Positions 1-64,000 of a stretch of DNA of 64,000 nucleotides are shown piece by piece. The stretch is from Candidatus Methanomethylophilaceae archaeon. GTDB lineage: Archaea > Thermoplasmatota > Thermoplasmata > Methanomassiliicoccales > Methanomethylophilaceae. The translations under genes were made by a program, and so were the position numbers. The first letter of the stretch is position 1. Every line of letters starts with the position of its first letter. The notes beneath the pieces were generated by a model. That model was given only the letters and a program-made list of their open reading frames with translations, was not told where the DNA came from and did not search any database. The stretch spans positions 1 to 64,000 of the forward strand of contig CALUOK010000012.1 in the NCBI GenBank assembly GCA_944322255.1, given 5' to 3'.

Positions 1-135
1 GATCATGTCTGGAGTATCGGGGAATTGATGTCTTTTTATTATAGACAAAATATCAACTAAAAAGTATCACATTACCATGACACAAATCAAAATGTTAAGA
101 ACACAACTTATATTGTGTAGCCATAGTCAGATTTG
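1..135. other. AT-rich non-coding stretch
   Basis: The first ~135 bases are clearly AT-richer than everything that follows, including a T-rich/TATA-like patch near 33-45. I see no gene, tRNA or repeat. The sharp change in composition near 135 could mark an old insertion or deletion boundary. Confidence 0.4.
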
Positions 136-257
136 CAGGGAGACTCAGCGAACTGGAGAAGTCCGCCAAGGACAACGGCGTTCTCATGTACGGAATGGAT
201 GAGATCATGGGCAGGATCCCCGCGCCCGAGATATCGTCAGTCAACCAGGTCATCTGA
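99..257 (+). pseudogene. Possible gene remnant: C-terminal end of a reading frame without a start
   Basis: An open frame follows a TAA at 96-98 and ends with TGA at 255-257. Its later part (from about 138) has the GC-rich codon style of the rest of the window and reads as a helical C-terminus ending in SSVNQVI. The part before 138 is AT-rich and offers no convincing start; an internal ATG at 195 would leave only about 20 codons. I read it as the tail of a gene whose 5' part was lost or replaced by AT-rich DNA. No family is recognised, and it could be a chance frame. Confidence 0.25.
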
Positions 258-292
258 GGGCCAGTGATAAATCCAAGAGGGTATTGAAGGGC

Positions 293-1315
293 ATGGAGTC
301 CGACTTCGAGATGGAGGTCCGCCAGTTCCTGGCCAGGAGACCGTTCGGATACAGGATGGTGCCTGTCGAGAAGCTGGAACTCTTCTGCGCCGCCCTGACC
401 CACGACAGCTACACTAACGAGCGCGGTGGCGAGAGCTACGAGAGGCTGGAGTTCCTGGGGGACGCCATCCTGGAGTTCGTCGTCTGCGAGGAGGTGTACC
501 TCCGCACGGGCCTGATGGAGGGTGCCATGACCGATTTCAAGCAGGACAGGGTGGCCAACCGCAGGATCTCCGAGAGGGTGCTGGCGTACGGCCTGGACAT
601 AGACGCGATCATGAGGGTCGGCGGGGGCCACAGGAACCCGGACGGCACCAAGTCCGTCGAGGAGAACATGCGCGCCGACTCATTCGAGGCCCTTCTGGCC
701 GCCGTCTATCTCACATACGGGATGGACGAGGTCCGGCGCCTGGTGTCCGAGGTGTTCGGCGACGCCGGGTCAGGCCTCGATCCAGCCGAGAGCCGAGGTC
801 CTGCCGTCCCTGAACCGGACCGCCGAGTAGTCGATCGGCTCCGAGGGGTGCCTGCCAATGCAGGGCGCGTCCCCACGGGATATCCAGCTCAGGATCCTCT
901 CGTTCATGCCCCCGTACATGTCTATCGCGCGGTCTATCAGGGCGACGTCCTCGGGTGTCAGGAGGGAGAGGACGGGGGACGGATGTGCCGAGTACTCGAC
1001 GGCTCCGTGGCGGAACGAGACCCTGAGCATCTTCCTGCGGGTCAGTTCGTCGAGGAGGAAATCGAACCCTGCAGGTTCGGGGCCCCCGTTCGCCAATATG
1101 TATCCGGAGCCGGAGATGGACTCCCCGCGGAGCTCGTAGCTTCCGAAGTCGCTGAAGTAGCACAGCCTGCAGAGCATGACCCTTCCGAAGTTGCGTCTGC
1201 CTTCGCACCTGGAAACTATGTGCAGAACCATGGCTCCGAGCCTGTCCTCTCCCTTCATGCACCCTGTTCCGCATCCACAGTATATCGGGGTTCCACACGG
1301 GATGTCGGTCCGTGA
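293..1315 (+). CDS. rnc: Ribonuclease III family protein, with an abnormal antisense C-terminal reading frame
   Basis: Residues 1-155 are a clear RNase III catalytic domain: signature ERLEFLGDA at 50-58 (acidic pair E53, D57) and the second acidic pair D129/E132 in ADSFEALLAAVYL. These residues bind the metals that cleave double-stranded RNA. No dsRNA-binding domain is visible. After about residue 160 (position 770) the frame stays open to 1315, but that part lies exactly antisense to the Panacea gene and looks like a shadow translation. The true end may be near 775-830 if a frameshift or sequence error exists (another frame has TAG near 826), or the gene really overlaps. ATG at 293 is preferred over TTG at 284 because AAGAGGG (275-281) is better spaced. 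Bacterial-type RNase III is uncommon in archaea. Confidence 0.75.
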   Translation: MESDFEMEVRQFLARRPFGYRMVPVEKLELFCAALTHDSYTNERGGESYERLEFLGDAILEFVVCEEVYLRTGLMEGAMTDFKQDRVANRRISERVLAYGLDIDAIMRVGGGHRNPDGTKSVEENMRADSFEALLAAVYLTYGMDEVRRLVSEVFGDAGSGLDPAESRGPAVPEPDRRVVDRLRGVPANAGRVPTGYPAQDPLVHAPVHVYRAVYQGDVLGCQEGEDGGRMCRVLDGSVAERDPEHLPAGQFVEEEIEPCRFGAPVRQYVSGAGDGLPAELVASEVAEVAQPAEHDPSEVASAFAPGNYVQNHGSEPVLSLHAPCSASTVYRGSTRDVGP

Positions 1316-1327
1316 GCGAGCGCTCAT
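770..1327 (-). CDS. Panacea (SocA/DUF4065)-like domain protein
   Basis: The protein has the layout of the Panacea/DUF4065 family: an N-terminal helix leading to LCYFSDF, then GESISGSGYI, a GPEP turn, and a C-terminal part with LTPEDVALIDRAIDMYGG. Panacea domains are known as antitoxin or antitoxin-chaperone modules; no toxin gene is visible next to it, so that role is only possible. The N-terminus carries a cysteine cluster (PCGTPIYCGCGTGC) that could bind metal. Start: ATG at 1327 has GGAG five bases upstream; ATGs at 1342 and 1258 are alternatives. It is divergent from the AMP operon and antisense to the 3' part of the RNase III frame. Confidence 0.6.
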   Translation of the reverse strand: MSARSRTDIPCGTPIYCGCGTGCMKGEDRLGAMVLHIVSRCEGRRNFGRVMLCRLCYFSDFGSYELRGESISGSGYILANGGPEPAGFDFLLDELTRRKMLRVSFRHGAVEYSAHPSPVLSLLTPEDVALIDRAIDMYGGMNERILSWISRGDAPCIGRHPSEPIDYSAVRFRDGRTSALGWIEA

Positions 1328-1370
1328 ACACGCTCCGAGCATTCTCCGGGGAGCTCCGTCGATTCTCCCG

Positions 1371-1402
1371 ACTATATGGAGATTACAGGGAACCTACTTA
1401 TT
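1371..1402 (+). promoter_or_regulatory. Putative promoter of the AMP-recycling operon
   Basis: Two TATA-like stretches, ACTATAT (1371-1377) and CTTATTA (1396-1402), lie before the GTG at 1427. The second would give a nearly leaderless transcript, the first a short leader. Either favours the GTG start over the in-frame ATG at 1376. Confidence 0.35.
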
Positions 1403-1426
1403 AGCGTCAAGCGCGATGCCGTCCCC

Positions 1427-2356
1427 GTGCAAGACATCATAGCCGAGACATCGGAGAGGATACGCGACATGACCATCCGCGGAGCCGGGAGGATAGCCCG
1501 CGCAGGAGCGGACGCCATCGGCAGGTTCGCGGAGACGTACCAGGGCAACGACATGGAGGTCTTCAGGGAGGACCTGAGGGCGGCCACCAGAACCATCCTG
1601 GACTCCCGCCCGACGGCGGTGTCCCTCTGGAACGGGGTCCACTCCACCATAATGGGGGTGGACGACGCCGCGTCCGTGGACCAGGCCAGGGAGATCCTGA
1701 TGCGCAACGCACGCGCGTTCTGCGAAAGGTCCGAGAAGGCGGTGGAGACCATCGCCCGCATCGGCGCCAAGAGGATCAGGGACGGCGACTCCGTCATGAC
1801 CCACTGCAACAGCAGCGCCGCGCTGGGAGTCATCAAGGAGGCCCACCGCCAGGGCAAGGAGTTCAGGGTGTTCGCCACCGAGTCCCGCCCCTGGAGGCAG
1901 GGGATCCTGACGGTCACCGAGCTGGCGGAGGCCGGCGTGGACGTGACGTTGATCATCGACAGCGCGGTGCGCTACGTGATGAACGACATCGACGAGGTGT
2001 TCGTCGGGGCCGACACCATCACGTCCCACGGCGCGGTCATAAACAAGATCGGCACCTCGCAGCTGGCCCTGGCGGCCCACGAGGCCAGGACCAACTTCTT
2101 CGTGTGCGGGGAGACGTACAAGTTCTCCCCCATGACGATGTTCGGCGACATGGTGGAGATAGAGGAGAGGGAGACCTCCGAGGTCGTGAGGCCCGGGGAG
2201 ATCCCGGAGTCGGTCAAGATATTCAACCCGGTCTTCGACAGCACGCCCGCGCAGTACATAGACGCCATAATCACCGAGGTGGGCATGGTCCCGCCCACGG
2301 CTGTGTACAGCATAATGGTGCGCCAGCTGGGAGACGCGGTCTTCTACAAGGAGTGA
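1427..2356 (+). CDS. Ribose-1,5-bisphosphate isomerase (AMP pathway)
   Basis: This eIF2B-like sugar-phosphate isomerase converts ribose-1,5-bisphosphate, made by AMP phosphorylase, to ribulose-1,5-bisphosphate for RuBisCO. The N-terminal MTIRGAGRIAR, the catalytic-type cysteine in MTHCNSSAA, the aspartate in IIDSAVRY and the GADTITSHGAVINKIGT segment match the thermococcal enzyme as I know it. GTG at 1427 is chosen because the archaeal family starts about there; ATG at 1376 would add 17 residues with no counterpart. The stop overlaps the next start (TGATG, 2354-2358), so translation is probably coupled to rbcL. Confidence 0.9.
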   Translation: MQDIIAETSERIRDMTIRGAGRIARAGADAIGRFAETYQGNDMEVFREDLRAATRTILDSRPTAVSLWNGVHSTIMGVDDAASVDQAREILMRNARAFCERSEKAVETIARIGAKRIRDGDSVMTHCNSSAALGVIKEAHRQGKEFRVFATESRPWRQGILTVTELAEAGVDVTLIIDSAVRYVMNDIDEVFVGADTITSHGAVINKIGTSQLALAAHEARTNFFVCGETYKFSPMTMFGDMVEIEERETSEVVRPGEIPESVKIFNPVFDSTPAQYIDAIITEVGMVPPTAVYSIMVRQLGDAVFYKE

Positions 2357-3597
2357 TGGAGATGGAGAGCTATTCCTACCTGCACCTCGGCGAGCCCGAG
2401 GACCCTGAGAAGTATGTGGTCTGCAAGTACAGGGTGACCACGGACCTTCCGATGGAGAAGGCCGCCGAGGCGATCGCCGCGGAGCAGTCCACCGGGACGT
2501 GGACCGGCATATCGACGCTGGACCACACCATATTCGACCACCTGGGCGCGAGGATCACGTCCATCGAGGGGGACATCGTGACCGCGGAGTTCCCCGCAGA
2601 GGACTTCAGCATCGAGGTCGGGTCCGTCCCGCAGATCCTCAGCGTGATCTCCGGCAACCTGTTCGGCCTCGGCGCGCTGAAGGGCGTCAGGCTGGAGGAC
2701 GTCACCTTCCCGAAGAGCATCCTGGAGCAGTTCAAGGGACCCAAGTTCGGGGCCCAGGGCATCAGGGAGATGCTGGACCGTCCGGAGAAGCCCCTGGTGG
2801 GGACCATAGTGAAGCCCAAGATAGGGCTGTCCCCCGAGAAGACCGCCGAGTACGTCTACGAGGCCGGAGCCGGAGGGCTCACCAACTCCAAGGACGACGA
2901 GACCCTGGTGGACCAGGCGTTCTGCCCGATAGAGGACAGGACGGTGAAGGTCGTCGAGGCGCTGGACAGGCTGGAGTCGGAGGGCCACAAGATGATGCAC
3001 GCCATCAACGTGAGCACCCGCGGCGACAGGATAGTCGAGCTAGCGGAGAAGGTGCAGGGCTGGGGCGCCAGGGAGATCATGGTGGACGTCATCACGTGCG
3101 GGTTCGGGGCCGTCCAGGCCCTGGCCGAGGACCCATCCATCAAGGTGCCCATCCATGTCCACAGGACCATGCACGGCGCGTTCACCAAGGACCCGCGCCA
3201 CGGTGTCGCCATGCTGCCCCTGACCAAGCTGGTCAGGATGGTGGGGGGCGACGCGCTGCACATCGGGACCCTGGGCGTCGGGAAGATGACCGGTGCAAAG
3301 GCCGACGACGGCAACCTGCAGGCCTGTCTGGGCGACGACGTCCCCTACAGGGCGGTCATGCCGGTCTGTTCCGGCGGCGTCCATCCGGGACTGGTCGACG
3401 AGATCGTCAGGCGCGCGGGGAAGAACGTGCAGATCCAGGCCGGAGGAGGCGTCGCGGGACACCCCGGAGGCGTCCGCGCCGGCGCGATGGGCATGAGCCA
3501 GGCCGTGGACGCGGCCTTCCTGGGCATACCGCCCGAGGAGTACGCCAGGGACCACAGGGAGCTGGCGATCGCACTTGAGACATGGGGATCGAGATGA
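2356..3597 (+). CDS. rbcL: Form III ribulose-1,5-bisphosphate carboxylase large chain
   Basis: RuBisCO of the archaeal AMP pathway; it joins CO2 to ribulose-1,5-bisphosphate to give two 3-phosphoglycerates, linking nucleotide breakdown to central carbon metabolism. Visible: STGTWT near the N-terminus, GTIVKPKIGL, the carbamylation-lysine motif SKDDE, HRTMHGAF, loop-6 lysine in GVGKMTG, CSGGVHPG and a phosphate-binding GGGVAGHPGG. All key lysines and acidic residues are present, so it should be a true carboxylase rather than a RuBisCO-like protein. About 413 residues is normal for form III. The residues before SKDDE (GGLTN) are less usual than the common GxDFxK. ATG at 2356 or 2362 are both possible. 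It overlaps e2b2-like and deoA genes. Confidence 0.95.
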   Translation: MEMESYSYLHLGEPEDPEKYVVCKYRVTTDLPMEKAAEAIAAEQSTGTWTGISTLDHTIFDHLGARITSIEGDIVTAEFPAEDFSIEVGSVPQILSVISGNLFGLGALKGVRLEDVTFPKSILEQFKGPKFGAQGIREMLDRPEKPLVGTIVKPKIGLSPEKTAEYVYEAGAGGLTNSKDDETLVDQAFCPIEDRTVKVVEALDRLESEGHKMMHAINVSTRGDRIVELAEKVQGWGAREIMVDVITCGFGAVQALAEDPSIKVPIHVHRTMHGAFTKDPRHGVAMLPLTKLVRMVGGDALHIGTLGVGKMTGAKADDGNLQACLGDDVPYRAVMPVCSGGVHPGLVDEIVRRAGKNVQIQAGGGVAGHPGGVRAGAMGMSQAVDAAFLGIPPEEYARDHRELAIALETWGSR

Positions 3598-5105
3598 AGC
3601 TGAAAGCTAGGAACTACGACATAGACGCGTCGGAGCCCACCGTGCTCCTCCACGACAGGGACTGCGAGGAGATAGGCGTCAAGGAGAACGACCGCGTGAG
3701 CATCACGGGCGCCAGGAACGCCGTCGCCCTGGTCAGCCGCTCGGACACCCTGGTGGAGGAGGGCGTGATCATGATGCCCTCAGCGCTCCTGCAGAGGTGC
3801 GGCGTCAGGGACGGCGAGGACGTGAACGTCGTCTACTGCCAGAACCCCGACTCCGTCAGGTCGATACGCAGGAAGATGGACGGCGAGAAGCTGTCCAAGG
3901 AGGAGATCGAGTCCATCGTGGTGGACATCCTGAACAACAAGCTGTCCAAGATCGAGATCTCCGCATGGCTCACCGCCCTGTACATCAACGGCATGGAGAT
4001 CGAGGAGATCGCCGACTTCACCAGGGCCATGGCCAACACCGGCGACATCATCGAGTTCGACAGCCCGCAGGTGTTCGACTTCCACAGTCTGGGAGGCGTC
4101 CCGGGCAACAAGATCACCCCCATCGTCGTGTCCATCGTGGCCGCGGCGGGAGTCATGATACCAAAGCTGTCGTCCCGCGCCATCAGCAGCGCATGCGGGA
4201 CGTCCGACTTCGTGGAGACGTTCTGCGACGTCGCCATGGACGCCGACAGTCTCAAGCGCGTGACCGAGGAGGTCGGGGGCGTGTTCGCCTGGGGAGGGTC
4301 CATGAACCTGGCCCCGGTGGACGACATGGTCATCAAGATCGAGCACCCCCTGGGCATCAACCCCAGGGCGCAGATGCTGGCGTCCATCATGAGCAAGAAG
4401 GTGGCCGTCAGCACCACACACCTGCTGGTCGATGTGCCCACCGGTGCCGGGACCAAGGTCCCCACGATCGAGGACGCCAGGTCCTACGCCCGCGACCTCA
4501 TGGACCTGGGTGAGAAGCTGGGGATGCACGTGGAGTGCGCCATCACGTACGCCGACCAGCCCGTCGGCAACGCGGTGGGTCCGAAGCTGGAGGCCAGGGA
4601 GTGCATAAGGATCCTGGAGGGCGAGAAGCATCCGGCCAGCGTGGTCGAGAAGGCCTGCGACTGCGCCGGGATAATCCTGGAGATGGCGGGCATACCCAAC
4701 GGGTCCGCCAAGGCGAGGGAGATCCTCGAATCCGGGGAGGCCCACAGGAAGTTCATGGAGATCGTGGTGGCGCAGGGCGGCGACCCGAACCTGAGGTCCG
4801 ACGACCTCGTGCCCGGGGAGTTCTCAGAGGACATCGTCTCCTCCAAGTCGGGATACATCCACTCGATACACAACAAGGACATCGTGGCCATCGCCAAGGC
4901 CGCCGGGGCGCCTAACGACAAGGGCGCCGGCCTGATGATCTACAAGAAGAAGGGCCAGAGGGTGGAGGCCGGGGAGACCCTGTTCACCATCTACGCCGAC
5001 AACGAGGCCAAGCTGAGGCGTGCCAGGGAGACCGCCATGAAGTACCCGCCGATGGACATCGAGGGCATGCTTTTGAAGAGGGTCTCCTCCGTCCCCGTCA
5101 GATGA
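3594..5105 (+). CDS. deoA: AMP phosphorylase
   Basis: Phosphorolyses AMP (and other NMPs) to the base and ribose-1,5-bisphosphate, the first step of the pathway completed by its two upstream neighbours. The ~85-residue N-terminal extension typical of archaeal AMP phosphorylases precedes a thymidine-phosphorylase-like core with LSSRAISSACGTSDFVET and the glycine-rich PTGAGTKVPT. ATG at 3594 forms ATGA with the rbcL stop and follows GGGGA at good spacing; MKLKARNYDI matches the family N-terminus, so the earlier in-frame ATG at 3582 is rejected. About 503 residues, normal length. Confidence 0.95.
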   Translation: MKLKARNYDIDASEPTVLLHDRDCEEIGVKENDRVSITGARNAVALVSRSDTLVEEGVIMMPSALLQRCGVRDGEDVNVVYCQNPDSVRSIRRKMDGEKLSKEEIESIVVDILNNKLSKIEISAWLTALYINGMEIEEIADFTRAMANTGDIIEFDSPQVFDFHSLGGVPGNKITPIVVSIVAAAGVMIPKLSSRAISSACGTSDFVETFCDVAMDADSLKRVTEEVGGVFAWGGSMNLAPVDDMVIKIEHPLGINPRAQMLASIMSKKVAVSTTHLLVDVPTGAGTKVPTIEDARSYARDLMDLGEKLGMHVECAITYADQPVGNAVGPKLEARECIRILEGEKHPASVVEKACDCAGIILEMAGIPNGSAKAREILESGEAHRKFMEIVVAQGGDPNLRSDDLVPGEFSEDIVSSKSGYIHSIHNKDIVAIAKAAGAPNDKGAGLMIYKKKGQRVEAGETLFTIYADNEAKLRRARETAMKYPPMDIEGMLLKRVSSVPVR

Positions 5106-5872
5106 CAAGGAGACTCTACTTCACGGTGGACGCCGACCGCGACGCGAACATCCCGATCCCGGGGGTATCAGCGGCCGGCTCCATCGACCGCGGTTCCGGG
5201 ACGGGGCCGCGCTTCACCTCCTCCGAGAGGGGGATGTCCGTGCTGGCCGACCTGCTGGACGACCTCGGCGTCAGGGGGACCTTCTTCATGGAGGGGCGCA
5301 CCGCAGAGGTCACCGAGTGCTCCGTGCTGTCGGGGCACTGCATAGGACTCCACGGCTACGACCACGAGGACCTCCTGGGTACAGAGACCGGCGTGGTCCC
5401 CGATGTGAGAGAGGTGCTGAGGAGGGGCTACGACGCGGTGTCCGACGCGCTGTCCAGGCCCACGTGCTTCAGGGCCCCGTACATGACCGCGGACAGGTCC
5501 GTCCTGGAGGCGGTCAGGGAGCTGGGGATAACCGCCGACTCCTCGTTCTACACGTCGGTCGGAGGCCCCACCGACCCCTACGAGCTGCACGGGATGACAG
5601 AGTACCCCGTCCCCAAGACGAGGGACTCCCGCGGTAAGACCATCGCGGCCTACCTGTGGCCCATGCACGAGGGGCGGAGGGTGCCCGAGGACTATGTCCG
5701 CATGGCCGAGGGCATGACCACGCTGGTCCTGGCGACCCACACCTGGCACATGGTCGAGACCAGGGACGGAGGGGTCATGGGGCCGGGCTGGGTGAGGGAG
5801 AACGCCGAGAGGGTCCGTGATGTGATCTCGGGCATCCTCGACCTCGGGTTCGAACCATCGGTCATCGGCTGA
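5102..5872 (+). CDS. NodB-type polysaccharide deacetylase family protein
   Basis: Starts with TVDADRD, the metal-binding/catalytic aspartate motif of NodB domains, followed by GLHGYDHEDL (the HxxxH metal motif) and FRAPYM. These enzymes remove acetyl or related acyl/amide groups from sugars or other substrates; the substrate here is unknown. No signal peptide is visible, so it is probably cytoplasmic. It overlaps deoA by ATGA and appears co-transcribed with the AMP pathway, which hints at an intracellular substrate, perhaps a nucleoside or sugar derivative; this is inference only. Confidence 0.8.
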   Translation: MTRRLYFTVDADRDANIPIPGVSAAGSIDRGSGTGPRFTSSERGMSVLADLLDDLGVRGTFFMEGRTAEVTECSVLSGHCIGLHGYDHEDLLGTETGVVPDVREVLRRGYDAVSDALSRPTCFRAPYMTADRSVLEAVRELGITADSSFYTSVGGPTDPYELHGMTEYPVPKTRDSRGKTIAAYLWPMHEGRRVPEDYVRMAEGMTTLVLATHTWHMVETRDGGVMGPGWVRENAERVRDVISGILDLGFEPSVIG

Positions 5873-5910
5873 TCCCGCGGCCCCTTGCCAGGAATTCTTG
5901 AGAGGGTTGC

Positions 5911-5934
5911 GCCGGACCTTGTCATGGGTCCGGC
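5911..5934. terminator. Bidirectional terminator-like hairpin
   Basis: A perfect 8-bp inverted repeat, GCCGGACC / GGTCCGGC with an 8-base loop, sits between two converging genes (ends 5872 and 5944). No long T-tract follows on either strand. Confidence 0.45.
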
Positions 5935-5943
5935 ATGGAACGG

Positions 5944-7206
5944 TCATGCGATCGTTCCGGTGCCTTCGTGTTCTCCGTCGGGGATCCTCGCGACGACCGT
6001 CAGCAGGACCAGTCCGATGACGAACAGCACCACCAGCGACAGGATGCCGTAGGACATGCTGCCGGTGAGCTGGCTGATCGCCGAGACCATGAATGTTCCC
6101 ATGAAGGACGCACCCTTGCCGAAGATGTCCATGAGTCCGAAGAACTCCCCCGCCTTCCTGGGTGGGATGATCTGGGAGAAGTACGACCTGGACATGGCCT
6201 GGATGCCTCCCTGGAACATCCCGACGCAGATGGCCAGCATGAAGAACTGCGTCATGTTCTCCATGAACGACGCGTACACGGTGATGCAGGCGTAGGCCAC
6301 GATGCAGAGCATCAGCAGTCTCACTATGCTCCTGCCCTGTGCCAGCCTTCCGAAGGCGATGGTGCAGGGGAATGCGACGATCTGGGTCACCAGCAGCGCC
6401 ACCAGCAGCATGGTGCTGTCCAGCCCGATGGCCTCCCCGTACGCGGTCGCCATCTCGATGATGGTGTACACCCCGTCGATGAAGAAGAAGAACGCGATGA
6501 GGAACGCGAACGCCTTCTTCTCGGCCCTGGCGTTCCTGACGGTCCCCGCCAGGAGCCTGAAGGCGTTGACGGACGCCTCGCCGCCCTCGACGTAGTGGGT
6601 CTGCCTGTACCTCCTGAGCAGGGGGATGGTGACGACGGCCCACCAGGCGGCGATGATGATCAGGGAGATCGTCATGGCGGAGCCCATGGTGAGCCCGAAG
6701 GACTCGCATCCCAGGATCAGCACCAGGCAGACCACGAACGGGATGCAGCTCCCGATGTAACCCCACGCGTAACCTGCGGCGGACACCCTGTGCATGTTCT
6801 CCACGGGTGTGACGTCCACCAGCATGGAGTCGTAGAACACCAGGCTCAGTGAGTATCCCAGCCTGGTTATCACCAGGACTATCAGGAACACCAGCCATTC
6901 GTTGACGAACCCCAGCGCGGCGCAGCCGACCACACCGACGGCCAGGGCGCAGGAGAACAGCCTTATCTTCATGCCCCTGCGGTCGGCGACCGCTCCGAGG
7001 ACCGGGCCCAGCAGGGCGCAGGCGATGGTGGCGATGGACGCCGCGTAGCCCCAGTAGGCGAGGTAGTCCACGGAGCTCAGGTCCTCGCCGGCTATGGAGT
7101 TGAAGTAGATCGGGATGATGGTGGACAGCATCAGCGTGAACGCGGAGTTGCCCACGTCGTACATGACCCACGACCTCTCGGTCACGGTCAGCTTGAAGGA
7201 GGACAT
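5944..7206 (-). CDS. MFS transporter, UMF1/Atg22-like family
   Basis: About 420 residues with roughly twelve hydrophobic segments. The N-terminal MYDVGNSAFTL corresponds to the FDWANSAY-type motif of UMF1 (unknown major facilitator 1) and Atg22-like proteins, and AVADRRGMKIRL is the conserved MFS loop 2-3 motif. The substrate is unknown. It follows the phospholipase C-like gene with a 4-base gap and is probably co-transcribed, so it may export or import a product related to that enzyme. Confidence 0.85.
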   Translation of the reverse strand: MSSFKLTVTERSWVMYDVGNSAFTLMLSTIIPIYFNSIAGEDLSSVDYLAYWGYAASIATIACALLGPVLGAVADRRGMKIRLFSCALAVGVVGCAALGFVNEWLVFLIVLVITRLGYSLSLVFYDSMLVDVTPVENMHRVSAAGYAWGYIGSCIPFVVCLVLILGCESFGLTMGSAMTISLIIIAAWWAVVTIPLLRRYRQTHYVEGGEASVNAFRLLAGTVRNARAEKKAFAFLIAFFFFIDGVYTIIEMATAYGEAIGLDSTMLLVALLVTQIVAFPCTIAFGRLAQGRSIVRLLMLCIVAYACITVYASFMENMTQFFMLAICVGMFQGGIQAMSRSYFSQIIPPRKAGEFFGLMDIFGKGASFMGTFMVSAISQLTGSMSYGILSLVVLFVIGLVLLTVVARIPDGEHEGTGTIA

Positions 7207-7210
7207 CGCA

Positions 7211-8011
7211 TCACTCCACGCTGAACGTGCGGTCGAAACGGGTGCACAGGGCGTCCTTCCGACCGGCGAGGTAGGCGTGCAGGTCGCGTATGAGCTCCAC
7301 CGACAGGTCCGCGGACTCGCCGTAGAGCTCGGTGAGCCTGGCGTTGCTGGCGTCGCACGCCGGGTCGCCCTCCGCGTTGAGGACCAGGCCGATCATGTCG
7401 TCGTAGTTGCCGGATTTCCTCAGCGTCCTGGCGATCATCCACCTCTTCAGCCTCCCGGGGCAGATGAGGAGTTTGTTGTAGCGGACCATGTCCTCCAGGG
7501 CCCTCCTCACCTGTTCGGCGCTGACCCCGGGGAAGAACTCCGAGATGACGCGGGCGTTATCCTCGGTCGGATGGATGTGGGGTACCAAGTCCTGTCTGAC
7601 AGGGTCCTTCCCGTCCTCCACCAGGAGCATCCTGTCGAACTCGCCCTCGATCTTGGTGTGGGCGACCCCGTTGGCGTGGATGTAGTCCTCTATGAACGGA
7701 TGGCAGGTGCTGTCCAGGGCGAAGTGGCAGACGAATCCCATGAGGTACGCCTCCCCAGCGTCGCAGTCGTCCATCCCCGAAAGCGTGTCGCGCGCCGGGC
7801 CGAAGAAGTCCCTTCCGGGGAACCTGTGCATGGAGAACCCGACCTGGCTGGTGGGGTTCCTGTGGAGGGCGTCGTAGTAGAACAGTATGTCCGGTCCGTG
7901 CAGGCCGATGTCGTACAGTTGTCTGTGTCCCTCGGCGATGGCGCGGAGGTCGGGGTCCAACCGCTGGAGGACGTCCCTCCCGAGCCTGTAGTGAGCGTAG
8001 GTGGATGGCAT
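7211..8011 (-). CDS. Zinc-dependent phospholipase C family protein
   Basis: Begins MPSTYAHYRLG and contains DIGLHGPDILFYY, a histidine in GFSMHRFPG and GFVCHFALDSTCHPFIEDY, the spaced His/Asp ligands of the bacterial zinc-dependent phospholipase C/S1-P1 nuclease fold. There is no signal peptide, so a cytoplasmic role is likely and true lipase activity is unproven. ATG at 8011 matches the family start; an upstream TTG at 8056 adds residues unlike the family. First gene of a two-gene operon with the UMF1 transporter. Confidence 0.8.
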   Translation of the reverse strand: MPSTYAHYRLGRDVLQRLDPDLRAIAEGHRQLYDIGLHGPDILFYYDALHRNPTSQVGFSMHRFPGRDFFGPARDTLSGMDDCDAGEAYLMGFVCHFALDSTCHPFIEDYIHANGVAHTKIEGEFDRMLLVEDGKDPVRQDLVPHIHPTEDNARVISEFFPGVSAEQVRRALEDMVRYNKLLICPGRLKRWMIARTLRKSGNYDDMIGLVLNAEGDPACDASNARLTELYGESADLSVELIRDLHAYLAGRKDALCTRFDRTFSVE

Positions 8012-8079
8012 GATCAAGCACCGGGGCTTCCGCCCCAACGACATCAACGGACACAACGATATGATGTCTGTCGATGGAC

Positions 8080-8094
8080 TCCATATAGAGCTCC
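8080..8094 (-). promoter_or_regulatory. TATA-like promoter for the phospholipase C/UMF1 operon
   Basis: CTCTATATGG on the minus strand would place transcription start near 8058, giving a leader of about 45 bases before the ATG at 8011. The remaining bases to 8179 hold a small dyad (TTCGGA-G-TCCGAA, 8144-8156) just behind the aldo/keto reductase gene. Confidence 0.4.
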
Positions 8095-8179
8095 GTCGTA
8101 TATGTAGAATGAAGAAGGGAGTAAGGAGTTTAGTGGAATCTTGTTCGGAGTCCGAAGCATCCCTCGATTCCGGCCGTTG

Positions 8180-9313
8180 TCAGGCTCCGAGTTTCGCGGT
8201 GAAGTCCTTCATGATCCCGGGGATGTCGATGCTCTGGGGGCACACCTCCGCGCACTTCCCGCAACCGATGCAGGACGAGGGCTGCCTGTCCTGCGGGACG
8301 GCGGCCAGCGCCATCGGGGCGATGAACCCGCCGCCGGTGAACACGTGCTCGTTGTAGAGCTCGATCATGCGCGGTATGTCTATGCCCTTGGGGCAGTGGC
8401 TGAGGCAGTACTTGCAGGCGGTGCAGGGGGCGGCCTTGGCGTCGACCATGCTTCTGCCCAGTGCGAGGAGGTTCTCCACCTCCTTGCCCTCCAGAGGTCT
8501 GTCCTGCTCGCAGATCGCGATGTTCTGGCTCATCTGCTCCAGGTTGGATGCGCCCGAGAGGATGACGGTGACCTCGGGGATGGACTGCAGGAACCTGAAC
8601 GCCCATGCGACGGGGGTCTCGTCGGGCCTCATGCCCTTCAGGACCTCCGTTTCGGCATCGGAGAGGTTGGCCAGGCGCCCGCCGCGCACCGGCTCCATGA
8701 CCCAGCAGGGGATGCCCATGCTCCTCAGGAGCTCGACCTTGGCCTTCGCGTCCTGGAACCCCCAGTCGACGTAGTTGAGCTGGACCTGGCAGAACTCCAT
8801 GTCCTTCCCGTAGGCGTCGAGGAAGCGCTTCATGACGTCGTAGCTCCCATGGACGGAGAATCCCAGGTGGGTGATCCTGCCGTTCCTCTTCTGCTCCATC
8901 AGGTAGTCGTGGATGCCGTACTTCGGGTCGAGGTAGGCGTCGATGTTCAGTTCGCAGACGTTGTGGAACAGGTAGAAGTCGAAATGGTCCACGCCGCATT
9001 TCCTGAGCTGCTCCTCGAAGATCTCCTCCACCTTGTCCATGTTGGACAGGTCGTATCCGGGGAACTTGTCCGCCAGGTAGTACTCCTCACGGGGATGGCG
9101 CGACAGGGCCTTGCCGATCACGGTCTCGGAGTTCCCTCCGTGGTAGCCCCATGCGGTGTCGAAGTAGTTCACGCCGTGTTCGATGGCGTAGTCCACCATC
9201 TCGAAGGTCGCGGCCTCGTCGATCCTGGAGTCGTCGCCGTCCACCACCGGGAGGCGCATCGCGCCCATGCCGTACAGCGAGAGTTCCTTTCCTCTGAAGT
9301 CCTTGTAGATCAT
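8180..9313 (-). CDS. Aldo/keto reductase with C-terminal 2x[4Fe-4S] ferredoxin domain
   Basis: Residues 1-270 form an aldo/keto reductase barrel: GMGAMRLP, the catalytic-type tyrosine in NYFDTAWGYH, LADKFP and HLGFSVHG. The C-terminal ~100 residues add two cysteine clusters, CTACKYCLSHCPKG and CIGCGKCAEVCPQS, typical of 4Fe-4S binding. Such fusions are widespread in anaerobes and probably couple ferredoxin-type electrons to carbonyl reduction; the substrate is unknown. Its promoter region faces folD. Confidence 0.9.
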   Translation of the reverse strand: MIYKDFRGKELSLYGMGAMRLPVVDGDDSRIDEAATFEMVDYAIEHGVNYFDTAWGYHGGNSETVIGKALSRHPREEYYLADKFPGYDLSNMDKVEEIFEEQLRKCGVDHFDFYLFHNVCELNIDAYLDPKYGIHDYLMEQKRNGRITHLGFSVHGSYDVMKRFLDAYGKDMEFCQVQLNYVDWGFQDAKAKVELLRSMGIPCWVMEPVRGGRLANLSDAETEVLKGMRPDETPVAWAFRFLQSIPEVTVILSGASNLEQMSQNIAICEQDRPLEGKEVENLLALGRSMVDAKAAPCTACKYCLSHCPKGIDIPRMIELYNEHVFTGGGFIAPMALAAVPQDRQPSSCIGCGKCAEVCPQSIDIPGIMKDFTAKLGA

Positions 9314-9355
9314 AGTAGTGAGCCTCTTGTCGATAGGCGTCGGATGACACTCAAC

Positions 9356-9372
9356 ATAGATAAATTATTGGA
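9356..9372 (-). promoter_or_regulatory. TATA-like promoter for the aldo/keto reductase
   Basis: On the minus strand CCAATAATTTATC gives an expected transcription start near 9340, about 27 bases before the ATG at 9313. A copy of the GTCTGGCACA motif lies about 25 bases further upstream. Confidence 0.45.
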
Positions 9373-9395
9373 GTTAACTCAAAGACAAGGTACAA

Positions 9396-9408
9396 TGTGC
9401 CAGACATG
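9396..9408. promoter_or_regulatory. Intergenic motif GTCTGGCACA, copy 1
   Basis: The plus strand reads ATGTGCCAGACAT, a near-palindrome (ATGT-GCCAG-ACAT). The same 10-mer occurs in three other intergenic regions of this window (25967, 37882, 56620). Possible transcription-factor site; function unknown. Confidence 0.4.
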
Positions 9409-9423
9409 CAGCACTTGCCGTAT

Positions 9424-9453
9424 GACAACGGGAAAACGGCCAGACAACGGGAA
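9424..9453 (+). repeat. Direct repeat GACAACGGGAA upstream of folD
   Basis: Two identical 11-mers at 9424-9434 and 9443-9453, start-to-start distance 19 bases (about two helical turns), 55-80 bases upstream of the folD TATA box. Possible activator or repressor site. Confidence 0.35.
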
Positions 9454-9506
9454 CGGTTCCTCTGGCACGCGCACGTTTCGTCCTCGCGGGCGCGACTGGG
9501 CGCGGG

Positions 9507-9517
9507 TATAATATATA
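9507..9517 (+). promoter_or_regulatory. TATA box of the folD operon
   Basis: TATAATATATA in an otherwise GC-rich region, 31-41 bases before the folD ATG; transcription would begin about 10-15 bases before the start codon. Confidence 0.6.
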
Positions 9518-9547
9518 CTGGACCCATTGAGCGCCCGGTGCTTAGAA

Positions 9548-10429
9548 ATGACTGCGAAGCTCATCCTCGGGAAGGAGGTCTCTGAGGAGATCTACGGGGA
9601 GCTCAGACAGAGAATCGAGGCCTTGAAGGCCAGGGGCGTCACGCCCGGACTGGCGGTCGTGCTCGTGGGGGAGGATCCCGCGTCGCAGGTGTACGTCAGG
9701 AAGAAGGGCGAGATGTGCGAGGAGCTGGGGATGAAGTCCCTGACAGTCCTCATGCCTGAGGAGACCACCCAGGAGGAGCTTCTCTCCAAGGTGGCGGAGC
9801 TGAACGCCGACCCGTCCATACACGGTTTCCTGGTGCAGCTGCCGCTTCCCGACCACATAGACGAGGAGGCCGTCATCAACGCGATCGACCCTTCCAAGGA
9901 CGTGGACTGCTTCCACCCCTCCAACGTCGGCAGGATGCTCATCGGCAACCCCGACTTCCTTCCGGCGACGCCCGCCGGGGTCCAGCAGATGCTGGTCAGG
10001 TCCGGCGTCGATACCGCGGGGAAGCATGTGGTGGTCGTCGGAAGAAGTAACATCGTCGGCAAGCCCATGGCGGCCATGATGGTCCAGAAGGGCGCCGGCG
10101 CGGACTCCACCGTGACAATCGTCCATTCCAGGACCCCGAACCTGGCCGAGATGACCAGGTCCGCGGACATCCTGATCGTGGCGATCGGCAAGCCGCGCTT
10201 CGTCACCGCCGACATGGTGAAGGACGGCGCCGTGGTCATAGATGTGGGCACCAACAGGGTCGCCGACCCGACCCATCCCAAGGGGAGCAGGCTGGTCGGC
10301 GACGTCGATTTCGAAGCGGTCAAAGAGAAGGCGTCCTACATAACACCCGTTCCGGGCGGCGTCGGACCGATGACCATATGCATGCTGATGGCCAACGCCG
10401 TCAGGGCCGCCGAGAGGGTGGTAGAGTGA
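9548..10429 (+). CDS. folD: Methylenetetrahydrofolate dehydrogenase/methenyltetrahydrofolate cyclohydrolase
   Basis: Bifunctional enzyme interconverting methylene-, methenyl- and formyl-tetrahydrofolate for biosynthesis. Visible: the cyclohydrolase lysine region in [32 protein letters not shown], the Rossmann motif [13 protein letters not shown] and [10 protein letters not shown]. Length (293) is normal. Having FolD rather than relying only on tetrahydromethanopterin enzymes fits Methanomassiliicoccales, which lack the full methyl branch. First gene of a run (folD-kptA-marker 11-uppS-radical SAM) with overlapping or very close genes. Confidence 0.95.
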
Positions 10430-11085
10430 TAAGGGAATGCGAGGAACACGGCTATTTCAGGAGCGAGAGGTGCCCCTACTGCGGGGACGAGGGCAAGTTC
10501 ATAATGTCCGATTTCGAGGTCGAGAAGATCGGAAGGACCCTCGCGGCCATCCTCAGGCACGGCAAGTTCGGTCTGGAGATGGACTCCCAGGGCAACGTGT
10601 CCCTGAAGGAGGTCATGGCCAAGATCCGCGAGCGCAACCCCCGCATGAACTGGCTCAGGGCCAGGCACATCGAGGCCCTGGTGGAGACCGACCCCAAGGG
10701 GAGGTACGTGGTCTCCAACGGCAAGATCCGCGCCACCTACGGGCACACCATCCCGCTGGACATCAGGCTCGACTGCGAGAACATCCCCGACGAGCTCTTC
10801 TACCCGGCCACCCCCGAGGAGGCGGAGCTCATCCTGGAGTCCGGCATCTTCCCGTCTGACCGCGCCATGGTCCACCTGTCCCTGACGTACAGGGACGCAC
10901 TGAGGGCCGGTTCCGTCCGCACGGAGGACCCCGTGATCCTCGTGATCGACACCGGGGTCTGCATGGAGCTCGGCTCCGACATCGGCAGGGCGGCCAAGAC
11001 GGTGTACCTCTGCAGGAGCGTCCCCGCTGACGCCATCGATATAGCCGATCCCGAGGACTGGGACACGGAAGAGGAGGACGAGTGA
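10426..11085 (+). CDS. kptA: RNA 2'-phosphotransferase with N-terminal zinc ribbon
   Basis: Tpt1/KptA transfers an internal 2'-phosphate from RNA to NAD+, giving ADP-ribose 1'',2''-cyclic phosphate. Core motifs: [15 protein letters not shown] near residue 40, [19 protein letters not shown] and [10 protein letters not shown]. Residues 5-19 (C5, H8, C16, C19) form a small zinc ribbon seen in many euryarchaeal homologues. GTG start at 10426 overlaps the folD stop (GTGA) and has GAGG about nine bases upstream. The acidic tail [10 protein letters not shown] is normal for the family. Confidence 0.9.
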
Positions 11086-11086
11086 C

Positions 11087-12037
11087 ATGGTACAGGTTCT
11101 CAGGCCGGACGAGGTCCAGGCCAAATACGGCCCCATGTTCTGCCGCGGGTTCTACACGCTCGTGGACGAGGAGCACGGCAGGGCCCAGATCATAGAGAAG
11201 TGCGTCGCCAAGGGTCCCGGCGAGTGGGACATCGTCAACAGGCGCCGCACCAATGGCGTGATCGAGGACATCCGCATGGAGTCCAACATGCTCGTCATGG
11301 ACACGATCATCGGCGAGAGGGAGCTGAACTTCGGCCCCGTCGCCACCGAGATGGGCGGACAGGGGCTCAAGGCCCTGAAGGTCGAGGGAGACGAGGTCCG
11401 CACCACCTGGTACGGGATCGCCGGCGCGTCCGTAGGCATCGGCGCATGCATCCCGCAGTGCCCCGACGTCATACGCACGGAGTACCCGGACGACTTCCAG
11501 ATGGGCGGGGCCCACAGGGCCCACGTCGACATAATCACGCCCAAGCTGGTCCGCGTCATCATCGGCATAGACGACACCGACACCAAGGAGAAGGGGGCGT
11601 CCTGGGTCGCGTCCCTGAAGCTGGGCACCCAGTGCCCCATCGGGCACTTCATCGAGCACAAGATCATCCAGCTCAACCCGAAGGTCCCCAACAAGACCAC
11701 CAACTGCTGCTCCACCGCGGTGTCCTTCGCGGTGAGGGAGGACGAGATCCCGGCGCTGATCGAGTTCGCCGTCGACTTCATCAGGAAGGAGTCCTACTCC
11801 GAGGACGCCGTCATCACGGTCTACCAGGGCCTAAAGGTGCCGGAGCCCCTCAGGGACTTCGGATGGAGCTGCAAGTCCGTCCTCTACACCCTGGACGACG
11901 CCGTCCGCGTGGCCGAGGAGAACGGCGTCCAGATCATCAGCGTCACGGGAATGAAGGGAGTCATAGGCGCCGTCGCCGCCATCGGCTGCTTCGACCTCGG
12001 CGAGAGGTCCGCCGGAATCCCCGAGGACTTCGAGTGA
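11087..12037 (+). CDS. Methanogenesis marker protein 11-like (TiaS-related)
   Basis: The central VIIGIDDTDTKEKGASW is the IDDTD motif shared by TiaS (agmatinyl-cytidine synthetase) and methanogenesis marker protein 11. The 316-residue length, without the OB-fold and zinc ribbon of full TiaS, and the run of conserved cysteines (CIPQCP, TNCCST) point to marker 11, a family nearly restricted to methanogens and of unknown function. It starts one base after kptA. I am sure of the IDDTD fold and moderately sure of the marker-11 assignment. Confidence 0.7.
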   Translation: MVQVLRPDEVQAKYGPMFCRGFYTLVDEEHGRAQIIEKCVAKGPGEWDIVNRRRTNGVIEDIRMESNMLVMDTIIGERELNFGPVATEMGGQGLKALKVEGDEVRTTWYGIAGASVGIGACIPQCPDVIRTEYPDDFQMGGAHRAHVDIITPKLVRVIIGIDDTDTKEKGASWVASLKLGTQCPIGHFIEHKIIQLNPKVPNKTTNCCSTAVSFAVREDEIPALIEFAVDFIRKESYSEDAVITVYQGLKVPEPLRDFGWSCKSVLYTLDDAVRVAEENGVQIISVTGMKGVIGAVAAIGCFDLGERSAGIPEDFE

Positions 12038-12041
12038 TCCC

Positions 12042-12821
12042 ATGGAAGTCCCCCGCCTGATCACCGACAGGGCCTACTCGACGTACGAGTCGATGATCGA
12101 GAAGGAGGTCGCCTCCGGCGAGATGCCGAAGCACATCGCCATAATCATGGACGGCAACCGCAGGTACGCGGAGGAGGTCCTGGGGGCGGAGCCCAAGGAG
12201 GGGCACAAGCTCGGACGCCAGAAGCTGGACGAGGTCCTGCACTGGTGCCTGGACCTGGACATACATATCCTCACCGTCTACGCCTTCTCCACCGAGAACT
12301 TCAGCCGCGGGGAGGATGAGGTCAGCTATCTGATGGAGCTCCTGGAGCAGTCCCTCTACGAGTTCGCCGACGACCCCGAGGTCCACAGCCACAGGGTCGC
12401 CATCAACGTGATCGGCGACGTCACCATGCTGCCGGAGGGGGTCGTGAAGGCGATGGAGTACGCCAGGGAGCGCACGTCCGAGTACAAGGACAACTGCCTG
12501 AACATGGCGATAGCCTACAGCGGCAGGCAGGACATAGCCAACGCGGTCCGCAGGATAGCCAAGGACGTGGTCGACGGGGTCATCGAGCCGGAAGACATCG
12601 ACGAGTCCCTGATCTCCAACTACATCTCCACCACCGGCCTGCCCGACCCGGACCTGGTGCTCCGCACGTCGGGCGAGGTCCGCATATCCAACTTCCTGCT
12701 CTGGCAGATGGCCTACTCCGAGCTGTACTTCGCGGACGTGTACTGGCCGGGCTTCAGGCACATCGATTTCCTCAGGGCGATAAGGACGTTCCAGCAGCGC
12801 AAGAGGCGCTTCGGCAAGTGA
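12042..12821 (+). CDS. uppS: cis-Prenyltransferase (polyprenyl diphosphate synthase)
   Basis: Makes the long cis-polyprenyl diphosphate that becomes the dolichol-type glycan carrier. Motifs: HIAIIMDGNRRYA with the catalytic aspartate, TVYAFSTENF, MAIAYSGRQDI, and the C-terminal DLVLRTSGEVRISNFLLWQ plus EXYFADVYWP-type ending. Length 259 is typical. It starts four bases after the marker-11-like gene. Confidence 0.95.
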   Translation: MEVPRLITDRAYSTYESMIEKEVASGEMPKHIAIIMDGNRRYAEEVLGAEPKEGHKLGRQKLDEVLHWCLDLDIHILTVYAFSTENFSRGEDEVSYLMELLEQSLYEFADDPEVHSHRVAINVIGDVTMLPEGVVKAMEYARERTSEYKDNCLNMAIAYSGRQDIANAVRRIAKDVVDGVIEPEDIDESLISNYISTTGLPDPDLVLRTSGEVRISNFLLWQMAYSELYFADVYWPGFRHIDFLRAIRTFQQRKRRFGK

Positions 12822-12825
12822 TCAC

Positions 12826-14547
12826 ATGAGGTCAGACATAATCTTCCTCCACGCACCCAGTGTATACGATTTCAGGAAGAAGCCCATCTTCTACGGGCCG
12901 GTCAGCGACGTCATACCGTCGTCCCCCGTCTTCGAGATGTACCCCGTGGGCTTCATGACCATTTCGTCCCATCTGGAGGCCGCAGGGTTCAGGACCCGCA
13001 TCGTGAACATCGCGGTGCAGATGCTCCAGAGCGAGAGGTTCGACGCGGAGGAGAGGATCCGCAAGCTGGACGCCGACGTCTTCGCCATCGACCTCCACTG
13101 GATGCCCCACGCTCACGGCGCCATAGAGCTGGCGAAGATCGTCAAGAAGCACCATCCGGACGCCAAGGTGGAGTTCGGCGGCCTCACGTCCTCCTACTTC
13201 TACGAGGAGCTGATCCAGCGTCCCGAGGTGGACCTGGTCATGAGGGGCGACACCACCGAGGTCCCGACGGTCATGATGATGGAGGCCCTCCAGAAGGGAG
13301 GGGACCTGTCGGCGGTGCCCAACCTAGTCTGGAAGGACTCAGAAGGGAAGGTGCACGACAACGGCCTCACGTACTCGCTGGAGAGCCTCGACGAGATCAA
13401 GTTCGACTACGGCACCATGATCAAGGGCGTCCTGAGGAACATGGATATCAAGGGGGCCCTGCCATGGTACGGCTGGGACAAGCTCCCGCTGACATCCGTG
13501 TTCACGGTCAGGGGCTGCAGCGTCAACTGCGCCGAGTGCGGAGGGTCCCACTTCGCCAACGGCCGTGTGGTCTGCAGGCGCAGACCCGCGTTCAGGAGCC
13601 CGGAGAAGCTGGCCGAGGACATAGACACCATACAGTCCTATCTCGACACGCCGGTGTTCATAGTCGGCGACCTGAGGCAGCAGGGCATGGACTACGCCGA
13701 CAGGTTCCTGAAGGAGTGCAGGGAGCGTCGCATCAGGAACCACGTGGTCATCGAGCTGTTCAACGGAGCCAACGACGAGTACTTCCAGAAGATCGACAGG
13801 TCCATGGAGGGGGGATGGTCCATCGAGTTCTCCCCCGACTCCCACGACGAGAAGGTCAGGCTGGCACTCGGCAAGGGCTACACCAACGAGGCCATCGAGA
13901 AGACGATCCCGGCGGCGTTCAGGAACGGATGCTTCCGCTTCGACCTGTTCTACATGAACGGCCTGCCCTTCCAGGACCGCGAGTCCGCCATGGACAGCGT
14001 CAGGGCCTCCAGGAAGCTCTGGGGCCTGGTGGGGAGGGACGACGGCCTGTTCATCTACAACGCCCCCTTCGCACCCTTCGTGGATCCGGGCAGCAGGGTC
14101 TTCGAGGAGCCCGAGAAGTGGGGGTACACCCTGAGGGCACGCACCCTTGAGGAGCACAGGCGCCTGCTGGACAACCCGTCGTGGAAGCACGTCCTGTCCT
14201 ACGAGACGAAGTGGATGACACGCGACGACGTGGCGGAGATATCCTACGACGCGGCAGTGGAGCTCGCCCGTTGCGAGCACGACGCCGGCCGCATAGACGA
14301 CGCCACGATGGACCAGCGCATAGAGAGGACGGAGTTCGCCCGCGACCTCATGCACAGGGTCGACGAGATAATGGCCATCCCCGACCCGGAGGAGAGGGAG
14401 GCCCGTCTCTGGGAGACCAAGGATGAGGGGACCCGCATGATGAACTCCACCGTCTGCAACAAGAAGGACCTGGACTGGGAGGCCGGGTCCATATGGTCCA
14501 ACGGCCCCCGCGTCGCGGTGGGTCTGCTGAAGTCGATGTTCAGGTGA
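12826..14547 (+). CDS. B12-binding-domain radical SAM protein
   Basis: The N-terminal ~190 residues resemble a cobalamin-binding domain (YPVGFMTISSHLEAAGF, DVFAIDLHW, VEFGGLTSSY). A radical SAM cluster follows at about 229-238: RGCSVNCAEC (CxxxCxxC). The C-terminal ~200 residues are family-specific. Cobalamin-dependent radical SAM enzymes usually methylate unreactive carbons or rearrange rings. The layout resembles the archaeal Ta0216 family of unknown function. It lies four bases after uppS, so it might act on a prenyl or lipid substrate, which is speculative. Confidence 0.8.
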   Translation: MRSDIIFLHAPSVYDFRKKPIFYGPVSDVIPSSPVFEMYPVGFMTISSHLEAAGFRTRIVNIAVQMLQSERFDAEERIRKLDADVFAIDLHWMPHAHGAIELAKIVKKHHPDAKVEFGGLTSSYFYEELIQRPEVDLVMRGDTTEVPTVMMMEALQKGGDLSAVPNLVWKDSEGKVHDNGLTYSLESLDEIKFDYGTMIKGVLRNMDIKGALPWYGWDKLPLTSVFTVRGCSVNCAECGGSHFANGRVVCRRRPAFRSPEKLAEDIDTIQSYLDTPVFIVGDLRQQGMDYADRFLKECRERRIRNHVVIELFNGANDEYFQKIDRSMEGGWSIEFSPDSHDEKVRLALGKGYTNEAIEKTIPAAFRNGCFRFDLFYMNGLPFQDRESAMDSVRASRKLWGLVGRDDGLFIYNAPFAPFVDPGSRVFEEPEKWGYTLRARTLEEHRRLLDNPSWKHVLSYETKWMTRDDVAEISYDAAVELARCEHDAGRIDDATMDQRIERTEFARDLMHRVDEIMAIPDPEEREARLWETKDEGTRMMNSTVCNKKDLDWEAGSIWSNGPRVAVGLLKSMFR

Positions 14548-14557
14548 GCGTCACCTG
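14541..14557. terminator. Perfect dyad holding both converging stop codons
   Basis: CAGGTGA-GCG-TCACCTG is a 7-bp perfect hairpin with a 3-base loop. The plus-strand TGA (14545-14547) and the minus-strand TGA of proC (14551-14553) both lie inside its arms. It probably serves as a bidirectional 3' end. Confidence 0.5.
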
Positions 14558-15348
14558 CTCATGTCGCGGGACCTCTCCACGGTGGCGTCCACCGCGGCGA
14601 TCATCGCCGAGCGGAGACCCAGGTCCTCTGCGGCGCGGACGCCCACGATGGTGGCGCCTCCAGGTGAGCAGACCTCGTCCCTGAGCACGTCCGGGTGCTT
14701 CCCGGTCTCCAGCACCATCTTGGCCGCACCGAGCATGGACTGCGCGGCCAGCCTTATCGAGTCCGCCCTGGAGAGGCCGTTCAGGACGCCTGCGTCGGAC
14801 ATGGCGTCGATAACCATGTAGAGGAAGGCAGGCGAGCTGCCGGCGATCCCGGTGATGGCGTCCATGTAGTCCTCCCTGACCTCCACGGCGAGTCCCACGG
14901 CCTCGAGGATCGAGGCCACGCGGGCCCTGTCGGAATCCGTCAGGGACTGGTCGCAGCAGTACCCCATGGCACCCTCGAGGACCATGCAGCAGTGGTTGGG
15001 CATGACCCTCACATTCTTGGTGTCTGGCACATATGAATTCATCTTGTCGAGGGTGAGTCCTGCGACGATGCTGATAAGCAGCTTCCCAGACAGGTCGAGC
15101 CCCTCGGCGAACACCTCCGGGACGTGCTTCGGCTTCACGGCGAGGACGACGATCCCCGCCTCCGAGCAAACGTCCTTCGCAGTCTCCAGGACGCGGATGC
15201 CCTGGGTCGAGGCGACCCTTTCCCTGGTCGCCGCGCTCGGGGCGCATGCCACTATGCCGTCCCTGTCGAAAACTCCCTTGGCGATGAGGCCCCCGATCAG
15301 GGCCTCCGCCATCTTCCCCGCACCGATGAAACCGATTTCAGCGGACAT
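14551..15348 (-). CDS. proC: Pyrroline-5-carboxylate reductase
   Basis: Last step of proline synthesis (NADPH-dependent). IGFIGAGKMAEALIGGL is the N-terminal Rossmann motif; VVLAVKPKHV, RVMPNHCCMV, GIAGSSPAF and the C-terminal VCSPGGATI are family hallmarks. ATG at 15348 is preferred over an upstream start at 15393 because the family begins directly with the Rossmann strand and a TATA-like CCTTATTAAGG (15369-15379) would make the transcript nearly leaderless. Single gene facing the radical SAM gene. Confidence 0.95.
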   Translation of the reverse strand: MSAEIGFIGAGKMAEALIGGLIAKGVFDRDGIVACAPSAATRERVASTQGIRVLETAKDVCSEAGIVVLAVKPKHVPEVFAEGLDLSGKLLISIVAGLTLDKMNSYVPDTKNVRVMPNHCCMVLEGAMGYCCDQSLTDSDRARVASILEAVGLAVEVREDYMDAITGIAGSSPAFLYMVIDAMSDAGVLNGLSRADSIRLAAQSMLGAAKMVLETGKHPDVLRDEVCSPGGATIVGVRAAEDLGLRSAMIAAVDATVERSRDMSR

Positions 15349-15409
15349 GCTTTCGGACAACCGATTCCGCCTTAATAAGGGCTGGGGAAGCATATCGCCA
15401 GTGCGCCTC

Positions 15410-15422
15410 TTCTATATATATG
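15410..15422 (+). promoter_or_regulatory. Promoter of the fpo operon
   Basis: TTCTATATATATG (15410-15422) is a strong archaeal TATA box, giving a start near 15442 and a leader of about 27 bases before the fpoA ATG; a second weaker element, CCTTTATG, lies at 15435-15442. This one promoter appears to serve twelve genes to 25895. Confidence 0.6.
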
Positions 15423-15468
15423 CGCGCTGTGGAACCTTTATGTACTAACAAATCATCGCCGAGATTCA

Positions 15469-15831
15469 ATGTCACTAATTGAGTACTACATGCCATTAGC
15501 GATAGTGAGCGTTATTGCGCTCGGATTCGCACCGCTGGCATGGTGGGCCTCAAGGTTGTTCAGACCCAAGAAACCCACTCAGTGGATGGAGTCCACGTAC
15601 GAGTGCGGTTCGGAGCCCATAGGAGAAGCTCAGGTGCAGTTCAGGTTCCAATACTACACTTTTGCACTGATTTTTGTTGTCTTTGACCTGGTTGCAACCT
15701 TCCTGATGATCTGGGCAGTGGCGTTCTCTGGTCTTTCCACCGACGCGCAGCTCATGATGATGGTCTTCTTCGGGATTCTGGTCCTTGGTGTCGTGTACGC
15801 CTTGAAAAAGGAGGATTACGTATGGATATGA
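15469..15831 (+). CDS. fpoA: F420H2 dehydrogenase-like subunit A (NuoA/ND3 family)
   Basis: Small membrane subunit of a complex I-like proton pump. Three hydrophobic segments are visible, with the conserved cytoplasmic loop STYECGSEPIGEA (the functionally important cysteine loop of ND3) and the paired FDLVATFL helix. Length 120 is normal. Its 3' end overlaps fpoB by ten bases. Confidence 0.95.
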   Translation: MSLIEYYMPLAIVSVIALGFAPLAWWASRLFRPKKPTQWMESTYECGSEPIGEAQVQFRFQYYTFALIFVVFDLVATFLMIWAVAFSGLSTDAQLMMMVFFGILVLGVVYALKKEDYVWI

Positions 15832-16385
15832 GCCTCTACCCCCATGCGGTTGCGATGAGTGCTGACGAGTTCATGTCATGGTCCGACGCCATGATCAACG
15901 ACCTCCTCAGCTCCGGAACCAAGAAGACAGTGGACGAGCTCACGGGACCGATCTGGACCTGGGCTATGAAGAACTCCATGCACCCCCTGCACTGGGGACT
16001 CGCATGCTGCGCTCTCGAGATGGCCGCGGCCTCCGCGCCCAGGTACGACGCTGAGCGTTACGGTATGATCTACCGTTCTTCCCCCAGACAGACCGACATC
16101 CTTCTGGTCAACGGCTGGATCTCCAAGAAGATCCGTCCCGACCTCAGGCGTCTCTACGAGCAGATCCCCAACCCCAAGTGGGTCGTGGCGATGGGCGAGT
16201 GCGCCATCTCCGGAGGACCCTGGTACGACTCCTACAACACCGTTCAGGGTCTCGACCAGATCGTCCCCGTGGATGTGTACATCCCCGGCTGCCCCGCACG
16301 CCCCGATGCTATGATCGACGGATTCATGCTCCTCCAGAAGAAGATTGAGAGCTACTTCAAGAGGGGAGCGTTCCTGGAGGACTGA
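15822..16385 (+). CDS. fpoB: F420H2 dehydrogenase-like subunit B (NuoB, terminal FeS cluster N2)
   Basis: Carries the last FeS cluster before the lipid-soluble acceptor. The N2 ligands are present: tandem cysteines in GLACCALEM (62-63), the cysteine in MGECAISGG and PGCPARPDA. The start at 15822 lies inside the end of fpoA and follows GGAGG with seven bases spacing. Confidence 0.97.
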   Translation: MDMSLYPHAVAMSADEFMSWSDAMINDLLSSGTKKTVDELTGPIWTWAMKNSMHPLHWGLACCALEMAAASAPRYDAERYGMIYRSSPRQTDILLVNGWISKKIRPDLRRLYEQIPNPKWVVAMGECAISGGPWYDSYNTVQGLDQIVPVDVYIPGCPARPDAMIDGFMLLQKKIESYFKRGAFLED

Positions 16386-16387
16386 GC

Positions 16388-16858
16388 ATGGACACAGAAG
16401 CCGTGTATCAGAGCCCCTCCGAGGAGGAGGTCAAGACCCTCCTCACCGAGAAGTTCCCCGAGGTCGAGGTCACCAAGACCGAGGCACGCAGGGTCTACGC
16501 CAAACTGCCCAGGGAGAAAGTCCTGGAGGTTTGCAAGTACATCCAGCACAACCTGACCTTCGAGCACTGCTCGACCGTCATCGGAGTGGACTACGTGGAC
16601 CACATGACCGTCGTGTACCACCTGTCCAACTACTACAACGGACTTATGATAGAGCTTTCCACAGACCTTCCCGCAGACGACCTCCACGTGGAGTCAGTGA
16701 CATGCGTCTGGGAGGGTGCCAACTGGCATGAGAGGGAGACCTACGAGCTCTTCGGAATCATCTTCGACAACCACCCCAAGCTGGAGAGGCTGCTGACCCC
16801 GAAGACCTACGAGTTCTACCCCTTCAGGAAATCCTACAAGCTCAGGGGGAGTGAGTGA
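16388..16858 (+). CDS. fpoC: F420H2 dehydrogenase-like subunit C (NuoC, 30 kDa)
   Basis: Peripheral-arm subunit. The family signature is seen as ANWHERETYELFGIIFDNHPKL-type text, with the tail LRGSE. Length 156 is typical of a separate (unfused) NuoC. GGAGG precedes the ATG by eight bases; the stop overlaps the alternative GTG start of fpoD. Confidence 0.95.
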   Translation: MDTEAVYQSPSEEEVKTLLTEKFPEVEVTKTEARRVYAKLPREKVLEVCKYIQHNLTFEHCSTVIGVDYVDHMTVVYHLSNYYNGLMIELSTDLPADDLHVESVTCVWEGANWHERETYELFGIIFDNHPKLERLLTPKTYEFYPFRKSYKLRGSE

Positions 16859-18000
16859 TGTCTGACTCATTAGTTCCCGTAAAAGAAATCGAAGAGAAGA
16901 TGGAAACCGACAAGATGTGGATCATCATGGGTCCGCAGCACCCCTTCTCCCACGGACTCTGGACCCTCAAGATCCAGGTCGACGGAGAGATCGTCACGGA
17001 CGCTGAGCCCATCGTCGGTTACCTCCACCGCGGCTGGGAGAAGGAGGCCGAGAACAGGATCTACCCCAAGATCATCCCGATGGCCGACCGTCTCTGCTAC
17101 GCCGCGTCCATGACATACACCCACCTCTACTGCATGACGGTGGAGAAGGCCCTGGGGATCGACATCCCCGAGAAGGCCAAGTACATCAGGATCGTGGCCG
17201 ACGAGGTCTGCAGGATCAACTCGCACCTGATGTGGCTCGCCGCCGTCGGTACCGACCTCGGTAACCTGACCGTGTTCCTGTGGGCCATGAGGGAGAGGGA
17301 GTACTTCCTCGACCTGAACGTCAAGCTCTGCGGAGCCAGGATGACCACCAACTACCCGCGTATCGGTGGAGTCAGGAACGACGTCACCGAGCTGTTCGAC
17401 AGGGACATCCTGCGCACAGTGGACCGCTTCGAGAAGGCCATGTGGGACATCATCGCGCTGATGGACGACAGCTCCATCATCGTCTCCAGGATGAAGGGCG
17501 TCAGCTACCTCACCCGCGAGCAGTGCGCGAACATCGGTATGACCGGTCCCGCCATGAGGGGATGCGGTGTCGACTTCGACATCCGCCGCGACGACCCGTA
17601 CGACAACTACGACAAGGTCGACTTCGAGGTCCCCGTGCTCACCGAGGGAGACTCCTACGCCAGGTACATGATCCGTATCGAGGAGATGTTCCAGTCCTGC
17701 GACATCATCAGGCAGGCGGTCCAGAAGATCAGGGCACTCGGAAAGAACGCGCCCTACAGGATCAAGACCCCCACGAAAGTCCCCGCCGGAAGCGCCTTCA
17801 TGAGGATGGAGGACCCCCGCGGAGAGTCCCTGATGTACCTCGTGTCCGACGGAACCGACAAGCCCTACAGGCTCAAGGTCCGCAGCCCGATCTTTACGAA
17901 CGTATCGACATCCAAGGTCATGTGCCAGGGATGCAGGATCGCCGATGTTCCGGCCATCCTCGCCCAGATCGACATGTGCCTGGGTGAGACCGACAGGTGA
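16858..18000 (+). CDS. fpoD: F420H2 dehydrogenase-like subunit D (NuoD, 49 kDa)
   Basis: Forms the quinone/methanophenazine-type binding pocket together with fpoB. MGPQHPFSHG, EPIVGYLHRGWEK and the catalytic-type His/Tyr region are clear; the C-terminal ADVPAILAQIDMCLGETDR is the usual end, with the cysteine-free tail of non-hydrogenase homologues. ATG at 16858 follows GGGGAG at good spacing; GTG at 16855 is an alternative. Confidence 0.97.
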   Translation: MSDSLVPVKEIEEKMETDKMWIIMGPQHPFSHGLWTLKIQVDGEIVTDAEPIVGYLHRGWEKEAENRIYPKIIPMADRLCYAASMTYTHLYCMTVEKALGIDIPEKAKYIRIVADEVCRINSHLMWLAAVGTDLGNLTVFLWAMREREYFLDLNVKLCGARMTTNYPRIGGVRNDVTELFDRDILRTVDRFEKAMWDIIALMDDSSIIVSRMKGVSYLTREQCANIGMTGPAMRGCGVDFDIRRDDPYDNYDKVDFEVPVLTEGDSYARYMIRIEEMFQSCDIIRQAVQKIRALGKNAPYRIKTPTKVPAGSAFMRMEDPRGESLMYLVSDGTDKPYRLKVRSPIFTNVSTSKVMCQGCRIADVPAILAQIDMCLGETDR

Positions 18001-19181
18001 TGGATTTGGTAGTCGAATACAACAGTCTGCTCAACTTCATCAACTTCGGCGAACTGGGCCTGATGGACAACGCCTACTACCCGTTCGACACCTACAACCT
18101 GCCCTACGCGATCTGCTACAGGCTGTGGGAGGTCCTCGGAGGCACCATCGCATGGCTCCTCAACCTGCTCTTCCCGGACAACGGCGTCTCCAGGTGGCTC
18201 ATCGGAGAGGGCGCTAGCACTCTGTTCGCGCTCATCCTGTTCATGCTGGTCATGTTCATCGTCGTCTTCGTGTGCACCCTCATATCCCTGTGGATGGAGC
18301 GTAAGTGCCTCGGAAGGATGATGGACAGAAGGGGAACGATGGTCGGAATGAAGGGATTCCTTCAGTGCGTCGCCGACGGTCTGAAGACCTTCATGAAGGA
18401 GAACACCCTGCCCGGAAAGATCGACAGGATGACCTACATGTGGACCGTGTCCCTGGTCATCGGTGTGTCCGTCCTCGTGGCATGCATGGTTCCCCTGTCC
18501 GCCAGATGGTACGTCGTCGATTACGACACAGGACTGCTCATCATCATGGCGTTCTTCGCCCTGGCGCCGTTCTTCATCCTGGTTTCGGGATGGGCCCAGA
18601 ACAACAAGTACGCCCTGATCGGAGGAATGAGGGCGGCCGAGCTGATGATCTCGTACGAGGTCCCCATGCTCATCATGATCGCCACCACCGCGCTGCTCGC
18701 TGGCAGCTTCAACATCGGCGACATCGTCTACGCCCAGAACGACACTGTATGGTTCTTCATCCCGCAGATCATCGGTTTCATCACGTTCTTCTTCTGCGCA
18801 ACCGCGGAGTCCGAGCGTCTGCCCTTCGACATCGCCGAGGCAGAGGCCGAGCTGGTCGAGGGATGGCAGACCGAGTACGCCGGAATGAAGTGGGGTCTCA
18901 TCATGCTGGCCGACTACTTCAGAGGCTACGTCGCATGCGCCATGGTCACTATCATGTACCTCGGCGGATGGACCCTGCCCTTCATCGGCGACGGACCCAT
19001 ACCCGAGATCGTGTTCCTGCTGAAGACCTGGTTCGTGTTCTTCCTGATGATCCTCATCAGGGCGGCCCTGGCCCGTGTCAGGCCCGATCAGATCCTCAAC
19101 ATCGGATGGAAGGTGTTCATGCCGCTGTCCGTGATCAACCTGGCAGTCGTTCTGCTGCTCAAGGTCGGAGGTGTGTTCTGA
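18000..19181 (+). CDS. fpoH: F420H2 dehydrogenase-like subunit H (NuoH/ND1)
   Basis: Membrane subunit at the junction of the peripheral and membrane arms. About eight or nine hydrophobic segments; the ND1 signature is seen as WMERKCLGRMMDRRG and CATAESERLPFDIAEAEAELVEGW. The N-terminus has an extra ~65 residues before the main helix bundle, slightly longer than common ND1. It overlaps fpoD by TGATG. Confidence 0.95.
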   Translation: MDLVVEYNSLLNFINFGELGLMDNAYYPFDTYNLPYAICYRLWEVLGGTIAWLLNLLFPDNGVSRWLIGEGASTLFALILFMLVMFIVVFVCTLISLWMERKCLGRMMDRRGTMVGMKGFLQCVADGLKTFMKENTLPGKIDRMTYMWTVSLVIGVSVLVACMVPLSARWYVVDYDTGLLIIMAFFALAPFFILVSGWAQNNKYALIGGMRAAELMISYEVPMLIMIATTALLAGSFNIGDIVYAQNDTVWFFIPQIIGFITFFFCATAESERLPFDIAEAEAELVEGWQTEYAGMKWGLIMLADYFRGYVACAMVTIMYLGGWTLPFIGDGPIPEIVFLLKTWFVFFLMILIRAALARVRPDQILNIGWKVFMPLSVINLAVVLLLKVGGVF

Positions 19182-19924
19182 TGACAATCAAATACCTTGA
19201 CAAGTACCCCAAGAACCTGGCCAAGAGCCTGTGGGTCGTCAAGCCCTCGTGGACGGTCTTCAAGCTGTTCTGCAAGACCGTCGCGCACAGGCCGGTCACC
19301 GTCCTGTACCCCTACGAGAAGGAGTGGGTCCCGGACAACTACCGCGGACGCCCCGGACTCAGGTTCGACAAGTGCGTCGGATGCGGCATGTGCGCACGCA
19401 TGTGCCCCACCGCGTGCATCAAGCTCGTGGACGCCGTCGACGACGAGGGGAAGACCGTCAAGAGGCCCCAGGTCAACATGGGCAGGTGCGCCATGTGCGG
19501 ATACTGCGCCGAGTACTGTCCTGTGGACGCCATGACCGTCACGCCCGAGTACGAGATCGCCGAGTACACTAGGTTCGATCTCCTCTACGGCCCCAGGAGG
19601 CTCAACTACGACAAGACGACCCCCGGAATGGAGGTCAAGCTGGAGGTCACGCTCCCGTCCGACATCGCCAACGGAAACCCCGAGAGGCGCGTCTCCCTGT
19701 TCGACCTGGACAGGCCCGAGCTCACCGACAGCAAATGCATCGGATGCAAGAAGTGCGCCAAGGTCTGTCCCGTCTCGGCCATCACGATGGTCGAGAAGGG
19801 AACCAACGAGAAGACCGGGAAGCCCATCCTGCGCCCGGAAATCGACAACAGCAAGTGCATCTGCTGCAGGAACTGCGTGGACGACTGTCCGAAGGATGCC
19901 CTTGAGATCAAGGAGGTGCTCTGA
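19181..19924 (+). CDS. fpoI: F420H2 dehydrogenase-like subunit I, enlarged with four [4Fe-4S] motifs
   Basis: The NuoI-type domain carries clusters at C65/68/71/75 and C103/106/109/113. Unlike ordinary FpoI/NuoI, a second ferredoxin-like domain follows with clusters at C186/189/192/196 and C226/229/232/236 (CIGCKKCAKVCP and CICCRNCVDDCP). The protein is 247 residues, against roughly 130-180 for usual homologues. The extra domain may be the docking or electron-entry site for a ferredoxin or heterodisulfide-reductase partner, since no fpoF is present here; this is inference. Confidence 0.92.
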   Translation: MTIKYLDKYPKNLAKSLWVVKPSWTVFKLFCKTVAHRPVTVLYPYEKEWVPDNYRGRPGLRFDKCVGCGMCARMCPTACIKLVDAVDDEGKTVKRPQVNMGRCAMCGYCAEYCPVDAMTVTPEYEIAEYTRFDLLYGPRRLNYDKTTPGMEVKLEVTLPSDIANGNPERRVSLFDLDRPELTDSKCIGCKKCAKVCPVSAITMVEKGTNEKTGKPILRPEIDNSKCICCRNCVDDCPKDALEIKEVL

Positions 19925-20259
19925 TGGGAGTACTCGACGATTTGTGGTACACGTTCTGGAACGGCCTCTTCGACTTCGGAGACTACCTGCTGTCCAACCT
20001 GGACCTGGTCGCGTTCCTGATACTCGCAGCCATCGCGGTCCTCGCGGCGCTCTTCGTCGTCACGGATAAAGAGGTCATGCACAGCGCGTTCTACCTCGCA
20101 CTGGTGTTCCTCTGCGTAGGATTCACGTACTTCTTCCTGGAGGCGGAATTCATAGGCGTGGTTCAGATCCTCGTCTACGTTGGAGCGATCACCATCCTGT
20201 TCGCGTTCAGCATCATGTTGACCAGAAGATACATCATGAAGAAGGAGGGAGACGAATGA
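19924..20259 (+). CDS. fpoJ: F420H2 dehydrogenase-like subunit J, N-terminal part (NuoJ/ND6)
   Basis: Four hydrophobic segments including the conserved pi-bulge helix region, here FIGVVQILVYVGAITILFAF. This gene holds the N-terminal half of NuoJ; the C-terminal half is the next gene, overlapping by ATGA. Split J subunits are known in Methanosarcina-type Fpo. Confidence 0.92.
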   Translation: MGVLDDLWYTFWNGLFDFGDYLLSNLDLVAFLILAAIAVLAALFVVTDKEVMHSAFYLALVFLCVGFTYFFLEAEFIGVVQILVYVGAITILFAFSIMLTRRYIMKKEGDE

Positions 20260-20570
20260 CCAGCAAGAAGGTCGTCGTCGGAGCGACGGTGTCCGTCGTC
20301 CTCCTGGCAGTCCTCGTCATCGGTATCGCCACCGTGAACTGGGACGACTACACTAGCAGCGATGTCCCCGTCAACAACCCGGACATCGACCCCGACGGTC
20401 CCGACTCCATCTACGATGAGAACGGCGACCTGAAGGAGAACAGCCTTGCCTACGCCGTCTTCGAGAAGTACGGACTCGTGCTGGTGCCCCTGGCCCTGCT
20501 GATGTTCGGCGCCATGATAGGCGGTGTTTGCATTTCGAGAGAGGAGGTTGAGGGCGATGATTCCGATTGA
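20256..20570 (+). CDS. fpoJ: F420H2 dehydrogenase-like subunit J, C-terminal part
   Basis: One N-terminal and one C-terminal membrane helix separated by an acidic hydrophilic loop rich in Asp, Asn and Pro (about residues 30-60). The C-terminal helix FEKYGLVLVPLALLMFGAMIGG matches the last helix of NuoJ. Position between J and K supports the assignment; sequence alone would be weak. It overlaps fpoK by 14 bases. Confidence 0.8.
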   Translation: MTSKKVVVGATVSVVLLAVLVIGIATVNWDDYTSSDVPVNNPDIDPDGPDSIYDENGDLKENSLAYAVFEKYGLVLVPLALLMFGAMIGGVCISREEVEGDDSD

Positions 20571-20865
20571 GTACTTCCTGATCCTGGGAGCGATCCTGTT
20601 CGCGATCGGGGCCTACGGAGTCGTCACCAAGAGCAACGCCATCGTCGTGCTCATGTGCATCGAGCTCATGCTCAACGCAGCCAACATCAACTTCGTCGCC
20701 TTCGGCGCCTTCAACGGCGATGTCATCGGACAGGCCTTCGTGGTCATGACGATCTCCGTCGCCGCCGCGGAAGTTGCCGTGGGAATCGCTATCCTGCTCA
20801 ACGCGTACAAGCTGAGGAAGACCAACGACCTCGACGACGCCGAGCTCACATCGATGAGGTGGTAA
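20557..20865 (+). CDS. fpoK: F420H2 dehydrogenase-like subunit K (NuoK/ND4L)
   Basis: Three membrane helices with the family glutamates in VLMCIELMLNAANINFVAF and AAEVAVGIAILLNAYK. Length 102 is normal. ATG at 20557 lies inside the end of the previous gene. One of only two genes in the window ending with TAA. Confidence 0.95.
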   Translation: MIPIEYFLILGAILFAIGAYGVVTKSNAIVVLMCIELMLNAANINFVAFGAFNGDVIGQAFVVMTISVAAAEVAVGIAILLNAYKLRKTNDLDDAELTSMRW

Positions 20866-20867
20866 GG

Positions 20868-22907
20868 ATGTTCATAGAATACACATATCTGGTGCCCCTC
20901 ATCCCGATGCTGTGCTTCCTGATCATCGGTCTCCTGGGAAGGAAGACCCCTCAGAAAGGCGGATACATCGCCATAGCGGGAGCACTCATCTCGTTCATCA
21001 TCGCCGCTCTGATCTCCTACGAGTACCTGACCGGCGACACGTACCCCAACGCGGTCACGGCCTCCATCGAGTGGTTCTCGATCGGCGACTGGACCATGCA
21101 CCTCGGATACTACGTGGACGGCCTCACCTGCATGATGATGCTGTTCTCCTCGTTCATCTCCACCCTGATCTTCGTGTACTCCATCGGATACATGGGAGAG
21201 GAGGGACCCAGGAGGACGAGGTACTACGCCGAGGTCTCCCTGTTCCTGACCGGTATGCTCGGTCTGATCGTTTCCAGCAACTTCCTGGAGCTCTTCATCT
21301 TCTGGGAGGTCATGGGACTGTGCTCCTACCTGCTGATCGGATTCTGGTCCTTCAGGCACAACGACGGCGACGCCGCTTCCGCGAACGCCGCCTCCGCCGC
21401 CAAGAAGGCGTTCCTGGTCACCCGTCTGGGAGACGTCTGCCTGATGGCGGGACTGTTCATCCTGCTGGGCGAGTTCCACAGCCTGGACTACACCACACTG
21501 TTCGACACCGCCAACATCGCGGCTGCCGACCCCGACATGCTGACGCTCGGAATGCTCCTCGTCTTCGGCGGAGTCATCGGAAAGAGCGCTCAGTTCCCCC
21601 TGCACGACTGGCTGCCCGATGCGATGGCCGGTCCCACAACCGTCTCCTCTCTGATCCATGCCGCGACAATGGTCAAGGCCGGAGTCTACCTCGTCGCGAG
21701 GGGCTACCCCCTGTTCGTCCAGAACCCCGAGGTCATGCTCTTCGTCGGTATCATCGGAGGAGTCACAGCCATATTCGCCGCCACCATGGCGCTCAACAAC
21801 ATGAACATCAAGAAGGTCCTGGCGTTCTCCACCGTCTCCCAGCTGGGATACATGATCCTCGCCCTGGGCGCCGGAGGATACCTCGTCGCGCTCGGAATGG
21901 ACATGGGTGGAGCCGAGGGCACCGCGCTTATCACAGCCGGAGTCGCCGGATTCACCGCCGGATGCTTCCACATGATGAACCACGCCTTCTTCAAGGCCCT
22001 GCTGTTCATGTGCTCCGGATCCGTCATCCACGCTGTGGGCACAGAGGACATGAGGGAGATGGGCGGACTCCACAAGCACATGAAGATCACCTCGATCACC
22101 ATGCTCCTGGGATCCCTGTCCATCGCCGGATTCCCGTTCTTCAGCGGGTTCTGGTCCAAGGACCTGGTCCTGGAGATCGCCATGGAGGCCGGACACGACG
22201 GAACCGTCTGGTTCACCGTCCTGTGGGTCCTGGGTGTCATCACCGCCTTCATGACCGCGTTCTACATGTTCCGCATGTGGTTCATGACCTTCATGGGAGA
22301 GGAGGGCCACGCCTCGCAGCACTGCCACGGCGAGTCCCCCAAGACCATGACCGTCCCCCTGATGATCCTGTCCGTGTTCGCTGTCGCCAGCGGATTCCTC
22401 ATCCTCTTCGGGCTCGACGGAGTCGTCTCGTTCAACGTGACCGACGCCGGGTTCGTGGTCGGAGGAGCCGAGGCCGGAGGCGTCGGACACTACTTCGAGC
22501 ACCTGTTCACCAACCCCTACACCTACCTGACCATCGTCCTGGCCCTGCTGGGTATCGGAATCGCGTACCTCATGTACGTCAAGAAGTCCATCAACCCCGG
22601 CAAGTTCAACAAGGACGGCCAGTCCTGGATCTACAGGCTGTTCGCCAACAGGTGGTACTTCCCCGAGCTGTACAACCAGATCTCCTGGAAGATCGGATAC
22701 GGGGTCGCCCGCGGCGTCAACTACGTCGACAGGCAGGTCATCGATGGAACCGTCAACGGACTCTCCGGAGCCGTCGTCGGAGGCGGAGACGCCGTCAGCA
22801 AGATGCAGACCGGACACGTCCAGGACTACTCCTCGGTCGTGCTCATCGGTGTCGCGGTGCTGTCCGTCGTCCTGATCGCCATCACCGTAATCCTGGGAGG
22901 TATGTGA
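20868..22907 (+). CDS. fpoL: F420H2 dehydrogenase-like subunit L (NuoL/ND5)
   Basis: Large antiporter-like proton-channel subunit, 679 residues with about 15 helices. Seen: FIFWEVMGLCSYLLIGFW (functional glutamate), KSAQFPLHDWLPDAMAGPT with the lysine and histidine of the channel, and MNHAFFKALLFM. The C-terminal ~100 residues contain the lateral helix region of ND5. Starts two bases after fpoK. Confidence 0.97.
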   Translation: MFIEYTYLVPLIPMLCFLIIGLLGRKTPQKGGYIAIAGALISFIIAALISYEYLTGDTYPNAVTASIEWFSIGDWTMHLGYYVDGLTCMMMLFSSFISTLIFVYSIGYMGEEGPRRTRYYAEVSLFLTGMLGLIVSSNFLELFIFWEVMGLCSYLLIGFWSFRHNDGDAASANAASAAKKAFLVTRLGDVCLMAGLFILLGEFHSLDYTTLFDTANIAAADPDMLTLGMLLVFGGVIGKSAQFPLHDWLPDAMAGPTTVSSLIHAATMVKAGVYLVARGYPLFVQNPEVMLFVGIIGGVTAIFAATMALNNMNIKKVLAFSTVSQLGYMILALGAGGYLVALGMDMGGAEGTALITAGVAGFTAGCFHMMNHAFFKALLFMCSGSVIHAVGTEDMREMGGLHKHMKITSITMLLGSLSIAGFPFFSGFWSKDLVLEIAMEAGHDGTVWFTVLWVLGVITAFMTAFYMFRMWFMTFMGEEGHASQHCHGESPKTMTVPLMILSVFAVASGFLILFGLDGVVSFNVTDAGFVVGGAEAGGVGHYFEHLFTNPYTYLTIVLALLGIGIAYLMYVKKSINPGKFNKDGQSWIYRLFANRWYFPELYNQISWKIGYGVARGVNYVDRQVIDGTVNGLSGAVVGGGDAVSKMQTGHVQDYSSVVLIGVAVLSVVLIAITVILGGM

Positions 22908-22908
22908 G

Positions 22909-24411
22909 ATGGATATACCGATACTTTCCCTGCTCATCCTGATCCCCCTGATCGGGGCCATCGCCACGCTCTTCATGGGCGGCGAGAGGCAGAAATTCGC
23001 CAAGTACGTGGCCGGAGTGTTCGCAGCGATCACGCTGATCCTCTCCCTCTACGTCATGTTCGCCACCGAGATGGGCGAGCTGTCCGAGTCCTACGCATGG
23101 ATCCAGACCAGCGCGATCACCATCAACTTCGCGCTGGCGGTCGACGGGCTCAGCATCCTGATGGTCTTCCTGACCGCCCTGCTGACCCTGCTGGTCATCG
23201 TCTTCTCCGCCGAGGAGAAGGACAGGCCGAACTACTTCCACACCCTCGTCATGGCCATGGAGGTCGGACTCATGGGCGTCTACCTGGCGGCGGACTACTT
23301 CCTGTTCTACGTCATGTGGGAGATCACCCTGATCCCGATGTACTTCATGATCTCGTGGTACGGAGGTCCCAGGAGGCACTATGCCGCCATCAAGTTCCTG
23401 ATCTACACGCACGTCGCGTCCCTGGTCATGCTGATCGGTATCTTCGCCATGGGATTCGAGTCCATGGGAATGAACGGAGGAGTCATCGACTTCTCCTTCG
23501 AGAACATCAACGCCCTGATGCCGCAGACTTCCGAGGCCTTCCAGGCCATCGTGTTCGTCCTGCTGTTCTTCGGGTTCATGGTCAAGATGCCTTCCGTGCC
23601 CTTCCACACATGGCTGCCCGACGCACACGTCGAGGCCCCCACCGGAGGATCCGTCCTGCTGGCGGGAGTCATGCTGAAGATGGGTTCCTACGGAATCATC
23701 CGCGTCTGCCTGGAGTGCTTCCCCGCAGGTGCCGAGCACTGGCAGTGGGTCATCATCGCCATCGGTCTCATCTCGATGGTCTACGGAGCCTACGCCTGCA
23801 TCGCCCAGACCGACCTGAAGAAGATGGTGGCGTTCTCGTCCATCAGCCACATGGGAATGGTCATGCTCGGTATAGGATGCCTGTCCGACATCGGAATCAC
23901 GTTCGCCGTCTTCCAGATGTTCGCCCACGGTCTGATCAGCGCCATGCTGTTCATGGTGTGCGGATTCACCGGACACGCCCTCGGAACCAGGGAGATGCCC
24001 CTGCTCGGAGGCCTCGCCGGAAGGATGCCCATCTTCGCGACCTTCATGATGATCTCGTTCATGGCGTCCCTCGGACTGCCCGGACTCGTCGGATTCTGGG
24101 GAGAGTTCCCCCTGGTCTACGGGTTCTACGAGTTCATCCAGGCCAACGACATGCTCTGGCTCATCCTGTTCTGCCTGCTCACGCTCATGCTCACCGCAGG
24201 CTACTACATCTGGGCCATGCAGAAGACCCTGTTCGGTCCCGAGACCACTAAGATCGATCTCGAGCACGTCCACGACATCAGCAAGCCCGAGTTCGCGGCC
24301 CTCGCCGTCCTGGCGATCCTGGTCGCCGTCTTCGGAGTCTGGCCCGACGCGGCTCTGTCCTTCGTCGAGCCCTATGTCGACGGACTCGTCGCTACCTTTG
24401 GGGTGATCTGA
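22909..24411 (+). CDS. fpoM: F420H2 dehydrogenase-like subunit M (NuoM/ND4)
   Basis: Antiporter-like membrane subunit of 500 residues. FLFYVMWEITLIPMYF carries the channel glutamate, KMPSVPFHTWLPDAHVEAPT the channel lysine/His stretch, and the ISHMG segment is present. Starts one base after fpoL and shares the base of its stop with fpoN. Confidence 0.97.
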   Translation: MDIPILSLLILIPLIGAIATLFMGGERQKFAKYVAGVFAAITLILSLYVMFATEMGELSESYAWIQTSAITINFALAVDGLSILMVFLTALLTLLVIVFSAEEKDRPNYFHTLVMAMEVGLMGVYLAADYFLFYVMWEITLIPMYFMISWYGGPRRHYAAIKFLIYTHVASLVMLIGIFAMGFESMGMNGGVIDFSFENINALMPQTSEAFQAIVFVLLFFGFMVKMPSVPFHTWLPDAHVEAPTGGSVLLAGVMLKMGSYGIIRVCLECFPAGAEHWQWVIIAIGLISMVYGAYACIAQTDLKKMVAFSSISHMGMVMLGIGCLSDIGITFAVFQMFAHGLISAMLFMVCGFTGHALGTREMPLLGGLAGRMPIFATFMMISFMASLGLPGLVGFWGEFPLVYGFYEFIQANDMLWLILFCLLTLMLTAGYYIWAMQKTLFGPETTKIDLEHVHDISKPEFAALAVLAILVAVFGVWPDAALSFVEPYVDGLVATFGVI

Positions 24412-25895
24412 TGGATCTAACCGGAATCTTTGGAGATTACACAGCCTTCGCGCCCATCATCATCCTGCTGATCGGCGCGCTCATCCTGCCCGCAGTGCAG
24501 TTCGTCGGTAAGAGGCGCACCGCGACCTGGGCCGTCGCCCTGGTCTTCGCGATCGTCTCCCTGATCGTCAACGCGATCATGCTCACCGACGGATACACCG
24601 GCGAGGCCCTCGGCCTGTACGAGTACGACGCGTACTCCGGCCTGATGATCCTGCTGTTCCAGATCGTGCTGTTCCTGGCCGTTCTGGTGTCGAACGCCAG
24701 CACCGAGACCACCAGGCTCCACGTCGGAGCGTTCTACGCCCTGATGACCGGAGCCACGGTCGGTATGATGTTCGTCGCCGGTTCCACCGACCTCCTGACC
24801 ATCTTCGTGGGTGTCGAGCTCACCAGTATCTCGTCCTACGCCATGGTCACCATGAAGAGGAAGGACCCCAGGGCCGCCGAGGCCGGAGTCAAGTACGTCA
24901 TCATCGGAGGAATGTCCACCGCTCTGACCATCTACGGTATCTCGATGCTGTACGGTCTGACCGGTACCACCGAAATCGCAGCAATCGCCGAGACGACACA
25001 GCTGACCGGAATGAACTGGATGTTCGCCATCGCCATCGTCGCCATGGTCGCCGGATACGGATTCAAGATCGCCGCCGTGCCCTTCCACATGTGGGCCCCC
25101 GACGTCTACGAGGGAGCAGCCTCCCCCGTCTCCATGTTCCTGGCCACCGGCTCCAAGAAGATGGGTCTGAGCGTGTTCTTCCAGATCTTCCTGGTGATGT
25201 TCGTCGCAGGCACCGCAGTGTCCCAGATCGCCGGTGAGGAGGTCCAGTACCTCTTCGCCATCATCGCCGCGTTCACCATGACCGTCGGCAACATCGTGGC
25301 GATCGCACAGAACAACATCAAGAGGATGCTGGCCTACTCGTCCATCGCGCAGGCCGGATACATCCTGATCGTCATGGCCGTCATGTCCGAGTACGCTCTC
25401 AGCGCCGGTCTGTTCCACATGTTCACCCACGTGTTCATGAAGGGCGGAGCGTTCCTGATCGTCGGAGCCCTCATCTGCGCCGGTATCGGCGAGAAGATCT
25501 CCGACTACAAGGGACTGGCAAAGAGGGCCCCGTTCCTGGCGGTCGCGATGATGCTGTTCCTGTTCTCCCTGGCGGGAATCCCGCCTCTGGCAGGATTCAC
25601 CTCGAAGTTCTTCCTGTTCTCCTCCGCCATCGGCGGTGTGGACGGAGTGACTTCCCAGTGGGTCTGGCTGGCGTTCATCGCCATCCTGAACTCCGCCATC
25701 TCGCTGTACTACTACGCGAGGGTCGTCAAGGCCATGTACATCGAGAAGGGAGCCAGCACCGAGAAGATCAAGGTGCCTAAGATTTTCACGATCGCCATCG
25801 CGATCTGTGTGATCTTCGTCATCGTCCTGGGAGTCTACCCCCAGCTGATCTACGACTTCTGCGAGACCGCAGCCGGCGCACTGCTCGGAATGTGA
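24411..25895 (+). CDS. fpoN: F420H2 dehydrogenase-like subunit N (NuoN/ND2)
   Basis: Third antiporter-like subunit, 494 residues. IFVGVELTSISSYAMV and FKIAAVPFHMWAPDVYEGA are the ND2 hallmarks. It is the last gene of the operon; no fpoO or fpoF follows. Twelve fpo genes in a row without the F420H2-oxidising FpoF fit the headless Fpo complex described for Methanomassiliicoccales. Confidence 0.97.
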   Translation: MDLTGIFGDYTAFAPIIILLIGALILPAVQFVGKRRTATWAVALVFAIVSLIVNAIMLTDGYTGEALGLYEYDAYSGLMILLFQIVLFLAVLVSNASTETTRLHVGAFYALMTGATVGMMFVAGSTDLLTIFVGVELTSISSYAMVTMKRKDPRAAEAGVKYVIIGGMSTALTIYGISMLYGLTGTTEIAAIAETTQLTGMNWMFAIAIVAMVAGYGFKIAAVPFHMWAPDVYEGAASPVSMFLATGSKKMGLSVFFQIFLVMFVAGTAVSQIAGEEVQYLFAIIAAFTMTVGNIVAIAQNNIKRMLAYSSIAQAGYILIVMAVMSEYALSAGLFHMFTHVFMKGGAFLIVGALICAGIGEKISDYKGLAKRAPFLAVAMMLFLFSLAGIPPLAGFTSKFFLFSSAIGGVDGVTSQWVWLAFIAILNSAISLYYYARVVKAMYIEKGASTEKIKVPKIFTIAIAICVIFVIVLGVYPQLIYDFCETAAGALLGM

Positions 25896-25906
25896 GGATC
25901 CAACAA

Positions 25907-25939
25907 CCCACCAAACCCCTTCCCCAAACCCCTTAACCC
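25907..25939 (-). other. G-quadruplex-forming run on the minus strand, behind fpoN
   Basis: Plus strand has C-runs CCC (25907), CCCC (25916), CCCC (25922), CCCC (25929) and CCC (25937) separated by 2-6 bases, so the minus (template) strand has five matching G-runs with short loops. It starts 11 bases after the fpoN stop. The 15-mer at 25911-25925 recurs with one mismatch at 58107-58121, also just behind a gene, so it may belong to a transcription end signal. Confidence 0.45.
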
Positions 25940-25966
25940 GACTTCTCCGAGCATGTTCCCAGGGAC

Positions 25967-25976
25967 TGTGCCAGAC
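25967..25976 (-). promoter_or_regulatory. Intergenic motif GTCTGGCACA, copy 2
   Basis: Plus strand TGTGCCAGAC, flanked by GGAC and GTCC (GGACTGTGCCAGACGTCC). It ends about seven bases before the idsA TATA box, a classic place for an archaeal transcription-factor or BRE-adjacent site. Confidence 0.4.
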
Positions 25977-25982
25977 GTCCCC

Positions 25983-25995
25983 AAATATTATTTAT
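25983..25995 (+). promoter_or_regulatory. TATA box of the prenyl synthase operon
   Basis: AAATATTATTTAT lies 21-33 bases before the ATG at 26016, so the transcript is expected to be leaderless or nearly so. There is no Shine-Dalgarno sequence, which agrees. Confidence 0.6.
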
Positions 25996-26015
25996 GAGAC
26001 CACGATACCAACGCA

Positions 26016-26981
26016 ATGTCTGAGCCGTGGCACTCCTGCATAAGCGGGGAACTGAAGATGGTCGAGGAGCTTATGATGCACGACCTCGAGTCCGAGAACC
26101 CCGAACTCACGGAGATGTGCCAGTACGTCATATCGTCCGGAGGCAAGCGCCTCAGGCCCGCACTGTGCATCATGAGCTACGGCGCGGTGGGCGGCGAGGA
26201 CATGGACAAGCCGATCAAGGTCGGCGCGGCCTTCGAGATCATCCACAGCGCCACCCTGATCCACGACGACATCAACGACCAGGGCGAGATCAGGCGCGGA
26301 AGGAAGACCCTCCACAAGGAGTACACTATCAGCAAGGCCATCATCGCAGGGGACTACATGTTCGCCATGGGGTTCCGCCTCCTGGCAGCGGAGGCCCCTC
26401 AGATCGTCGACTACATAGTGGAGGCCTCGGCATCCATGGGTGCGGGGGAGTTCGTGCAGAAGGACTTCGAGCATGCCGCATCCGTCAGGGAGGAGGACTA
26501 CATCCGCATCATCACCGGCAAGACCGCCAAGCTCTTCGAGGCGGCCTCCAAGTCCGGTGTGGCCGTGGCCAACGCGGACAGCGCCATGCTGGAGGCCCTC
26601 GGCAACTACTCATTCTACATCGGCCTGGCGTTCCAGATCGTGGACGACACCCTGGACGTCACCGGGGACCCGCACAGCACCGGCAAGGCCGTCGGCACCG
26701 ACCTCATCGAGGGGAAGCCGACACTGCCCGTGATCTACGCCATGGAGGATCCCGTCCACGGGCCCAGGCTCGTGGAGCTCTTCGAGAAGCCCTACGTCAC
26801 CGTGGACGACGTCCATGAGGCGCTGGAGCTAATCCGCGCCACGGATGCCGTGGACAGGTGCCTCGGCAGGGCGGAGGAGTTCGTGGACCAGGCCGTCGGG
26901 TATCTGGACCAGGTGCCGGAATCCGTCTACAAGACGGCCCTTCTAGACCTCGCGCACTACATAGTGAGCAGGGACAGGTGA
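26016..26981 (+). CDS. idsA: Geranylgeranyl/polyprenyl diphosphate synthase (trans-type)
   Basis: Builds C15/C20 trans-prenyl diphosphates for archaeal lipids. GGKRLRP near residue 45, first aspartate-rich motif HDDINDQGEIRRG with DDxxD at about 86-90, second motif FQIVDDTLDVTGD, and a KGT-like lysine. The residues before the first motif (FEIIHSATLIHDD) are those that set product length; I would expect C15-C20 but cannot fix it. It is followed four bases later by a geranylgeranyl-reductase-type flavoprotein. Confidence 0.93.
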   Translation: MSEPWHSCISGELKMVEELMMHDLESENPELTEMCQYVISSGGKRLRPALCIMSYGAVGGEDMDKPIKVGAAFEIIHSATLIHDDINDQGEIRRGRKTLHKEYTISKAIIAGDYMFAMGFRLLAAEAPQIVDYIVEASASMGAGEFVQKDFEHAASVREEDYIRIITGKTAKLFEAASKSGVAVANADSAMLEALGNYSFYIGLAFQIVDDTLDVTGDPHSTGKAVGTDLIEGKPTLPVIYAMEDPVHGPRLVELFEKPYVTVDDVHEALELIRATDAVDRCLGRAEEFVDQAVGYLDQVPESVYKTALLDLAHYIVSRDR

Positions 26982-26985
26982 TTCC

Positions 26986-28077
26986 ATGGACAGAACAGAC
27001 GTCGACGTCCTAGTCGTGGGCTCCGGCCCCGCTGGCAGCACAACCGCCAGGTACGCCGCCATGGGCGGTGCCAGTGTCATGTTCATCGAGAGGCGCCCCG
27101 AGGTGGGCGTCCCGGTGAGGTGCGGCGAGTTCATGCCGTCCCTCGAGGAGGTGAAGTTCATGTTCCCGAACTACAGGGACGAGGACGACCTCTTCGACAT
27201 CCCCCAGGACCTCCGCTGCCTTGAGACACACGGCATCAAGCTGGTGGATCCCAAGGGCAAGGTCACGCTGCTGGAGCACGAGGGATACACCACCGACAGG
27301 GACCGCTTCGACCAGTACCTGGCGAAGCAGGCCGTGGAGGAGGGCGCCGTCCTGGAGAGGAACTGCCTGTTCAAGGGCATCGAGGGCGGGGTCGCGAAGA
27401 CCAGCCAGGGCGACGTGAGGTACAAGGTCATCGTCGGAGCCGACGGCCCGGGGTCCCGTGTGGCCAGGAGCCTGGGGCTTCCGAAGAACAGGAACCCGTA
27501 TCCCGCCGTCACGGCGCAGGTCAAGGGCGACTTCGAGCCCTACCTCTACATGTTCTTCGGTGACGTCGCACCCGGAGCGTACAGCTGGATCATCCCCAAG
27601 GACGGACGCGCCAACATCGGCGTCGGATTCTCCCCCAAGTTCTCCGACGGCAACCTGTCCGAGTACTTCGACAGGTTCGCCGAGAAGCGCGGGTTCAAGG
27701 TCGACATGAAGCTCGAGGGCAAGTACGTGCCCAGCGAGGGCCCCATCGCCAGGACAGTGTCCGGCAACGGCATGGTGGTGGGCGACGCAGCGGGACAGGT
27801 CATCTCCGTCAACGGAGGGGGCATCCCCCTGGCGATGATTGCCGGCCGCATCTGCGGGAAGGTCGCCGCCGCCAACATAACGTCGTCGAGCCCGCTGTCC
27901 GACTACGAGACCCAGTGGAGGCACGTCCTGGAGAAGCCACTGAAGACCGCCGCCTTCAACAAGAAGCTGGCGGACACGTTCGCCTTCAGGTCCGAGAGGA
28001 GCACGGTCATGTGCATGAACATCCTCGGCCAGAGGAGGATGGGCAACCTCATACGCTGCAAGCGCATCTTCCCCTGA
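26986..28077 (+). CDS. Geranylgeranyl reductase family flavoprotein
   Basis: FAD-binding GxGPAG motif in DVLVVGSGPAGSTTARYAA, the PxxVRCGEF motif (PVRCGEFMP), VIVGADGPGSRVAR and the second FAD motif GMVVGDAAGQVISVNGGGI. Members saturate the prenyl chains of archaeal lipids or respiratory prenyl carriers. At 363 residues it is a little shorter than many archaeal GGRs. Placement after fpo and idsA raises the possibility that it acts on the prenyl tail of a membrane electron carrier. Confidence 0.88.
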   Translation: MDRTDVDVLVVGSGPAGSTTARYAAMGGASVMFIERRPEVGVPVRCGEFMPSLEEVKFMFPNYRDEDDLFDIPQDLRCLETHGIKLVDPKGKVTLLEHEGYTTDRDRFDQYLAKQAVEEGAVLERNCLFKGIEGGVAKTSQGDVRYKVIVGADGPGSRVARSLGLPKNRNPYPAVTAQVKGDFEPYLYMFFGDVAPGAYSWIIPKDGRANIGVGFSPKFSDGNLSEYFDRFAEKRGFKVDMKLEGKYVPSEGPIARTVSGNGMVVGDAAGQVISVNGGGIPLAMIAGRICGKVAAANITSSSPLSDYETQWRHVLEKPLKTAAFNKKLADTFAFRSERSTVMCMNILGQRRMGNLIRCKRIFP

Positions 28078-28197
28078 TGCGGCCAGCTACCGGGCGGTTG
28101 TCTGTTGGCATTGTCCGATGACTTTGCTGTATCACACTTGATTGCGTTTGCTCATTCATGTCATCGATGTGCGTATATGCAATGGCGGACACGCCAT

Positions 28198-28656
28198 TCA
28201 CTTGCGTCTGCAGGCCTTCATGGGGGATCCGCAGATGGGGCACTCGGCCATCTTCTCCTTGTACCACTTCCTGCAGCCGATGCACTGGTAGTTCCACTTG
28301 ACGACCTTCTGTATCCCCTTCATCCCCACCGGCCTGAAGCCTATGCCCATGATGCGGGCCACGTTCTGGATCGAGTAGTCGTCGGACCAGATCGTCCCGC
28401 CCATGTCCAGGGCGAGGGCGAGGACGGTCATGTCCACAGGGGACAGCCTCCCCAGGTCGCCGCTCTTCCTCGCGGCCTCCTCCACCTTCGAGAGCGACTC
28501 CTTCGAGCAGTCCGAGACGTGCACCATGTCCCCCCACAGGGCCAGGCGCGGGTCGTCGTACTTCTCCAGCTCCCTGATGACGCCGGGAGGGCAGACGTGG
28601 TCCTCATCGGGGAGGGCGTCCATCGAGAAGAAGGCGGAGCTGTCGAGTACCAACAT
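28198..28656 (-). CDS. nob1: rRNA-processing endonuclease Nob1 (PIN domain plus zinc ribbon)
   Basis: A PIN-domain nuclease that matures the 3' end of 16S rRNA. The N-terminal MLVLDSSAFF carries the first catalytic aspartate (D5); SPVDMTVLALALDMGGTIWSDDY-type text holds the others. A C-terminal zinc ribbon has C125, C128, C139 and C142. Length 152 is normal. The ATG at 28656 is the family start; upstream in-frame sequence overlaps the divergent MFS gene. Confidence 0.93.
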   Translation of the reverse strand: MLVLDSSAFFSMDALPDEDHVCPPGVIRELEKYDDPRLALWGDMVHVSDCSKESLSKVEEAARKSGDLGRLSPVDMTVLALALDMGGTIWSDDYSIQNVARIMGIGFRPVGMKGIQKVVKWNYQCIGCRKWYKEKMAECPICGSPMKACRRK

Positions 28657-28737
28657 GGGACGGCGATGTCCATACCCGATGATAATGGATGCGGAGGGTT
28701 CCGATGGATATAACTCGGATGTCGCTTTCGGGCGGCC

Positions 28738-30144
28738 ATGGCGAAAGGCGGAGCGGCACTGCTCATAGCGACGATGGTCCTGGGCGTCCTGATGGACGGT
28801 ATCGACGGGAGCATCGTGAACGTCGCCCTGCCCTCGATAGCCCAGGCCTTCGGTACCGACACCAGTGTCGTGTCGTGGGTCACCATCAGCTACTTCCTGA
28901 TGCTGGCGGGCCTGCTCCTGCCCTTCGGGAGGATCGCGGACGCGGGGCACATCCGCAAGGTGTTCATGTCCGGGTTCGTCGTCTTCACAATCGGATCCCT
29001 GGCATGCGCCCTGTCCTCCTCGCTGCTCGTCCTGGTGGCGTCAAGGGTCGTACAGGGCGTGGGTGCGGCGGCTCTGGCGGCCGCGGCCCCCATGATATGC
29101 GTGAAGCTCCTCTCGTTGGAGCATCTAGGCAGGTCCCTGGGGATCATGACCGTGGCTTCGGCGATGGGTTTCGCCCTCGGTCCGGCCCTGGGCGGCTTCC
29201 TGGTGGGCGTGCTGTCGTGGCACTGGATATTCCTGATCAACATTCCGATAGGCATTCTGGGGGTCGTGCTCGGCTACCTCTCGCTCCCGGTGGAGGAGAC
29301 CCGGGAAGCGTCCGTGGACGTGAAGGGCGCGGTGCTCCTGTTCGCGGCGGTCGGTTTCGGTGTGTTCGCACTGGAGCGCATGTCGTATCCAGACGAGAGG
29401 GTGTACTGCCTGGCCTCAGCCGTCGCAACAGTGATCCTGCTGGCCCTGTACGTGGCGGAGAGCCTGAGGTCGCGGAACCCCCTGCTGGATCTGAGGCTGT
29501 TCCGCATCCGCGACCTGGACCTTACGCTGCTCTCGTACGTCATCATCAACCTGGTCTACATGGGGGTGCTGTACATCCTGCCGTTCTACATGGAGCTGGA
29601 GCTGGGCCTGTCCACGCTGCAGAGCGGTGTGCTTCTGCTGCTGCCGTCCCTGGTGTCCCTGACGCTGAACATCCCCATAGGCAGCTGTTCCGACAGGCGC
29701 GGGAGGAGGCCGTTCGCCATCGCGGCCACGGTGTTCGCCGTGGCGTACAGCGTGATGCTGTGCCTCGTCACCCCCGAAATGGGCGTGGCGCCGTTGGTCG
29801 TCGTCGCCATCCTCATCGGGCTGACATGGGGCTTCGGCGGTTCGTCCTCGTCCGGGCGCATAGTCGACTCCCTGGATCCAGAGGACAAGCCCATCGGGTC
29901 CTCCCTGATGACCTTCGTGATATACGTCGGGAGCACGATCGGCACAGCCCTGTTCGCGTCCCTCCTCACAACTGGAGGCGGCTCGGCGGGCGTGCCGATC
30001 GAGGAGCTGACCTCGGAAGCCTTCATGTCCGGGATGCTCTATGCCATGGTGTGGGCGACGGCCCTGTCTGTCGTGTCCCTGGTCGCGGCCTGGGCGGTGG
30101 ACGAGAGGAGGAGGTCCGTCCAGAACGGCCGGTCCGGCGCTTGA
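28738..30144 (+). CDS. MFS drug exporter-like protein (DHA2, 14-helix type)
   Basis: 468 residues with about fourteen hydrophobic segments. LDGIDGSIVNVALPSIA-type N-terminus (here MDGIDGSIVNVALPSI) is the motif D1 of the DHA2 family, RVVQGVGAAALAAAAP is the motif C-like region, and GPALGGFLVG the antiporter motif. The substrate is unknown. A TATA-like GGATATAAC (28702-28710) precedes it. Monocistronic, followed by a separate promoter. Confidence 0.88.
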   Translation: MAKGGAALLIATMVLGVLMDGIDGSIVNVALPSIAQAFGTDTSVVSWVTISYFLMLAGLLLPFGRIADAGHIRKVFMSGFVVFTIGSLACALSSSLLVLVASRVVQGVGAAALAAAAPMICVKLLSLEHLGRSLGIMTVASAMGFALGPALGGFLVGVLSWHWIFLINIPIGILGVVLGYLSLPVEETREASVDVKGAVLLFAAVGFGVFALERMSYPDERVYCLASAVATVILLALYVAESLRSRNPLLDLRLFRIRDLDLTLLSYVIINLVYMGVLYILPFYMELELGLSTLQSGVLLLLPSLVSLTLNIPIGSCSDRRGRRPFAIAATVFAVAYSVMLCLVTPEMGVAPLVVVAILIGLTWGFGGSSSSGRIVDSLDPEDKPIGSSLMTFVIYVGSTIGTALFASLLTTGGGSAGVPIEELTSEAFMSGMLYAMVWATALSVVSLVAAWAVDERRRSVQNGRSGA

Positions 30145-30147
30145 CCG

Positions 30148-30161
30148 CCCTAAAAAATATA
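30148..30161 (+). promoter_or_regulatory. TATA box of the carS-pyrE-udg-HAD operon
   Basis: CTAAAAAATATACA sits 35-48 bases before the carS ATG, and AGGTG is placed six bases before that ATG. The next three genes overlap or follow within four bases. Confidence 0.5.
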
Positions 30162-30195
30162 CATCCAGTCCGTCATTCCAGAGGCAGGTGTACCC

Positions 30196-30768
30196 ATGGA
30201 TGTCATCGGAGTCATCGTCATAATGTTCACGGGGCTCTGGCTCTTCCTTCCCGCCATGGTCCCCAACTCCGCGGCCGTCGTGTTCGGAGGGAAGACCAAG
30301 ATCGATTTCGGGAGGTCCTGGAGGGGGAAGAGGATCTTCGGGGACGGCAAGTCCTGGAGAGGCTTCTTCGGAGGGGCGCTGTCGGGCGCCCTCATCGGAC
30401 TGATCCTCATAGGCATCTCGTCCATCTGGGACCCGGAGGACTTCTGGGGCTACGGGCCGTTCTGGAGCAACGTCGGCGTGCTGTTCTGCCTGTCCTTCGG
30501 AGCGGTCCTCGGGGACCTGTGCGGGGCGTTCATAAAGCGCCGCCTGGGCATGGAGAGGGGGCAGAAGGCGCCCATCCTCGACCAGTACGACTTCGTCATA
30601 GGCGCGTTCCTAGTGACAGCCCTGTTCTTCCCGGACTGGGTCTACGCCAACTACATCGAGGGCTGGCACATCGCGGCCCTGATCTTCATCATAGTGATCA
30701 TGTTCGCAATCCACAGGATCGTGAACATCATAGGTTACAGGATGGGGCTCAAGAAGGAGCCCTGGTGA
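30196..30768 (+). CDS. carS: CDP-archaeol synthase
   Basis: Activates unsaturated archaetidic acid with CTP, a central step in archaeal phospholipid synthesis. Membrane protein with five or six helices; IDFGRSWRGKRIFGDGKSWRGFFGG and FGAVLGDLCGAFIKRRLG with LDQYDFVIGA are the conserved catalytic loops of the CarS/CdsA family. Length 190 is typical. Confidence 0.93.
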   Translation: MDVIGVIVIMFTGLWLFLPAMVPNSAAVVFGGKTKIDFGRSWRGKRIFGDGKSWRGFFGGALSGALIGLILIGISSIWDPEDFWGYGPFWSNVGVLFCLSFGAVLGDLCGAFIKRRLGMERGQKAPILDQYDFVIGAFLVTALFFPDWVYANYIEGWHIAALIFIIVIMFAIHRIVNIIGYRMGLKKEPW

Positions 30769-30772
30769 TTAC

Positions 30773-31300
30773 ATGAGCGAACTCTCAGAAGCGTTGAAAT
30801 CATGCGGCGCGCTGCAGTTCGGCGAGTTCACCCTCGCCTCCGGCGCCAAGAGCGACTACTACATCGACATCAAGAAGGCCAGCACCAACCCCGAGGTCCT
30901 GCGCCTCATAGCCAGGCTGATGGCCCAGAAGATGCGCGACGAGGGCATCCAGGCTGACAGGATCGCCGGAGTCGTCCTGGGGTCCGTCCCCCTGGCCACC
31001 GCGCTGGCCCTGGAGACCGGGATACCCTACGTGATGATCCGCAAGGAGAAGAAGGACCACGGCACCGGGAAGCTCATCGAGGGCGACCTGAACGCCGGCG
31101 ACAGGGTCCTGGTGGTGGAGGACGTCATCACCACCGCCGGTTCCAGCATCAAGGCCATCGGCACCCTCCGCGAGGCCGGGGCCGAGGTGAAGTACGTGAT
31201 CTCCGTCATCGACCGCGAGGGCGGCGGAGCGGAGAACCTCGCCGAGGCCGGAGTGGACTTCCGCCCCCTGGTAAAGGCCTCCGAACTGGTGAAGAGATGA
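30773..31300 (+). CDS. pyrE: Orotate phosphoribosyltransferase
   Basis: Makes orotidine monophosphate from orotate and PRPP. FGEFTLASGAKSDYYIDIKKA at the N-terminus, AGVVLGSVPLATALA, MIRKEKKDHGTGKLIEG, and the PRPP loop VLVVEDVITTAGSS. Length 175 is normal. Its last bases overlap the start of the uracil-DNA glycosylase gene by ATGA. Confidence 0.96.
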   Translation: MSELSEALKSCGALQFGEFTLASGAKSDYYIDIKKASTNPEVLRLIARLMAQKMRDEGIQADRIAGVVLGSVPLATALALETGIPYVMIRKEKKDHGTGKLIEGDLNAGDRVLVVEDVITTAGSSIKAIGTLREAGAEVKYVISVIDREGGGAENLAEAGVDFRPLVKASELVKR

Positions 31301-31827
31301 GGCCGGAGCCCGACTGCAGCCTGTGCGGCCTGCACAGGGGACGCACGACCATAGTCATGCCCGACGGCAACCCGTCCTACGGTGTCGTGTTCGTCGGGGA
31401 GGGCCCTGGGGAGTTCGAGGACCTGGAGGGCAGACCCTTCGTGGGACGCTCCGGGAAGATTCTGGACAACATGATGAGGGAGGCGGGGTTCGACAGGACC
31501 AAGGTCATGATCACCAACACGGTGAAGTGCCGTCCCCCCAACAACAGGGACCCGACGCCGGAGGAGATGGCCGCGTGCCGTCCGTTCCTGGAGTCGGAGC
31601 TGTACGACGCCAGGCTGGTGGTCGGTCTCGGCAAGTCCGCGTGCCGCGACCTGATGGGCTACGAGGGGCCGATGTCCGAGGTCGTCAACATACCCATGAC
31701 GATCAGGGTCCGCGACAGGGACATCGTGTTCATACCCACGTACCATCCGGCGGCCACGATCTACAACAAGGACTCGCGTGCGGCCCTCCAGGAGACCATG
31801 CGCGTCGTGGCGGAGTGGCTCAGATGA
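31297..31827 (+). CDS. Type 4 uracil-DNA glycosylase (FeS)
   Basis: Removes uracil from DNA. GEGPGEFEDLEGRPFVG (34-50) is the motif 1 of family 4; TNTVKCRPPNNRDPTPEE and the late THPAA-type motif (YHPAAT) complete the active site. Four cysteines (C7, C10, C78, C94) would hold a 4Fe-4S cluster. 176 residues. Coupled by ATGA overlaps to both neighbours. Confidence 0.93.
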   Translation: MRPEPDCSLCGLHRGRTTIVMPDGNPSYGVVFVGEGPGEFEDLEGRPFVGRSGKILDNMMREAGFDRTKVMITNTVKCRPPNNRDPTPEEMAACRPFLESELYDARLVVGLGKSACRDLMGYEGPMSEVVNIPMTIRVRDRDIVFIPTYHPAATIYNKDSRAALQETMRVVAEWLR

Positions 31828-32600
31828 GGTTCGGCGGGTTCATGATCGACATGGACGGCACCGTCTACAAGGGCGGCGACCCGATCCCCGGCGCCAAGGA
31901 GTTCATCTCCTTCCTGAAGGAGCAAGGCATCCCGTTCACGTTCCTGACCAACAACTCCGCCCACGGCAGGTCGTTCTACCTGCAGAAGCTGACACGTCTC
32001 GGCTTCGACGTGGGCATGGAGAACATCCTTACTTCGACGATCGCGACCATCAGGTACCTGCTTACCGAGCGTCCCGGGAAGACGGTGTATCCCGTCGCGG
32101 TTCCTGACGTGGTGGAGGAGATGCGCGCCGCCGGCGTCCCGCTGGTGGAGAAGGACCCGGACATCGTCGTCCTGACGTTCGACACCACGATAACCTACGA
32201 GAAGATCAACAACGCCTTCCACTTCCTGAACCAGGGATCGGAGCTCATCGCCACGCATCCCGACGACCTCTGCCCGACCGAGGACTCCTACGACATCGAC
32301 ATCGGACCGTTCATCAGGATGTTCGAGCAGATGTGCCAGACCACCGCCACGGTCATCGGGAAGCCCAACAGGCTGATGCTGGAGATGGCCGCCGGGGAGC
32401 TGGGGGTCCCGCCCGAGGACACGGTCATGGTGGGCGACAGGCTGACCACGGACATCGAGATGGCCGTCCGCGCCGGCACCCAGTCCATCCTGGTCCTGTC
32501 CGGGGAGACCGACAGGGCGATGCTGGCCAGATGGGGCAAGAACCCTACGGCAGTCGTCGAATCTGTGGCCGACATACCCGCAATGGTGCTGGGTGCCTGA
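31824..32600 (+). CDS. HAD-superfamily hydrolase, NagD/p-nitrophenylphosphatase-like
   Basis: HAD motif I is MIDMDGTVY (D9, D11), motif II FLTNNSAH, motif III lysine in TVIGKPNRLM and motif IV MVGDRLTTDIEM. The large cap between motifs II and III marks the NagD-like class IIA group, which acts on sugar phosphates, nucleotides or glycerol phosphates; the substrate is unknown. Last gene of the carS operon, followed by a C/T-rich stretch. Confidence 0.88.
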   Translation: MRFGGFMIDMDGTVYKGGDPIPGAKEFISFLKEQGIPFTFLTNNSAHGRSFYLQKLTRLGFDVGMENILTSTIATIRYLLTERPGKTVYPVAVPDVVEEMRAAGVPLVEKDPDIVVLTFDTTITYEKINNAFHFLNQGSELIATHPDDLCPTEDSYDIDIGPFIRMFEQMCQTTATVIGKPNRLMLEMAAGELGVPPEDTVMVGDRLTTDIEMAVRAGTQSILVLSGETDRAMLARWGKNPTAVVESVADIPAMVLGA

Positions 32601-32619
32601 GCGCGTCCGGCACCCCTCT

Positions 32620-32661
32620 TTCTTTAAACGTTTATATACGCGCATCCTATTCTTTAAACGT
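32620..32661 (+). repeat. Direct repeat TTCTTTAAACGT bracketing the smc TATA box
   Basis: Identical 12-mers at 32620-32631 and 32650-32661 are exactly 30 bases apart and flank TTTATATA (32631-32638). The second copy covers the expected transcription start. The symmetrical placement suggests a repressor or a cell-cycle regulator site for the condensin operon. Confidence 0.55.
32631..32638 (+). promoter_or_regulatory. TATA box of the smc-scpA-scpB operon
   Basis: TTTATATA, expected start near 32658, leaves a leader of about 110 bases before the TTG start. The leader contains a 6-bp hairpin CCGAGG/CCTCGG (32673-32694). Confidence 0.6.
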
Positions 32662-32767
32662 CGTGCGCGCGCCCGAGGAGTGAAGGGACCTCGGCCAGCG
32701 ACCGGACATGCACGGCGATGGGATGCGTCGGGGAGACCCGGGAGGCCCTTGGAAGGGGTGTAAGAGG

Positions 32768-35700
32768 TTGCATTTGAAAGCGGTCGAGATGGAGAACTTC
32801 AAATCGTTCGGCGGCAAGCTTGTAGTGCCGCTGATGGAGGGGTACACAGCAGTCACCGGGCCGAACGGCTCCGGGAAGTCGAACATAACGGACGCCATCC
32901 TGTTCGTTCTGGGTCCGAAGAGCTCCAAGGCGGTCCGCGCCGGGAAGCTCACCGACCTGATCTTCGACGGCGGGAAGTCCAAGGGGAAGGCGCCGTACAC
33001 AAAGGTGTCCCTCGTCTTCGACAACACCGACCGTCTCATGCCGTGGGACGACGACACCGTCAGGCTCACGCGCTACGTCAAGCTGTCCGACAACGGCACC
33101 GACTACAGCTCGTACTTCTACGTCAACGACCGCAAGTCCACCATGGGCGAGTTCGACGCGCTCCTCACGAAGGCGAGGATCAGCGCCGACGGGTACAACC
33201 TCGTCCAGCAGGGGGACGTGACGCGCATCGTCCAGATGGGCGCCATCGAGAGGAGGCGCATCATCGACGCCATATCCGGGATAGCCAGCTTCGACGCCGA
33301 CATCGAGAAGGCCAGGGGCGAGAGGGCCGAGGCGGAGACGAACCTGGACAGGATCGGCATCGTGGTGGAGGAGCTCAACCACCAGGTGGACCGTCTGGCC
33401 AAGGACCGCGAGGACGCCAGGGCCTACATCGCGGCGCAGGCCGCGCTCGAGATGGCCAGGGCCCAGTACTCCCACAGAAAGCTCCAGATGGAGCAGTCCA
33501 AGCTGGACAGCGTCTCCGACCAGATCTCCAGGCTGGAGGGCCGCATGGACTCCGACGTGGCCGCCAAGGCCGAGCTGGAGTCGGCGCGTGCCGAGAAGGA
33601 GCGCCAGATCTCCGAGAAGGAGGACGAGATCGCCTCCAAGATCGGGCCCGAGTACAAGGAGCTGAAGGCCAAGATCGAGCAGGCCAAGATCGACCTGGCC
33701 ACCAAGAGGGACCGCGTGGAGGCCGCGGAGGCCGACCTGGAGGAGCAGACGGGGTTCAAGACGAGCTTCGAGGACTCCATGGCGAGGAACAACGCCGAGG
33801 TCGTCAACCTCAGGCAGAACCGCGAGGACATAGTGTCCAGTCTCGCTGACGCCGAGTCCAGGCTGGAGGCCGCCAGGGCGGAGGAGACGGAGGTCTCCGA
33901 GGCCATCGCCGACACCGGCGGGGAGCAGATGGAGCTCCAGAAGGAGCTTGAGAGGGTTGAGGCCGACTTCGACGCCTGCTCGGCGGAGCTCAGGTCATCC
34001 CAGGGCAGGCTGGCCAAGGCGGAGGCCGCCTCGGACGAGGCGCACACCGCGTTCGCGAACCTGGACGAGAGGGTCCAGGGTATAGACTTCGAGATAAAGG
34101 ACGCCAAGTGGAGCCTCGACCAGATCAGGGCCGAGGCCGGACCCAGCACCGAGGACTTCGGGAACAGGATCCTGGAGGCCAAGCGCAGGGAGTCCGAGCT
34201 GGAGAAGCAGGAGTCCGAGCTGGACGCCGCCTACCGCAGGATAGACGCGGAGTACAACTCGCTCCAGGCCGAGAAGAGGGTGTCCGAGAGGATGAACCGC
34301 GGGAGCGCGGCCGTTGAGGCGATCCTGGCGCTCAGGAACCGCGGCGAGATGAAGGGGATACACGGCACCATCCAGGAGCTGGCCACAGTGGACAAGGGCT
34401 TCGAGACCGCGCTCTCCGTGGCCGCCGGCAGCAAGATGATGGCCGTCGTCGTGGACAACGACCAGGTGGCGGCCGACGCCATCGCCTACCTCAAGAAGGA
34501 GAAGCTCGGCCGCGTGACGTTCCTGCCCCTGACCAAGATGATGGGAGGCAAGCCCAGGGCCAAGGCGATCATGAGCGTCAAGGACTCCGAGGGTTACGCC
34601 ATCGACCTCATCGACTTCGACCAGAAGTACTACAACGCCTTCTGGTACGTCCTGGGCGACACGCTGGTCGTCAGGGACATGGACACCGCCCGCAGGATCA
34701 TGGGCGGAATCAGGATCGTGACCATGGGCGGGGAGCTGATCGAGGCCTCCGGAGCCATGGTGGGGGGCAACCTGAGCCAGCAGAACATGCTGAAGTTCGG
34801 CGCGGCCTCCGAGGACAAGCTCGCCGAGGTCGGCGAGAGGCTCAGGAAGGCCGGGGACGCCCTGGAGGACGTCCGCAGGAGGCTCCGCGAGGTCCGCGAC
34901 GAGATACGCGGCATCGACGACGAGATGAGGAAGGCCACATCCGGGGCCATGGAGCAGAGGGAGCAGATGGCCCAGCTCAAGGGCAGGGTCGCCGAGCTCG
35001 AGAAGACCCGCTCGGCCGCATCCGCGGAGATGAAGAACGCCAGGCAGAGGGTCGCCGACGCGGACGCCGAGCTGGAGTCCGCCAGGACCGCCTTCGGCGA
35101 CGTCTCCGAGAGGCTTACCGCGCTCACCGAGTCCAGGAACGGCATCAAGGCCCGCATGGCCGAGATTGCCCCGGCCGACCTGCAGAACAGGATCCAGGCC
35201 GTCAGGGAGAGGATCTACAGGCTGAAGGAGACCATCTCCGACTACAGGCTCCAGATCGGGGGCATCGACACCGAGGTCGCCGGGTACGGGAAGCAGAACG
35301 AGTCCCTGCAGATCCAGCTGGACTCCGTCAACCGCGCCATCGAGGACGACAGGCGCGCCATCGAGGAGAACACCGCCCTCATGGAGAGGGCCAGGATCGA
35401 CCTTGACGCACTCCGCGCCATCGAGGCGGAGATGGAGGGCGGCATCGAAGACCTCCGCAACCAGAAGGACGCGCTGGTCGCCGAGAAGTACCGCCTGGAC
35501 TCCGAGATCAGGGAGAAGGCCAAGGACATCGAGAACGCCCAGGCGACCCTGCAGTCCTTCAGGGCGCAGGCCATACAGCTTGAGCAGTCCGTCGAGGTCC
35601 TGAGGGCCGAGGTCGACGCGATAGAGATCGAGGTCGCCATGCCGATCCCCTCCGAGGAGGAGATCAGGCGCACCATCAGGGCCCAGGAGTCGGTCATATC

Positions 35701-36352
35701 CAAGCTGGGCAACGTCAACCTCCGCGCCATAGAGGAGTACGACGAGAAGAAGGCCCGTCTGGACGGGCTCAACGCGGAGGTGGAGAGCCTCAACCGCCAC
35801 ATCAAGGAGCTGACGGAGCTCATGGCGGCGCTCACCTCCAAGAAGAAGGGGCTGTTCATGCAGTCCTACGACGCCGTGAACGAGAACTTCAAGGCGATCT
35901 ACGCCCAGCTCTCCGGAGGAGGGGAGGCGTACATGGGCCTGGAGGACGAGGACGACCCGTTCTCCGGAGGCCTGATGATAAACGCGAAGCCGAGGAACGG
36001 CAAGATGCTGAGGCTGGAGGCCCTCTCCGGAGGGGAGAAGTCCCTCACGGCTCTGTCGTTCATTTTCGCGATTCAGGAGCACCAGCCGTCCCCGTTCTAC
36101 GTGCTGGACGAGGTGGACATGTTCCTGGACTCCATAAACGCGGAGATGGTGGCCCGTAGGGTCAAGGAGAGCTCCGCGAAGGCACAGTTCATTCAGGTGT
36201 CCCTGAGGAAGGTCACGCTGGCCCTGGCGGATCACCTCATCGGGGTCACCAGGCCGCCCAGCGGCATAAGCAGGGTCATAATGCAGCCCGACCTGGCGGA
36301 GGTCTCCCGTTACGAGGAGGAGGCCCTCAAGAGGCAGAAGGAGGCGATTTGA
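32768..36352 (+). CDS. smc: Chromosome segregation protein SMC
   Basis: The condensin ATPase that organises and separates chromosomes. Walker A GPNGSGKS at 31-38, first coiled coil about 165-500, hinge about 515-675, second coiled coil about 680-1020, signature LSGGEK near 1088 and Walker B FYVLDEVDMFLD. 1194 residues, normal. The start is TTG at 32768 (MHLKAVEMENFKSF fits the family) with GGGGTG upstream; TTG at 32774 is an alternative. An in-frame ATG at 32708 would add unlike residues. Followed one base later by scpA. Confidence 0.95.
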   Translation: MHLKAVEMENFKSFGGKLVVPLMEGYTAVTGPNGSGKSNITDAILFVLGPKSSKAVRAGKLTDLIFDGGKSKGKAPYTKVSLVFDNTDRLMPWDDDTVRLTRYVKLSDNGTDYSSYFYVNDRKSTMGEFDALLTKARISADGYNLVQQGDVTRIVQMGAIERRRIIDAISGIASFDADIEKARGERAEAETNLDRIGIVVEELNHQVDRLAKDREDARAYIAAQAALEMARAQYSHRKLQMEQSKLDSVSDQISRLEGRMDSDVAAKAELESARAEKERQISEKEDEIASKIGPEYKELKAKIEQAKIDLATKRDRVEAAEADLEEQTGFKTSFEDSMARNNAEVVNLRQNREDIVSSLADAESRLEAARAEETEVSEAIADTGGEQMELQKELERVEADFDACSAELRSSQGRLAKAEAASDEAHTAFANLDERVQGIDFEIKDAKWSLDQIRAEAGPSTEDFGNRILEAKRRESELEKQESELDAAYRRIDAEYNSLQAEKRVSERMNRGSAAVEAILALRNRGEMKGIHGTIQELATVDKGFETALSVAAGSKMMAVVVDNDQVAADAIAYLKKEKLGRVTFLPLTKMMGGKPRAKAIMSVKDSEGYAIDLIDFDQKYYNAFWYVLGDTLVVRDMDTARRIMGGIRIVTMGGELIEASGAMVGGNLSQQNMLKFGAASEDKLAEVGERLRKAGDALEDVRRRLREVRDEIRGIDDEMRKATSGAMEQREQMAQLKGRVAELEKTRSAASAEMKNARQRVADADAELESARTAFGDVSERLTALTESRNGIKARMAEIAPADLQNRIQAVRERIYRLKETISDYRLQIGGIDTEVAGYGKQNESLQIQLDSVNRAIEDDRRAIEENTALMERARIDLDALRAIEAEMEGGIEDLRNQKDALVAEKYRLDSEIREKAKDIENAQATLQSFRAQAIQLEQSVEVLRAEVDAIEIEVAMPIPSEEEIRRTIRAQESVISKLGNVNLRAIEEYDEKKARLDGLNAEVESLNRHIKELTELMAALTSKKKGLFMQSYDAVNENFKAIYAQLSGGGEAYMGLEDEDDPFSGGLMINAKPRNGKMLRLEALSGGEKSLTALSFIFAIQEHQPSPFYVLDEVDMFLDSINAEMVARRVKESSAKAQFIQVSLRKVTLALADHLIGVTRPPSGISRVIMQPDLAEVSRYEEEALKRQKEAI

Positions 36353-36353
36353 G

Positions 36354-37223
36354 ATGGATGGGAACGTTAGGATAGAGGAGCTGGAGCAGCATCTGCTGTT
36401 CCACAAGGCGCTGGCGGACGACGAGGAGTCCCTGAGGCGCCTGGGAGGATACATGGACATCCTCTCGCGGGCAGAGTCTGGCGAGAGGCTCCAGGACCCG
36501 GTGGACGAGTCCATCAGGGCCGTCTTCAGCCTGGTGCTGGAGAACGGCATGGACCCCTGGGAGATCGACCTGTCGCAGTTCGTCAGGATGTACGAGGCGA
36601 AGGTGTCCGCGGACAGCTTCGACATGATCGTCGCCGGGAAGCTGCTGCTGATGGCCTGGAGGATCCTGAGGATGCAGTCCGAGTCCACCAGGGAGAGGAG
36701 CGAGCCCCCCGTGGAGGTGTTCGCGGAGGAGGCGGACGACAGCTTCTTCTTCGACGACGAGCCGATGTACGTGCCGGAGGTCTCCTTCAGGGAGGCCTAC
36801 CAGAGGGAGCCGGTCAGGCCGGTCACCATGTACGAGCTCATCGACGCCTTCGAGGACGCCAGGAAGGAGATCGAGATCCAGAGGGAGAGGGAGCGCGTAC
36901 GCGCGGAGCTCAAGGCGAAGGAGCCCAAGACCTTCCAGAACAAGGCCCACGAGGAGGACGACGAGCAGGTCATCGAGGCCGTCTGGAGGAGGATCGAGAG
37001 GCTCGGCACCGGGCAGATCAGCATCCGCGACCTGTACACCGGCAGCCTGGACGAGAACATCACCGTGTTCGTGTCCGTCCTCCATCTTGTCAGGGACGGG
37101 CGTCTGGCCATCTGGCAGGACGACCTGCCCTACGGTGAGATCTACGTCGAGATCAAGACCGAGTGGACCTCCGGAACCATCGAGGACACTCCCGGAGGGA
37201 GGATCCCCGAGGCGGTGATCTGA
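36354..37223 (+). CDS. scpA: Segregation and condensation protein A (kleisin)
   Basis: Kleisin subunit that closes the SMC ring. ILENGMDPWEIDLSQFVRMYEAK-like text (residues 62-83) is the N-terminal kleisin motif; the C-terminal winged helix is at about 205-270. A central stretch (110-200) is acidic and low in complexity. Length 289. Confidence 0.9.
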   Translation: MDGNVRIEELEQHLLFHKALADDEESLRRLGGYMDILSRAESGERLQDPVDESIRAVFSLVLENGMDPWEIDLSQFVRMYEAKVSADSFDMIVAGKLLLMAWRILRMQSESTRERSEPPVEVFAEEADDSFFFDDEPMYVPEVSFREAYQREPVRPVTMYELIDAFEDARKEIEIQRERERVRAELKAKEPKTFQNKAHEEDDEQVIEAVWRRIERLGTGQISIRDLYTGSLDENITVFVSVLHLVRDGRLAIWQDDLPYGEIYVEIKTEWTSGTIEDTPGGRIPEAVI

Positions 37224-37224
37224 G

Positions 37225-37749
37225 TTGGATCCCAAGCGCGCGGCGGAGGCCGCGCTGTTCTCCAGCGCCGAGGGGCTGAGGATCTCGGAGATCGCCGAGA
37301 GGACCGGCATCCCGGAGGAGGAGCTCCGCACCGCTGTTCTCGACCTGAAGAGGGAGTACGAGGACCGCGACTCCGCGATCATGATCTCCAAGGTCGGCAA
37401 CAGGTTCAGGATGATGCTCCGCACCGAGTACACCGACTTCACCGGCAAGTTCGCCAGGGCGGAGATGCCCGCCGGGGTGATGAGGACGCTCTCCACCATC
37501 GCCTACAACCAGCCCGTGCTGCAGTCCGTCCTGCTGAAGACGCGCGGGCCCCGCACCTACGACGACGTCCACAAGCTGATCGAGATGGGCTTCGTCTCCG
37601 GGAAGAAGACCGGGCAGACCCTGGAGCTCACCACCACCAACAAGTTCTCCGAGTACTTCGGAATCGGCTCCACCAGGAAGTCCGACATAAGGGCGTGGAT
37701 CGAGGCGCAGGCCAAGAACGCCCCCGCAGGGGAGCAGGACGGGGAGTGA
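37225..37749 (+). CDS. scpB: Segregation and condensation protein B
   Basis: Two winged-helix domains that bind the kleisin. AAEAALFSSAEGLRISEIAERTG is the first; TLSTIAYNQPVLQSVLLKTRGPRTYDDVHKL the second. 174 residues. TTG start one base after the scpA stop, with GGTGAT about six bases upstream. The last gene of the condensin operon. Confidence 0.92.
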   Translation: MDPKRAAEAALFSSAEGLRISEIAERTGIPEEELRTAVLDLKREYEDRDSAIMISKVGNRFRMMLRTEYTDFTGKFARAEMPAGVMRTLSTIAYNQPVLQSVLLKTRGPRTYDDVHKLIEMGFVSGKKTGQTLELTTTNKFSEYFGIGSTRKSDIRAWIEAQAKNAPAGEQDGE

Positions 37750-38060
37750 CGGATCTCGGGACGGACCCCATCCCCGTCCCGGCCCTCTGGTCACGATGGC
37801 GTCCTGACAACCTCTGTTTCAATCGACTGCCTTTCGACAACTTTCTTGGACAGTACCGCTCCCGCCGCGCCCCTTCTCGACGTCTGGCACAGAATCGTTC
37901 TTCGTAAGCCGCCAATGTGCGCCGGAGGTTCCGGCCGGACCTATATAGCGGTACATAGCGGGACGTGTTGTCATCGCACAACCGTGCTCCGACGGGCTGT
38001 CGGGGCATAGTTTCGGTACGGATACGGAACAGCCATCGTCCTCCATACCTCTCTAGAAAA
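37750..38060. other. 311-base intergenic region with several hairpins and a second TATA box
   Basis: No protein gene. It holds: hairpin GGGACGG/CCGTCCC (37758-37780) just behind scpB; the GTCTGGCACA motif (37882-37891); hairpin CCGGA-GGT-TCCGG (37922-37934); a TATA box CTATATA (37941-37947); and two consecutive hairpins where its transcript would begin, GTTGT/ACAAC (37967-37982) and CCGAC/GTCGG (37989-38003). A small non-coding RNA here is possible. Confidence 0.4.
37882..37891 (+). promoter_or_regulatory. Intergenic motif GTCTGGCACA, copy 3
   Basis: Exact 10-mer, 50 bases upstream of the TATA box at 37941 and preceded by CGAC, as at copy 4. Confidence 0.35.
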
Positions 38061-38061
38061 C

Positions 38062-38069
38062 CTATATAA
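38062..38069 (+). promoter_or_regulatory. TATA box of the Sm-like gene
   Basis: CTATATAA lies 29-36 bases before the ATG at 38098, so the message should be leaderless or nearly so. This decides against an ATG at 38071, which would lie upstream of the transcription start. Confidence 0.6.
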
Positions 38070-38097
38070 CATGACCTCCATCAAATGGACGATTCAT

Positions 38098-38319
38098 ATG
38101 GTCATGCCAGCAACCCTGCTCGAGAATACCGTGGACAAACGCGTCTCGCTGCTTCTGAAGGACGGCAGGTCCCTGGAGGGCAAGCTGACGGGATTCGACG
38201 AGTACATGAACATGGTCCTCGACGAGACGGTCGAGACAGCGGCCGACGGTCAGGAAGGAAGGCGTCTCGGCAAGGTCATCCTCCGCGGGAACAACGTCGT
38301 GAGCATCGCACTCGTCTGA
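38098..38319 (+). CDS. Sm-like archaeal protein (Lsm)
   Basis: Small RNA-binding protein that forms heptameric rings. The Sm1 motif is seen as KRVSLLLKDGRSLEGKLTGFDEYMNMVLDE and Sm2 as GKVILRGNNVVSI (with the RG dipeptide). 73 residues from ATG 38098 (or 71 from 38104), the usual archaeal size. Followed 13 bases later by an ABC permease gene. Confidence 0.93.
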   Translation: MVMPATLLENTVDKRVSLLLKDGRSLEGKLTGFDEYMNMVLDETVETAADGQEGRRLGKVILRGNNVVSIALV

Positions 38320-38332
38320 ACAGGTGCTCCAA

Positions 38333-39979
38333 ATGTCCCTGCTGAAGAGGATCGACGACCTCTCCGATAACAGGAAGGTGCGCAGCGGCTGGTTCGTCTT
38401 CGCGTGCCTCGTGTTCATCCTCGTCATCGTCGTCCCGTCCATTTTCGTGGTCACCAACCTGTTCACCGACTGGGAGCTGGTGGACCTCGTTCTGAACAAC
38501 GAGGGGATCAAGGACACCGTCCTGAGCGCGGTGTTCAACTCGTTCAGCATCGCCTTCATCGTCACGATCATAGACATCCTGGTCGGACTGCCGATGGCAT
38601 GGATCATGGTCCGCAAGAACTTCCACGGCAAGAGGTGGCTGGACACGCTGCTGGACATGCCGCTGGCGTTCCCGACCGCCGTTCTCGGCATATCCGTCGT
38701 CATGTTCTGGATATCGCCGGACGGCATATCGATCCCGGGGCTGGGGCTCAGCCTGTCCCCGTACATGATGGTCATCCTGCTGCACATCATCTTCACCTAT
38801 CCCTACATGGTGCGCTCGCTCTCGGCCATCCTGGAGCAGATCGACCCCAACTTCGAGACCGCCGGCATGACCCTGGGGGCCTCCAGGTGGACCGCCGTGC
38901 GCACGATCACCCTGCCCCTGTTCAGGGCCGGACTGGCCACCGGATTTGTGCTGTGCTTCGCCAGGTCCCTGTCCGAGACCGGGGGAACCTACATCGCCCT
39001 GACCATGATGGGCGTGCAGACGTCGTTCTTCACCGGTCCGTCCTTCATCAGCTTCCTGAAGAGCGACGAGTCCCTGTACACCAGCGACGAGATGATGGGC
39101 GCCCAGATCCTGATCAGCGTGGTCATGATCGTGCTGGCCCTGGTCCTGATGTTCGTGGTCAGGAAGTTCATCGCCAAGTTCAGGATCCCGTACCAGAAGG
39201 TGTGGCCGCAGATCGGCAGGAAGGTCAGCCAGGGCGGGCTCCCCAAGCTCAAGGACGGCATAACCATCGCGTTCCTGATCGTGATAGTGCTCCTGCCGTC
39301 GTTCTACATATTCATGTACCTCACGGAGCCGATGCCGCAGATGGACTACGGCACGCTGCTGACATCCATCGCGATATCATTCGGCGTGGCGGGCGTGGCC
39401 GTCCTGGTGGACATAGCCATAGGCGTCCCGATGGCGCTGTACATCGCCAGGCACAAGAACGGGAAGCTGGGGCAGATACTGGACAACCTGGTCAACGTGC
39501 CGCTGATCATCCCCACCACGGCGCTGGGCTTCTCGCTCTCACTGTTCTGGGGCGGGTTCGGACTGGACAGCAGCTTCGACCTGCTCCTGGTAATATTCGG
39601 GCACATCTCGTTCACGTACCCCCTGGTGGTCAGGAACCTGATCGGGGCCATCGAGGAGGTGGACCCGTCCTGCGAGGAGATCGCCATGACCCTCGGGGCG
39701 AAGCCGTTCCAGGCATTCAGTAAGGTCCTGTTCCCCATCATCAACTCCGCAGTCATCGCGGGCAGCATCCTCGCCTTCACGAGGAGCCTAGGCGAGACGG
39801 GAGCGACCACATCCATCAGCCAGAACGTCAACACCGTCCCCATCTACATCACCCACCTGGTGGAGGACGGTCTGTACACAGAGGCCGCCATGTGCTCCAT
39901 CGTGCTCATAGCGCTCTGCTTCATCCTGATGTTCGGCATCAGGGTGGTCACAGGAAGGAGGTCGAAGCGCGATGCCTGA
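38333..39979 (+). CDS. ABC transporter permease, two permease domains fused
   Basis: 548 residues, about twelve helices in two homologous halves. Each half has an EAA-type loop that contacts the ATPase: EQIDPNFETAGMTLGASRW and EEVDPSCEEIAMTLGAKPF. The family is that of iron(III)/thiamine/sulfate/phosphonate-type importers, in which fused permeases are known. AGGTG is seven bases before the ATG. It overlaps the first ATPase gene by eight bases. No substrate-binding protein gene is present nearby, so the substrate cannot be named. Confidence 0.88.
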   Translation: MSLLKRIDDLSDNRKVRSGWFVFACLVFILVIVVPSIFVVTNLFTDWELVDLVLNNEGIKDTVLSAVFNSFSIAFIVTIIDILVGLPMAWIMVRKNFHGKRWLDTLLDMPLAFPTAVLGISVVMFWISPDGISIPGLGLSLSPYMMVILLHIIFTYPYMVRSLSAILEQIDPNFETAGMTLGASRWTAVRTITLPLFRAGLATGFVLCFARSLSETGGTYIALTMMGVQTSFFTGPSFISFLKSDESLYTSDEMMGAQILISVVMIVLALVLMFVVRKFIAKFRIPYQKVWPQIGRKVSQGGLPKLKDGITIAFLIVIVLLPSFYIFMYLTEPMPQMDYGTLLTSIAISFGVAGVAVLVDIAIGVPMALYIARHKNGKLGQILDNLVNVPLIIPTTALGFSLSLFWGGFGLDSSFDLLLVIFGHISFTYPLVVRNLIGAIEEVDPSCEEIAMTLGAKPFQAFSKVLFPIINSAVIAGSILAFTRSLGETGATTSISQNVNTVPIYITHLVEDGLYTEAAMCSIVLIALCFILMFGIRVVTGRRSKRDA

Positions 39980-41075
39980 GATAGTCCTCGACAACGTGTC
40001 GAAGAAGTTCGGGGAGACGGTGGCCGCCGACGGCCTCAGCCTCAGCATCAAGGACGGGGAGTACGTGTGCATCCTGGGTCCCACCGGGGCCGGCAAGACC
40101 ACCTGCATGAGGATGATATGCGGCCTCACCCAGCCGGACTCCGGCCGCGTGTACCTGGACGGGAAGGACGTGACCGACGACCCCGTGGACACCCGCAACG
40201 CCACCATGCTAACGCAGTCCTACGCGCTGTTCCCCCACATGACGGTGTACGACAACGTCAGGTTCGCGCCCCAGATCAAGGGCTGGGCCCCGGAGGACAT
40301 AAAGCAGGTCGTCAGGAGCACCCTGCACATGGTGCACCTGGAGCAGAAGGCCGAGTGGATGCCCGCCCAGCTGTCCGGAGGGCAGCAGCAGCGCATCGCC
40401 CTGGCCAGGGCGCTGGCCTCCGGTTCGAAGGTCCTGCTGCTGGACGAGCCCCTGAGGGCGCTGGACGCCCGCCTGAGGATCAACCTCCGCAAGGAGCTCA
40501 GGACCATGGCCAAGCAGATGGGGGTCACGTGCATCCACGTCACCCACGACCAGGACGAGGCCCTTGCCGTGGCGGACAGGATAGCGATCATACGCGACGG
40601 GAGGATCATACAGTTCGGCACGCCCTCGGAGGTCTTCGACGACCCGGCGACGCCCTTCGTCGCCACATTCGTGGGAAGGTCCAACATCCTCACCGGGAAG
40701 GTCGTCAGAAGCGACGGGGAGTCCACCGCCATCGACGTGGCCGGCACCGTCCTGCTCGCCAGGCCGTCCCCGATGGAGGTCGGGGAGGAGGCCGTGCTGG
40801 CCGTCAAGATAGGGTTCACCAGGATCTCCAAGAAGCAGGAGGAGATCGATGCCGCGTACTTCACCGGGACCATAGATCGCGTCCTGTACGAGGGCGTGAC
40901 CATCACGGTGGAGATAAACGCGGGGGGCCTGGGCCTGATATCGTCCAAGCTGCCCAACAGGAAGTTCGACGACTACCACGCCGGCGACATCGTCGGGGTG
41001 TCATGGGCGCCCTCGAAGGCGTCGGTGTTCCGCGTCCCGCCGGAGGGGCTGGAGAAGGAGCTCAAACTGGAGTGA
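39972..41075 (+). CDS. ABC transporter ATP-binding protein, PotA/CysA-like, first copy
   Basis: Walker A GPTGAGKT (about 36-43), Q-loop region MLTQSYALFPHMT, signature LSGGQQQR (about 134), Walker B LLLDEPLRALDA and the switch VTHDQDEA. The C-terminal ~120 residues form a TOBE-type regulatory domain. A notable point is LRALDA where most relatives have LSALDA. Likely pairs with the second, non-identical ATPase on the fused permease. Confidence 0.92.
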   Translation: MPEIVLDNVSKKFGETVAADGLSLSIKDGEYVCILGPTGAGKTTCMRMICGLTQPDSGRVYLDGKDVTDDPVDTRNATMLTQSYALFPHMTVYDNVRFAPQIKGWAPEDIKQVVRSTLHMVHLEQKAEWMPAQLSGGQQQRIALARALASGSKVLLLDEPLRALDARLRINLRKELRTMAKQMGVTCIHVTHDQDEALAVADRIAIIRDGRIIQFGTPSEVFDDPATPFVATFVGRSNILTGKVVRSDGESTAIDVAGTVLLARPSPMEVGEEAVLAVKIGFTRISKKQEEIDAAYFTGTIDRVLYEGVTITVEINAGGLGLISSKLPNRKFDDYHAGDIVGVSWAPSKASVFRVPPEGLEKELKLE

Positions 41076-41079
41076 TCCC

Positions 41080-42165
41080 ATGGTCAGGATAAAGCTGGAG
41101 CACATCTCGATGAGGTTCGGCGACTTCTACGCCGTCAGGGACATCAACCTGGAGATCAACAGCGGGGAGTACGTGACGATCCTGGGACCGTCCGGATGCG
41201 GGAAGACGTCGCTGATCAAGGTGATCTCGGGGATATGGACGCCGACGGAGGGGAAGGTCTACTTCGACGGTCTGGACGTGACCAAGGTCCCCATGGAGGA
41301 CAGGGACGTGGGCTACGTGTTCCAGAACATCGCCCTGTTCCCCCACATGACGCTGAAGGAGAACGTCGCGTACAGCCCCAGGGTCAAGGACCAGGGGGAG
41401 GAGGCGATGGAGTCCCTTTCCACGGAGTACCTCCAGCTGGTCAACATGCTGGCCCGTGCGGGCATGTACCCGCGCGAGCTGTCCGGCGGCGAGCAGCAGA
41501 AGGTCGCCATAGCCAGGGCGCTGGCCTCCGGGTCCAAGATGCTCATGCTCGACGAGCCGCTGTCCGCCCTGGACGCCCGCGTCCGCATGGAGCTGAGGTA
41601 CGAGATCCGCAGGCTGGTCAAGAAGCTGGGGATAACCGTCCTCCACGTCACCCACGACCAGGAGGAGGCCATGTCCGTGTCCGACAGGATCGTGCTGATG
41701 AGGTACGGGACCATAGCCGAGGCCGGCTCCCCATTGGATATATATAGGAAACCAAGCTCTGTATTCGCCGCGAACTTCATCGGTGAGACGAATCTGATGG
41801 AGTGCACGGTGTCCGACAGGTCCAAGAGCGGCAAGACCAAGGTCAAGCTCAGGGGCGGTAGGGAGATTCGGACGTCCAAGACGAACTTCAGCGTCGGCGA
41901 CCCCGTGGTGATCTCCGTCCGTCCGGAACACGTGTACCCGGCCATCGACGGATTGGAGGCCGAGGTGCAGTCCATTGTGTTCATGGGCACGTACTGGAGG
42001 GTCCGCACGCTGGCAGAGAGCCGCGACTACGTGGAGTACAACGTTCCAGCTGACGAGGAGGTCCCGGAGGTCGGTGACACGGTGCACCTCGTCTTCAACA
42101 AGAAGGCCGTGGTTGTCTTCGCAAGGCCGCAGGGCGGCATAGAGGAGGAGATTAGACTTGAGTGA
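41080..42165 (+). CDS. ABC transporter ATP-binding protein, PotA/CysA-like, second copy
   Basis: Walker A GPSGCGKT (about 37-44), FQNIALFPHMT, signature LSGGEQQK, Walker B LMLDEPLSALDA, switch VTHDQEEA and a C-terminal TOBE-like domain. It resembles the first ATPase along its whole length but is clearly diverged, suggesting a heterodimer. A local AT-rich patch (TTGGATATATATAGGAA, about 41735-41751) interrupts the GC-rich text inside the gene. Confidence 0.92.
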   Translation: MVRIKLEHISMRFGDFYAVRDINLEINSGEYVTILGPSGCGKTSLIKVISGIWTPTEGKVYFDGLDVTKVPMEDRDVGYVFQNIALFPHMTLKENVAYSPRVKDQGEEAMESLSTEYLQLVNMLARAGMYPRELSGGEQQKVAIARALASGSKMLMLDEPLSALDARVRMELRYEIRRLVKKLGITVLHVTHDQEEAMSVSDRIVLMRYGTIAEAGSPLDIYRKPSSVFAANFIGETNLMECTVSDRSKSGKTKVKLRGGREIRTSKTNFSVGDPVVISVRPEHVYPAIDGLEAEVQSIVFMGTYWRVRTLAESRDYVEYNVPADEEVPEVGDTVHLVFNKKAVVVFARPQGGIEEEIRLE

Positions 42166-42838
42166 TGATTCGAAGGGACTGCTGGGATGGTTCGGCAAGA
42201 GGAAGGAGAGCGTGATCCAGAGCGGCATGCGCACGCACGCGCTCTCGGTCCTGGACTGCGTGACCGAGCTGGGCAACGCCATGCGCGCCATGGAGGCCGA
42301 CGACAAGTCCGGCGCCCTCAAGGCGATCGAGAGGCTCTACTACCTCGAGCACGAGGCCGATTCGCAGGAGGACAACCTCTGCAACCAGATGAGCATAGGC
42401 GAGCTGTCCCCCCAGGAGAGGGAGGACTTCATGCACTTCGTCAAGAAGACCGACAGCATCGCCAACTGGTGCAAGGAGGCCGCCATCAACCTCCAGCTCA
42501 TAATCGACACCGGCGCGGTCATCCCCGTGAACATCTGGAACCTCCTCACGGCCACCGTCTCCGACCTGGAGTCCGAGGTCAACGGCCTGATGAACGCCAT
42601 CAAGATCCTCGGGACCGACGGGGAGGGCATCGCCGAGTGCATCCAGAGCATCAAGGACCAGGAGCGCAGGGTGGACGAGGCCTACATGAAGATCATGAAG
42701 GCCATACTCATGGCCGACCTGGACCAGAAGGCGACCATCCTGTCCATAAACGTCCTCGAGACCCTCGAGGAGGCCGCGGACACGTGCAAGGGCTGCGCCG
42801 AGACGATAAACATCCTTTTTTACGCGAAGAGGGTTTGA
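42158..42838 (+). CDS. PhoU-like protein of the DUF47 family
   Basis: All-helical protein of about 226 residues with two repeated EADxxED-like acidic motifs (LEHEADSQEDNL and the later DQERRVDEAYMK), typical of PhoU/DUF47 metal-binding bundles. DUF47 proteins usually accompany phosphate or inorganic-ion transporters. TTG start at 42158 is chosen because GGAGGAG lies seven bases upstream; the gene overlaps the second ATPase by eight bases, so it may regulate that importer. Confidence 0.85.
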   Translation: MSDDSKGLLGWFGKRKESVIQSGMRTHALSVLDCVTELGNAMRAMEADDKSGALKAIERLYYLEHEADSQEDNLCNQMSIGELSPQEREDFMHFVKKTDSIANWCKEAAINLQLIIDTGAVIPVNIWNLLTATVSDLESEVNGLMNAIKILGTDGEGIAECIQSIKDQERRVDEAYMKIMKAILMADLDQKATILSINVLETLEEAADTCKGCAETINILFYAKRV

Positions 42839-42845
42839 CTTCCAG

Positions 42846-44198
42846 ATGACACTCTTCGGGATCAACGGCGTGAGGGGGACGGCCAACAGGGACCTGACCT
42901 CCGAGGTCGCACTGCAGATCGGGAAGGTCGTTGGAAGGACCTTCGGAAGGCGCATAGCCATAGCCACCGACGCACGCGATTCGGCGGACATGCTCAGGAG
43001 CGCCGTCTCCGCCGGGGTCATGGCCTCGGGGACCGACATAGTCGACCTGGGGATCCTGCCCACGCCGGTCCTGCAGTACTACGTGAAGTCCCATCCCGAC
43101 ATAACAGGCGGCATAGTCATCACCGCCTCCCACAACCCTCCGGAGCACAACGGGTTCAAGTTCATCAAGGAGGACGGGGTGGAGGTCAGCCGCGAGGAGG
43201 AGCAGTCCATCGAGAGCTCCTGCGAGACCGACGTCCCTCCGGCCCCATGGAAGGAGATCGGGGAGGTCGATACCGGGACTGGGGCCATCGTCGACCATGT
43301 GAATGCCGTCATAGCCCACGTCGACGCCGAGGCCATCCGCAGGGCGAACCTCACTGTCTGCGTCGACTGCGCCAACGGCTCCACCTGCGAGTCGACGCCC
43401 ATGCTCCTGAGGCTCCTCAACGTCAGGACCTTCACGATCAACGCCGATCCCCAGAGCGAGAGCCCCGGGCGTTCCAGCGAGCCCACCGAGGAGAACCTCG
43501 GGCCCCTCATGATGCTGACGAAGCAGGTAGGCGCCGATTTGGGTGCCGCCCATGACGCCGACGGGGACCGCACCATATTCGTCACCGAGAAGGGCGAGTA
43601 CGTGATGGGGGACATCAGCCTGGCCCTCATCGCCAAGTCCGTCCTCAGCGAGCGCAAGGGCAAGGTCATCACGCCGGTGAGCTCCTCGTCCGTCGTCGAG
43701 GACGTGGTCGAGGAGAGCGGCGGCCTCCTGAAGTACACCGCGGTCGGATCCCACACCGTGGTCAGGAAGATGGAGGAGAACATGGCCGTCTTCGGCGGGG
43801 AGGAGAACGGAGGGCTTGTTTTCCCCGAGCTGCAGCTTTGCAGGGACGGGATGATGGCCCTGGCGAAGATGCTGGAGTGCATCGCCAAGAACGGTCCCCT
43901 GTCACAGCAGATCTCCACTCTGAACAGGTATCACGACATCAAGATGAGCATCCCGTGTCCCGACGACATGAAGATGAAGCTGCTCGACCACTTCGTGGAT
44001 GGAGCAGGCGACCGTCGCGTGGAGTCGGTGGACGGATTGAAGATCTACTTCGACGACGGATGGGTGCTTCTTAGGCCGTCGACCACGGAGGAGCTCTTCA
44101 GGCTCTATTCCGAATCGAGGGACGAGTCCGTCGCCAGGTCGAGGATGGACGAGTACCTGGCCGATGCCAGGGAGTTCCTCTCGCAGAAAGGCCAGTGA
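42846..44198 (+). CDS. glmM: Phosphoglucosamine mutase / phosphohexomutase
   Basis: Interconverts glucosamine-6- and -1-phosphate (archaeal members may also use glucose/mannose phosphates). Catalytic serine loop TASHNPPEHNG, metal loop DADGDRT, sugar-binding GGEENGG and the C-terminal phosphate loop RPSTTEELFRLYSES. 450 residues. The N-terminus GINGVRGTANRDLT is typical. Seven bases after the DUF47 gene. Confidence 0.9.
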   Translation: MTLFGINGVRGTANRDLTSEVALQIGKVVGRTFGRRIAIATDARDSADMLRSAVSAGVMASGTDIVDLGILPTPVLQYYVKSHPDITGGIVITASHNPPEHNGFKFIKEDGVEVSREEEQSIESSCETDVPPAPWKEIGEVDTGTGAIVDHVNAVIAHVDAEAIRRANLTVCVDCANGSTCESTPMLLRLLNVRTFTINADPQSESPGRSSEPTEENLGPLMMLTKQVGADLGAAHDADGDRTIFVTEKGEYVMGDISLALIAKSVLSERKGKVITPVSSSSVVEDVVEESGGLLKYTAVGSHTVVRKMEENMAVFGGEENGGLVFPELQLCRDGMMALAKMLECIAKNGPLSQQISTLNRYHDIKMSIPCPDDMKMKLLDHFVDGAGDRRVESVDGLKIYFDDGWVLLRPSTTEELFRLYSESRDESVARSRMDEYLADAREFLSQKGQ

Positions 44199-44200
44199 AC

Positions 44201-45064
44201 TCAGCTTCTGAGGTTCTTGGCGTGGACCGCCATGACCTCGTTGATGTATCTGGCCGCGAGTATCGATGTGATCCCGGCGGGGTCCGCGGGAGGGCAGACC
44301 TCGACGACGTCGAACCCGGCGAGCCTGTCCCCGATGGCGTTGATGACCTTCTTGACGTCCATGGGCATCAGGCCGAACGGTTCCGGGGTCCCGGTTCCGG
44401 GGGCGAAGGCGGGGTCGATGCCGTCGATGTCGACGGTCAGGTAGATCCTCTCGTTCTTCACGCTGTCCAGGGCCTTCTTGATCGCCCACTCGATGCCGTT
44501 GTCCATGATGTCGTAGGAGCTGATGAACGGCACAACGTCGTCCCTGTCAAGCTCCTCCTCGCCTATGGCCCTGGCGCCGAGGACAAACACGTTCTCCAGC
44601 CCGAGGTGCTCCGCCGCCCTGCGGGTGATGCAGGCGTGGCTGTTCGGGGTGCCGAGGTACTCGTCCCTGGAGTCCAGGTGGGCGTCGATCGAGATCAGGG
44701 CTATGTCGTCCGGTTCGAAGTTCCTGACGATGGGGATGTTGATGGAGTGCTCCCCTCCCATGGCGATCGTGAACTTGCCGTCTCTTATGGTTGGGCCGAC
44801 CGCAAAGTCCACCTCGGCGAACATGTCCTCGGGAAGGATGAAGTCGTCGCAGTTCCCGTAGTCGTACACGTTCAGGTGCGGCTGGTGTACGCCGTGCTCG
44901 AAGTGGATCTCCTCAAAATTGTAGGAGGCCCGCCTTATGGCGGTGGGCGCCTCCCTTGCTCCCGCCTTGAAGCAGGAGGTGTGGTCGTACGGGATGCCGA
45001 AGATGACGACATCGGCCTCGTTGTAGTCCGATTCCGCTCCGGCGTAACCTATCCCGTACGACAT
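44201..45064 (-). CDS. speB: Agmatinase
   Basis: Hydrolyses agmatine (or an aminopropyl derivative) to putrescine/spermidine and urea. Binuclear manganese site: GGEHS, DAHLDSR, and DIDGIDPAFAPGTGTPEP. 287 residues. It is directly downstream of aIF5A and probably co-transcribed. In other archaea a SpeB-type enzyme is needed for hypusine formation on aIF5A, so the pairing makes sense. Confidence 0.93.
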   Translation of the reverse strand: MSYGIGYAGAESDYNEADVVIFGIPYDHTSCFKAGAREAPTAIRRASYNFEEIHFEHGVHQPHLNVYDYGNCDDFILPEDMFAEVDFAVGPTIRDGKFTIAMGGEHSINIPIVRNFEPDDIALISIDAHLDSRDEYLGTPNSHACITRRAAEHLGLENVFVLGARAIGEEELDRDDVVPFISSYDIMDNGIEWAIKKALDSVKNERIYLTVDIDGIDPAFAPGTGTPEPFGLMPMDVKKVINAIGDRLAGFDVVEVCPPADPAGITSILAARYINEVMAVHAKNLRS

Positions 45065-45076
45065 TGGTTTCAGACC

Positions 45077-45454
45077 TCACATGATCTTGTATCTGCCCAT
45101 CGCGACGATGTACAGGAGCTCTCCTCCCTCCTCGACGGGCTGCTCGTGGTCGGGGTTGATCTCCACGGAGATCTGCTCGAAGGTCTCGAGGTCCATGATC
45201 ATGGCCTCGTTTCCCGAGATGGAAAGGACCTGACCCTTCCTCTTGTCGATCATGGGGACCTGCACCTTGGTGCTCACGGGTCCCACGATGGACTTCTTGG
45301 CTCCGGTGAAGATGCTGACCGCGTCGATGTTGGCCTTGGCGGATCCATGCTTTCCGGGCTTGGAAGTCGTGATCTTTACGATCTTGCAGGGTTCGTCGTC
45401 GACGTTGACGTACCTTCCCTCTTTCAGCTCTCTGATCTCTTTCATCTCCCACAT
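45077..45454 (-). CDS. Translation factor aIF5A (hypusinated)
   Basis: Relieves ribosome stalling on difficult peptide motifs. The hypusine site is lysine 35 in SKPGKHGSAK. N-terminal SH3-like barrel and C-terminal OB fold, 125 residues. ATG at 45454 follows AAGGTAG with suitable spacing; GTG at 45460 is possible. The gap to speB is 12 bases. Confidence 0.95.
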   Translation of the reverse strand: MWEMKEIRELKEGRYVNVDDEPCKIVKITTSKPGKHGSAKANIDAVSIFTGAKKSIVGPVSTKVQVPMIDKRKGQVLSISGNEAMIMDLETFEQISVEINPDHEQPVEEGGELLYIVAMGRYKIM

Positions 45455-45584
45455 TGGCACTACCTTCTATTGGATGTATATCCGACTCACGGCCGGAAGT
45501 TCACTCCCCCGAGGGAAGCGTTGATGCGCAGGTCGAACTTCGTTGCAGACCTCATGCTATCTGGCAACCCCATTGCCCACCTGA

Positions 45585-45597
45585 ATATTATATTTTT
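45585..45597 (-). promoter_or_regulatory. TATA-like element upstream of aIF5A
   Basis: AAATATAATATTC on the minus strand is flanked by an inverted repeat CCACCT/AGGTGG. Its start site would leave an unusually long leader of about 110 bases before aIF5A. The same 45461-45640 gap also holds a 12-bp perfect palindrome (CTGTCCGGACAG, 45621-45632) just behind nop5. Confidence 0.4.
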
Positions 45598-45640
45598 AGG
45601 TGGTGGAGGGAAGAAGACCGCTGTCCGGACAGTGCCAGCA

Positions 45641-46732
45641 TCAGCGGGCGCGGTTCTTCCCGCCCTTCCTCGGGCGACCCTTCTTACCGGATTTCTGGGG
45701 TTTCTTGGGGGGATCGGGGTAGCGTCTCCTGATGTCCTCGACGCGCCTCATGAACTCCTCGTTGAGCCTGTCGCCGGCGAACTCCCCGTGGTACTGGTCG
45801 ATCTTCGCCGCTATCAGGACCTTGCCCGCCAGGGCGCGGGCGATCTTACCGCGCTGCCAGTACGGCGACCTGTGCACCTCGGGGTGCTGGTATATCACGC
45901 CGTGCTTGGGCCCCCTCTTCCCGGACTTCAGGTGCCTGAACATGGCCTTCTCCGCACCCAGCAGCTGGACGGTGGACGAGGGCAGCGAGGCCAGCCTCTC
46001 CAGGCCCCCGGCCAGGGAGACCATCCTAGCGGCCAGCGGGGCGCCGAGTATGGCGCACATGCTGGGGCAGGTCTCCTCGACGATGCCCTGGATGTAGGCC
46101 TCCGTTCTGTCTTTGTCGTCGTACAGGCGGCTCAGGGTGTCGGCCAGGTCCCTGATCGCGTCCATGTCCGCGGGGTCCATGTCGGCCCCGATGGACTCGA
46201 TCTCGATCCCCAGCTCCTCGATGACCCCCTCCCTCTCGCCGTTCATGGCCACGAGCTGAGCGTACCTGGCGTCGTGGGCGTAGTCGGCGAGCTCCGGGAA
46301 GTGCATGCCGTACCACTCGTGGAGCCTCTCGTTGTAGAGGTTGATGGTGGCGATCTGGTCGTCCAGGCTCCTGATGGCCTGCACCAGGCTCCTGTCCCTG
46401 GGGATGGGCTCGGAGGTCCTGAGCTTCCCGAGGCCGATCATGACCTCGTGCATGAAGTCCCCGCCGTACCCGTACTTCTCGGCCGTGATCGACGAGGAGT
46501 CGAACAGCTCGGGCTTCCCTAGTTCAGACTGCCTGCGGTCGGACACCGCCAGCCTGCCGTCCACGGTGGCGGCCAGCTCCCTCTCCTCGTCCAGGAGGGA
46601 GCCTCTCTGGACCGCGGCCAGCTTCTCGGCCACGGCCTCCGCGTCCTTCGGCATCAGGCGCTTGTCAAGGACCTTGCCGGACTTCTCGTCGCAGAGGAAG
46701 ACCCCGAACCACTTGGTGACCAGTATCGTCAT
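45641..46732 (-). CDS. nop5: Box C/D RNP protein Nop5 (Nop56/58)
   Basis: Scaffold of the C/D small-RNA-guided 2'-O-methylation complex. The NOP domain is seen as GAPLAARMVSLAGGLERLA...STVQLLGAEKAMFRHLKSG with GPKHGVIYQHP. Residues ~95-200 are the helical coiled part that dimerises; the last ~35 residues are a basic tail (KKPQKSGKKGRPRKGGKN). 363 residues. Fibrillarin (flpA), its usual operon neighbour, is not here; instead it follows the aldolase gene with a four-base gap. Confidence 0.93.
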   Translation of the reverse strand: MTILVTKWFGVFLCDEKSGKVLDKRLMPKDAEAVAEKLAAVQRGSLLDEERELAATVDGRLAVSDRRQSELGKPELFDSSSITAEKYGYGGDFMHEVMIGLGKLRTSEPIPRDRSLVQAIRSLDDQIATINLYNERLHEWYGMHFPELADYAHDARYAQLVAMNGEREGVIEELGIEIESIGADMDPADMDAIRDLADTLSRLYDDKDRTEAYIQGIVEETCPSMCAILGAPLAARMVSLAGGLERLASLPSSTVQLLGAEKAMFRHLKSGKRGPKHGVIYQHPEVHRSPYWQRGKIARALAGKVLIAAKIDQYHGEFAGDRLNEEFMRRVEDIRRRYPDPPKKPQKSGKKGRPRKGGKNRAR

Positions 46733-46736
46733 GGGA

Positions 46737-47342
46737 TCACATCCTGGAGAGCTTCTCGACCTCTTCGGCGGGGAGGTCCTCTGCGTCCCCGACCATGAGC
46801 TGCAGCCTGGCCTGGAACTCCAGCTCCTCCATCCTGTTGTACGCCTCCTCCAGGGTCCTGCCCTGGGTGAGGGCCCCGTGGCGCTCCATGAGCATGGCCT
46901 TGGCGTGCCCCTCGGCGGCCACGGCGTCGACCAGCTCCTGGGAGCCGGGGGTGTAGTATCCGATCATGGGCACGTGGCCCAGGAGCATGGCACCCTCGGG
47001 CGTGAGGTTGCACCTGATGGGCTCGTTCCTCACGGCCAGCGCCACGCAGTTGAGCGGGTGGCAGTGGACCACGGCGTTGGTCTCGGGATTCATCCTGTAG
47101 AGCGCGAGGTGGAACCTGTGCTCGATGGACGGCTTCCCCTCGGACAGGACCTCCCCGTTGATGGAGACCTTCACCATGTCCTCGGGCTTCAGCAGGCCCT
47201 TGTTCCTCCCGGAGGGGGTTATGATCACCTCCCCCTCGTTGATGCGGACGCTCATGTTGCCCCCGGCGGAAACGGTGAGGTTCCTGTCGTAGAGCATCCT
47301 GCAGAAGTCTGCCAGCAGCTCCCTGGCGTACCTCTCGTTCAT
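46737..47342 (-). CDS. Class II aldolase, fuculose-1-phosphate aldolase-like
   Basis: Zinc-dependent aldolase: ACGNMSVR-type start seen as SAGGNMSVR, then ITPSGRNKG, the metal histidines HCHPLNCVAL and a second HG (MERHGAL). 201 residues. It starts one base after mtnA. Such an aldolase beside MtnA fits the DHAP-shunt type salvage of 5'-deoxyadenosine or methylthioadenosine, cleaving 5-deoxyribulose-1-phosphate-like substrates; in methanogens the aldehyde product can feed other synthesis. Confidence 0.88.
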   Translation of the reverse strand: MNERYARELLADFCRMLYDRNLTVSAGGNMSVRINEGEVIITPSGRNKGLLKPEDMVKVSINGEVLSEGKPSIEHRFHLALYRMNPETNAVVHCHPLNCVALAVRNEPIRCNLTPEGAMLLGHVPMIGYYTPGSQELVDAVAAEGHAKAMLMERHGALTQGRTLEEAYNRMEELEFQARLQLMVGDAEDLPAEEVEKLSRM

Positions 47343-47343
47343 G

Positions 47344-48342
47344 TCAGTCCCTCATGAGGTGGATCTCGTCGGGCCTGAGGATGCCCTTCTCGGTGATGAA
47401 CCCGGTGACCAACTCCGCGGGGGTGACGTCGAACGCGGGGTTGAGCGCATGGGATCTCTCGGGGGCGATCCTGGCCCCGTTCATCATCGTGACCTCCTCC
47501 TCGGATCTCTGCTCGATGACGATCTCCCTGCCGCTCTCCATGGAGAGGTCGAAGGTGGAGATGGGCGCAGCCACGTAGAACGGGATGCCGAAGTGCTTCG
47601 CGACGATGGCCTTGTCGAAGGTCCCGATCTTGTTGGCGAAGTCGCCGTTGGAGGCGATCCTGTCGGCGCCGGTGATGATCATGTCGACCCCCTGGCTCAT
47701 GCAGTACGCGGAGGCGCCGTCGGGGATGATCCTGTGGTCGATGCCCTCCTGGGCCAGCTCCCACGCGGTGAGCTGCATGCCCTGGAGGCGGGGACGGGTC
47801 TCGGAGACGTAGACGAAGAAGTCCACCCCGCGGGAGTGCGCGTCCCTCATCGGGGCCAGCGCGGTGCCCACGTCGACGGTGGCCAGCGCACCCGCGTTGC
47901 AGTGGGTCATCAGCTTCATGCCGTCCTTCACCAGCTGTCCGCCGTACCTTCCGATGGCGGTGCATTTGTCGACCATCATCTGGGCGTAGCCGTCCGCGGC
48001 CTCCACGGGGTCGGCCCCTTCATTCAGCTTCGCGTGCATGTAGTCGACGGCGTAGAACAGGTCGAACGCCGTGGGCCTGGCAGCCTTGATGTCCGAGGCC
48101 GCCCTGTCCAAGTCGCAGCCCTTCAGGGCGGCGATGCACATGGCGTACGCGGCGGTGGCACCGATGGAGGGCGCTCCGCGCGTGGTCATGTTCCTGATGG
48201 CCTCCGCCACGTCGAGGTAGTCGTCGAAGCCCACTATCACGATCCCCGCGGGGAGCTTCCTCTGGTCGATCATCATAACCCTGCCGTTCTCGAACCAAAC
48301 GGCGCGGATGTCCTTCTGCACACCATCGATCGTGGCTTTCAT
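47344..48342 (-). CDS. mtnA: S-methyl-5-thioribose-1-phosphate isomerase (MtnA family)
   Basis: Isomerises methylthioribose-1-phosphate (and the 5-deoxy analogue) to the ribulose form. NMTTRGAPSIGATAAYAM, the catalytic-type cysteine in MTHCNAGAL, SETRPRLQG, the aspartate in GADRIASNGDFANKIGT. ATG at 48342 follows AGGTGA by five bases. 332 residues. This is the second eIF2B-like isomerase of the window; the other (1427-2356) works in the AMP pathway. Confidence 0.93.
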   Translation of the reverse strand: MKATIDGVQKDIRAVWFENGRVMMIDQRKLPAGIVIVGFDDYLDVAEAIRNMTTRGAPSIGATAAYAMCIAALKGCDLDRAASDIKAARPTAFDLFYAVDYMHAKLNEGADPVEAADGYAQMMVDKCTAIGRYGGQLVKDGMKLMTHCNAGALATVDVGTALAPMRDAHSRGVDFFVYVSETRPRLQGMQLTAWELAQEGIDHRIIPDGASAYCMSQGVDMIITGADRIASNGDFANKIGTFDKAIVAKHFGIPFYVAAPISTFDLSMESGREIVIEQRSEEEVTMMNGARIAPERSHALNPAFDVTPAELVTGFITEKGILRPDEIHLMRD

Positions 48343-48450
48343 AGCGTCACCTGTTCCACAGCGATGCAGTCCCCTCATTTAACACGCGCGGATGCGCGCC
48401 AGCGTGCGCGTCGGGGGGCCGAGCGGCCATGGATGATTTTGGAACGCTCT

Positions 48451-48484
48451 GTCGGAATTGTCAACCGACGAACCCTTAATAACT
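48451..48484 (+). promoter_or_regulatory. Promoter and possible operator of the HTH regulator
   Basis: Inverted repeat GTCGG-N9-CCGAC (48451-48469) immediately precedes a TATA-like CCCTTAATAAC (48473-48483). The TTG at 48510 lies about where translation of a nearly leaderless transcript would begin. A repressor site overlapping the TFB region would fit autoregulation. Confidence 0.4.
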
Positions 48485-48509
48485 GGAACAGGATATCCCA
48501 GCGATTGAA

Positions 48510-49268
48510 TTGAACGACGGCCCGCTCACCGATTTCGAACTTTACTATACGAAAAACGGACTCGTACAGGTATCCAACGACGTAAGGCGCAGGATACTCC
48601 ACGAGCTGTCGGACAAGAACCTTTCTCTGACGGACCTGTCCAAGATCACGGGCAAGGCCCAGTCCACGCTGTCCGTCCACCTGGACAAGATGGTTTCGGA
48701 GGGGCTCATCGCCGCCCACGACGACCCTGACGACAGCCGCAGGAAGGTGTATTCCCTCGTTTCGGTCATGCTGGCACATTCCAAGCCGCCGTCCGATGTG
48801 GCCATGACCATGGCCCTCAACTCCCTGACGGAGATCGCCGACGACCCCGTGAAGACCCGCGACATGCTCGCCAGGTTCCTCTTCCTCGGGTTCGACGCCA
48901 TGGGCCTGTCTGTGGGCCCGATGGCATCGATGCTCGGCTCCATACACGCGATGGCGCTGGGAGGGATACTCTCGGGCGAAACCGTGGAGGACACCGTGGC
49001 GAACGCCCGCGACTACTACAGGAAGATGGGGTTCGGCGATGCGAGCGTGTTCTCCCTGAAGCCCCTGACGATAATCATCAAGGACGATGTGCCCTTCACC
49101 GAGGATTCCGCGAAATCGCTGGGCTTCTACGCGTCCGGGTTCTTCTGCAAGGTCCTGGAGGACGCCACCGGGAAGACGTACGAGATGGTGTCCAACGAGG
49201 TGTTCGGCTCGGACTACAACTACTTCCGCTTCGTCCTGGAGCCCGTGGCCAAGAGTCCGGTCCTCTGA
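48510..49268 (+). CDS. ArsR-like HTH regulator with C-terminal V4R-like domain
   Basis: Residues ~15-85 form a winged helix: VSNDVRRRILHELSDKNLSLTDLSKITGKAQSTLSVHL. The remaining ~160 residues look like a small-molecule-binding V4R domain, ending GSDYNYFRFVLEP where V4R domains often carry metal-binding cysteines (absent here). TTG start at 48510. It faces away from mtnA and probably acts as a sensor-repressor; ligand and targets unknown. Confidence 0.7.
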   Translation: MNDGPLTDFELYYTKNGLVQVSNDVRRRILHELSDKNLSLTDLSKITGKAQSTLSVHLDKMVSEGLIAAHDDPDDSRRKVYSLVSVMLAHSKPPSDVAMTMALNSLTEIADDPVKTRDMLARFLFLGFDAMGLSVGPMASMLGSIHAMALGGILSGETVEDTVANARDYYRKMGFGDASVFSLKPLTIIIKDDVPFTEDSAKSLGFYASGFFCKVLEDATGKTYEMVSNEVFGSDYNYFRFVLEPVAKSPVL

Positions 49269-49901
49269 TCAGCGCTTCGGTTCGAACGTGAGAAGCGCGC
49301 CGTTGCCGAGGGTCTCCACGTCGCGGAGCTCGAGCTTCACGCCACCCGGCACGACCCATCCGTCCCCGTCGCAGGGGGTGGGTGCGCCGGAGCCGCCTAT
49401 GACCAGTCCGCCCACGAACACCGTGTAGCGGTCCACGAGTCCCGCTCTGAAGAACGAGGCGATCGTGCGTCCGCCGCCCTCGACCAGGATGTTCTCGATG
49501 CCCATCTCCTCGGCCAGCTCCTCCAGGACGGCCGGGAGGTCGATGGCGTCCTTACCTTTCCTGACGATCTCCTCGCAGTCCCATTCGCGGTCGCAGCCCT
49601 CGAGGGTGACCATGATGGTCGGGGCCCTCTCGTCCAGGACCTGCGCCTCGTCGGGGGTCCTGCCGTGCGGGTCGAGGACTATGCGTATGGGGTTGGTGTC
49701 GTAGTCCAGGTCCTTGAGGGTCAGGTGCGGGTCGTCGGCGATGACGGTGCCGACCCCGACCAGTATGGCGTCGTACTTCCTGCGGAGGTTCTTGGCGCGG
49801 GCCTTGTCCTCGTCGGAGGATATCGTGACCTGCGTGCGGTCGCATCCGGCGATCTTGCCGTCGGCCGACATGGCGCAGTTGACGTGCACGAAGGGCCTCA
49901 C
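49269..49901 (-). CDS. 2,5-Diamino-6-ribosylamino-pyrimidinone 5'-phosphate reductase (riboflavin/F420 pathway)
   Basis: Reduces the ribosyl group early in archaeal riboflavin synthesis, also upstream of F420. VNCAMSADGKIAG, ILVGVGTVIADDPHLT and the NAD(P)-binding ILVEGGGRTIASFF define the RibD C-terminal/RIB7 family. GTG start at 49901 overlaps the rtcA stop (GTGA). 210 residues. The 3' end meets the HTH gene at 49268. Confidence 0.9.
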   Translation of the reverse strand: MRPFVHVNCAMSADGKIAGCDRTQVTISSDEDKARAKNLRRKYDAILVGVGTVIADDPHLTLKDLDYDTNPIRIVLDPHGRTPDEAQVLDERAPTIMVTLEGCDREWDCEEIVRKGKDAIDLPAVLEELAEEMGIENILVEGGGRTIASFFRAGLVDRYTVFVGGLVIGGSGAPTPCDGDGWVVPGGVKLELRDVETLGNGALLTFEPKR

Positions 49902-50935
49902 TGCCTCGCCCCCGGCGTGACGCTGAACCTGTAGACGTCGTCCCTCCTCTCGACGCCGAACTTGACGTCGAGGAACGACTCGAGGGTGTCCATCTGGCTG
50001 AGGAGGTGCTTGCTGATCCTCGACACCGAGAAGCTGCTGCATTCGTCGGCCATCGCCATGTACGGCAGGAGCTGGTCGGCGGTGTGCACGTCCATGGTGG
50101 ACCCGCTCTCCATCTCCCTTATGAGGTCGACCGCGGCGTCCTTCCCGCACTTGTCGGGCGGGTGTCCCCTGGACGAGAGCGCGTTGCTGCCCAGCATCCC
50201 GTTCTCGTACTCGGCGACGAGGACGAGTCCGGCGCCCTGGGATCCCCCGTCGGTCCTCTGGAGCTCGAACTCCACGTCCCCGTAGGGCTTCAGGGCCTCG
50301 GCGCAGCTCTTCATCATCTCCTGGGGGACCCAGTCGGACAGGCGCTGGCAGAAGCACACGCCCTTCAGCGACACGAGCTCCCCGAGGGTCTCCTGGTTCA
50401 GGGGCTTGATGGTCCCGATAGGGTCGAGGGTGGCGATGACGCGTCCCCCTCCCTGGGGGTAGAATCCCCTGTCGATGATCTTGGCGTCGGCGTTGATGCT
50501 CATCCTGCTCATCATGGGGAACAGGAGGGTCTGGTAGTAGTCGATCGGCGGCGCCCACATGACGTTGGTGCCTCCGCTGATGTCCACCGTGAGCCTCTGG
50601 GTGTGGTTGCGGGCCGCCAGCAGCATGGCCTGGAGGACCAGGCTGATGCTCCCTGCGGAGCTGATGTTCACGTCTATGTTGTACACCTGCTCGTCGCCGG
50701 GGATGAAGAACAGGTCGCCGGAACCGATCTTGCAGCCCTCGACCTCGGAGCCCGTCATCTGTGCCACCGCGTTCACGGCCGCCACATGCTGTCTGGATAG
50801 ACCGTTGGTCGGCCTGTTCTCCCTGATGCGGGTCAGGTGGACCGGGATGCCCGTGACAGTGGACATGGCCACGGTGGTGCGAACCATCTGGCCTCCTCCC
50901 TCTCCGCGGGAACCGTCTATCTCAAGCATTTCCAT
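49898..50935 (-). CDS. rtcA: RNA 3'-terminal phosphate cyclase
   Basis: Converts RNA 3'-phosphates to 2',3'-cyclic phosphates using ATP. EIDGSRGEGGGQMVRTTVAMS at the N-terminus is the hallmark; the RGFYPQGGG motif and the late adenylated-histidine region (PPDKCGKDAAVDLI...HTADQLLPYMA) are present. 345 residues. Probably in one transcript with the pyrimidine reductase. Confidence 0.95.
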   Translation of the reverse strand: MEMLEIDGSRGEGGGQMVRTTVAMSTVTGIPVHLTRIRENRPTNGLSRQHVAAVNAVAQMTGSEVEGCKIGSGDLFFIPGDEQVYNIDVNISSAGSISLVLQAMLLAARNHTQRLTVDISGGTNVMWAPPIDYYQTLLFPMMSRMSINADAKIIDRGFYPQGGGRVIATLDPIGTIKPLNQETLGELVSLKGVCFCQRLSDWVPQEMMKSCAEALKPYGDVEFELQRTDGGSQGAGLVLVAEYENGMLGSNALSSRGHPPDKCGKDAAVDLIREMESGSTMDVHTADQLLPYMAMADECSSFSVSRISKHLLSQMDTLESFLDVKFGVERRDDVYRFSVTPGARQ

Positions 50936-50960
50936 GGTCGAGCGTATGACGGACGAATAG

Positions 50961-50967
50961 AAAAAAC
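50961..50967 (-). terminator. T-tract terminator behind the initiator tRNA
   Basis: The minus strand reads AGTTTTTTCT about 30 bases past the tRNA 3' end, matching the U-rich stops of archaeal RNA polymerase. It also lies just upstream of the rtcA start. Confidence 0.5.
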
Positions 50968-50993
50968 TGATACTTGGAACGAGAAAGATGAGA

Positions 50994-51071
50994 TGGTAGC
51001 GAGGGGTCGATTTGAACGACCGGTCTCCGGGTTATGAGCCCGACGGGATATCCTGGCTACCCCACCTCGCT
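50994..51071 (-). tRNA. Initiator tRNA-Met (CAT), CCA encoded
   Basis: The minus strand starts AGCGAGG and pairs with CCTCGCT; the anticodon arm is CGGG-CTCATAA-CCCG with three consecutive G:C pairs, and the T arm is GGTCG-TTCAAAT-CGACC. A1:U72 and the GGG/CCC anticodon stem are archaeal initiator features. Discriminator A at 50997 is followed by encoded CCA (50996-50994). No intron. Confidence 0.93.
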
Positions 51072-51089
51072 GTAATCGACACTAAACAA

Positions 51090-51104
51090 GGGGTGGTATA
51101 AATA
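51090..51104 (-). promoter_or_regulatory. TATA box of the initiator tRNA
   Basis: ATTATTTATACC on the minus strand lies 22-33 bases before the tRNA 5' end at 51071, the standard archaeal spacing. Confidence 0.65.
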
Positions 51105-51253
51105 ATTATGTGGAAAGGTCGCATCTGTTCAACCGTACTTGGAATAGCCAGCGTCTTCAGCGGCAGGGCAGATGCGCGGGGCGGCGTCCCGTCAGTCTCC
51201 ATCCGAGGTGGACTGGCTCCCTTGAAATACTGTGTACCGGGATTGGAACACTG

Positions 51254-52348
51254 ATGCATCAGGGGGTTCGGAAAGTGGACATGGGGGCATTCATCGGGGA
51301 GCTCAGGGACAGCGGGATATCGGAGTACGCGTTCATCAGGCAGGAGGACATGCTGTACTCTCAGCGCCTCAGGGACTACTGCGAGTGGCTGTGTCTCGGT
51401 TTCAACCACAGGTGGGGCTGCCCGCCCCATGTCGGGTCGATAGACGACAACATCCGGAAGTGCCGGAGGTACCCGTACGCCCTCATGCTGTCCGCCTACG
51501 TCCAGCTGGACCCGGCGGAGATCGCGACATGCGGGGAGCCCGTGTTCATGCTGAGCCGCAGGAAGCTCAACCCGCTCTTCCAGCGTCTCGGGAGGAGGCT
51601 CGGGGAGGTCACCGGCGGGTCGGTGCTGATCCTCCACTCCTACTGCAACAACTGCCTGCCCTGCGCCTTCCCGGATGCGCCATGCCGTCATCCCGACCGC
51701 TCCGTGCCTTCTTTGGAGTCGCACGGCATCCAGATGGTCACCATGATGGAGGACATGGGGTTCACCAGGTTCTCCAACGACAGGGGCTACACCTGCGTCG
51801 CTCTCGTGCTGTTCGACTGCGGGGACGAGCCGGACGTGGAGTTCGGGAGGCGCGTGCTCCTGAAGGAGTACCCCCCGTTCGTGGAGGACCAGGCCTACGC
51901 CGACCACCTGTACTCCACAGGCGCCTGCAGCTCGAGGGTGGACCTGGCGGCGAGCGAGCGGTACGCTCCCGGGATACACGCCTTCAACGGGGCGACGGGG
52001 TCGTCGGTGTGCCTGCTGTCCTGCGACTCCCACATAACCACCGCACTGCTGGCGGAGGAGATCGGAAGATCCGGCATCCCGGCCAACCTGCTGGTCCTGG
52101 ACACCCACGGCCACACGGTCAGCCATGCCTACTCGGAAGGGCTGTTCACCACCGACACCATAGCGAGGGCCCTGCGCGGGCTCGAGCCCGAGGTGGGGTT
52201 CCGCGACCTTGTGATCCCGTACGGGATCTTCATGCTACAGCATCCCCTGCAGAGGGCCCTCCCGGGATGGAGGATACATGTGGGGGCGCCAAGGATGCGC
52301 GATCTGGCGGAAAACCTGTCCGATGTGGTCGAGGCGGTCCGCGGGTGA
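51254..52348 (+). CDS. DUF2284 metal-binding domain fused to an unknown C-terminal domain
   Basis: Residues ~10-190 match DUF2284, a cysteine-rich putative metal-binding family: the WGCPPHVGS motif, then CNNCLPCAFPDAPCRHPD and SLESHGIQM. The C-terminal ~170 residues (from about YADHLYSTGACSS) are a separate domain with SVCLLSCDSH, NLLVLDTHGHTVSHAYSEG and LPGWRIHVGAPRMRDLAENL; the overall strand/helix order recalls amino-acid racemases but key residues cannot be verified. Usual DUF2284 proteins stop before this. ATG 51254 is used; ATG 51281 is possible. Possible redox or corrinoid-linked role is unproven. Confidence 0.65.
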   Translation: MHQGVRKVDMGAFIGELRDSGISEYAFIRQEDMLYSQRLRDYCEWLCLGFNHRWGCPPHVGSIDDNIRKCRRYPYALMLSAYVQLDPAEIATCGEPVFMLSRRKLNPLFQRLGRRLGEVTGGSVLILHSYCNNCLPCAFPDAPCRHPDRSVPSLESHGIQMVTMMEDMGFTRFSNDRGYTCVALVLFDCGDEPDVEFGRRVLLKEYPPFVEDQAYADHLYSTGACSSRVDLAASERYAPGIHAFNGATGSSVCLLSCDSHITTALLAEEIGRSGIPANLLVLDTHGHTVSHAYSEGLFTTDTIARALRGLEPEVGFRDLVIPYGIFMLQHPLQRALPGWRIHVGAPRMRDLAENLSDVVEAVRG

Positions 52349-52368
52349 CCCGCGTCCGCCGAGCGGAC
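52340..52368. terminator. Nested hairpins containing the DUF2284-gene stop codon
   Basis: CGCGGG-TGA-CCCGCG (52340-52354) puts the stop codon in the loop of a 6-bp perfect hairpin, followed by GTCCGC-CGA-GCGGAC (52354-52368). The next bases, GTTTTCAGAAAAGC, form a weak T-rich end facing the SCP2 gene. Confidence 0.5.
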
Positions 52369-52391
52369 CGGCGTAGGCCGCCGACCCGTTT

Positions 52392-52724
52392 TCAGAAAAG
52401 CTTCTTCAGGAACATCAGGTCGTCGATCTTGCCCTTGACCGCGATCTTCTTCAGGACGTAGGCGCGCATGGGCCTGAGGGTCCCGTCGATGAGTCCGCGG
52501 AGGTTCTCGGGCGTGGTCGTGACCGTGACGTCGGCGTCGTCGAGAAGTCCCGGCTCGAAGTAGTAGATCTTGGCGTTCTTCAGCTTCAGGCTGTAGGACT
52601 CGGTGCCGAGGTCGAGGTTGAAGCTCTTGGAGAGGGGCTCGACCTCCTTCCTGAGGTTCTCGTCCTTCTCCATCTTCCTGTGGAACCTGTCGATGACTTC
52701 CTGGATCTCCTGCTGCATGGTCAT
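52392..52724 (-). CDS. SCP2 sterol/lipid-binding domain protein
   Basis: A stand-alone SCP2-like domain of 110 residues: FNLDLGTESYSLKLKNAKI, ADVTVTTTPENLRGLIDGTLRPMRAYVLKKIAVKGKIDDLMFLKKLF. Members bind hydrophobic ligands such as lipids or acyl-CoA. ATG at 52724 follows GGTGA by six bases. It follows rnhB with a five-base gap; the functional link is unclear. Confidence 0.8.
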   Translation of the reverse strand: MTMQQEIQEVIDRFHRKMEKDENLRKEVEPLSKSFNLDLGTESYSLKLKNAKIYYFEPGLLDDADVTVTTTPENLRGLIDGTLRPMRAYVLKKIAVKGKIDDLMFLKKLF

Positions 52725-52729
52725 GTGTT

Positions 52730-53368
52730 TCACCAATCGCTGATCTTCGTGTTCTTCCTTGCGGACAGCATCTGTCTGACGGGCTCCCACGAGCACCTCA
52801 CATGCTCCGGGGCCCTCCCGTTCTCCCTGATCCACTGGGCGATGAAGTCCATCGTGTAGTGGTCGCTGGGGTACCCGCTCCCGATGTTCGTGCCGAACTC
52901 GGCGCGGATGTCGTCCATCATCCTGTCCCTCGTGACCTTCGCCACGATCGAAGCAGCCGATACGACTGGGTATGTGTCATCCGCTTTATGTTTTGCGATA
53001 ATCTCCGTGCCGGGCACCAAAGCACCCAGCCTCTGGGCGAACGAGGCCTCGTTCACGTCCGGGCAGTCGGCGTAGACCTTCCCCGCGGGTTGCCTGGAGC
53101 AGGCCTCGGCGAACATCCTGAGCTCGACCTCGTTGAGCGACATGGTCTTCCTGCGCTCGTCCACGTCCGCGGCGGAGGCGATGACCACTGTCCATCCGAC
53201 GCAGGCCGTGATCTCCTCGTACATGGCCTCGCGCCTCCTGGGCGTGAGCTTCTTCGAGTCCTTCACCCCGATGGACGTGAGCGGCTCGTCCGATTCCGCG
53301 AAAACGGCTCCGACCACCAGCGGGCCCATCACGGACCCCCTCCCAGCCTCGTCAACCCCGCAGTGCAT
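52730..53368 (-). CDS. rnhB: Ribonuclease HII
   Basis: Cuts RNA in RNA/DNA hybrids and single ribonucleotides. GVDEAGRGSVMGPLVV (catalytic D and E), GVKDSKKLT, KHKADDTYPVVSAASIVAKVTRD and the late SDHYTMDFI (fourth acidic residue region). 212 residues, normal. Divergent from mptA. Confidence 0.95.
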   Translation of the reverse strand: MHCGVDEAGRGSVMGPLVVGAVFAESDEPLTSIGVKDSKKLTPRRREAMYEEITACVGWTVVIASAADVDERRKTMSLNEVELRMFAEACSRQPAGKVYADCPDVNEASFAQRLGALVPGTEIIAKHKADDTYPVVSAASIVAKVTRDRMMDDIRAEFGTNIGSGYPSDHYTMDFIAQWIRENGRAPEHVRCSWEPVRQMLSARKNTKISDW

Positions 53369-53401
53369 GTATGATTACCGATTTAGTTGTAGATGTCTTT
53401 C

Positions 53402-53410
53402 CTTTAAGTT
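53402..53410 (+). promoter_or_regulatory. TATA-like element of mptA
   Basis: CTTTAAGTT is 22-30 bases before the mptA ATG, which has no Shine-Dalgarno sequence; the message is probably leaderless. The ~60-base gap also holds the rnhB promoter. Confidence 0.4.
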
Positions 53411-53431
53411 GATTTCGTATTTCCTCAATCC

Positions 53432-54316
53432 ATGGCTTTGAAATGCGACTTGCAATACGGCAAAGGAGAGGCCGGATACAAGCTCACACGCGTCGGTGTG
53501 AAAGGTGTTCGCAAACCCGTCCTCGTCCACAGGGAGGGTCTCGACGGCACCCTCAACAACGCCCTCAACTGCTCCATCGACATATTCGTCGACCTTCCCG
53601 CGGACCAGAAGGGGTCCCATATGTCCAGGAACGTGGAGGTCCTCAATGAGGTCGTCGAGGAGAGCCTGAGGAACCCCATCACAGCCATCGAGGACATGGC
53701 CGCCGACATCTGCAGGAAGCTCCTCGTCCACCACGAGTACGCCATGACCGCCGACGTCAGCATCTCGTCGGAGTACTTCCGCAGCTCCAAGACCCCCCTC
53801 GGGAGGGACACGTTCGAGATGTTCACGCTCCTCGCCGGAGGCCACATCGTCCGCGACGGACCGCTCACCAAGACCGTCGGAGTAAAGGTCACCGGCATGA
53901 CCGCCTGCCCCTGCGCCCAGCAGACCGTCACCGAGATGCTGGAGTACAGCGGCGACATGCCCGTCATGTCCCACAACCAGAGGAACGTCTGCACCATCAT
54001 GATGACCATGCCCGAGGATGTCACCATCGAGGCGGATGAGCTGATCGACATCGCCCAGGATTCCTTCTCCTCCCCCACGTTCGAGCTCCTCAAGAGGCCC
54101 GACGAGGGACAGGTCGTCATCAACGCCCACAGGAACACCAAGTTCGTGGAGGATGTCGTCAGGGGAGTGCTCGAGAGGATCGTCGAGAGGTTCCCCGAAC
54201 TCCCGGACTGCGTGGACGTCGACGTGATCAGCGACTCCGAGGAGTCCATCCACAAGCACGACGCCTTCGCGGAGAGGGTCGCCACCCTCGGCGAGCTCCG
54301 TCAGGAGAACCAGTGA
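53432..54316 (+). CDS. mptA: GTP cyclohydrolase MptA (methanopterin/tetrahydrofolate pathway)
   Basis: Iron-dependent FolE2-like enzyme that opens GTP to 7,8-dihydroneopterin 2',3'-cyclic phosphate, the first pterin step in methanogens. GVKGVRKPV, IDIFVDLPADQKGSHMSRNVE, the metal cysteine/His region in TACPCAQQ and MSHNQRN. 294 residues. It uses glycine codon GGA and other codons like the fpo and ribosomal genes, a sign of high expression. Confidence 0.94.
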   Translation: MALKCDLQYGKGEAGYKLTRVGVKGVRKPVLVHREGLDGTLNNALNCSIDIFVDLPADQKGSHMSRNVEVLNEVVEESLRNPITAIEDMAADICRKLLVHHEYAMTADVSISSEYFRSSKTPLGRDTFEMFTLLAGGHIVRDGPLTKTVGVKVTGMTACPCAQQTVTEMLEYSGDMPVMSHNQRNVCTIMMTMPEDVTIEADELIDIAQDSFSSPTFELLKRPDEGQVVINAHRNTKFVEDVVRGVLERIVERFPELPDCVDVDVISDSEESIHKHDAFAERVATLGELRQENQ

Positions 54317-54332
54317 TTTTTCAGGGGATCCC

Positions 54333-54352
54333 GGGGCGGCTCCGGCCGCCCC
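54333..54352. terminator. Strong GC hairpin between mptA and the TPD-motif gene
   Basis: GGGGCGGC-TCCG-GCCGCCCC is a perfect 8-bp stem with a four-base loop, 16 bases behind the mptA stop and between converging genes. A TTTTT (54317-54321) precedes it. Confidence 0.55.
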
Positions 54353-54378
54353 GACCCCGTAGAATTCTTTGAAACCGT

Positions 54379-55173
54379 TTACTTCGCCGCCGGGGGCAGC
54401 TGCGCGAGCTCCTCGGGGCTGTACCTCCTCACGGACTTCTCCATGACGGAGATGTCGCAGACGTACACGTCCTCGGGGCACTCCAGGTCGTCCAGGCATC
54501 CAACCCAGTAGACCACGAGTCCGGGACCGAACAGCTTCGTGTAGGGCACCAGCTGCTTCCTGGCGTTGAACCTGAACTCGGTGTTGTCACCGAAGGAGGC
54601 CTTGCTCTCTACCCAGTAGATGGTCTTGCCCTCGTACTCGACGGGCTCGTCCAGCAGGCAGTCGGGGGTCTTGGTGAACTCGGTTCCCCTCAGGTCGTTC
54701 TCGGTCCTGTAGGTGACGCCCTGTCCGTCGAGCCATTCGTGTAGAAGTCCCTCACCCCAGATCCCGCGCTCCCTCTGGCGGTCGTTGGCGGCGGGGGAGT
54801 ACACGATGTCCTTCTCCACGGCCTCCCTGACCTCGTCGGCGGTCTCCTCGGACTCCAGCAGCGACGGGTCGCGGATGTAGCTCCAGAACTCCTTCTTGCT
54901 GGCCCCGTCCTCGAGGAATATGAACATGGCTGTCAGGATCGGCGGGAACTTGTACTTCTTTGAGAGACCCATGATGGATGTGCCCTTGCGCCATTCGTTG
55001 AGCATCTTCTTGGAGTTCTGCTTGACCACGTAGAACCTCTTCTTGACCTCCCTGGTCGTCTTCTGCGTGAACAGGCTGTCCAGCATGCGGGGGTCGTATT
55101 CGGTGGAGAGCCTCTCCACGTCGTCCGCCGTGCGGAGGCTGTTGTAGAGTTCCTTGTATTCGTCGTACCTCAT
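54379..55173 (-). CDS. TPD-motif protein (CDIN1/C15orf41-like nuclease fold)
   Basis: The C-terminal half has FTKTPDCLLDEPVEYEGK followed by IYWVESKASFGD, i.e. the TPD motif and an ExK pair of the PD-(D/E)XK nuclease fold, then FNARKQLVPYTKLFGPGLVVYW. The N-terminal ~120 residues are helical and may hold HTH-like folds (KGTSIMGLSKKYKFPP). Archaeal members of this family are uncharacterised; the human relative is linked to anaemia type I. It ends in TAA, unlike almost all neighbours. Downstream of the flavoprotein gene. Confidence 0.8.
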   Translation of the reverse strand: MRYDEYKELYNSLRTADDVERLSTEYDPRMLDSLFTQKTTREVKKRFYVVKQNSKKMLNEWRKGTSIMGLSKKYKFPPILTAMFIFLEDGASKKEFWSYIRDPSLLESEETADEVREAVEKDIVYSPAANDRQRERGIWGEGLLHEWLDGQGVTYRTENDLRGTEFTKTPDCLLDEPVEYEGKTIYWVESKASFGDNTEFRFNARKQLVPYTKLFGPGLVVYWVGCLDDLECPEDVYVCDISVMEKSVRRYSPEELAQLPPAAK

Positions 55174-55177
55174 CGTA

Positions 55178-56524
55178 TCACAGCTGCCTGCAGAGGTCCT
55201 CCACTGCCGAGATCACGACGTCCTTCACCATCGATGTCGGCGGGCAGTACGCGTTCTCCGAGCGGACCAGGAAGTCCTCGGCTGTCATCCCGTTGACGAT
55301 GGCCGACGTGAGCCAGTCGATGCGGCCGGTGGCCTCCTCGCCCGCGATGATCTGGGCGCCCACGATCCTGTGGGTGGTCCTGTCGGCGATGACCTTGACC
55401 TTCAGCTCCTTCCCGCCGGGGTAGTATCTGGCGCGGGTGAGCCCCTCCGCCTTCCCGGTGGCGACGTCTATGCCGTACCAGGACGCGAGGCCCAGGGACA
55501 GCCCGGTCCCGGCGATCTGCTTGTCTCCGATGACGCTGACCCACGGGCTGGCGACGGGCCCGAAGAGCATCTTCTCCCCTCCGGCGGCGTTGTTGCCCGC
55601 GACGCGGCCCTGCCTGACGGCTGTGGATCCGAGCTGGCTCATGGTGGCGCCCGGCATCACGGCCGACTCGCACTGCATGACGTCCCCGGCGACGAACACG
55701 TCCGGGACCAGCCTGCCCCTCCTGTAGGCGTTGAGCGTGGGGGACGCTATGAGCGCGCCCAGCTGCCCGACGTCGAGTCCGAGAGCCTTGGGGATGTCTA
55801 GGTTGGCGCGGACGCCGGTGGCGAATATCATCAGGCCGCAGGGGTACTCCTGTCCCGCCGCGGTGACGCTCTCCACCTTCCCGTCACCGTTGACCGCCTG
55901 GATGGGGGCCTTCATGACGAACTTTATGCCCCTGTCCTCCAGGTGCCTCTGGATCTCGTCGGCCATGTCCTTGTCGGCAATGCGGGGGATGACCTGGTCC
56001 ATCATCTCGATGACCGTCACATCCTTGCCCATCTCCCTCAGGGAGACGGCGAGCTCGAGTCCGATGACCCCGGCTCCGCCGATGACGACCCTGTCGACGT
56101 CCTTCAGTGCGGCCTGGATGTTCCTGCCGTCGCGGACCGTCCTGACGACGAACACGTTGCGGAGGTCGGTCCCCGTTATCGGGGGGACGAACACCCTTCC
56201 GCCGGTGGCGATCACCAGGGAGTCGTAGGGGTACGTGCCGCCTGCTGCGGTGACCGTCTTGGCCTCCCCGTCGACGGACTCGACCCTGGTCTTCGTGAGG
56301 ACCTTTATGTTGCGTTTCTCGGCGTAGAACTCGGGCCTGTGCATGACAATCTCGTCCCAGGCGCTCCTGCCCTCGATCCCCCAGGGGATGGCGCAGGGCG
56401 AGTAGGCGATGTCCTCGTCCTCTGTGAAAACTGTGATGTCAGCGTCAGGGGATGCCTCCCTGGCGGCGGAGGCGGCGGACATTCCGGCTGCCCCCGACCC
56501 AATGACGATGATTCTCTTTGCCAT
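55178..56524 (-). CDS. CoA-disulfide reductase/NADH oxidase-like flavoprotein
   Basis: Pyridine-nucleotide disulfide oxidoreductase with a single active cysteine: FAD motif IIVIGSGAAGMSAA, YSPCAIPW with C44, NAD(P) motif VVIGGAGVIGLELA, and GDVMQCESAVMPG. The C-terminal dimerisation domain has QLGSTAVRQGRVAGNNA. Relatives reduce CoA disulfide or oxidise NADH with oxygen, useful to an anaerobe under oxidative stress. Four bases upstream of the TPD gene. Confidence 0.88.
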   Translation of the reverse strand: MAKRIIVIGSGAAGMSAASAAREASPDADITVFTEDEDIAYSPCAIPWGIEGRSAWDEIVMHRPEFYAEKRNIKVLTKTRVESVDGEAKTVTAAGGTYPYDSLVIATGGRVFVPPITGTDLRNVFVVRTVRDGRNIQAALKDVDRVVIGGAGVIGLELAVSLREMGKDVTVIEMMDQVIPRIADKDMADEIQRHLEDRGIKFVMKAPIQAVNGDGKVESVTAAGQEYPCGLMIFATGVRANLDIPKALGLDVGQLGALIASPTLNAYRRGRLVPDVFVAGDVMQCESAVMPGATMSQLGSTAVRQGRVAGNNAAGGEKMLFGPVASPWVSVIGDKQIAGTGLSLGLASWYGIDVATGKAEGLTRARYYPGGKELKVKVIADRTTHRIVGAQIIAGEEATGRIDWLTSAIVNGMTAEDFLVRSENAYCPPTSMVKDVVISAVEDLCRQL

Positions 56525-56619
56525 GTGGCTTACCTGCGTTCCCGTATGCGGTGTTGGTAAAAACCTTTACTAAGGGCGCGTGTGTGCGCGGACGCGGTCG
56601 GATGCGCGGGATTCCGACA

Positions 56620-56629
56620 GTCTGGCACA
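56620..56629 (+). promoter_or_regulatory. Intergenic motif GTCTGGCACA, copy 4
   Basis: Exact 10-mer between the divergent flavoprotein and raSEA genes, flanked by CGAC and GTCG. Confidence 0.4.
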
Positions 56630-56735
56630 TATGAGTCGACCGTCCTCTCCGCCCATCTCGAGCCGTCCCGTCGGCGATGCGCCCTGGACCGGTGCAGGCG
56701 GATTGGATGCCAATTCCCTCAAAAAACGCCCAAAC

Positions 56736-56745
56736 AACGCTTATA
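56736..56745 (+). promoter_or_regulatory. TATA box of raSEA
   Basis: GCTTATATCC lies 24-33 bases before the ATG at 56769, implying a leaderless message and supporting that start over longer upstream frames. Confidence 0.55.
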
Positions 56746-56768
56746 TCCCCCTCCTGGATAAGGGTTGG

Positions 56769-57764
56769 ATGATGAAGGAGAAGAGATCGCCTTCCCAGCT
56801 CGAGGCGCTGTGGAAGGAGAGCGACATGTCCAACGGCCGCAAGGTCGACGCCATGGTCGTGATCCTGCGCACCAACGGGTGCTGCTGGGTCAGGCAGGGC
56901 GGATGCACCATGTGCGGCTACCGCGAGGCGTCCCTCAGCAGCGTTTCCGAGGACGACCTGCTCAAGCAGCTGGAGCAGGCGCTGTCCAAGTACAAGGGCG
57001 AGCCCTTCGTCAAGATCTACACGTCGGGGAGCTTCCTGGACGACAACGAGGTGCCGCCGGATGTGAGGAGGCGCTTCTTCGAGGCCTTCGCCGGCTGCGA
57101 GCGCATCCTGTTCGAGAGCCGTCCCGAGTTCATCACCCCCGAGACCCTGGCCGACGTCCCCAAGACGGCGACCATCGCCCTGGGTCTGGAGAGCTCGGAC
57201 CCGGACGTGCTGGCACGTTCCGTCCACAAGGGTTTCACCCCGGACGACATACTGCGTGCGGGCACCCTGATAAAGCAGTCCGGGCTGATGGTCAGGACAT
57301 ACCTTCTGCTGAAGCCCCCGTTCATGACGGAGAGGATGGCGATCGAGGACTCCGTGAGGTCCGCAAGGTTCGCCGCCCCCTTCTCCGACGAGATCTCCGT
57401 GAACCCCCTGAACGTACAGAGGGGCACGTACGTGGAGCGCCTGTGGAAGAGGGGCGAGTTCAGGTCCCCGTGGATCTGGTCCCTCATCGAGGTGTTCAAA
57501 CAGCTGTCTGGCACTGTCGATTCCAGGCTGATGTCGTCGCCCTCCGGCGGAGGAGCGATGAGGGGTGTGCACAACTGCGGCGAGTGCGACCGCAGGGTCC
57601 TCGACGCGGTCGAGAGGTTCAGCTTCACCCAGGACCCGAAGGACCTGGAGGTCGAGTGCGGATGCAGGGAGAGATGGGAGGCCTACATGGAATCGGAGGC
57701 CGTCCTAGGATCCCCCGCCGACCTGGACCGCGATTTCGAAAACGATTTGATTCTAAGGATGTGA
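56769..57764 (+). CDS. Archaeosine-pathway radical SAM protein RaSEA
   Basis: Works with ArcS to turn preQ0-derived lysine-tRNA into archaeosine at position 15. The unusual cluster motif is C39-x6-C46-x2-C49 in CCWVRQGGCTMCGY; KIYTSGSFLDDNE, FESRPEF, ALGLESSDPDVL and the C-terminal cysteine group HNCGECD ... CGCRERW fit the family. 331 residues. Followed five bases later by a small gene. Confidence 0.88.
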   Translation: MMKEKRSPSQLEALWKESDMSNGRKVDAMVVILRTNGCCWVRQGGCTMCGYREASLSSVSEDDLLKQLEQALSKYKGEPFVKIYTSGSFLDDNEVPPDVRRRFFEAFAGCERILFESRPEFITPETLADVPKTATIALGLESSDPDVLARSVHKGFTPDDILRAGTLIKQSGLMVRTYLLLKPPFMTERMAIEDSVRSARFAAPFSDEISVNPLNVQRGTYVERLWKRGEFRSPWIWSLIEVFKQLSGTVDSRLMSSPSGGGAMRGVHNCGECDRRVLDAVERFSFTQDPKDLEVECGCRERWEAYMESEAVLGSPADLDRDFENDLILRM

Positions 57765-57768
57765 GAGC

Positions 57769-58095
57769 GTGGAGTACGACATCAAGAGAGGCTGGTTCAA
57801 GAACATCGAGGGCGACCTGCTCGAGAAGATGATGGAGCAGGTCTTCGGCAACGTGAAGAGGGAGGGCGACCTGCTGGTCTCCACCTACGGGGTCCTCGAG
57901 AGGATCGAGGTCAGGATCCTGGCCAAGGACAAGCTGGACATCGCCACCGTCAACAAGGACGGCTGCTCCGCCGACGACGAGGCCATCCTCGACAGCAAGA
58001 GGCGCCTGAACGAGTTCGCCGAGAAGGCGACGGGGTTCGACGCCAAGGCCCGCATGAAAAGGGCCCAGAAGAAGGCCAAGGAAGGCACCCTCTGA
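57769..58095 (+). CDS. Small conserved protein, DUF5611-like
   Basis: 108 residues with an N-terminal mixed fold (EYDIKRGWFKNIEGD) and a basic helical C-terminus (ARMKRAQKKAKEGTL). I recall it as a small family of Thermoplasmata and Methanomassiliicoccales, but the name is uncertain. GTG start at 57769. It sits between raSEA and the ribosomal operon and may be co-transcribed with raSEA. Function unknown. Confidence 0.65.
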   Translation: MEYDIKRGWFKNIEGDLLEKMMEQVFGNVKREGDLLVSTYGVLERIEVRILAKDKLDIATVNKDGCSADDEAILDSKRRLNEFAEKATGFDAKARMKRAQKKAKEGTL

Positions 58096-58104
58096 GGGTC
58101 CTCC

Positions 58105-58134
58105 CCCCAAACCGCTTCCCCTTCCTTTCTTATT
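58105..58134 (+). terminator. Pyrimidine-rich end signal behind the DUF5611-like gene
   Basis: CCAAACCGCTTCCCC (58107-58121) matches 14 of 15 bases of the element behind fpoN, followed by TTCCTTTCTTATT, a U-rich stretch typical of archaeal termination. Confidence 0.45.
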
Positions 58135-58154
58135 ATAAGGGCGCGAGGGGCAGG

Positions 58155-58162
58155 TTTATATA
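58155..58162 (+). promoter_or_regulatory. TATA box of the L3 ribosomal protein operon
   Basis: TTTATATA, expected start near 58185, giving a leader of about 175 bases before the L3 ATG. Confidence 0.65.
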
Positions 58163-58184
58163 CGACCTACCGTTACAGCCCCTT

Positions 58185-58359
58185 TAGATTGGACATAATA
58201 GTGTCCGACCAGACGCATCGGGCAATGCGAACGCAACCCACGTCTGCCCTGCAGCCTTCGGGTTTCTAGGGGCGAATACGGCGTCACGGTCGGAGATTAA
58301 GACGTTCGTCTGATAAAGCGCGAGGTTAGCGAAGAGACCCTCGCAGGTATGTGTAAAAT
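58185..58359 (+). promoter_or_regulatory. Long structured leader of the L3 operon
   Basis: Hairpins in order: GGACA/TGTCC (58191-58206), GCAT/ATGC (58215-58228) inside GACG/CGTC, AGCC-TTCG-GGTT (58253-58264), AGAC-GTTC-GTCT (58300-58311) and GCGAGG/CCTCGC (58320-58344) just before the L3 start. GCCCCT near 58178 can pair with AGGGGC (58268-58273) if transcription begins earlier. This is much more structure than other leaders in the window; it may be a ribosomal-protein-binding autoregulatory site or a separate small RNA. Confidence 0.5.
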
Positions 58360-59358
58360 ATGCCGCAAAGGAGACGTCCTAAGAGAGGATCCAGGGCATT
58401 CGGCCCTAGGAAGAGAGCGCAGTCGCAGACACCCAGGCTCGACTCGTGGCCCGAGATCAACGGTACCCCCAAGATCCAGGGCTTCGCCGGCTACAAGGCC
58501 GGAATGACCCACGCGTTCATCGTGGACAAGAGCCCCAAGAGCACGACCTCCGGAATGGAGGTCCAGGTGCCCGTGACCGTCGTCGAAGTACCCCCCATGA
58601 AAATCGCAGCCGTCAGGTTCTACGAGAGCAGCATCGTCGGTCTCAAGACCGCCGGTGAGGTCTGGGCCAAAGACCTGGACCCGCTCCTCGGAAGGCGCCT
58701 CAGCGTCCCCAAGAACCACGACGAGGCCACTTTTGCCAGATACGACGGACTGGACATCGAGGATGTCCGTGTCCTCGCCTACACCCAGCCCAAGCTTGTC
58801 TCCGGAGTCCCCAAGAAGGTCCCCGACCTCATGGAGCTCAGGATCGGCGGAGGAACCATCGAGGAGAGGGTCGCCTACGCCAAGCAGATCCTCGGAACCG
58901 AGGTCAACTTCACCGACTTCGTCGCCGAGGGCGCCCTGACCGACGTCATCGCCGTCACCAAGGGAAAGGGATTCCAGGGTGTCACCAAGCGCTGGGGTGT
59001 CAAGCTCCTGTCCCACAGGAACAGCAAGCACCGCCGCGGAATCGGTAACCTCGGTCCCAAGAGACCCGGATACGTCAGGTCCACAGTGCCCGGATCCGGA
59101 CAGATGGGATACCACCAGAGGACCGAGTTCAACAAGAAGATCATCAAGGTCGGCACCGAGGGTTCCGAGGTCACCCCCAAGGGAGGATTCCTCAACTACG
59201 GAGAGGTCAGGAACACCTACGTACTGGTCCACGGCTCCGTTCCCGGGCCCACCAAGAGGCTCATCAGGTTCAGGGACGCCACCAGGATGCCCAAGAAGGC
59301 CGACACCGAGGCCGTCGACGTCACCTACGTCTCGACCGAGTCCAAGCAGGGGGCATGA
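58360..59358 (+). CDS. rpl3: Ribosomal protein L3
   Basis: Large-subunit protein near the peptidyl-transferase centre; 332 residues, normal archaeal length. MPQRRRPKRGSRAFGPRKRA start and the conserved KGFQGVTKRWGVK loop followed by GNLGPKRPGYVR. First gene of the S10-type operon. Its stop overlaps the alternative L4 start (ATGA at 59355). Confidence 0.97.
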   Translation: MPQRRRPKRGSRAFGPRKRAQSQTPRLDSWPEINGTPKIQGFAGYKAGMTHAFIVDKSPKSTTSGMEVQVPVTVVEVPPMKIAAVRFYESSIVGLKTAGEVWAKDLDPLLGRRLSVPKNHDEATFARYDGLDIEDVRVLAYTQPKLVSGVPKKVPDLMELRIGGGTIEERVAYAKQILGTEVNFTDFVAEGALTDVIAVTKGKGFQGVTKRWGVKLLSHRNSKHRRGIGNLGPKRPGYVRSTVPGSGQMGYHQRTEFNKKIIKVGTEGSEVTPKGGFLNYGEVRNTYVLVHGSVPGPTKRLIRFRDATRMPKKADTEAVDVTYVSTESKQGA

Positions 59359-59360
59359 GA

Positions 59361-60137
59361 ATGGCACAGACTAATGTTTACTCTGTAAAGGGAGGAGTCT
59401 CCGGCACAGTGGATGTCCCCGCTGCCTTCGAGACCCCCTACAGGCCCGACATCATCAAGAAGGCGGTCCTCGCAGCCGCCGCCAACAGCAGGCAGCCCTA
59501 CGGACCCGCCGCAAGGTCCGGAATGAGGCACTCCGTCAGCACCTGGGGCAAGGGAAGGGGAACCGCCCGTGTCCAGAGGGTCCACGACGGAAGGAAAGCC
59601 ACCGAGTCTCCCAACAACGTCTCCGGAAGGAGGGCCCACCCGCCACGCCCCGAGAGGAAATGGGAGCAGAAAGTCAACAAGAAGGAGCTCAAGATCGCCC
59701 GCCAGTCCGCTCTCGCAGCCACAGCCTGCGCCGAGTGCGTTAAGGCCCGCGGCCACCAGTTCGACGACTCCGTGTCCTTCCCCATCGTGGTCGAGGACGA
59801 GTTCGTGACCCTCAAGGCCACATCCGACGTCGTCGAGGTCTTCGAGAAGATCGGAATCGGCTACGACCTCGAGCGCGCCAAGGACGGACGCAAGATCCGC
59901 GCCGGAAGGGGAACCATGAGGAACAGGAAGTACCGCACCCCCGTCTCCGTGCTCATCGTCGTCGCCGACGACGAGAGGAACGCTCCCATCTTCAAGAGCG
60001 CATCCAACCTCCCCGGTGTCACCGTCGAGGAGGTCAAGACCCTGAACACGAGCATCCTCGCTCCCGGAGGAGACGCTGGAAGGCTCACCGTCTACACCAA
60101 ATCCGCCATCGACGCAATAGGAGGCTGGACTCAATGA
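59361..60137 (+). CDS. rpl4: Ribosomal protein L4 (L1e type)
   Basis: 258 residues. The extended internal loop is visible (SVSTWGKGRGTARVQRV, SGRRAHPP), with VPAAFETPYRPDIIKKAV at the N-terminus. ATG at 59361 is seven bases after AGGGGG; ATG at 59355 is possible. Overlaps L23 by four bases. Confidence 0.97.
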   Translation: MAQTNVYSVKGGVSGTVDVPAAFETPYRPDIIKKAVLAAAANSRQPYGPAARSGMRHSVSTWGKGRGTARVQRVHDGRKATESPNNVSGRRAHPPRPERKWEQKVNKKELKIARQSALAATACAECVKARGHQFDDSVSFPIVVEDEFVTLKATSDVVEVFEKIGIGYDLERAKDGRKIRAGRGTMRNRKYRTPVSVLIVVADDERNAPIFKSASNLPGVTVEEVKTLNTSILAPGGDAGRLTVYTKSAIDAIGGWTQ

Positions 60138-60415
60138 AGCAGAGCGACGTTCTCATCAGGCCGTACGTCACCGAGAAATCGATGAACCACATGTCCGGCA
60201 CGCCGACCCAGAAGTACAAGGACGGCAACAAGATCGAGTTCATCGTCCACAGGAACGCTGACAAGCACACCATCAAGATCGTCTTCGAGGAGCGCTTCGA
60301 GGTCAAGGTCGAGAAGGTCTGGGTCAGGATCCAGAAAGACGGAAAGCACGCCATCATCAAACTGGCCGACGGCTACTCCGCAGAGGATGTCGGATCCAGG
60401 GTCGGAGTATTCTGA
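60134..60415 (+). CDS. rpl23: Ribosomal protein L23
   Basis: 93 residues; LIRPYVTEKSMNHM start and IEFIVHRNADKHTIKIVFEERFEVKVEKVWV, ending in EDVGSRVGVF. Docking point for signal recognition particle and other factors at the tunnel exit. Confidence 0.97.
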   Translation: MKQSDVLIRPYVTEKSMNHMSGTPTQKYKDGNKIEFIVHRNADKHTIKIVFEERFEVKVEKVWVRIQKDGKHAIIKLADGYSAEDVGSRVGVF

Positions 60416-60427
60416 AGGTGAGTGAAC

Positions 60428-61123
60428 ATGGGTAAGAGATTGATCACACAGAGGAGGGGCAGCGGAACATCCCTGTACCGCTCTCCCAGCCACAGGCACG
60501 TGGACGATGTGAGGCTCCCGGCCATGTCCGAGGGCACCGCGGTCATCAAGGACCTGATCCAGGCTCCCGGAAGGACCTGCCCCCTGGCGGTCCTCGACCT
60601 CAACGGAAGGACCGACTATCAGCTCGCTGTAGAGGGCACCAAGGTCGGCCAGACCATCGTCATCGGCGGCAAGGACATCGTCGCCGGAAACATCACCAAG
60701 CTGTCCAACATCCCCGAGGGAACCCTCGTCCACAACGTCGAGGCCAGGCCCGGGGACGGAGGTAAGTTCGTCAAGACCGCCGGATCCTCCGGAACCGTCG
60801 TCTCCAGGGGAGACAAGGTCATGGTCCTGATGCCCTCCGGAGTCATCAAGGAGTTCAGCCCCGACTGCCGCGCCGCCATCGGCGTCGTCGCAGGCGGAGG
60901 AAGGGGAGACAAGCCCCTCGCGAAAGCCGGTAAGAACGTGCACACCCTGAGGTCCAGGTCCACCGCGCCCTTCAAGACCAAGGGAGTCGCCATGAACCCC
61001 GTAGACCACCCCCACGGTGGTGGAAGCCACGCCCACGTGGGAGGACCGAACTGTCAGAAGAGGACCGCATCGCCCGGTCAGAAGGTGGGTTTCCTGCCTC
61101 CTAAGAAGAAAATAAAGAAGTGA
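60428..61123 (+). CDS. rpl2: Ribosomal protein L2
   Basis: 231 residues; MGKRLITQRRGSGTSLYRSP, HNVEARPGDGGKFVKTAGSSG and the conserved VAMNPVDHPHGGGSH with the functional histidine. ATG at 60428 follows GGTGAG by six bases. Confidence 0.97.
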   Translation: MGKRLITQRRGSGTSLYRSPSHRHVDDVRLPAMSEGTAVIKDLIQAPGRTCPLAVLDLNGRTDYQLAVEGTKVGQTIVIGGKDIVAGNITKLSNIPEGTLVHNVEARPGDGGKFVKTAGSSGTVVSRGDKVMVLMPSGVIKEFSPDCRAAIGVVAGGGRGDKPLAKAGKNVHTLRSRSTAPFKTKGVAMNPVDHPHGGGSHAHVGGPNCQKRTASPGQKVGFLPPKKKIKK

Positions 61124-61128
61124 TTGCA

Positions 61129-61596
61129 ATGGCAAAGAAGATTATTGCAGGATCGGCAAAGGCCTCGAGGAGGAAATCCAGGAAGAAGGCGTCGGCAATC
61201 CAGGCGAGGAGGAAGAAGGAGTTCCTCTTCCGCGGATACACGCTGGAGGACCTTCTCGCCATGCCCTTCGAAGAGTTCCTCGGGCTCCTCCCTGCGAGGG
61301 CCAGGAGGACGTACGTTCGCGGTCTGAACTACGAGCAGCAGCTCCTGTTCGACAAACTGAAGGCTGCGGAGCCCGGCGAGGTCGTCAGGACCCACCGCAG
61401 GGACCTCCCCATCATCCCCCAGTTCGTCGGCAAGACCGTCAGCATCTACAACGGCCGCGAATTCAAAGACGTAGAGATCAAGCCCGAGATGATCGGATGC
61501 TTCCTCGGAGAGTTCGTCCTCACCAGGAAAGCCCCGCAGCACTCCGGACCCGGAGTCGGTGCGACCAGGTCGTCCAAGTTCATGCCGCTGAAGTGA
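61129..61596 (+). CDS. rps19: Ribosomal protein S19
   Basis: 155 residues; basic N-terminus, FRGYTLEDLLAMPFEEFLGLLPAR, and KTVSIYNGREFKDVEIKPEMIGCFLGEFVLTR, ending GATRSSKFMPLK. Usual archaeal length. Confidence 0.97.
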   Translation: MAKKIIAGSAKASRRKSRKKASAIQARRKKEFLFRGYTLEDLLAMPFEEFLGLLPARARRTYVRGLNYEQQLLFDKLKAAEPGEVVRTHRRDLPIIPQFVGKTVSIYNGREFKDVEIKPEMIGCFLGEFVLTRKAPQHSGPGVGATRSSKFMPLK

Positions 61597-61606
61597 GGTG
61601 TCTAAA

Positions 61607-62056
61607 ATGGTATCAGGATACACAGCAACAGCGGACCCCGACACCACAGCGAAGGCCCTTGGGAAGGAGATGCCCGTCTCCCCCAAGTTCGCCCGCGAGG
61701 TCGCCGGCATGATCCGCGGAATGAAGGTCGAGACCGCTCAGAAGGCTCTGGAGGAGGTCATCGCCAAGACAAGGCCCGTTCCCCTGAAGAGATACAACAA
61801 GCGTGTCTCCCACAAGCCCGGAGTCGGACCCGGAAGGTACCCCGTCAAGGCCGCCAAGGCCATCCTCGGGGTCCTGAACAGCGCCGCTTCCAACGCGGAG
61901 TACAAGGGACTCGATGTGTCCAACATGGCCATCGCCACCATCTCCGTCTCCAGGGGACGCGTCATCCCCGGGCACATGCCCAGGGCCCACGGACGCGCCA
62001 CCGAGTGGAACCAGGACACCGTCAACGTCGAGGTCATCATCCAGGAGGTAGAGTGA
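61607..62056 (+). CDS. rpl22: Ribosomal protein L22
   Basis: 149 residues; SPKFAREVAGMIRGMKVETAQKALEEV and RGRVIPGHMPRAHGRATEWN. ATG at 61607 is chosen over GTG at 61598 because AGGTG lies six bases upstream. Confidence 0.96.
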   Translation: MVSGYTATADPDTTAKALGKEMPVSPKFAREVAGMIRGMKVETAQKALEEVIAKTRPVPLKRYNKRVSHKPGVGPGRYPVKAAKAILGVLNSAASNAEYKGLDVSNMAIATISVSRGRVIPGHMPRAHGRATEWNQDTVNVEVIIQEVE

Positions 62057-62057
62057 A

Positions 62058-62747
62058 ATGGCATCAGAGAGGAAATTCGTAGCTGAGAACATCCGCAGGG
62101 TGCTCCTCAAGGAGTACCTGATGAAGGAGGTCAGCCGTGCGGGATTCGGAGGACTCGACGTCCAGAGGACCCCCATGGGAACCCGTGTCATCCTCACCAC
62201 CGAGAGGCCCGGGCTCGTCATCGGAAGGCGCGGACAGACCATCAAGAACCTGACCGCAGTCATCGAGGACCGCTTCGGATTCGAGAACCCCCAGATCGAG
62301 GTCCAGGAAGTCGAGAACGCCAGCCTCAACGCCCAGATCATGGCCGAGAAACTGGCCTTCTCCCTTGAGAGGGGATGGCACTTCCGCAGAGCCGGCCACT
62401 CCACCGTCCGCAGGATCATGGACGCCGGAGCCCGCGGATGCCACATCATCGTCGCAGGAAAGCTCACCGGACAGAGGCACAGGACTGAGAAGTTCAAAGA
62501 GGGATACATCAAGTTCTGCGGAGAGCCCAAGGCCAACTTCATCGACCACGGCTACGCCGTCGCCAAGCTGAAGATGGGAGTCATCGGAGTGACAGTGGAG
62601 ATCATGGCCAAGGACGCCAAGCTCCCCGCCGACATCACCGTGCTCAACAAGACCGAGGCCGCCGCAGTACTGCCCGACCTGTTCGCTGCCCCCGCACCCG
62701 AGGCACCCGCCGCGGATGCCGAGGCCCCCGCAGAGGAGGTTCAGTGA
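62058..62747 (+). CDS. rps3: Ribosomal protein S3
   Basis: 229 residues; KH domain with VIGRRGQTIKNL and GWHFRRAGHSTVRRIMDAGARG. The last ~25 residues are an Ala/Pro/Glu-rich tail of low complexity, as in many archaeal S3 proteins. Confidence 0.97.
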   Translation: MASERKFVAENIRRVLLKEYLMKEVSRAGFGGLDVQRTPMGTRVILTTERPGLVIGRRGQTIKNLTAVIEDRFGFENPQIEVQEVENASLNAQIMAEKLAFSLERGWHFRRAGHSTVRRIMDAGARGCHIIVAGKLTGQRHRTEKFKEGYIKFCGEPKANFIDHGYAVAKLKMGVIGVTVEIMAKDAKLPADITVLNKTEAAAVLPDLFAAPAPEAPAADAEAPAEEVQ

Positions 62748-62748
62748 G

Positions 62749-62952
62749 ATGGCCGCACTCAAGACCGCAGACATCAGGAACATGAGCGTCGAGGAGCGCA
62801 ACCAGAAACTCAAGGAGCTCCGCGACGAGCTGATGCACGAGAGGGGAGTCTCCGCCATGGGCGGCGCCCCCTCGAGCCCCGGCGCCATCCGCGCCCTCAG
62901 GCTCAACATCGCACGCATCCTGACCGTCCAGAAGGAGGAGGAAGAGATCTGA
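62749..62952 (+). CDS. rpl29: Ribosomal protein L29
   Basis: 67 residues, two-helix hairpin: DIRNMSVEERNQKLKELRDEL and a second helix ending PGAIRALRLNIARILTVQKEEEEI. Shares a base with the aIF1 start (TGATG). Confidence 0.95.
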   Translation: MAALKTADIRNMSVEERNQKLKELRDELMHERGVSAMGGAPSSPGAIRALRLNIARILTVQKEEEEI

Positions 62953-63251
62953 TGGCCGAGATCTGCCCAGTATGCGGATTGCCTAAGGAGCTGTGCATGT
63001 GCGAGGAGATCGCACGCGAGCAGCAGACGGTGAGGATCTCGATTGACAGCCGCAGATACGGAAAGACCGTTACCGTGATCGACGGTATCGATGAGAACGA
63101 CATCGACATCGGCGATCTTGCCAAGCAGCTGAAGAACAAATGCGCCGCCGGCGGAACATGCAAGGACGGGCGCATCGAGCTCCAGGGCGACCACAAGAAG
63201 AGGGTCAAGACAGTCCTGGAGGAAATGGGATTCCGCACCGAGGTCAGATGA
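62952..63251 (+). CDS. Translation initiation factor aIF1 (SUI1 family)
   Basis: Helps select the start codon. The N-terminal ICPVCGLPKELCMCEEIAREQQ is a short cysteine motif of archaeal members; the SUI1 core has KTVTVIDGID and AGGTCKDGRIELQGDHKKRVKTVLEEMGF. 99 residues. Overlaps the next gene by ATGA. Confidence 0.95.
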   Translation: MAEICPVCGLPKELCMCEEIAREQQTVRISIDSRRYGKTVTVIDGIDENDIDIGDLAKQLKNKCAAGGTCKDGRIELQGDHKKRVKTVLEEMGFRTEVR

Positions 63252-63502
63252 GGGACAATCGCTTCGTGAGAACTGAGCTCATTGGATTGGACGTGGAAGT
63301 GCTGTCTGAGCCATTCTCCGGCATAGCCGGAAAGGTGGTCGACGAGACGAAAAACACGTTCACCATCGAATCGGCCGGAACTGAGAGAATGGTACCCAAA
63401 CCAGGCAATGAGTTCAGGTTCGCATACGAAGGCAGGACCATCGACATCAGAGGATCAGATATATTGCACCGACCAGAGGACAGAATCAAGAAGGTTAGGT
63501 GA
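63248..63502 (+). CDS. rnp1: RNase P protein component 1 (Rpp29/Pop4)
   Basis: 84 residues; ELIGLDVEVLSEPFSGIAGKVVDETKNTFTIES and the Sm-like barrel ending DIRGSDILHRPEDR. Helps the RNase P RNA process tRNA 5' ends. Its place between aIF1 and S17 is standard in archaea. Confidence 0.95.
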   Translation: MRDNRFVRTELIGLDVEVLSEPFSGIAGKVVDETKNTFTIESAGTERMVPKPGNEFRFAYEGRTIDIRGSDILHRPEDRIKKVR

Positions 63503-63506
63503 AAAA

Positions 63507-63839
63507 ATGGCAGCAGAAATCAGAGACATCGGAATCGACGTCGCCTCCCCCAAGACGGAGTGCAACGACCCCAACTGCCCGTTCCACGGCAGCCTCCCTG
63601 TCAGGGGACAGGTCATCGACGGCGTCGTCGCGACGGTCAAAATGAAGAACACCGTCGTCGTTGAGCGCAACTACTTGAAATACCAGCAGAAGTACGAGAG
63701 ATACGAGAAGAGGAGCAACAGGTACTCCGCCCACGCCTCCCCCTGCCTCGGCCTGAAGGTCGGGGACAAGGTCAGGATCGCCGAGTGCCGCCCGCTCTCC
63801 AAGACCGTGTCCTTCGTGGTCATCGAGAAGGTGGAGTGA
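63507..63839 (+). CDS. rps17: Ribosomal protein S17
   Basis: 110 residues; N-terminal extension with [17 protein letters not shown], then [16 protein letters not shown] and [37 protein letters not shown] upstream of the ATG. Confidence 0.96.
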
Positions 63840-63840
63840 G

Positions 63841-64000
63841 ATGAAGGGAATCGCCGGAAACCAGACCAGGGGTCTGCAGAACGGATCCAGGCTCACCGTC
63901 ATCGACAACACCGGAGCCAAAGAGATCGAGATCATCACCGTCCCCGGATACCACGGCGTCGCCAGGAGGGTCCCCTCCGCAGGCGTCGGAGACCTGGTCA
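63841..64000 (+). CDS. rpl14: Ribosomal protein L14, N-terminal part (cut by the window end)
   Basis: The first 53 residues are present: [21 protein letters not shown] and [15 protein letters not shown], the normal L14 N-terminus. The rest lies beyond position 64000. Confidence 0.95.

Follow-up and report, generated by a model that had tools for sequence, protein, structure and literature searches.

The leader that precedes the gene for ribosomal protein L3 in a genome of Candidatus Methanomethylophilaceae (positions 58186 to 58359 of the window, the whole 64,000-nucleotide stretch of DNA analyzed) is probably the 5′ untranslated region of the L3 mRNA, carrying a cis-acting ribosomal protein leader domain whose likeliest ligand is L4, followed by L3. 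At its heart is a three-way junction that recurs before L3 in most of the phylum Thermoplasmatota. The features of the region are collected in Table 1.

Table 1. Promoter, leader elements, and first gene of the L3 operon, with positions in the window
Feature	Positions	Strand	Basis or remark
TATA box TTTATATA of the L3 operon promoter	58155-58162	+	Sequence; spacing to the core
P1, 5′ hairpin GGACA...UGUCC	58191-58206	+	Same shape, with other sequences, in relatives
Conserved three-way-junction core, with P2 as its closing helix	58204-58294	+	Covariation; phylum-wide presence
P3, GGG-CAA-UGC...GCA-A-CCC	58220-58239	+	Alignments
P4, stem 58245-58250 with 58269-58274	58245-58274	+	Two-sided changes at all 6 pairs
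P5, small hairpin AGAC-GUUC-GUCU	58300-58311	+	Sequence differs in the order's other families
P6, hairpin GCGAGG...CCUCGC, its end 15 nt short of the L3 ATG	58320-58344	+	Variants in relatives
Candidate alternative hairpin CGCA-GGUA-UGUG, excluding P6	58343-58353	+	Sequence in family f1
Gene for ribosomal protein L3, first of the operon	58360-59358	+	ATG at 58360

The promoter places the structure on the L3 transcript. Transcription of the operon, which runs L3-L4-L23-L2-S19-L22-S3-L29-SUI1 and onward, is predicted to start near 58186 (A/G-GAUU), about 25 to 27 nt past the center of the TATA box. The resulting predicted leader of about 174 nt agrees with the roughly 175 bases of the original prediction, and, judged by the position and spacing of the TATA box, the start site does not lie close to the L3 ATG. 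A TATA element is found 51 to 56 nt 5′ of the core motif CCAGAC in 51 of the 52 readable L3-upstream regions of the order Methanomassiliicoccales, and in lineages outside the order this spacing is 33 to 56 nt. The distance from the end of the core to the L3 start is 13 to 21 nt in Thermoplasmatales and the relatives of Aciduliprofundum and 53 to 106 nt elsewhere, and in every lineage examined the core lies on the L3 strand, at most about 110 nt from the gene. This near-fixed promoter spacing and constant closeness to L3 argue that the core is the 5′ end of the L3 mRNA and not a neighbor of it; read from these distances, the core would be transcribed as part of that mRNA, as had been proposed. 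No T-run terminator was found in 58090-58420, which fits an action on translation.

Several other observations concern the surroundings of the leader. A small protein gene (57769-58095, 108 amino acids) sits directly 5′ of the L3 promoter; the end of this gene can be recognized ahead of the leader in family f2 and in most genomes of the genus, and much of the remaining order has other genes in its place. An out-of-frame ATG at 58349, 11 nt 5′ of the L3 ATG and directly after AGGU, opens a frame of 52 codons (58349-58507), which is probably incidental, as it is not kept in other families of the order. Farther downstream, after L29, positions 62952-63502 hold SUI1/aIF1 and, judging from its translation, probably an Rpp29-like RNase P protein inside the ribosomal protein operon.

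The leader, which is single copy in the source genome, folds at −62.4 kcal/mol, compared with −51.6 ± 4.0 for shuffled sequences (z = −2.7; 1 of 200 shuffles as low), while its antisense strand reaches a z of only −1.15. Within the core, P2 closes P3 and the variable arm P4. Its outer pairs (58204-58210 with 58288-58294) and inner pairs (58212-58216 with 58281-58285) are interrupted by A58211 opposite A58286-C58287, an A/AC internal loop. P3 has the consensus GGG-CAA-UGC...GCA-W-CCC, that is, GGG/CCC pairs, a CAA/W internal loop, and then UGC/GCA pairs; the outer GGG/CCC and the CAA bulge are nearly invariant, and the three inner pairs covary (UGC/GCA, UUC/GAA, UCC/GGA, and CCA/UGG). P4 varies in sequence but preserves its pairing, and in the source species it is UUCG capped (CCUUCGGG at about 58255-58262). 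Upstream, P1 takes forms such as GAACG/CGUUC and GCUC/GAGC in relatives, and it competes with the base of P2, which its 3′ strand overlaps. The original prediction had described at least five hairpins, two of them with UUCG- or GUUC-type loops and one ending 15 bases before the L3 ATG. Those it named exist, at the tip of P4, at P5, and at P6, respectively. The picture of five independent local hairpins is not quite right: three of the five form one junction domain, and the 5′ hairpin competes with the base of P2.

Conservation of the pairing, the check set beforehand, was found in all three sets of sequences compared. L3 was located in 53 of 60 related genomes, and the core was present in every one of the 52 readable upstream regions. 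These share an invariant frame consisting of CCAGAC, five bases, GGGCAATG, a short loop, CA-N-CCC, a variable arm, and G-Y-CACGG. The order alignment, A1, which was aligned on sequence alone and from which the structure was itself partly read, contains 14 pairs with two-sided changes, compared with 6.6 in shuffles (a level reached by 0 of 500), and its covariation signal collapses once pairing partners are slid. Two broader sets were aligned to a covariance model. The class and phylum set, A2, contains 185 two-sided (double-change) cells, compared with 63 in shuffles. In the named set from a scan of the whole collection, A3, there are 360 such cells against 133, and the covariation score is 0.438 against 0.150 in shuffles and at most 0.113 with partners slid, for sequences chosen with a pattern that already favors R-Y and K-M at three of the covarying pairs. 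Individual changes in A3 are informative too: the pair beside the A/AC loop switches from G-C to U-A (65:13), another changes from A-U to G-C (43:34), and P4 displays pairs of nearly every type. Unlike these covarying helices, the CCA, AC, GGG, CAA, and CCC of the core hardly vary.

The covariance model R1 matches 227 of 390 Thermoplasmatota genomes, with one match in each, and all 33 matches fetched from outside the order lie just 5′ of L3 on the same strand. Applied to 85,000 genomes, the core DNA pattern found at least 116 stretches, of which 80 loci were listed; among those listed, 74 are directly 5′ of L3 on the same strand, two are proteobacterial chance matches without an R1 match, and four lie near the end of the retrieved stretch. 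Carriers include Ferroplasma acidarmanus, Aciduliprofundum, DHVE2, Poseidoniales, Marine Group II, Marine Group III, and Methanomethylophilus, and the order L3-L4-L23-L2-S19-L22-S3-L29 is kept downstream wherever the sequence extends far enough. Among 14 genomes scored as negative, 6 (families f9 and f10) carry diverged copies before L3. The other 8, all those of family f7, a high-GC family of the same class, have no such domain (loci L247-L253 and L255); there the TATA box lies near the L3 start, the leader is short, and several have a GGAGG-type Shine-Dalgarno sequence. Its wide presence, together with its loss in family f7, indicates that the domain is ancient in the phylum but dispensable.

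Three labels in these collections are at odds with their contents. A contig labeled Halobacteriales MAG107 (L174) has the same leader, and its L3 is most like the Methanomassiliicoccales L3 (59%); it is probably mislabeled or misbinned. Likewise, loci labeled Rhodobiaceae and Neomarinimicrobiota (L161 and L192) hold archaeal L3 genes with the core leader and are probably misbinned sequence of marine Group II/III.

The stretch between the core and L3 is less uniform. In family f1, relatives carry P6 as GCGAGA/UCUCGC or GUGAGA/UCUCAC. Alternatively, the 3′ end of P6 can fold into UCGCA-GG(U)A-UGUGA, which surrounds a Shine-Dalgarno-like AGG; in the source genome, the corresponding candidate hairpin encloses AGGU (58345-58348). 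Elsewhere in the order, a CUCUC element can pair either upstream with GAGAG or with a GGGAG Shine-Dalgarno sequence, the latter pairing reaching nine perfect pairs (GAUUCUCUC/GGGAGAAUC). Two competing states between the core and the L3 start codon are therefore plausible from the base pairing available. Because purine-rich Shine-Dalgarno sequences easily pair with CUCUC, we treat such a switch as an inference, and since P5, P6, and the Shine-Dalgarno region vary between families, it would not be one conserved device.

Comparison with known systems points to a ribosomal leader with a new fold and an unusually wide distribution. Rfam 15 scans of 13 such leaders yielded no ribosomal-leader match, down to an E value of 10 for the source leader and of 2 for the leaders of 12 relatives; the sole result, a weak CRISPR-repeat match, is irrelevant. 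Among the papers searched, none combined "Thermoplasmata" and "ribosomal leader." The nearest case is the Archaeoglobi L4 leader, a prediction that its authors considered borderline and that stands before rplC-rplD (Eckert and Weinberg 2020, PMC7247131). It too is a structured leader candidate, and the archaeal genes that follow it (rplC, rplD, rplW, and rplB) are the same, but it is confined to Archaeoglobi; it was compared here by its published description. In bacteria, uL4 binds a long structured leader to control the S10 operon; the E. coli version, restricted to some gammaproteobacteria, acts through a Rho-independent attenuator as well as on translation (PMC10931766). That leader also is long and structured and precedes an operon encoding L3, L4, L23, L2, S19, L22, S3, and L29, although it includes an intrinsic terminator of a kind missing from the region scanned here, and the Rfam scan revealed no similarity.

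Two other kinds of leader resemble the domain in form. The S15 (uS15) leaders of Bacillus and Thermus are three-way junctions that mimic a 16S junction (PMC10931766). They share with the present leader a junction stabilized by a ribosomal protein to block initiation, which is only proposed here, and they differ in operon, sequence, ligand, and mimicry. Archaeal L7Ae binds a k-turn in its own leader (PMC5539422, PMC6298567), likewise an asymmetric internal loop in an archaeal leader, with ribosomal protein binding known in the case of L7Ae. Here, however, the three-nucleotide CAA bulge is followed not by tandem G.A pairs but by a Watson-Crick pair (U-A in 75 of 78 A3 sequences and C-G in 2), and a kink-turn identity was rejected on this ground.

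A mimic of rRNA was sought in several ways. Model, motif, and internal-loop scans of the 16S and 23S rRNAs of relatives gave weak matches only and no convincing mimic, including for the CAA/W and A/AC loops; BLAST of leaders against 23S found none; and the covariance model run against 23S loci with filters off reached a best E value of 1.3. Two candidates were rejected. The 23S segment GGGCAAACYGAAUCCC apparently forms no GGG/CCC hairpin, its CCC pairing downstream in domain I folds, and CCAGACAAUAGGG is missing from one relative that carries the leader. Leaders without an evident rRNA mimic have also been reported (PMC7247131).

Autogenous control by a ribosomal protein encoded in the operon is most likely the best reading of this arrangement. 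It draws on the operon-specific position, the structure close to the site of translation initiation, the lack of a T-run terminator, and precedent (PMC7247131, PMC10931766). The gene content of the operon singles out no ligand, since the whole order from L3 to L29 is retained. Binding of L3, L4, or L2, the proteins named in the original prediction, is plausible. Going by the recurrence of ligands from one lineage to another, we make L4 a tentative first choice, at somewhat under an even chance. L3 is the second candidate and, taken singly, an unlikely one; like the choice of L4, this is a judgment and not a computation. By the same kind of judgment, L2, L23, other ribosomal proteins, and ligands of other kinds share the remainder. 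We consider it possible, if on the doubtful side, that the leader goes back to the ancestor of most Thermoplasmatota, has a ligand new to leaders (e.g., L3), and uses a fold that does not copy an rRNA site.

The same position could be occupied by a cis-acting leader of the L3 operon that responds to something else, such as a different RNA-binding protein, a metabolite, an ion, or the ribosome itself acting on an element of mRNA structure or stability. The failure to find an rRNA mimic speaks for this idea, as do the invariant loops set within covarying helices, which look as aptamer-like as they look protein-site-like. Nevertheless, all known ribosomal leaders bind the product of a regulated gene, though some RNAs before ribosomal protein genes may bind no ribosomal protein (PMC7247131), and this leader is associated exclusively with one ribosomal protein operon, so we regard a ligand of this sort as unlikely. 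An independent RNA was the alternative in the original prediction. Such a noncoding RNA would act in trans, processed from the mRNA or terminated ahead of it, and the large compact fold, strong sequence conservation, and fixed 5′ end would suit an RNA gene equally well. It is now strongly disfavored: at about 160 loci (species partly shared between sets), the domain is always on the L3 strand and near L3 despite changing upstream genes, in several lineages no more than 13 to 21 nt separate its end from the start codon, and a T-run terminator is lacking. RNase P RNA (RF00373) and SRP RNA (RF01857) have no match in the window, and each has a single good match elsewhere in the genome. As for ordinary GC-rich intergenic sequence with chance hairpins, the modest single-sequence z score would allow it, but conservation across the phylum and covariation rule it out.

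Returning to autogenous control, the sequences show the domain with its covariation, position, and promoter spacing, and from them we infer protein binding, the identity of the protein, translational repression, and the switch. When one of the operon's ribosomal proteins, likeliest L4 and next L3, is in excess over available rRNA, it would bind the junction and stabilize both P2 and the folding near the start codon, leading to less translation initiation at L3 and hence at coupled genes. With the junction so near the start codon in Thermoplasmatales, a bound protein could block initiation directly. In Methanomassiliicoccales, the signal would be relayed by hairpins of the P5/P6 type, which are in competition with pairing of the Shine-Dalgarno region.

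To our knowledge, few ribosomal leaders have been described from archaea, and leaders in general are mostly restricted to small lineages. The leader described here spans acidophilic Thermoplasmatales, marine Groups II and III, relatives of Aciduliprofundum, and gut methanogens, and it heads the largest ribosomal protein operon. The loss in family f7 provides a natural control. With a core of about 90 nt, nearly invariant loops, and a short list of candidate ligands, the leader makes the control of ribosome synthesis in archaea testable.
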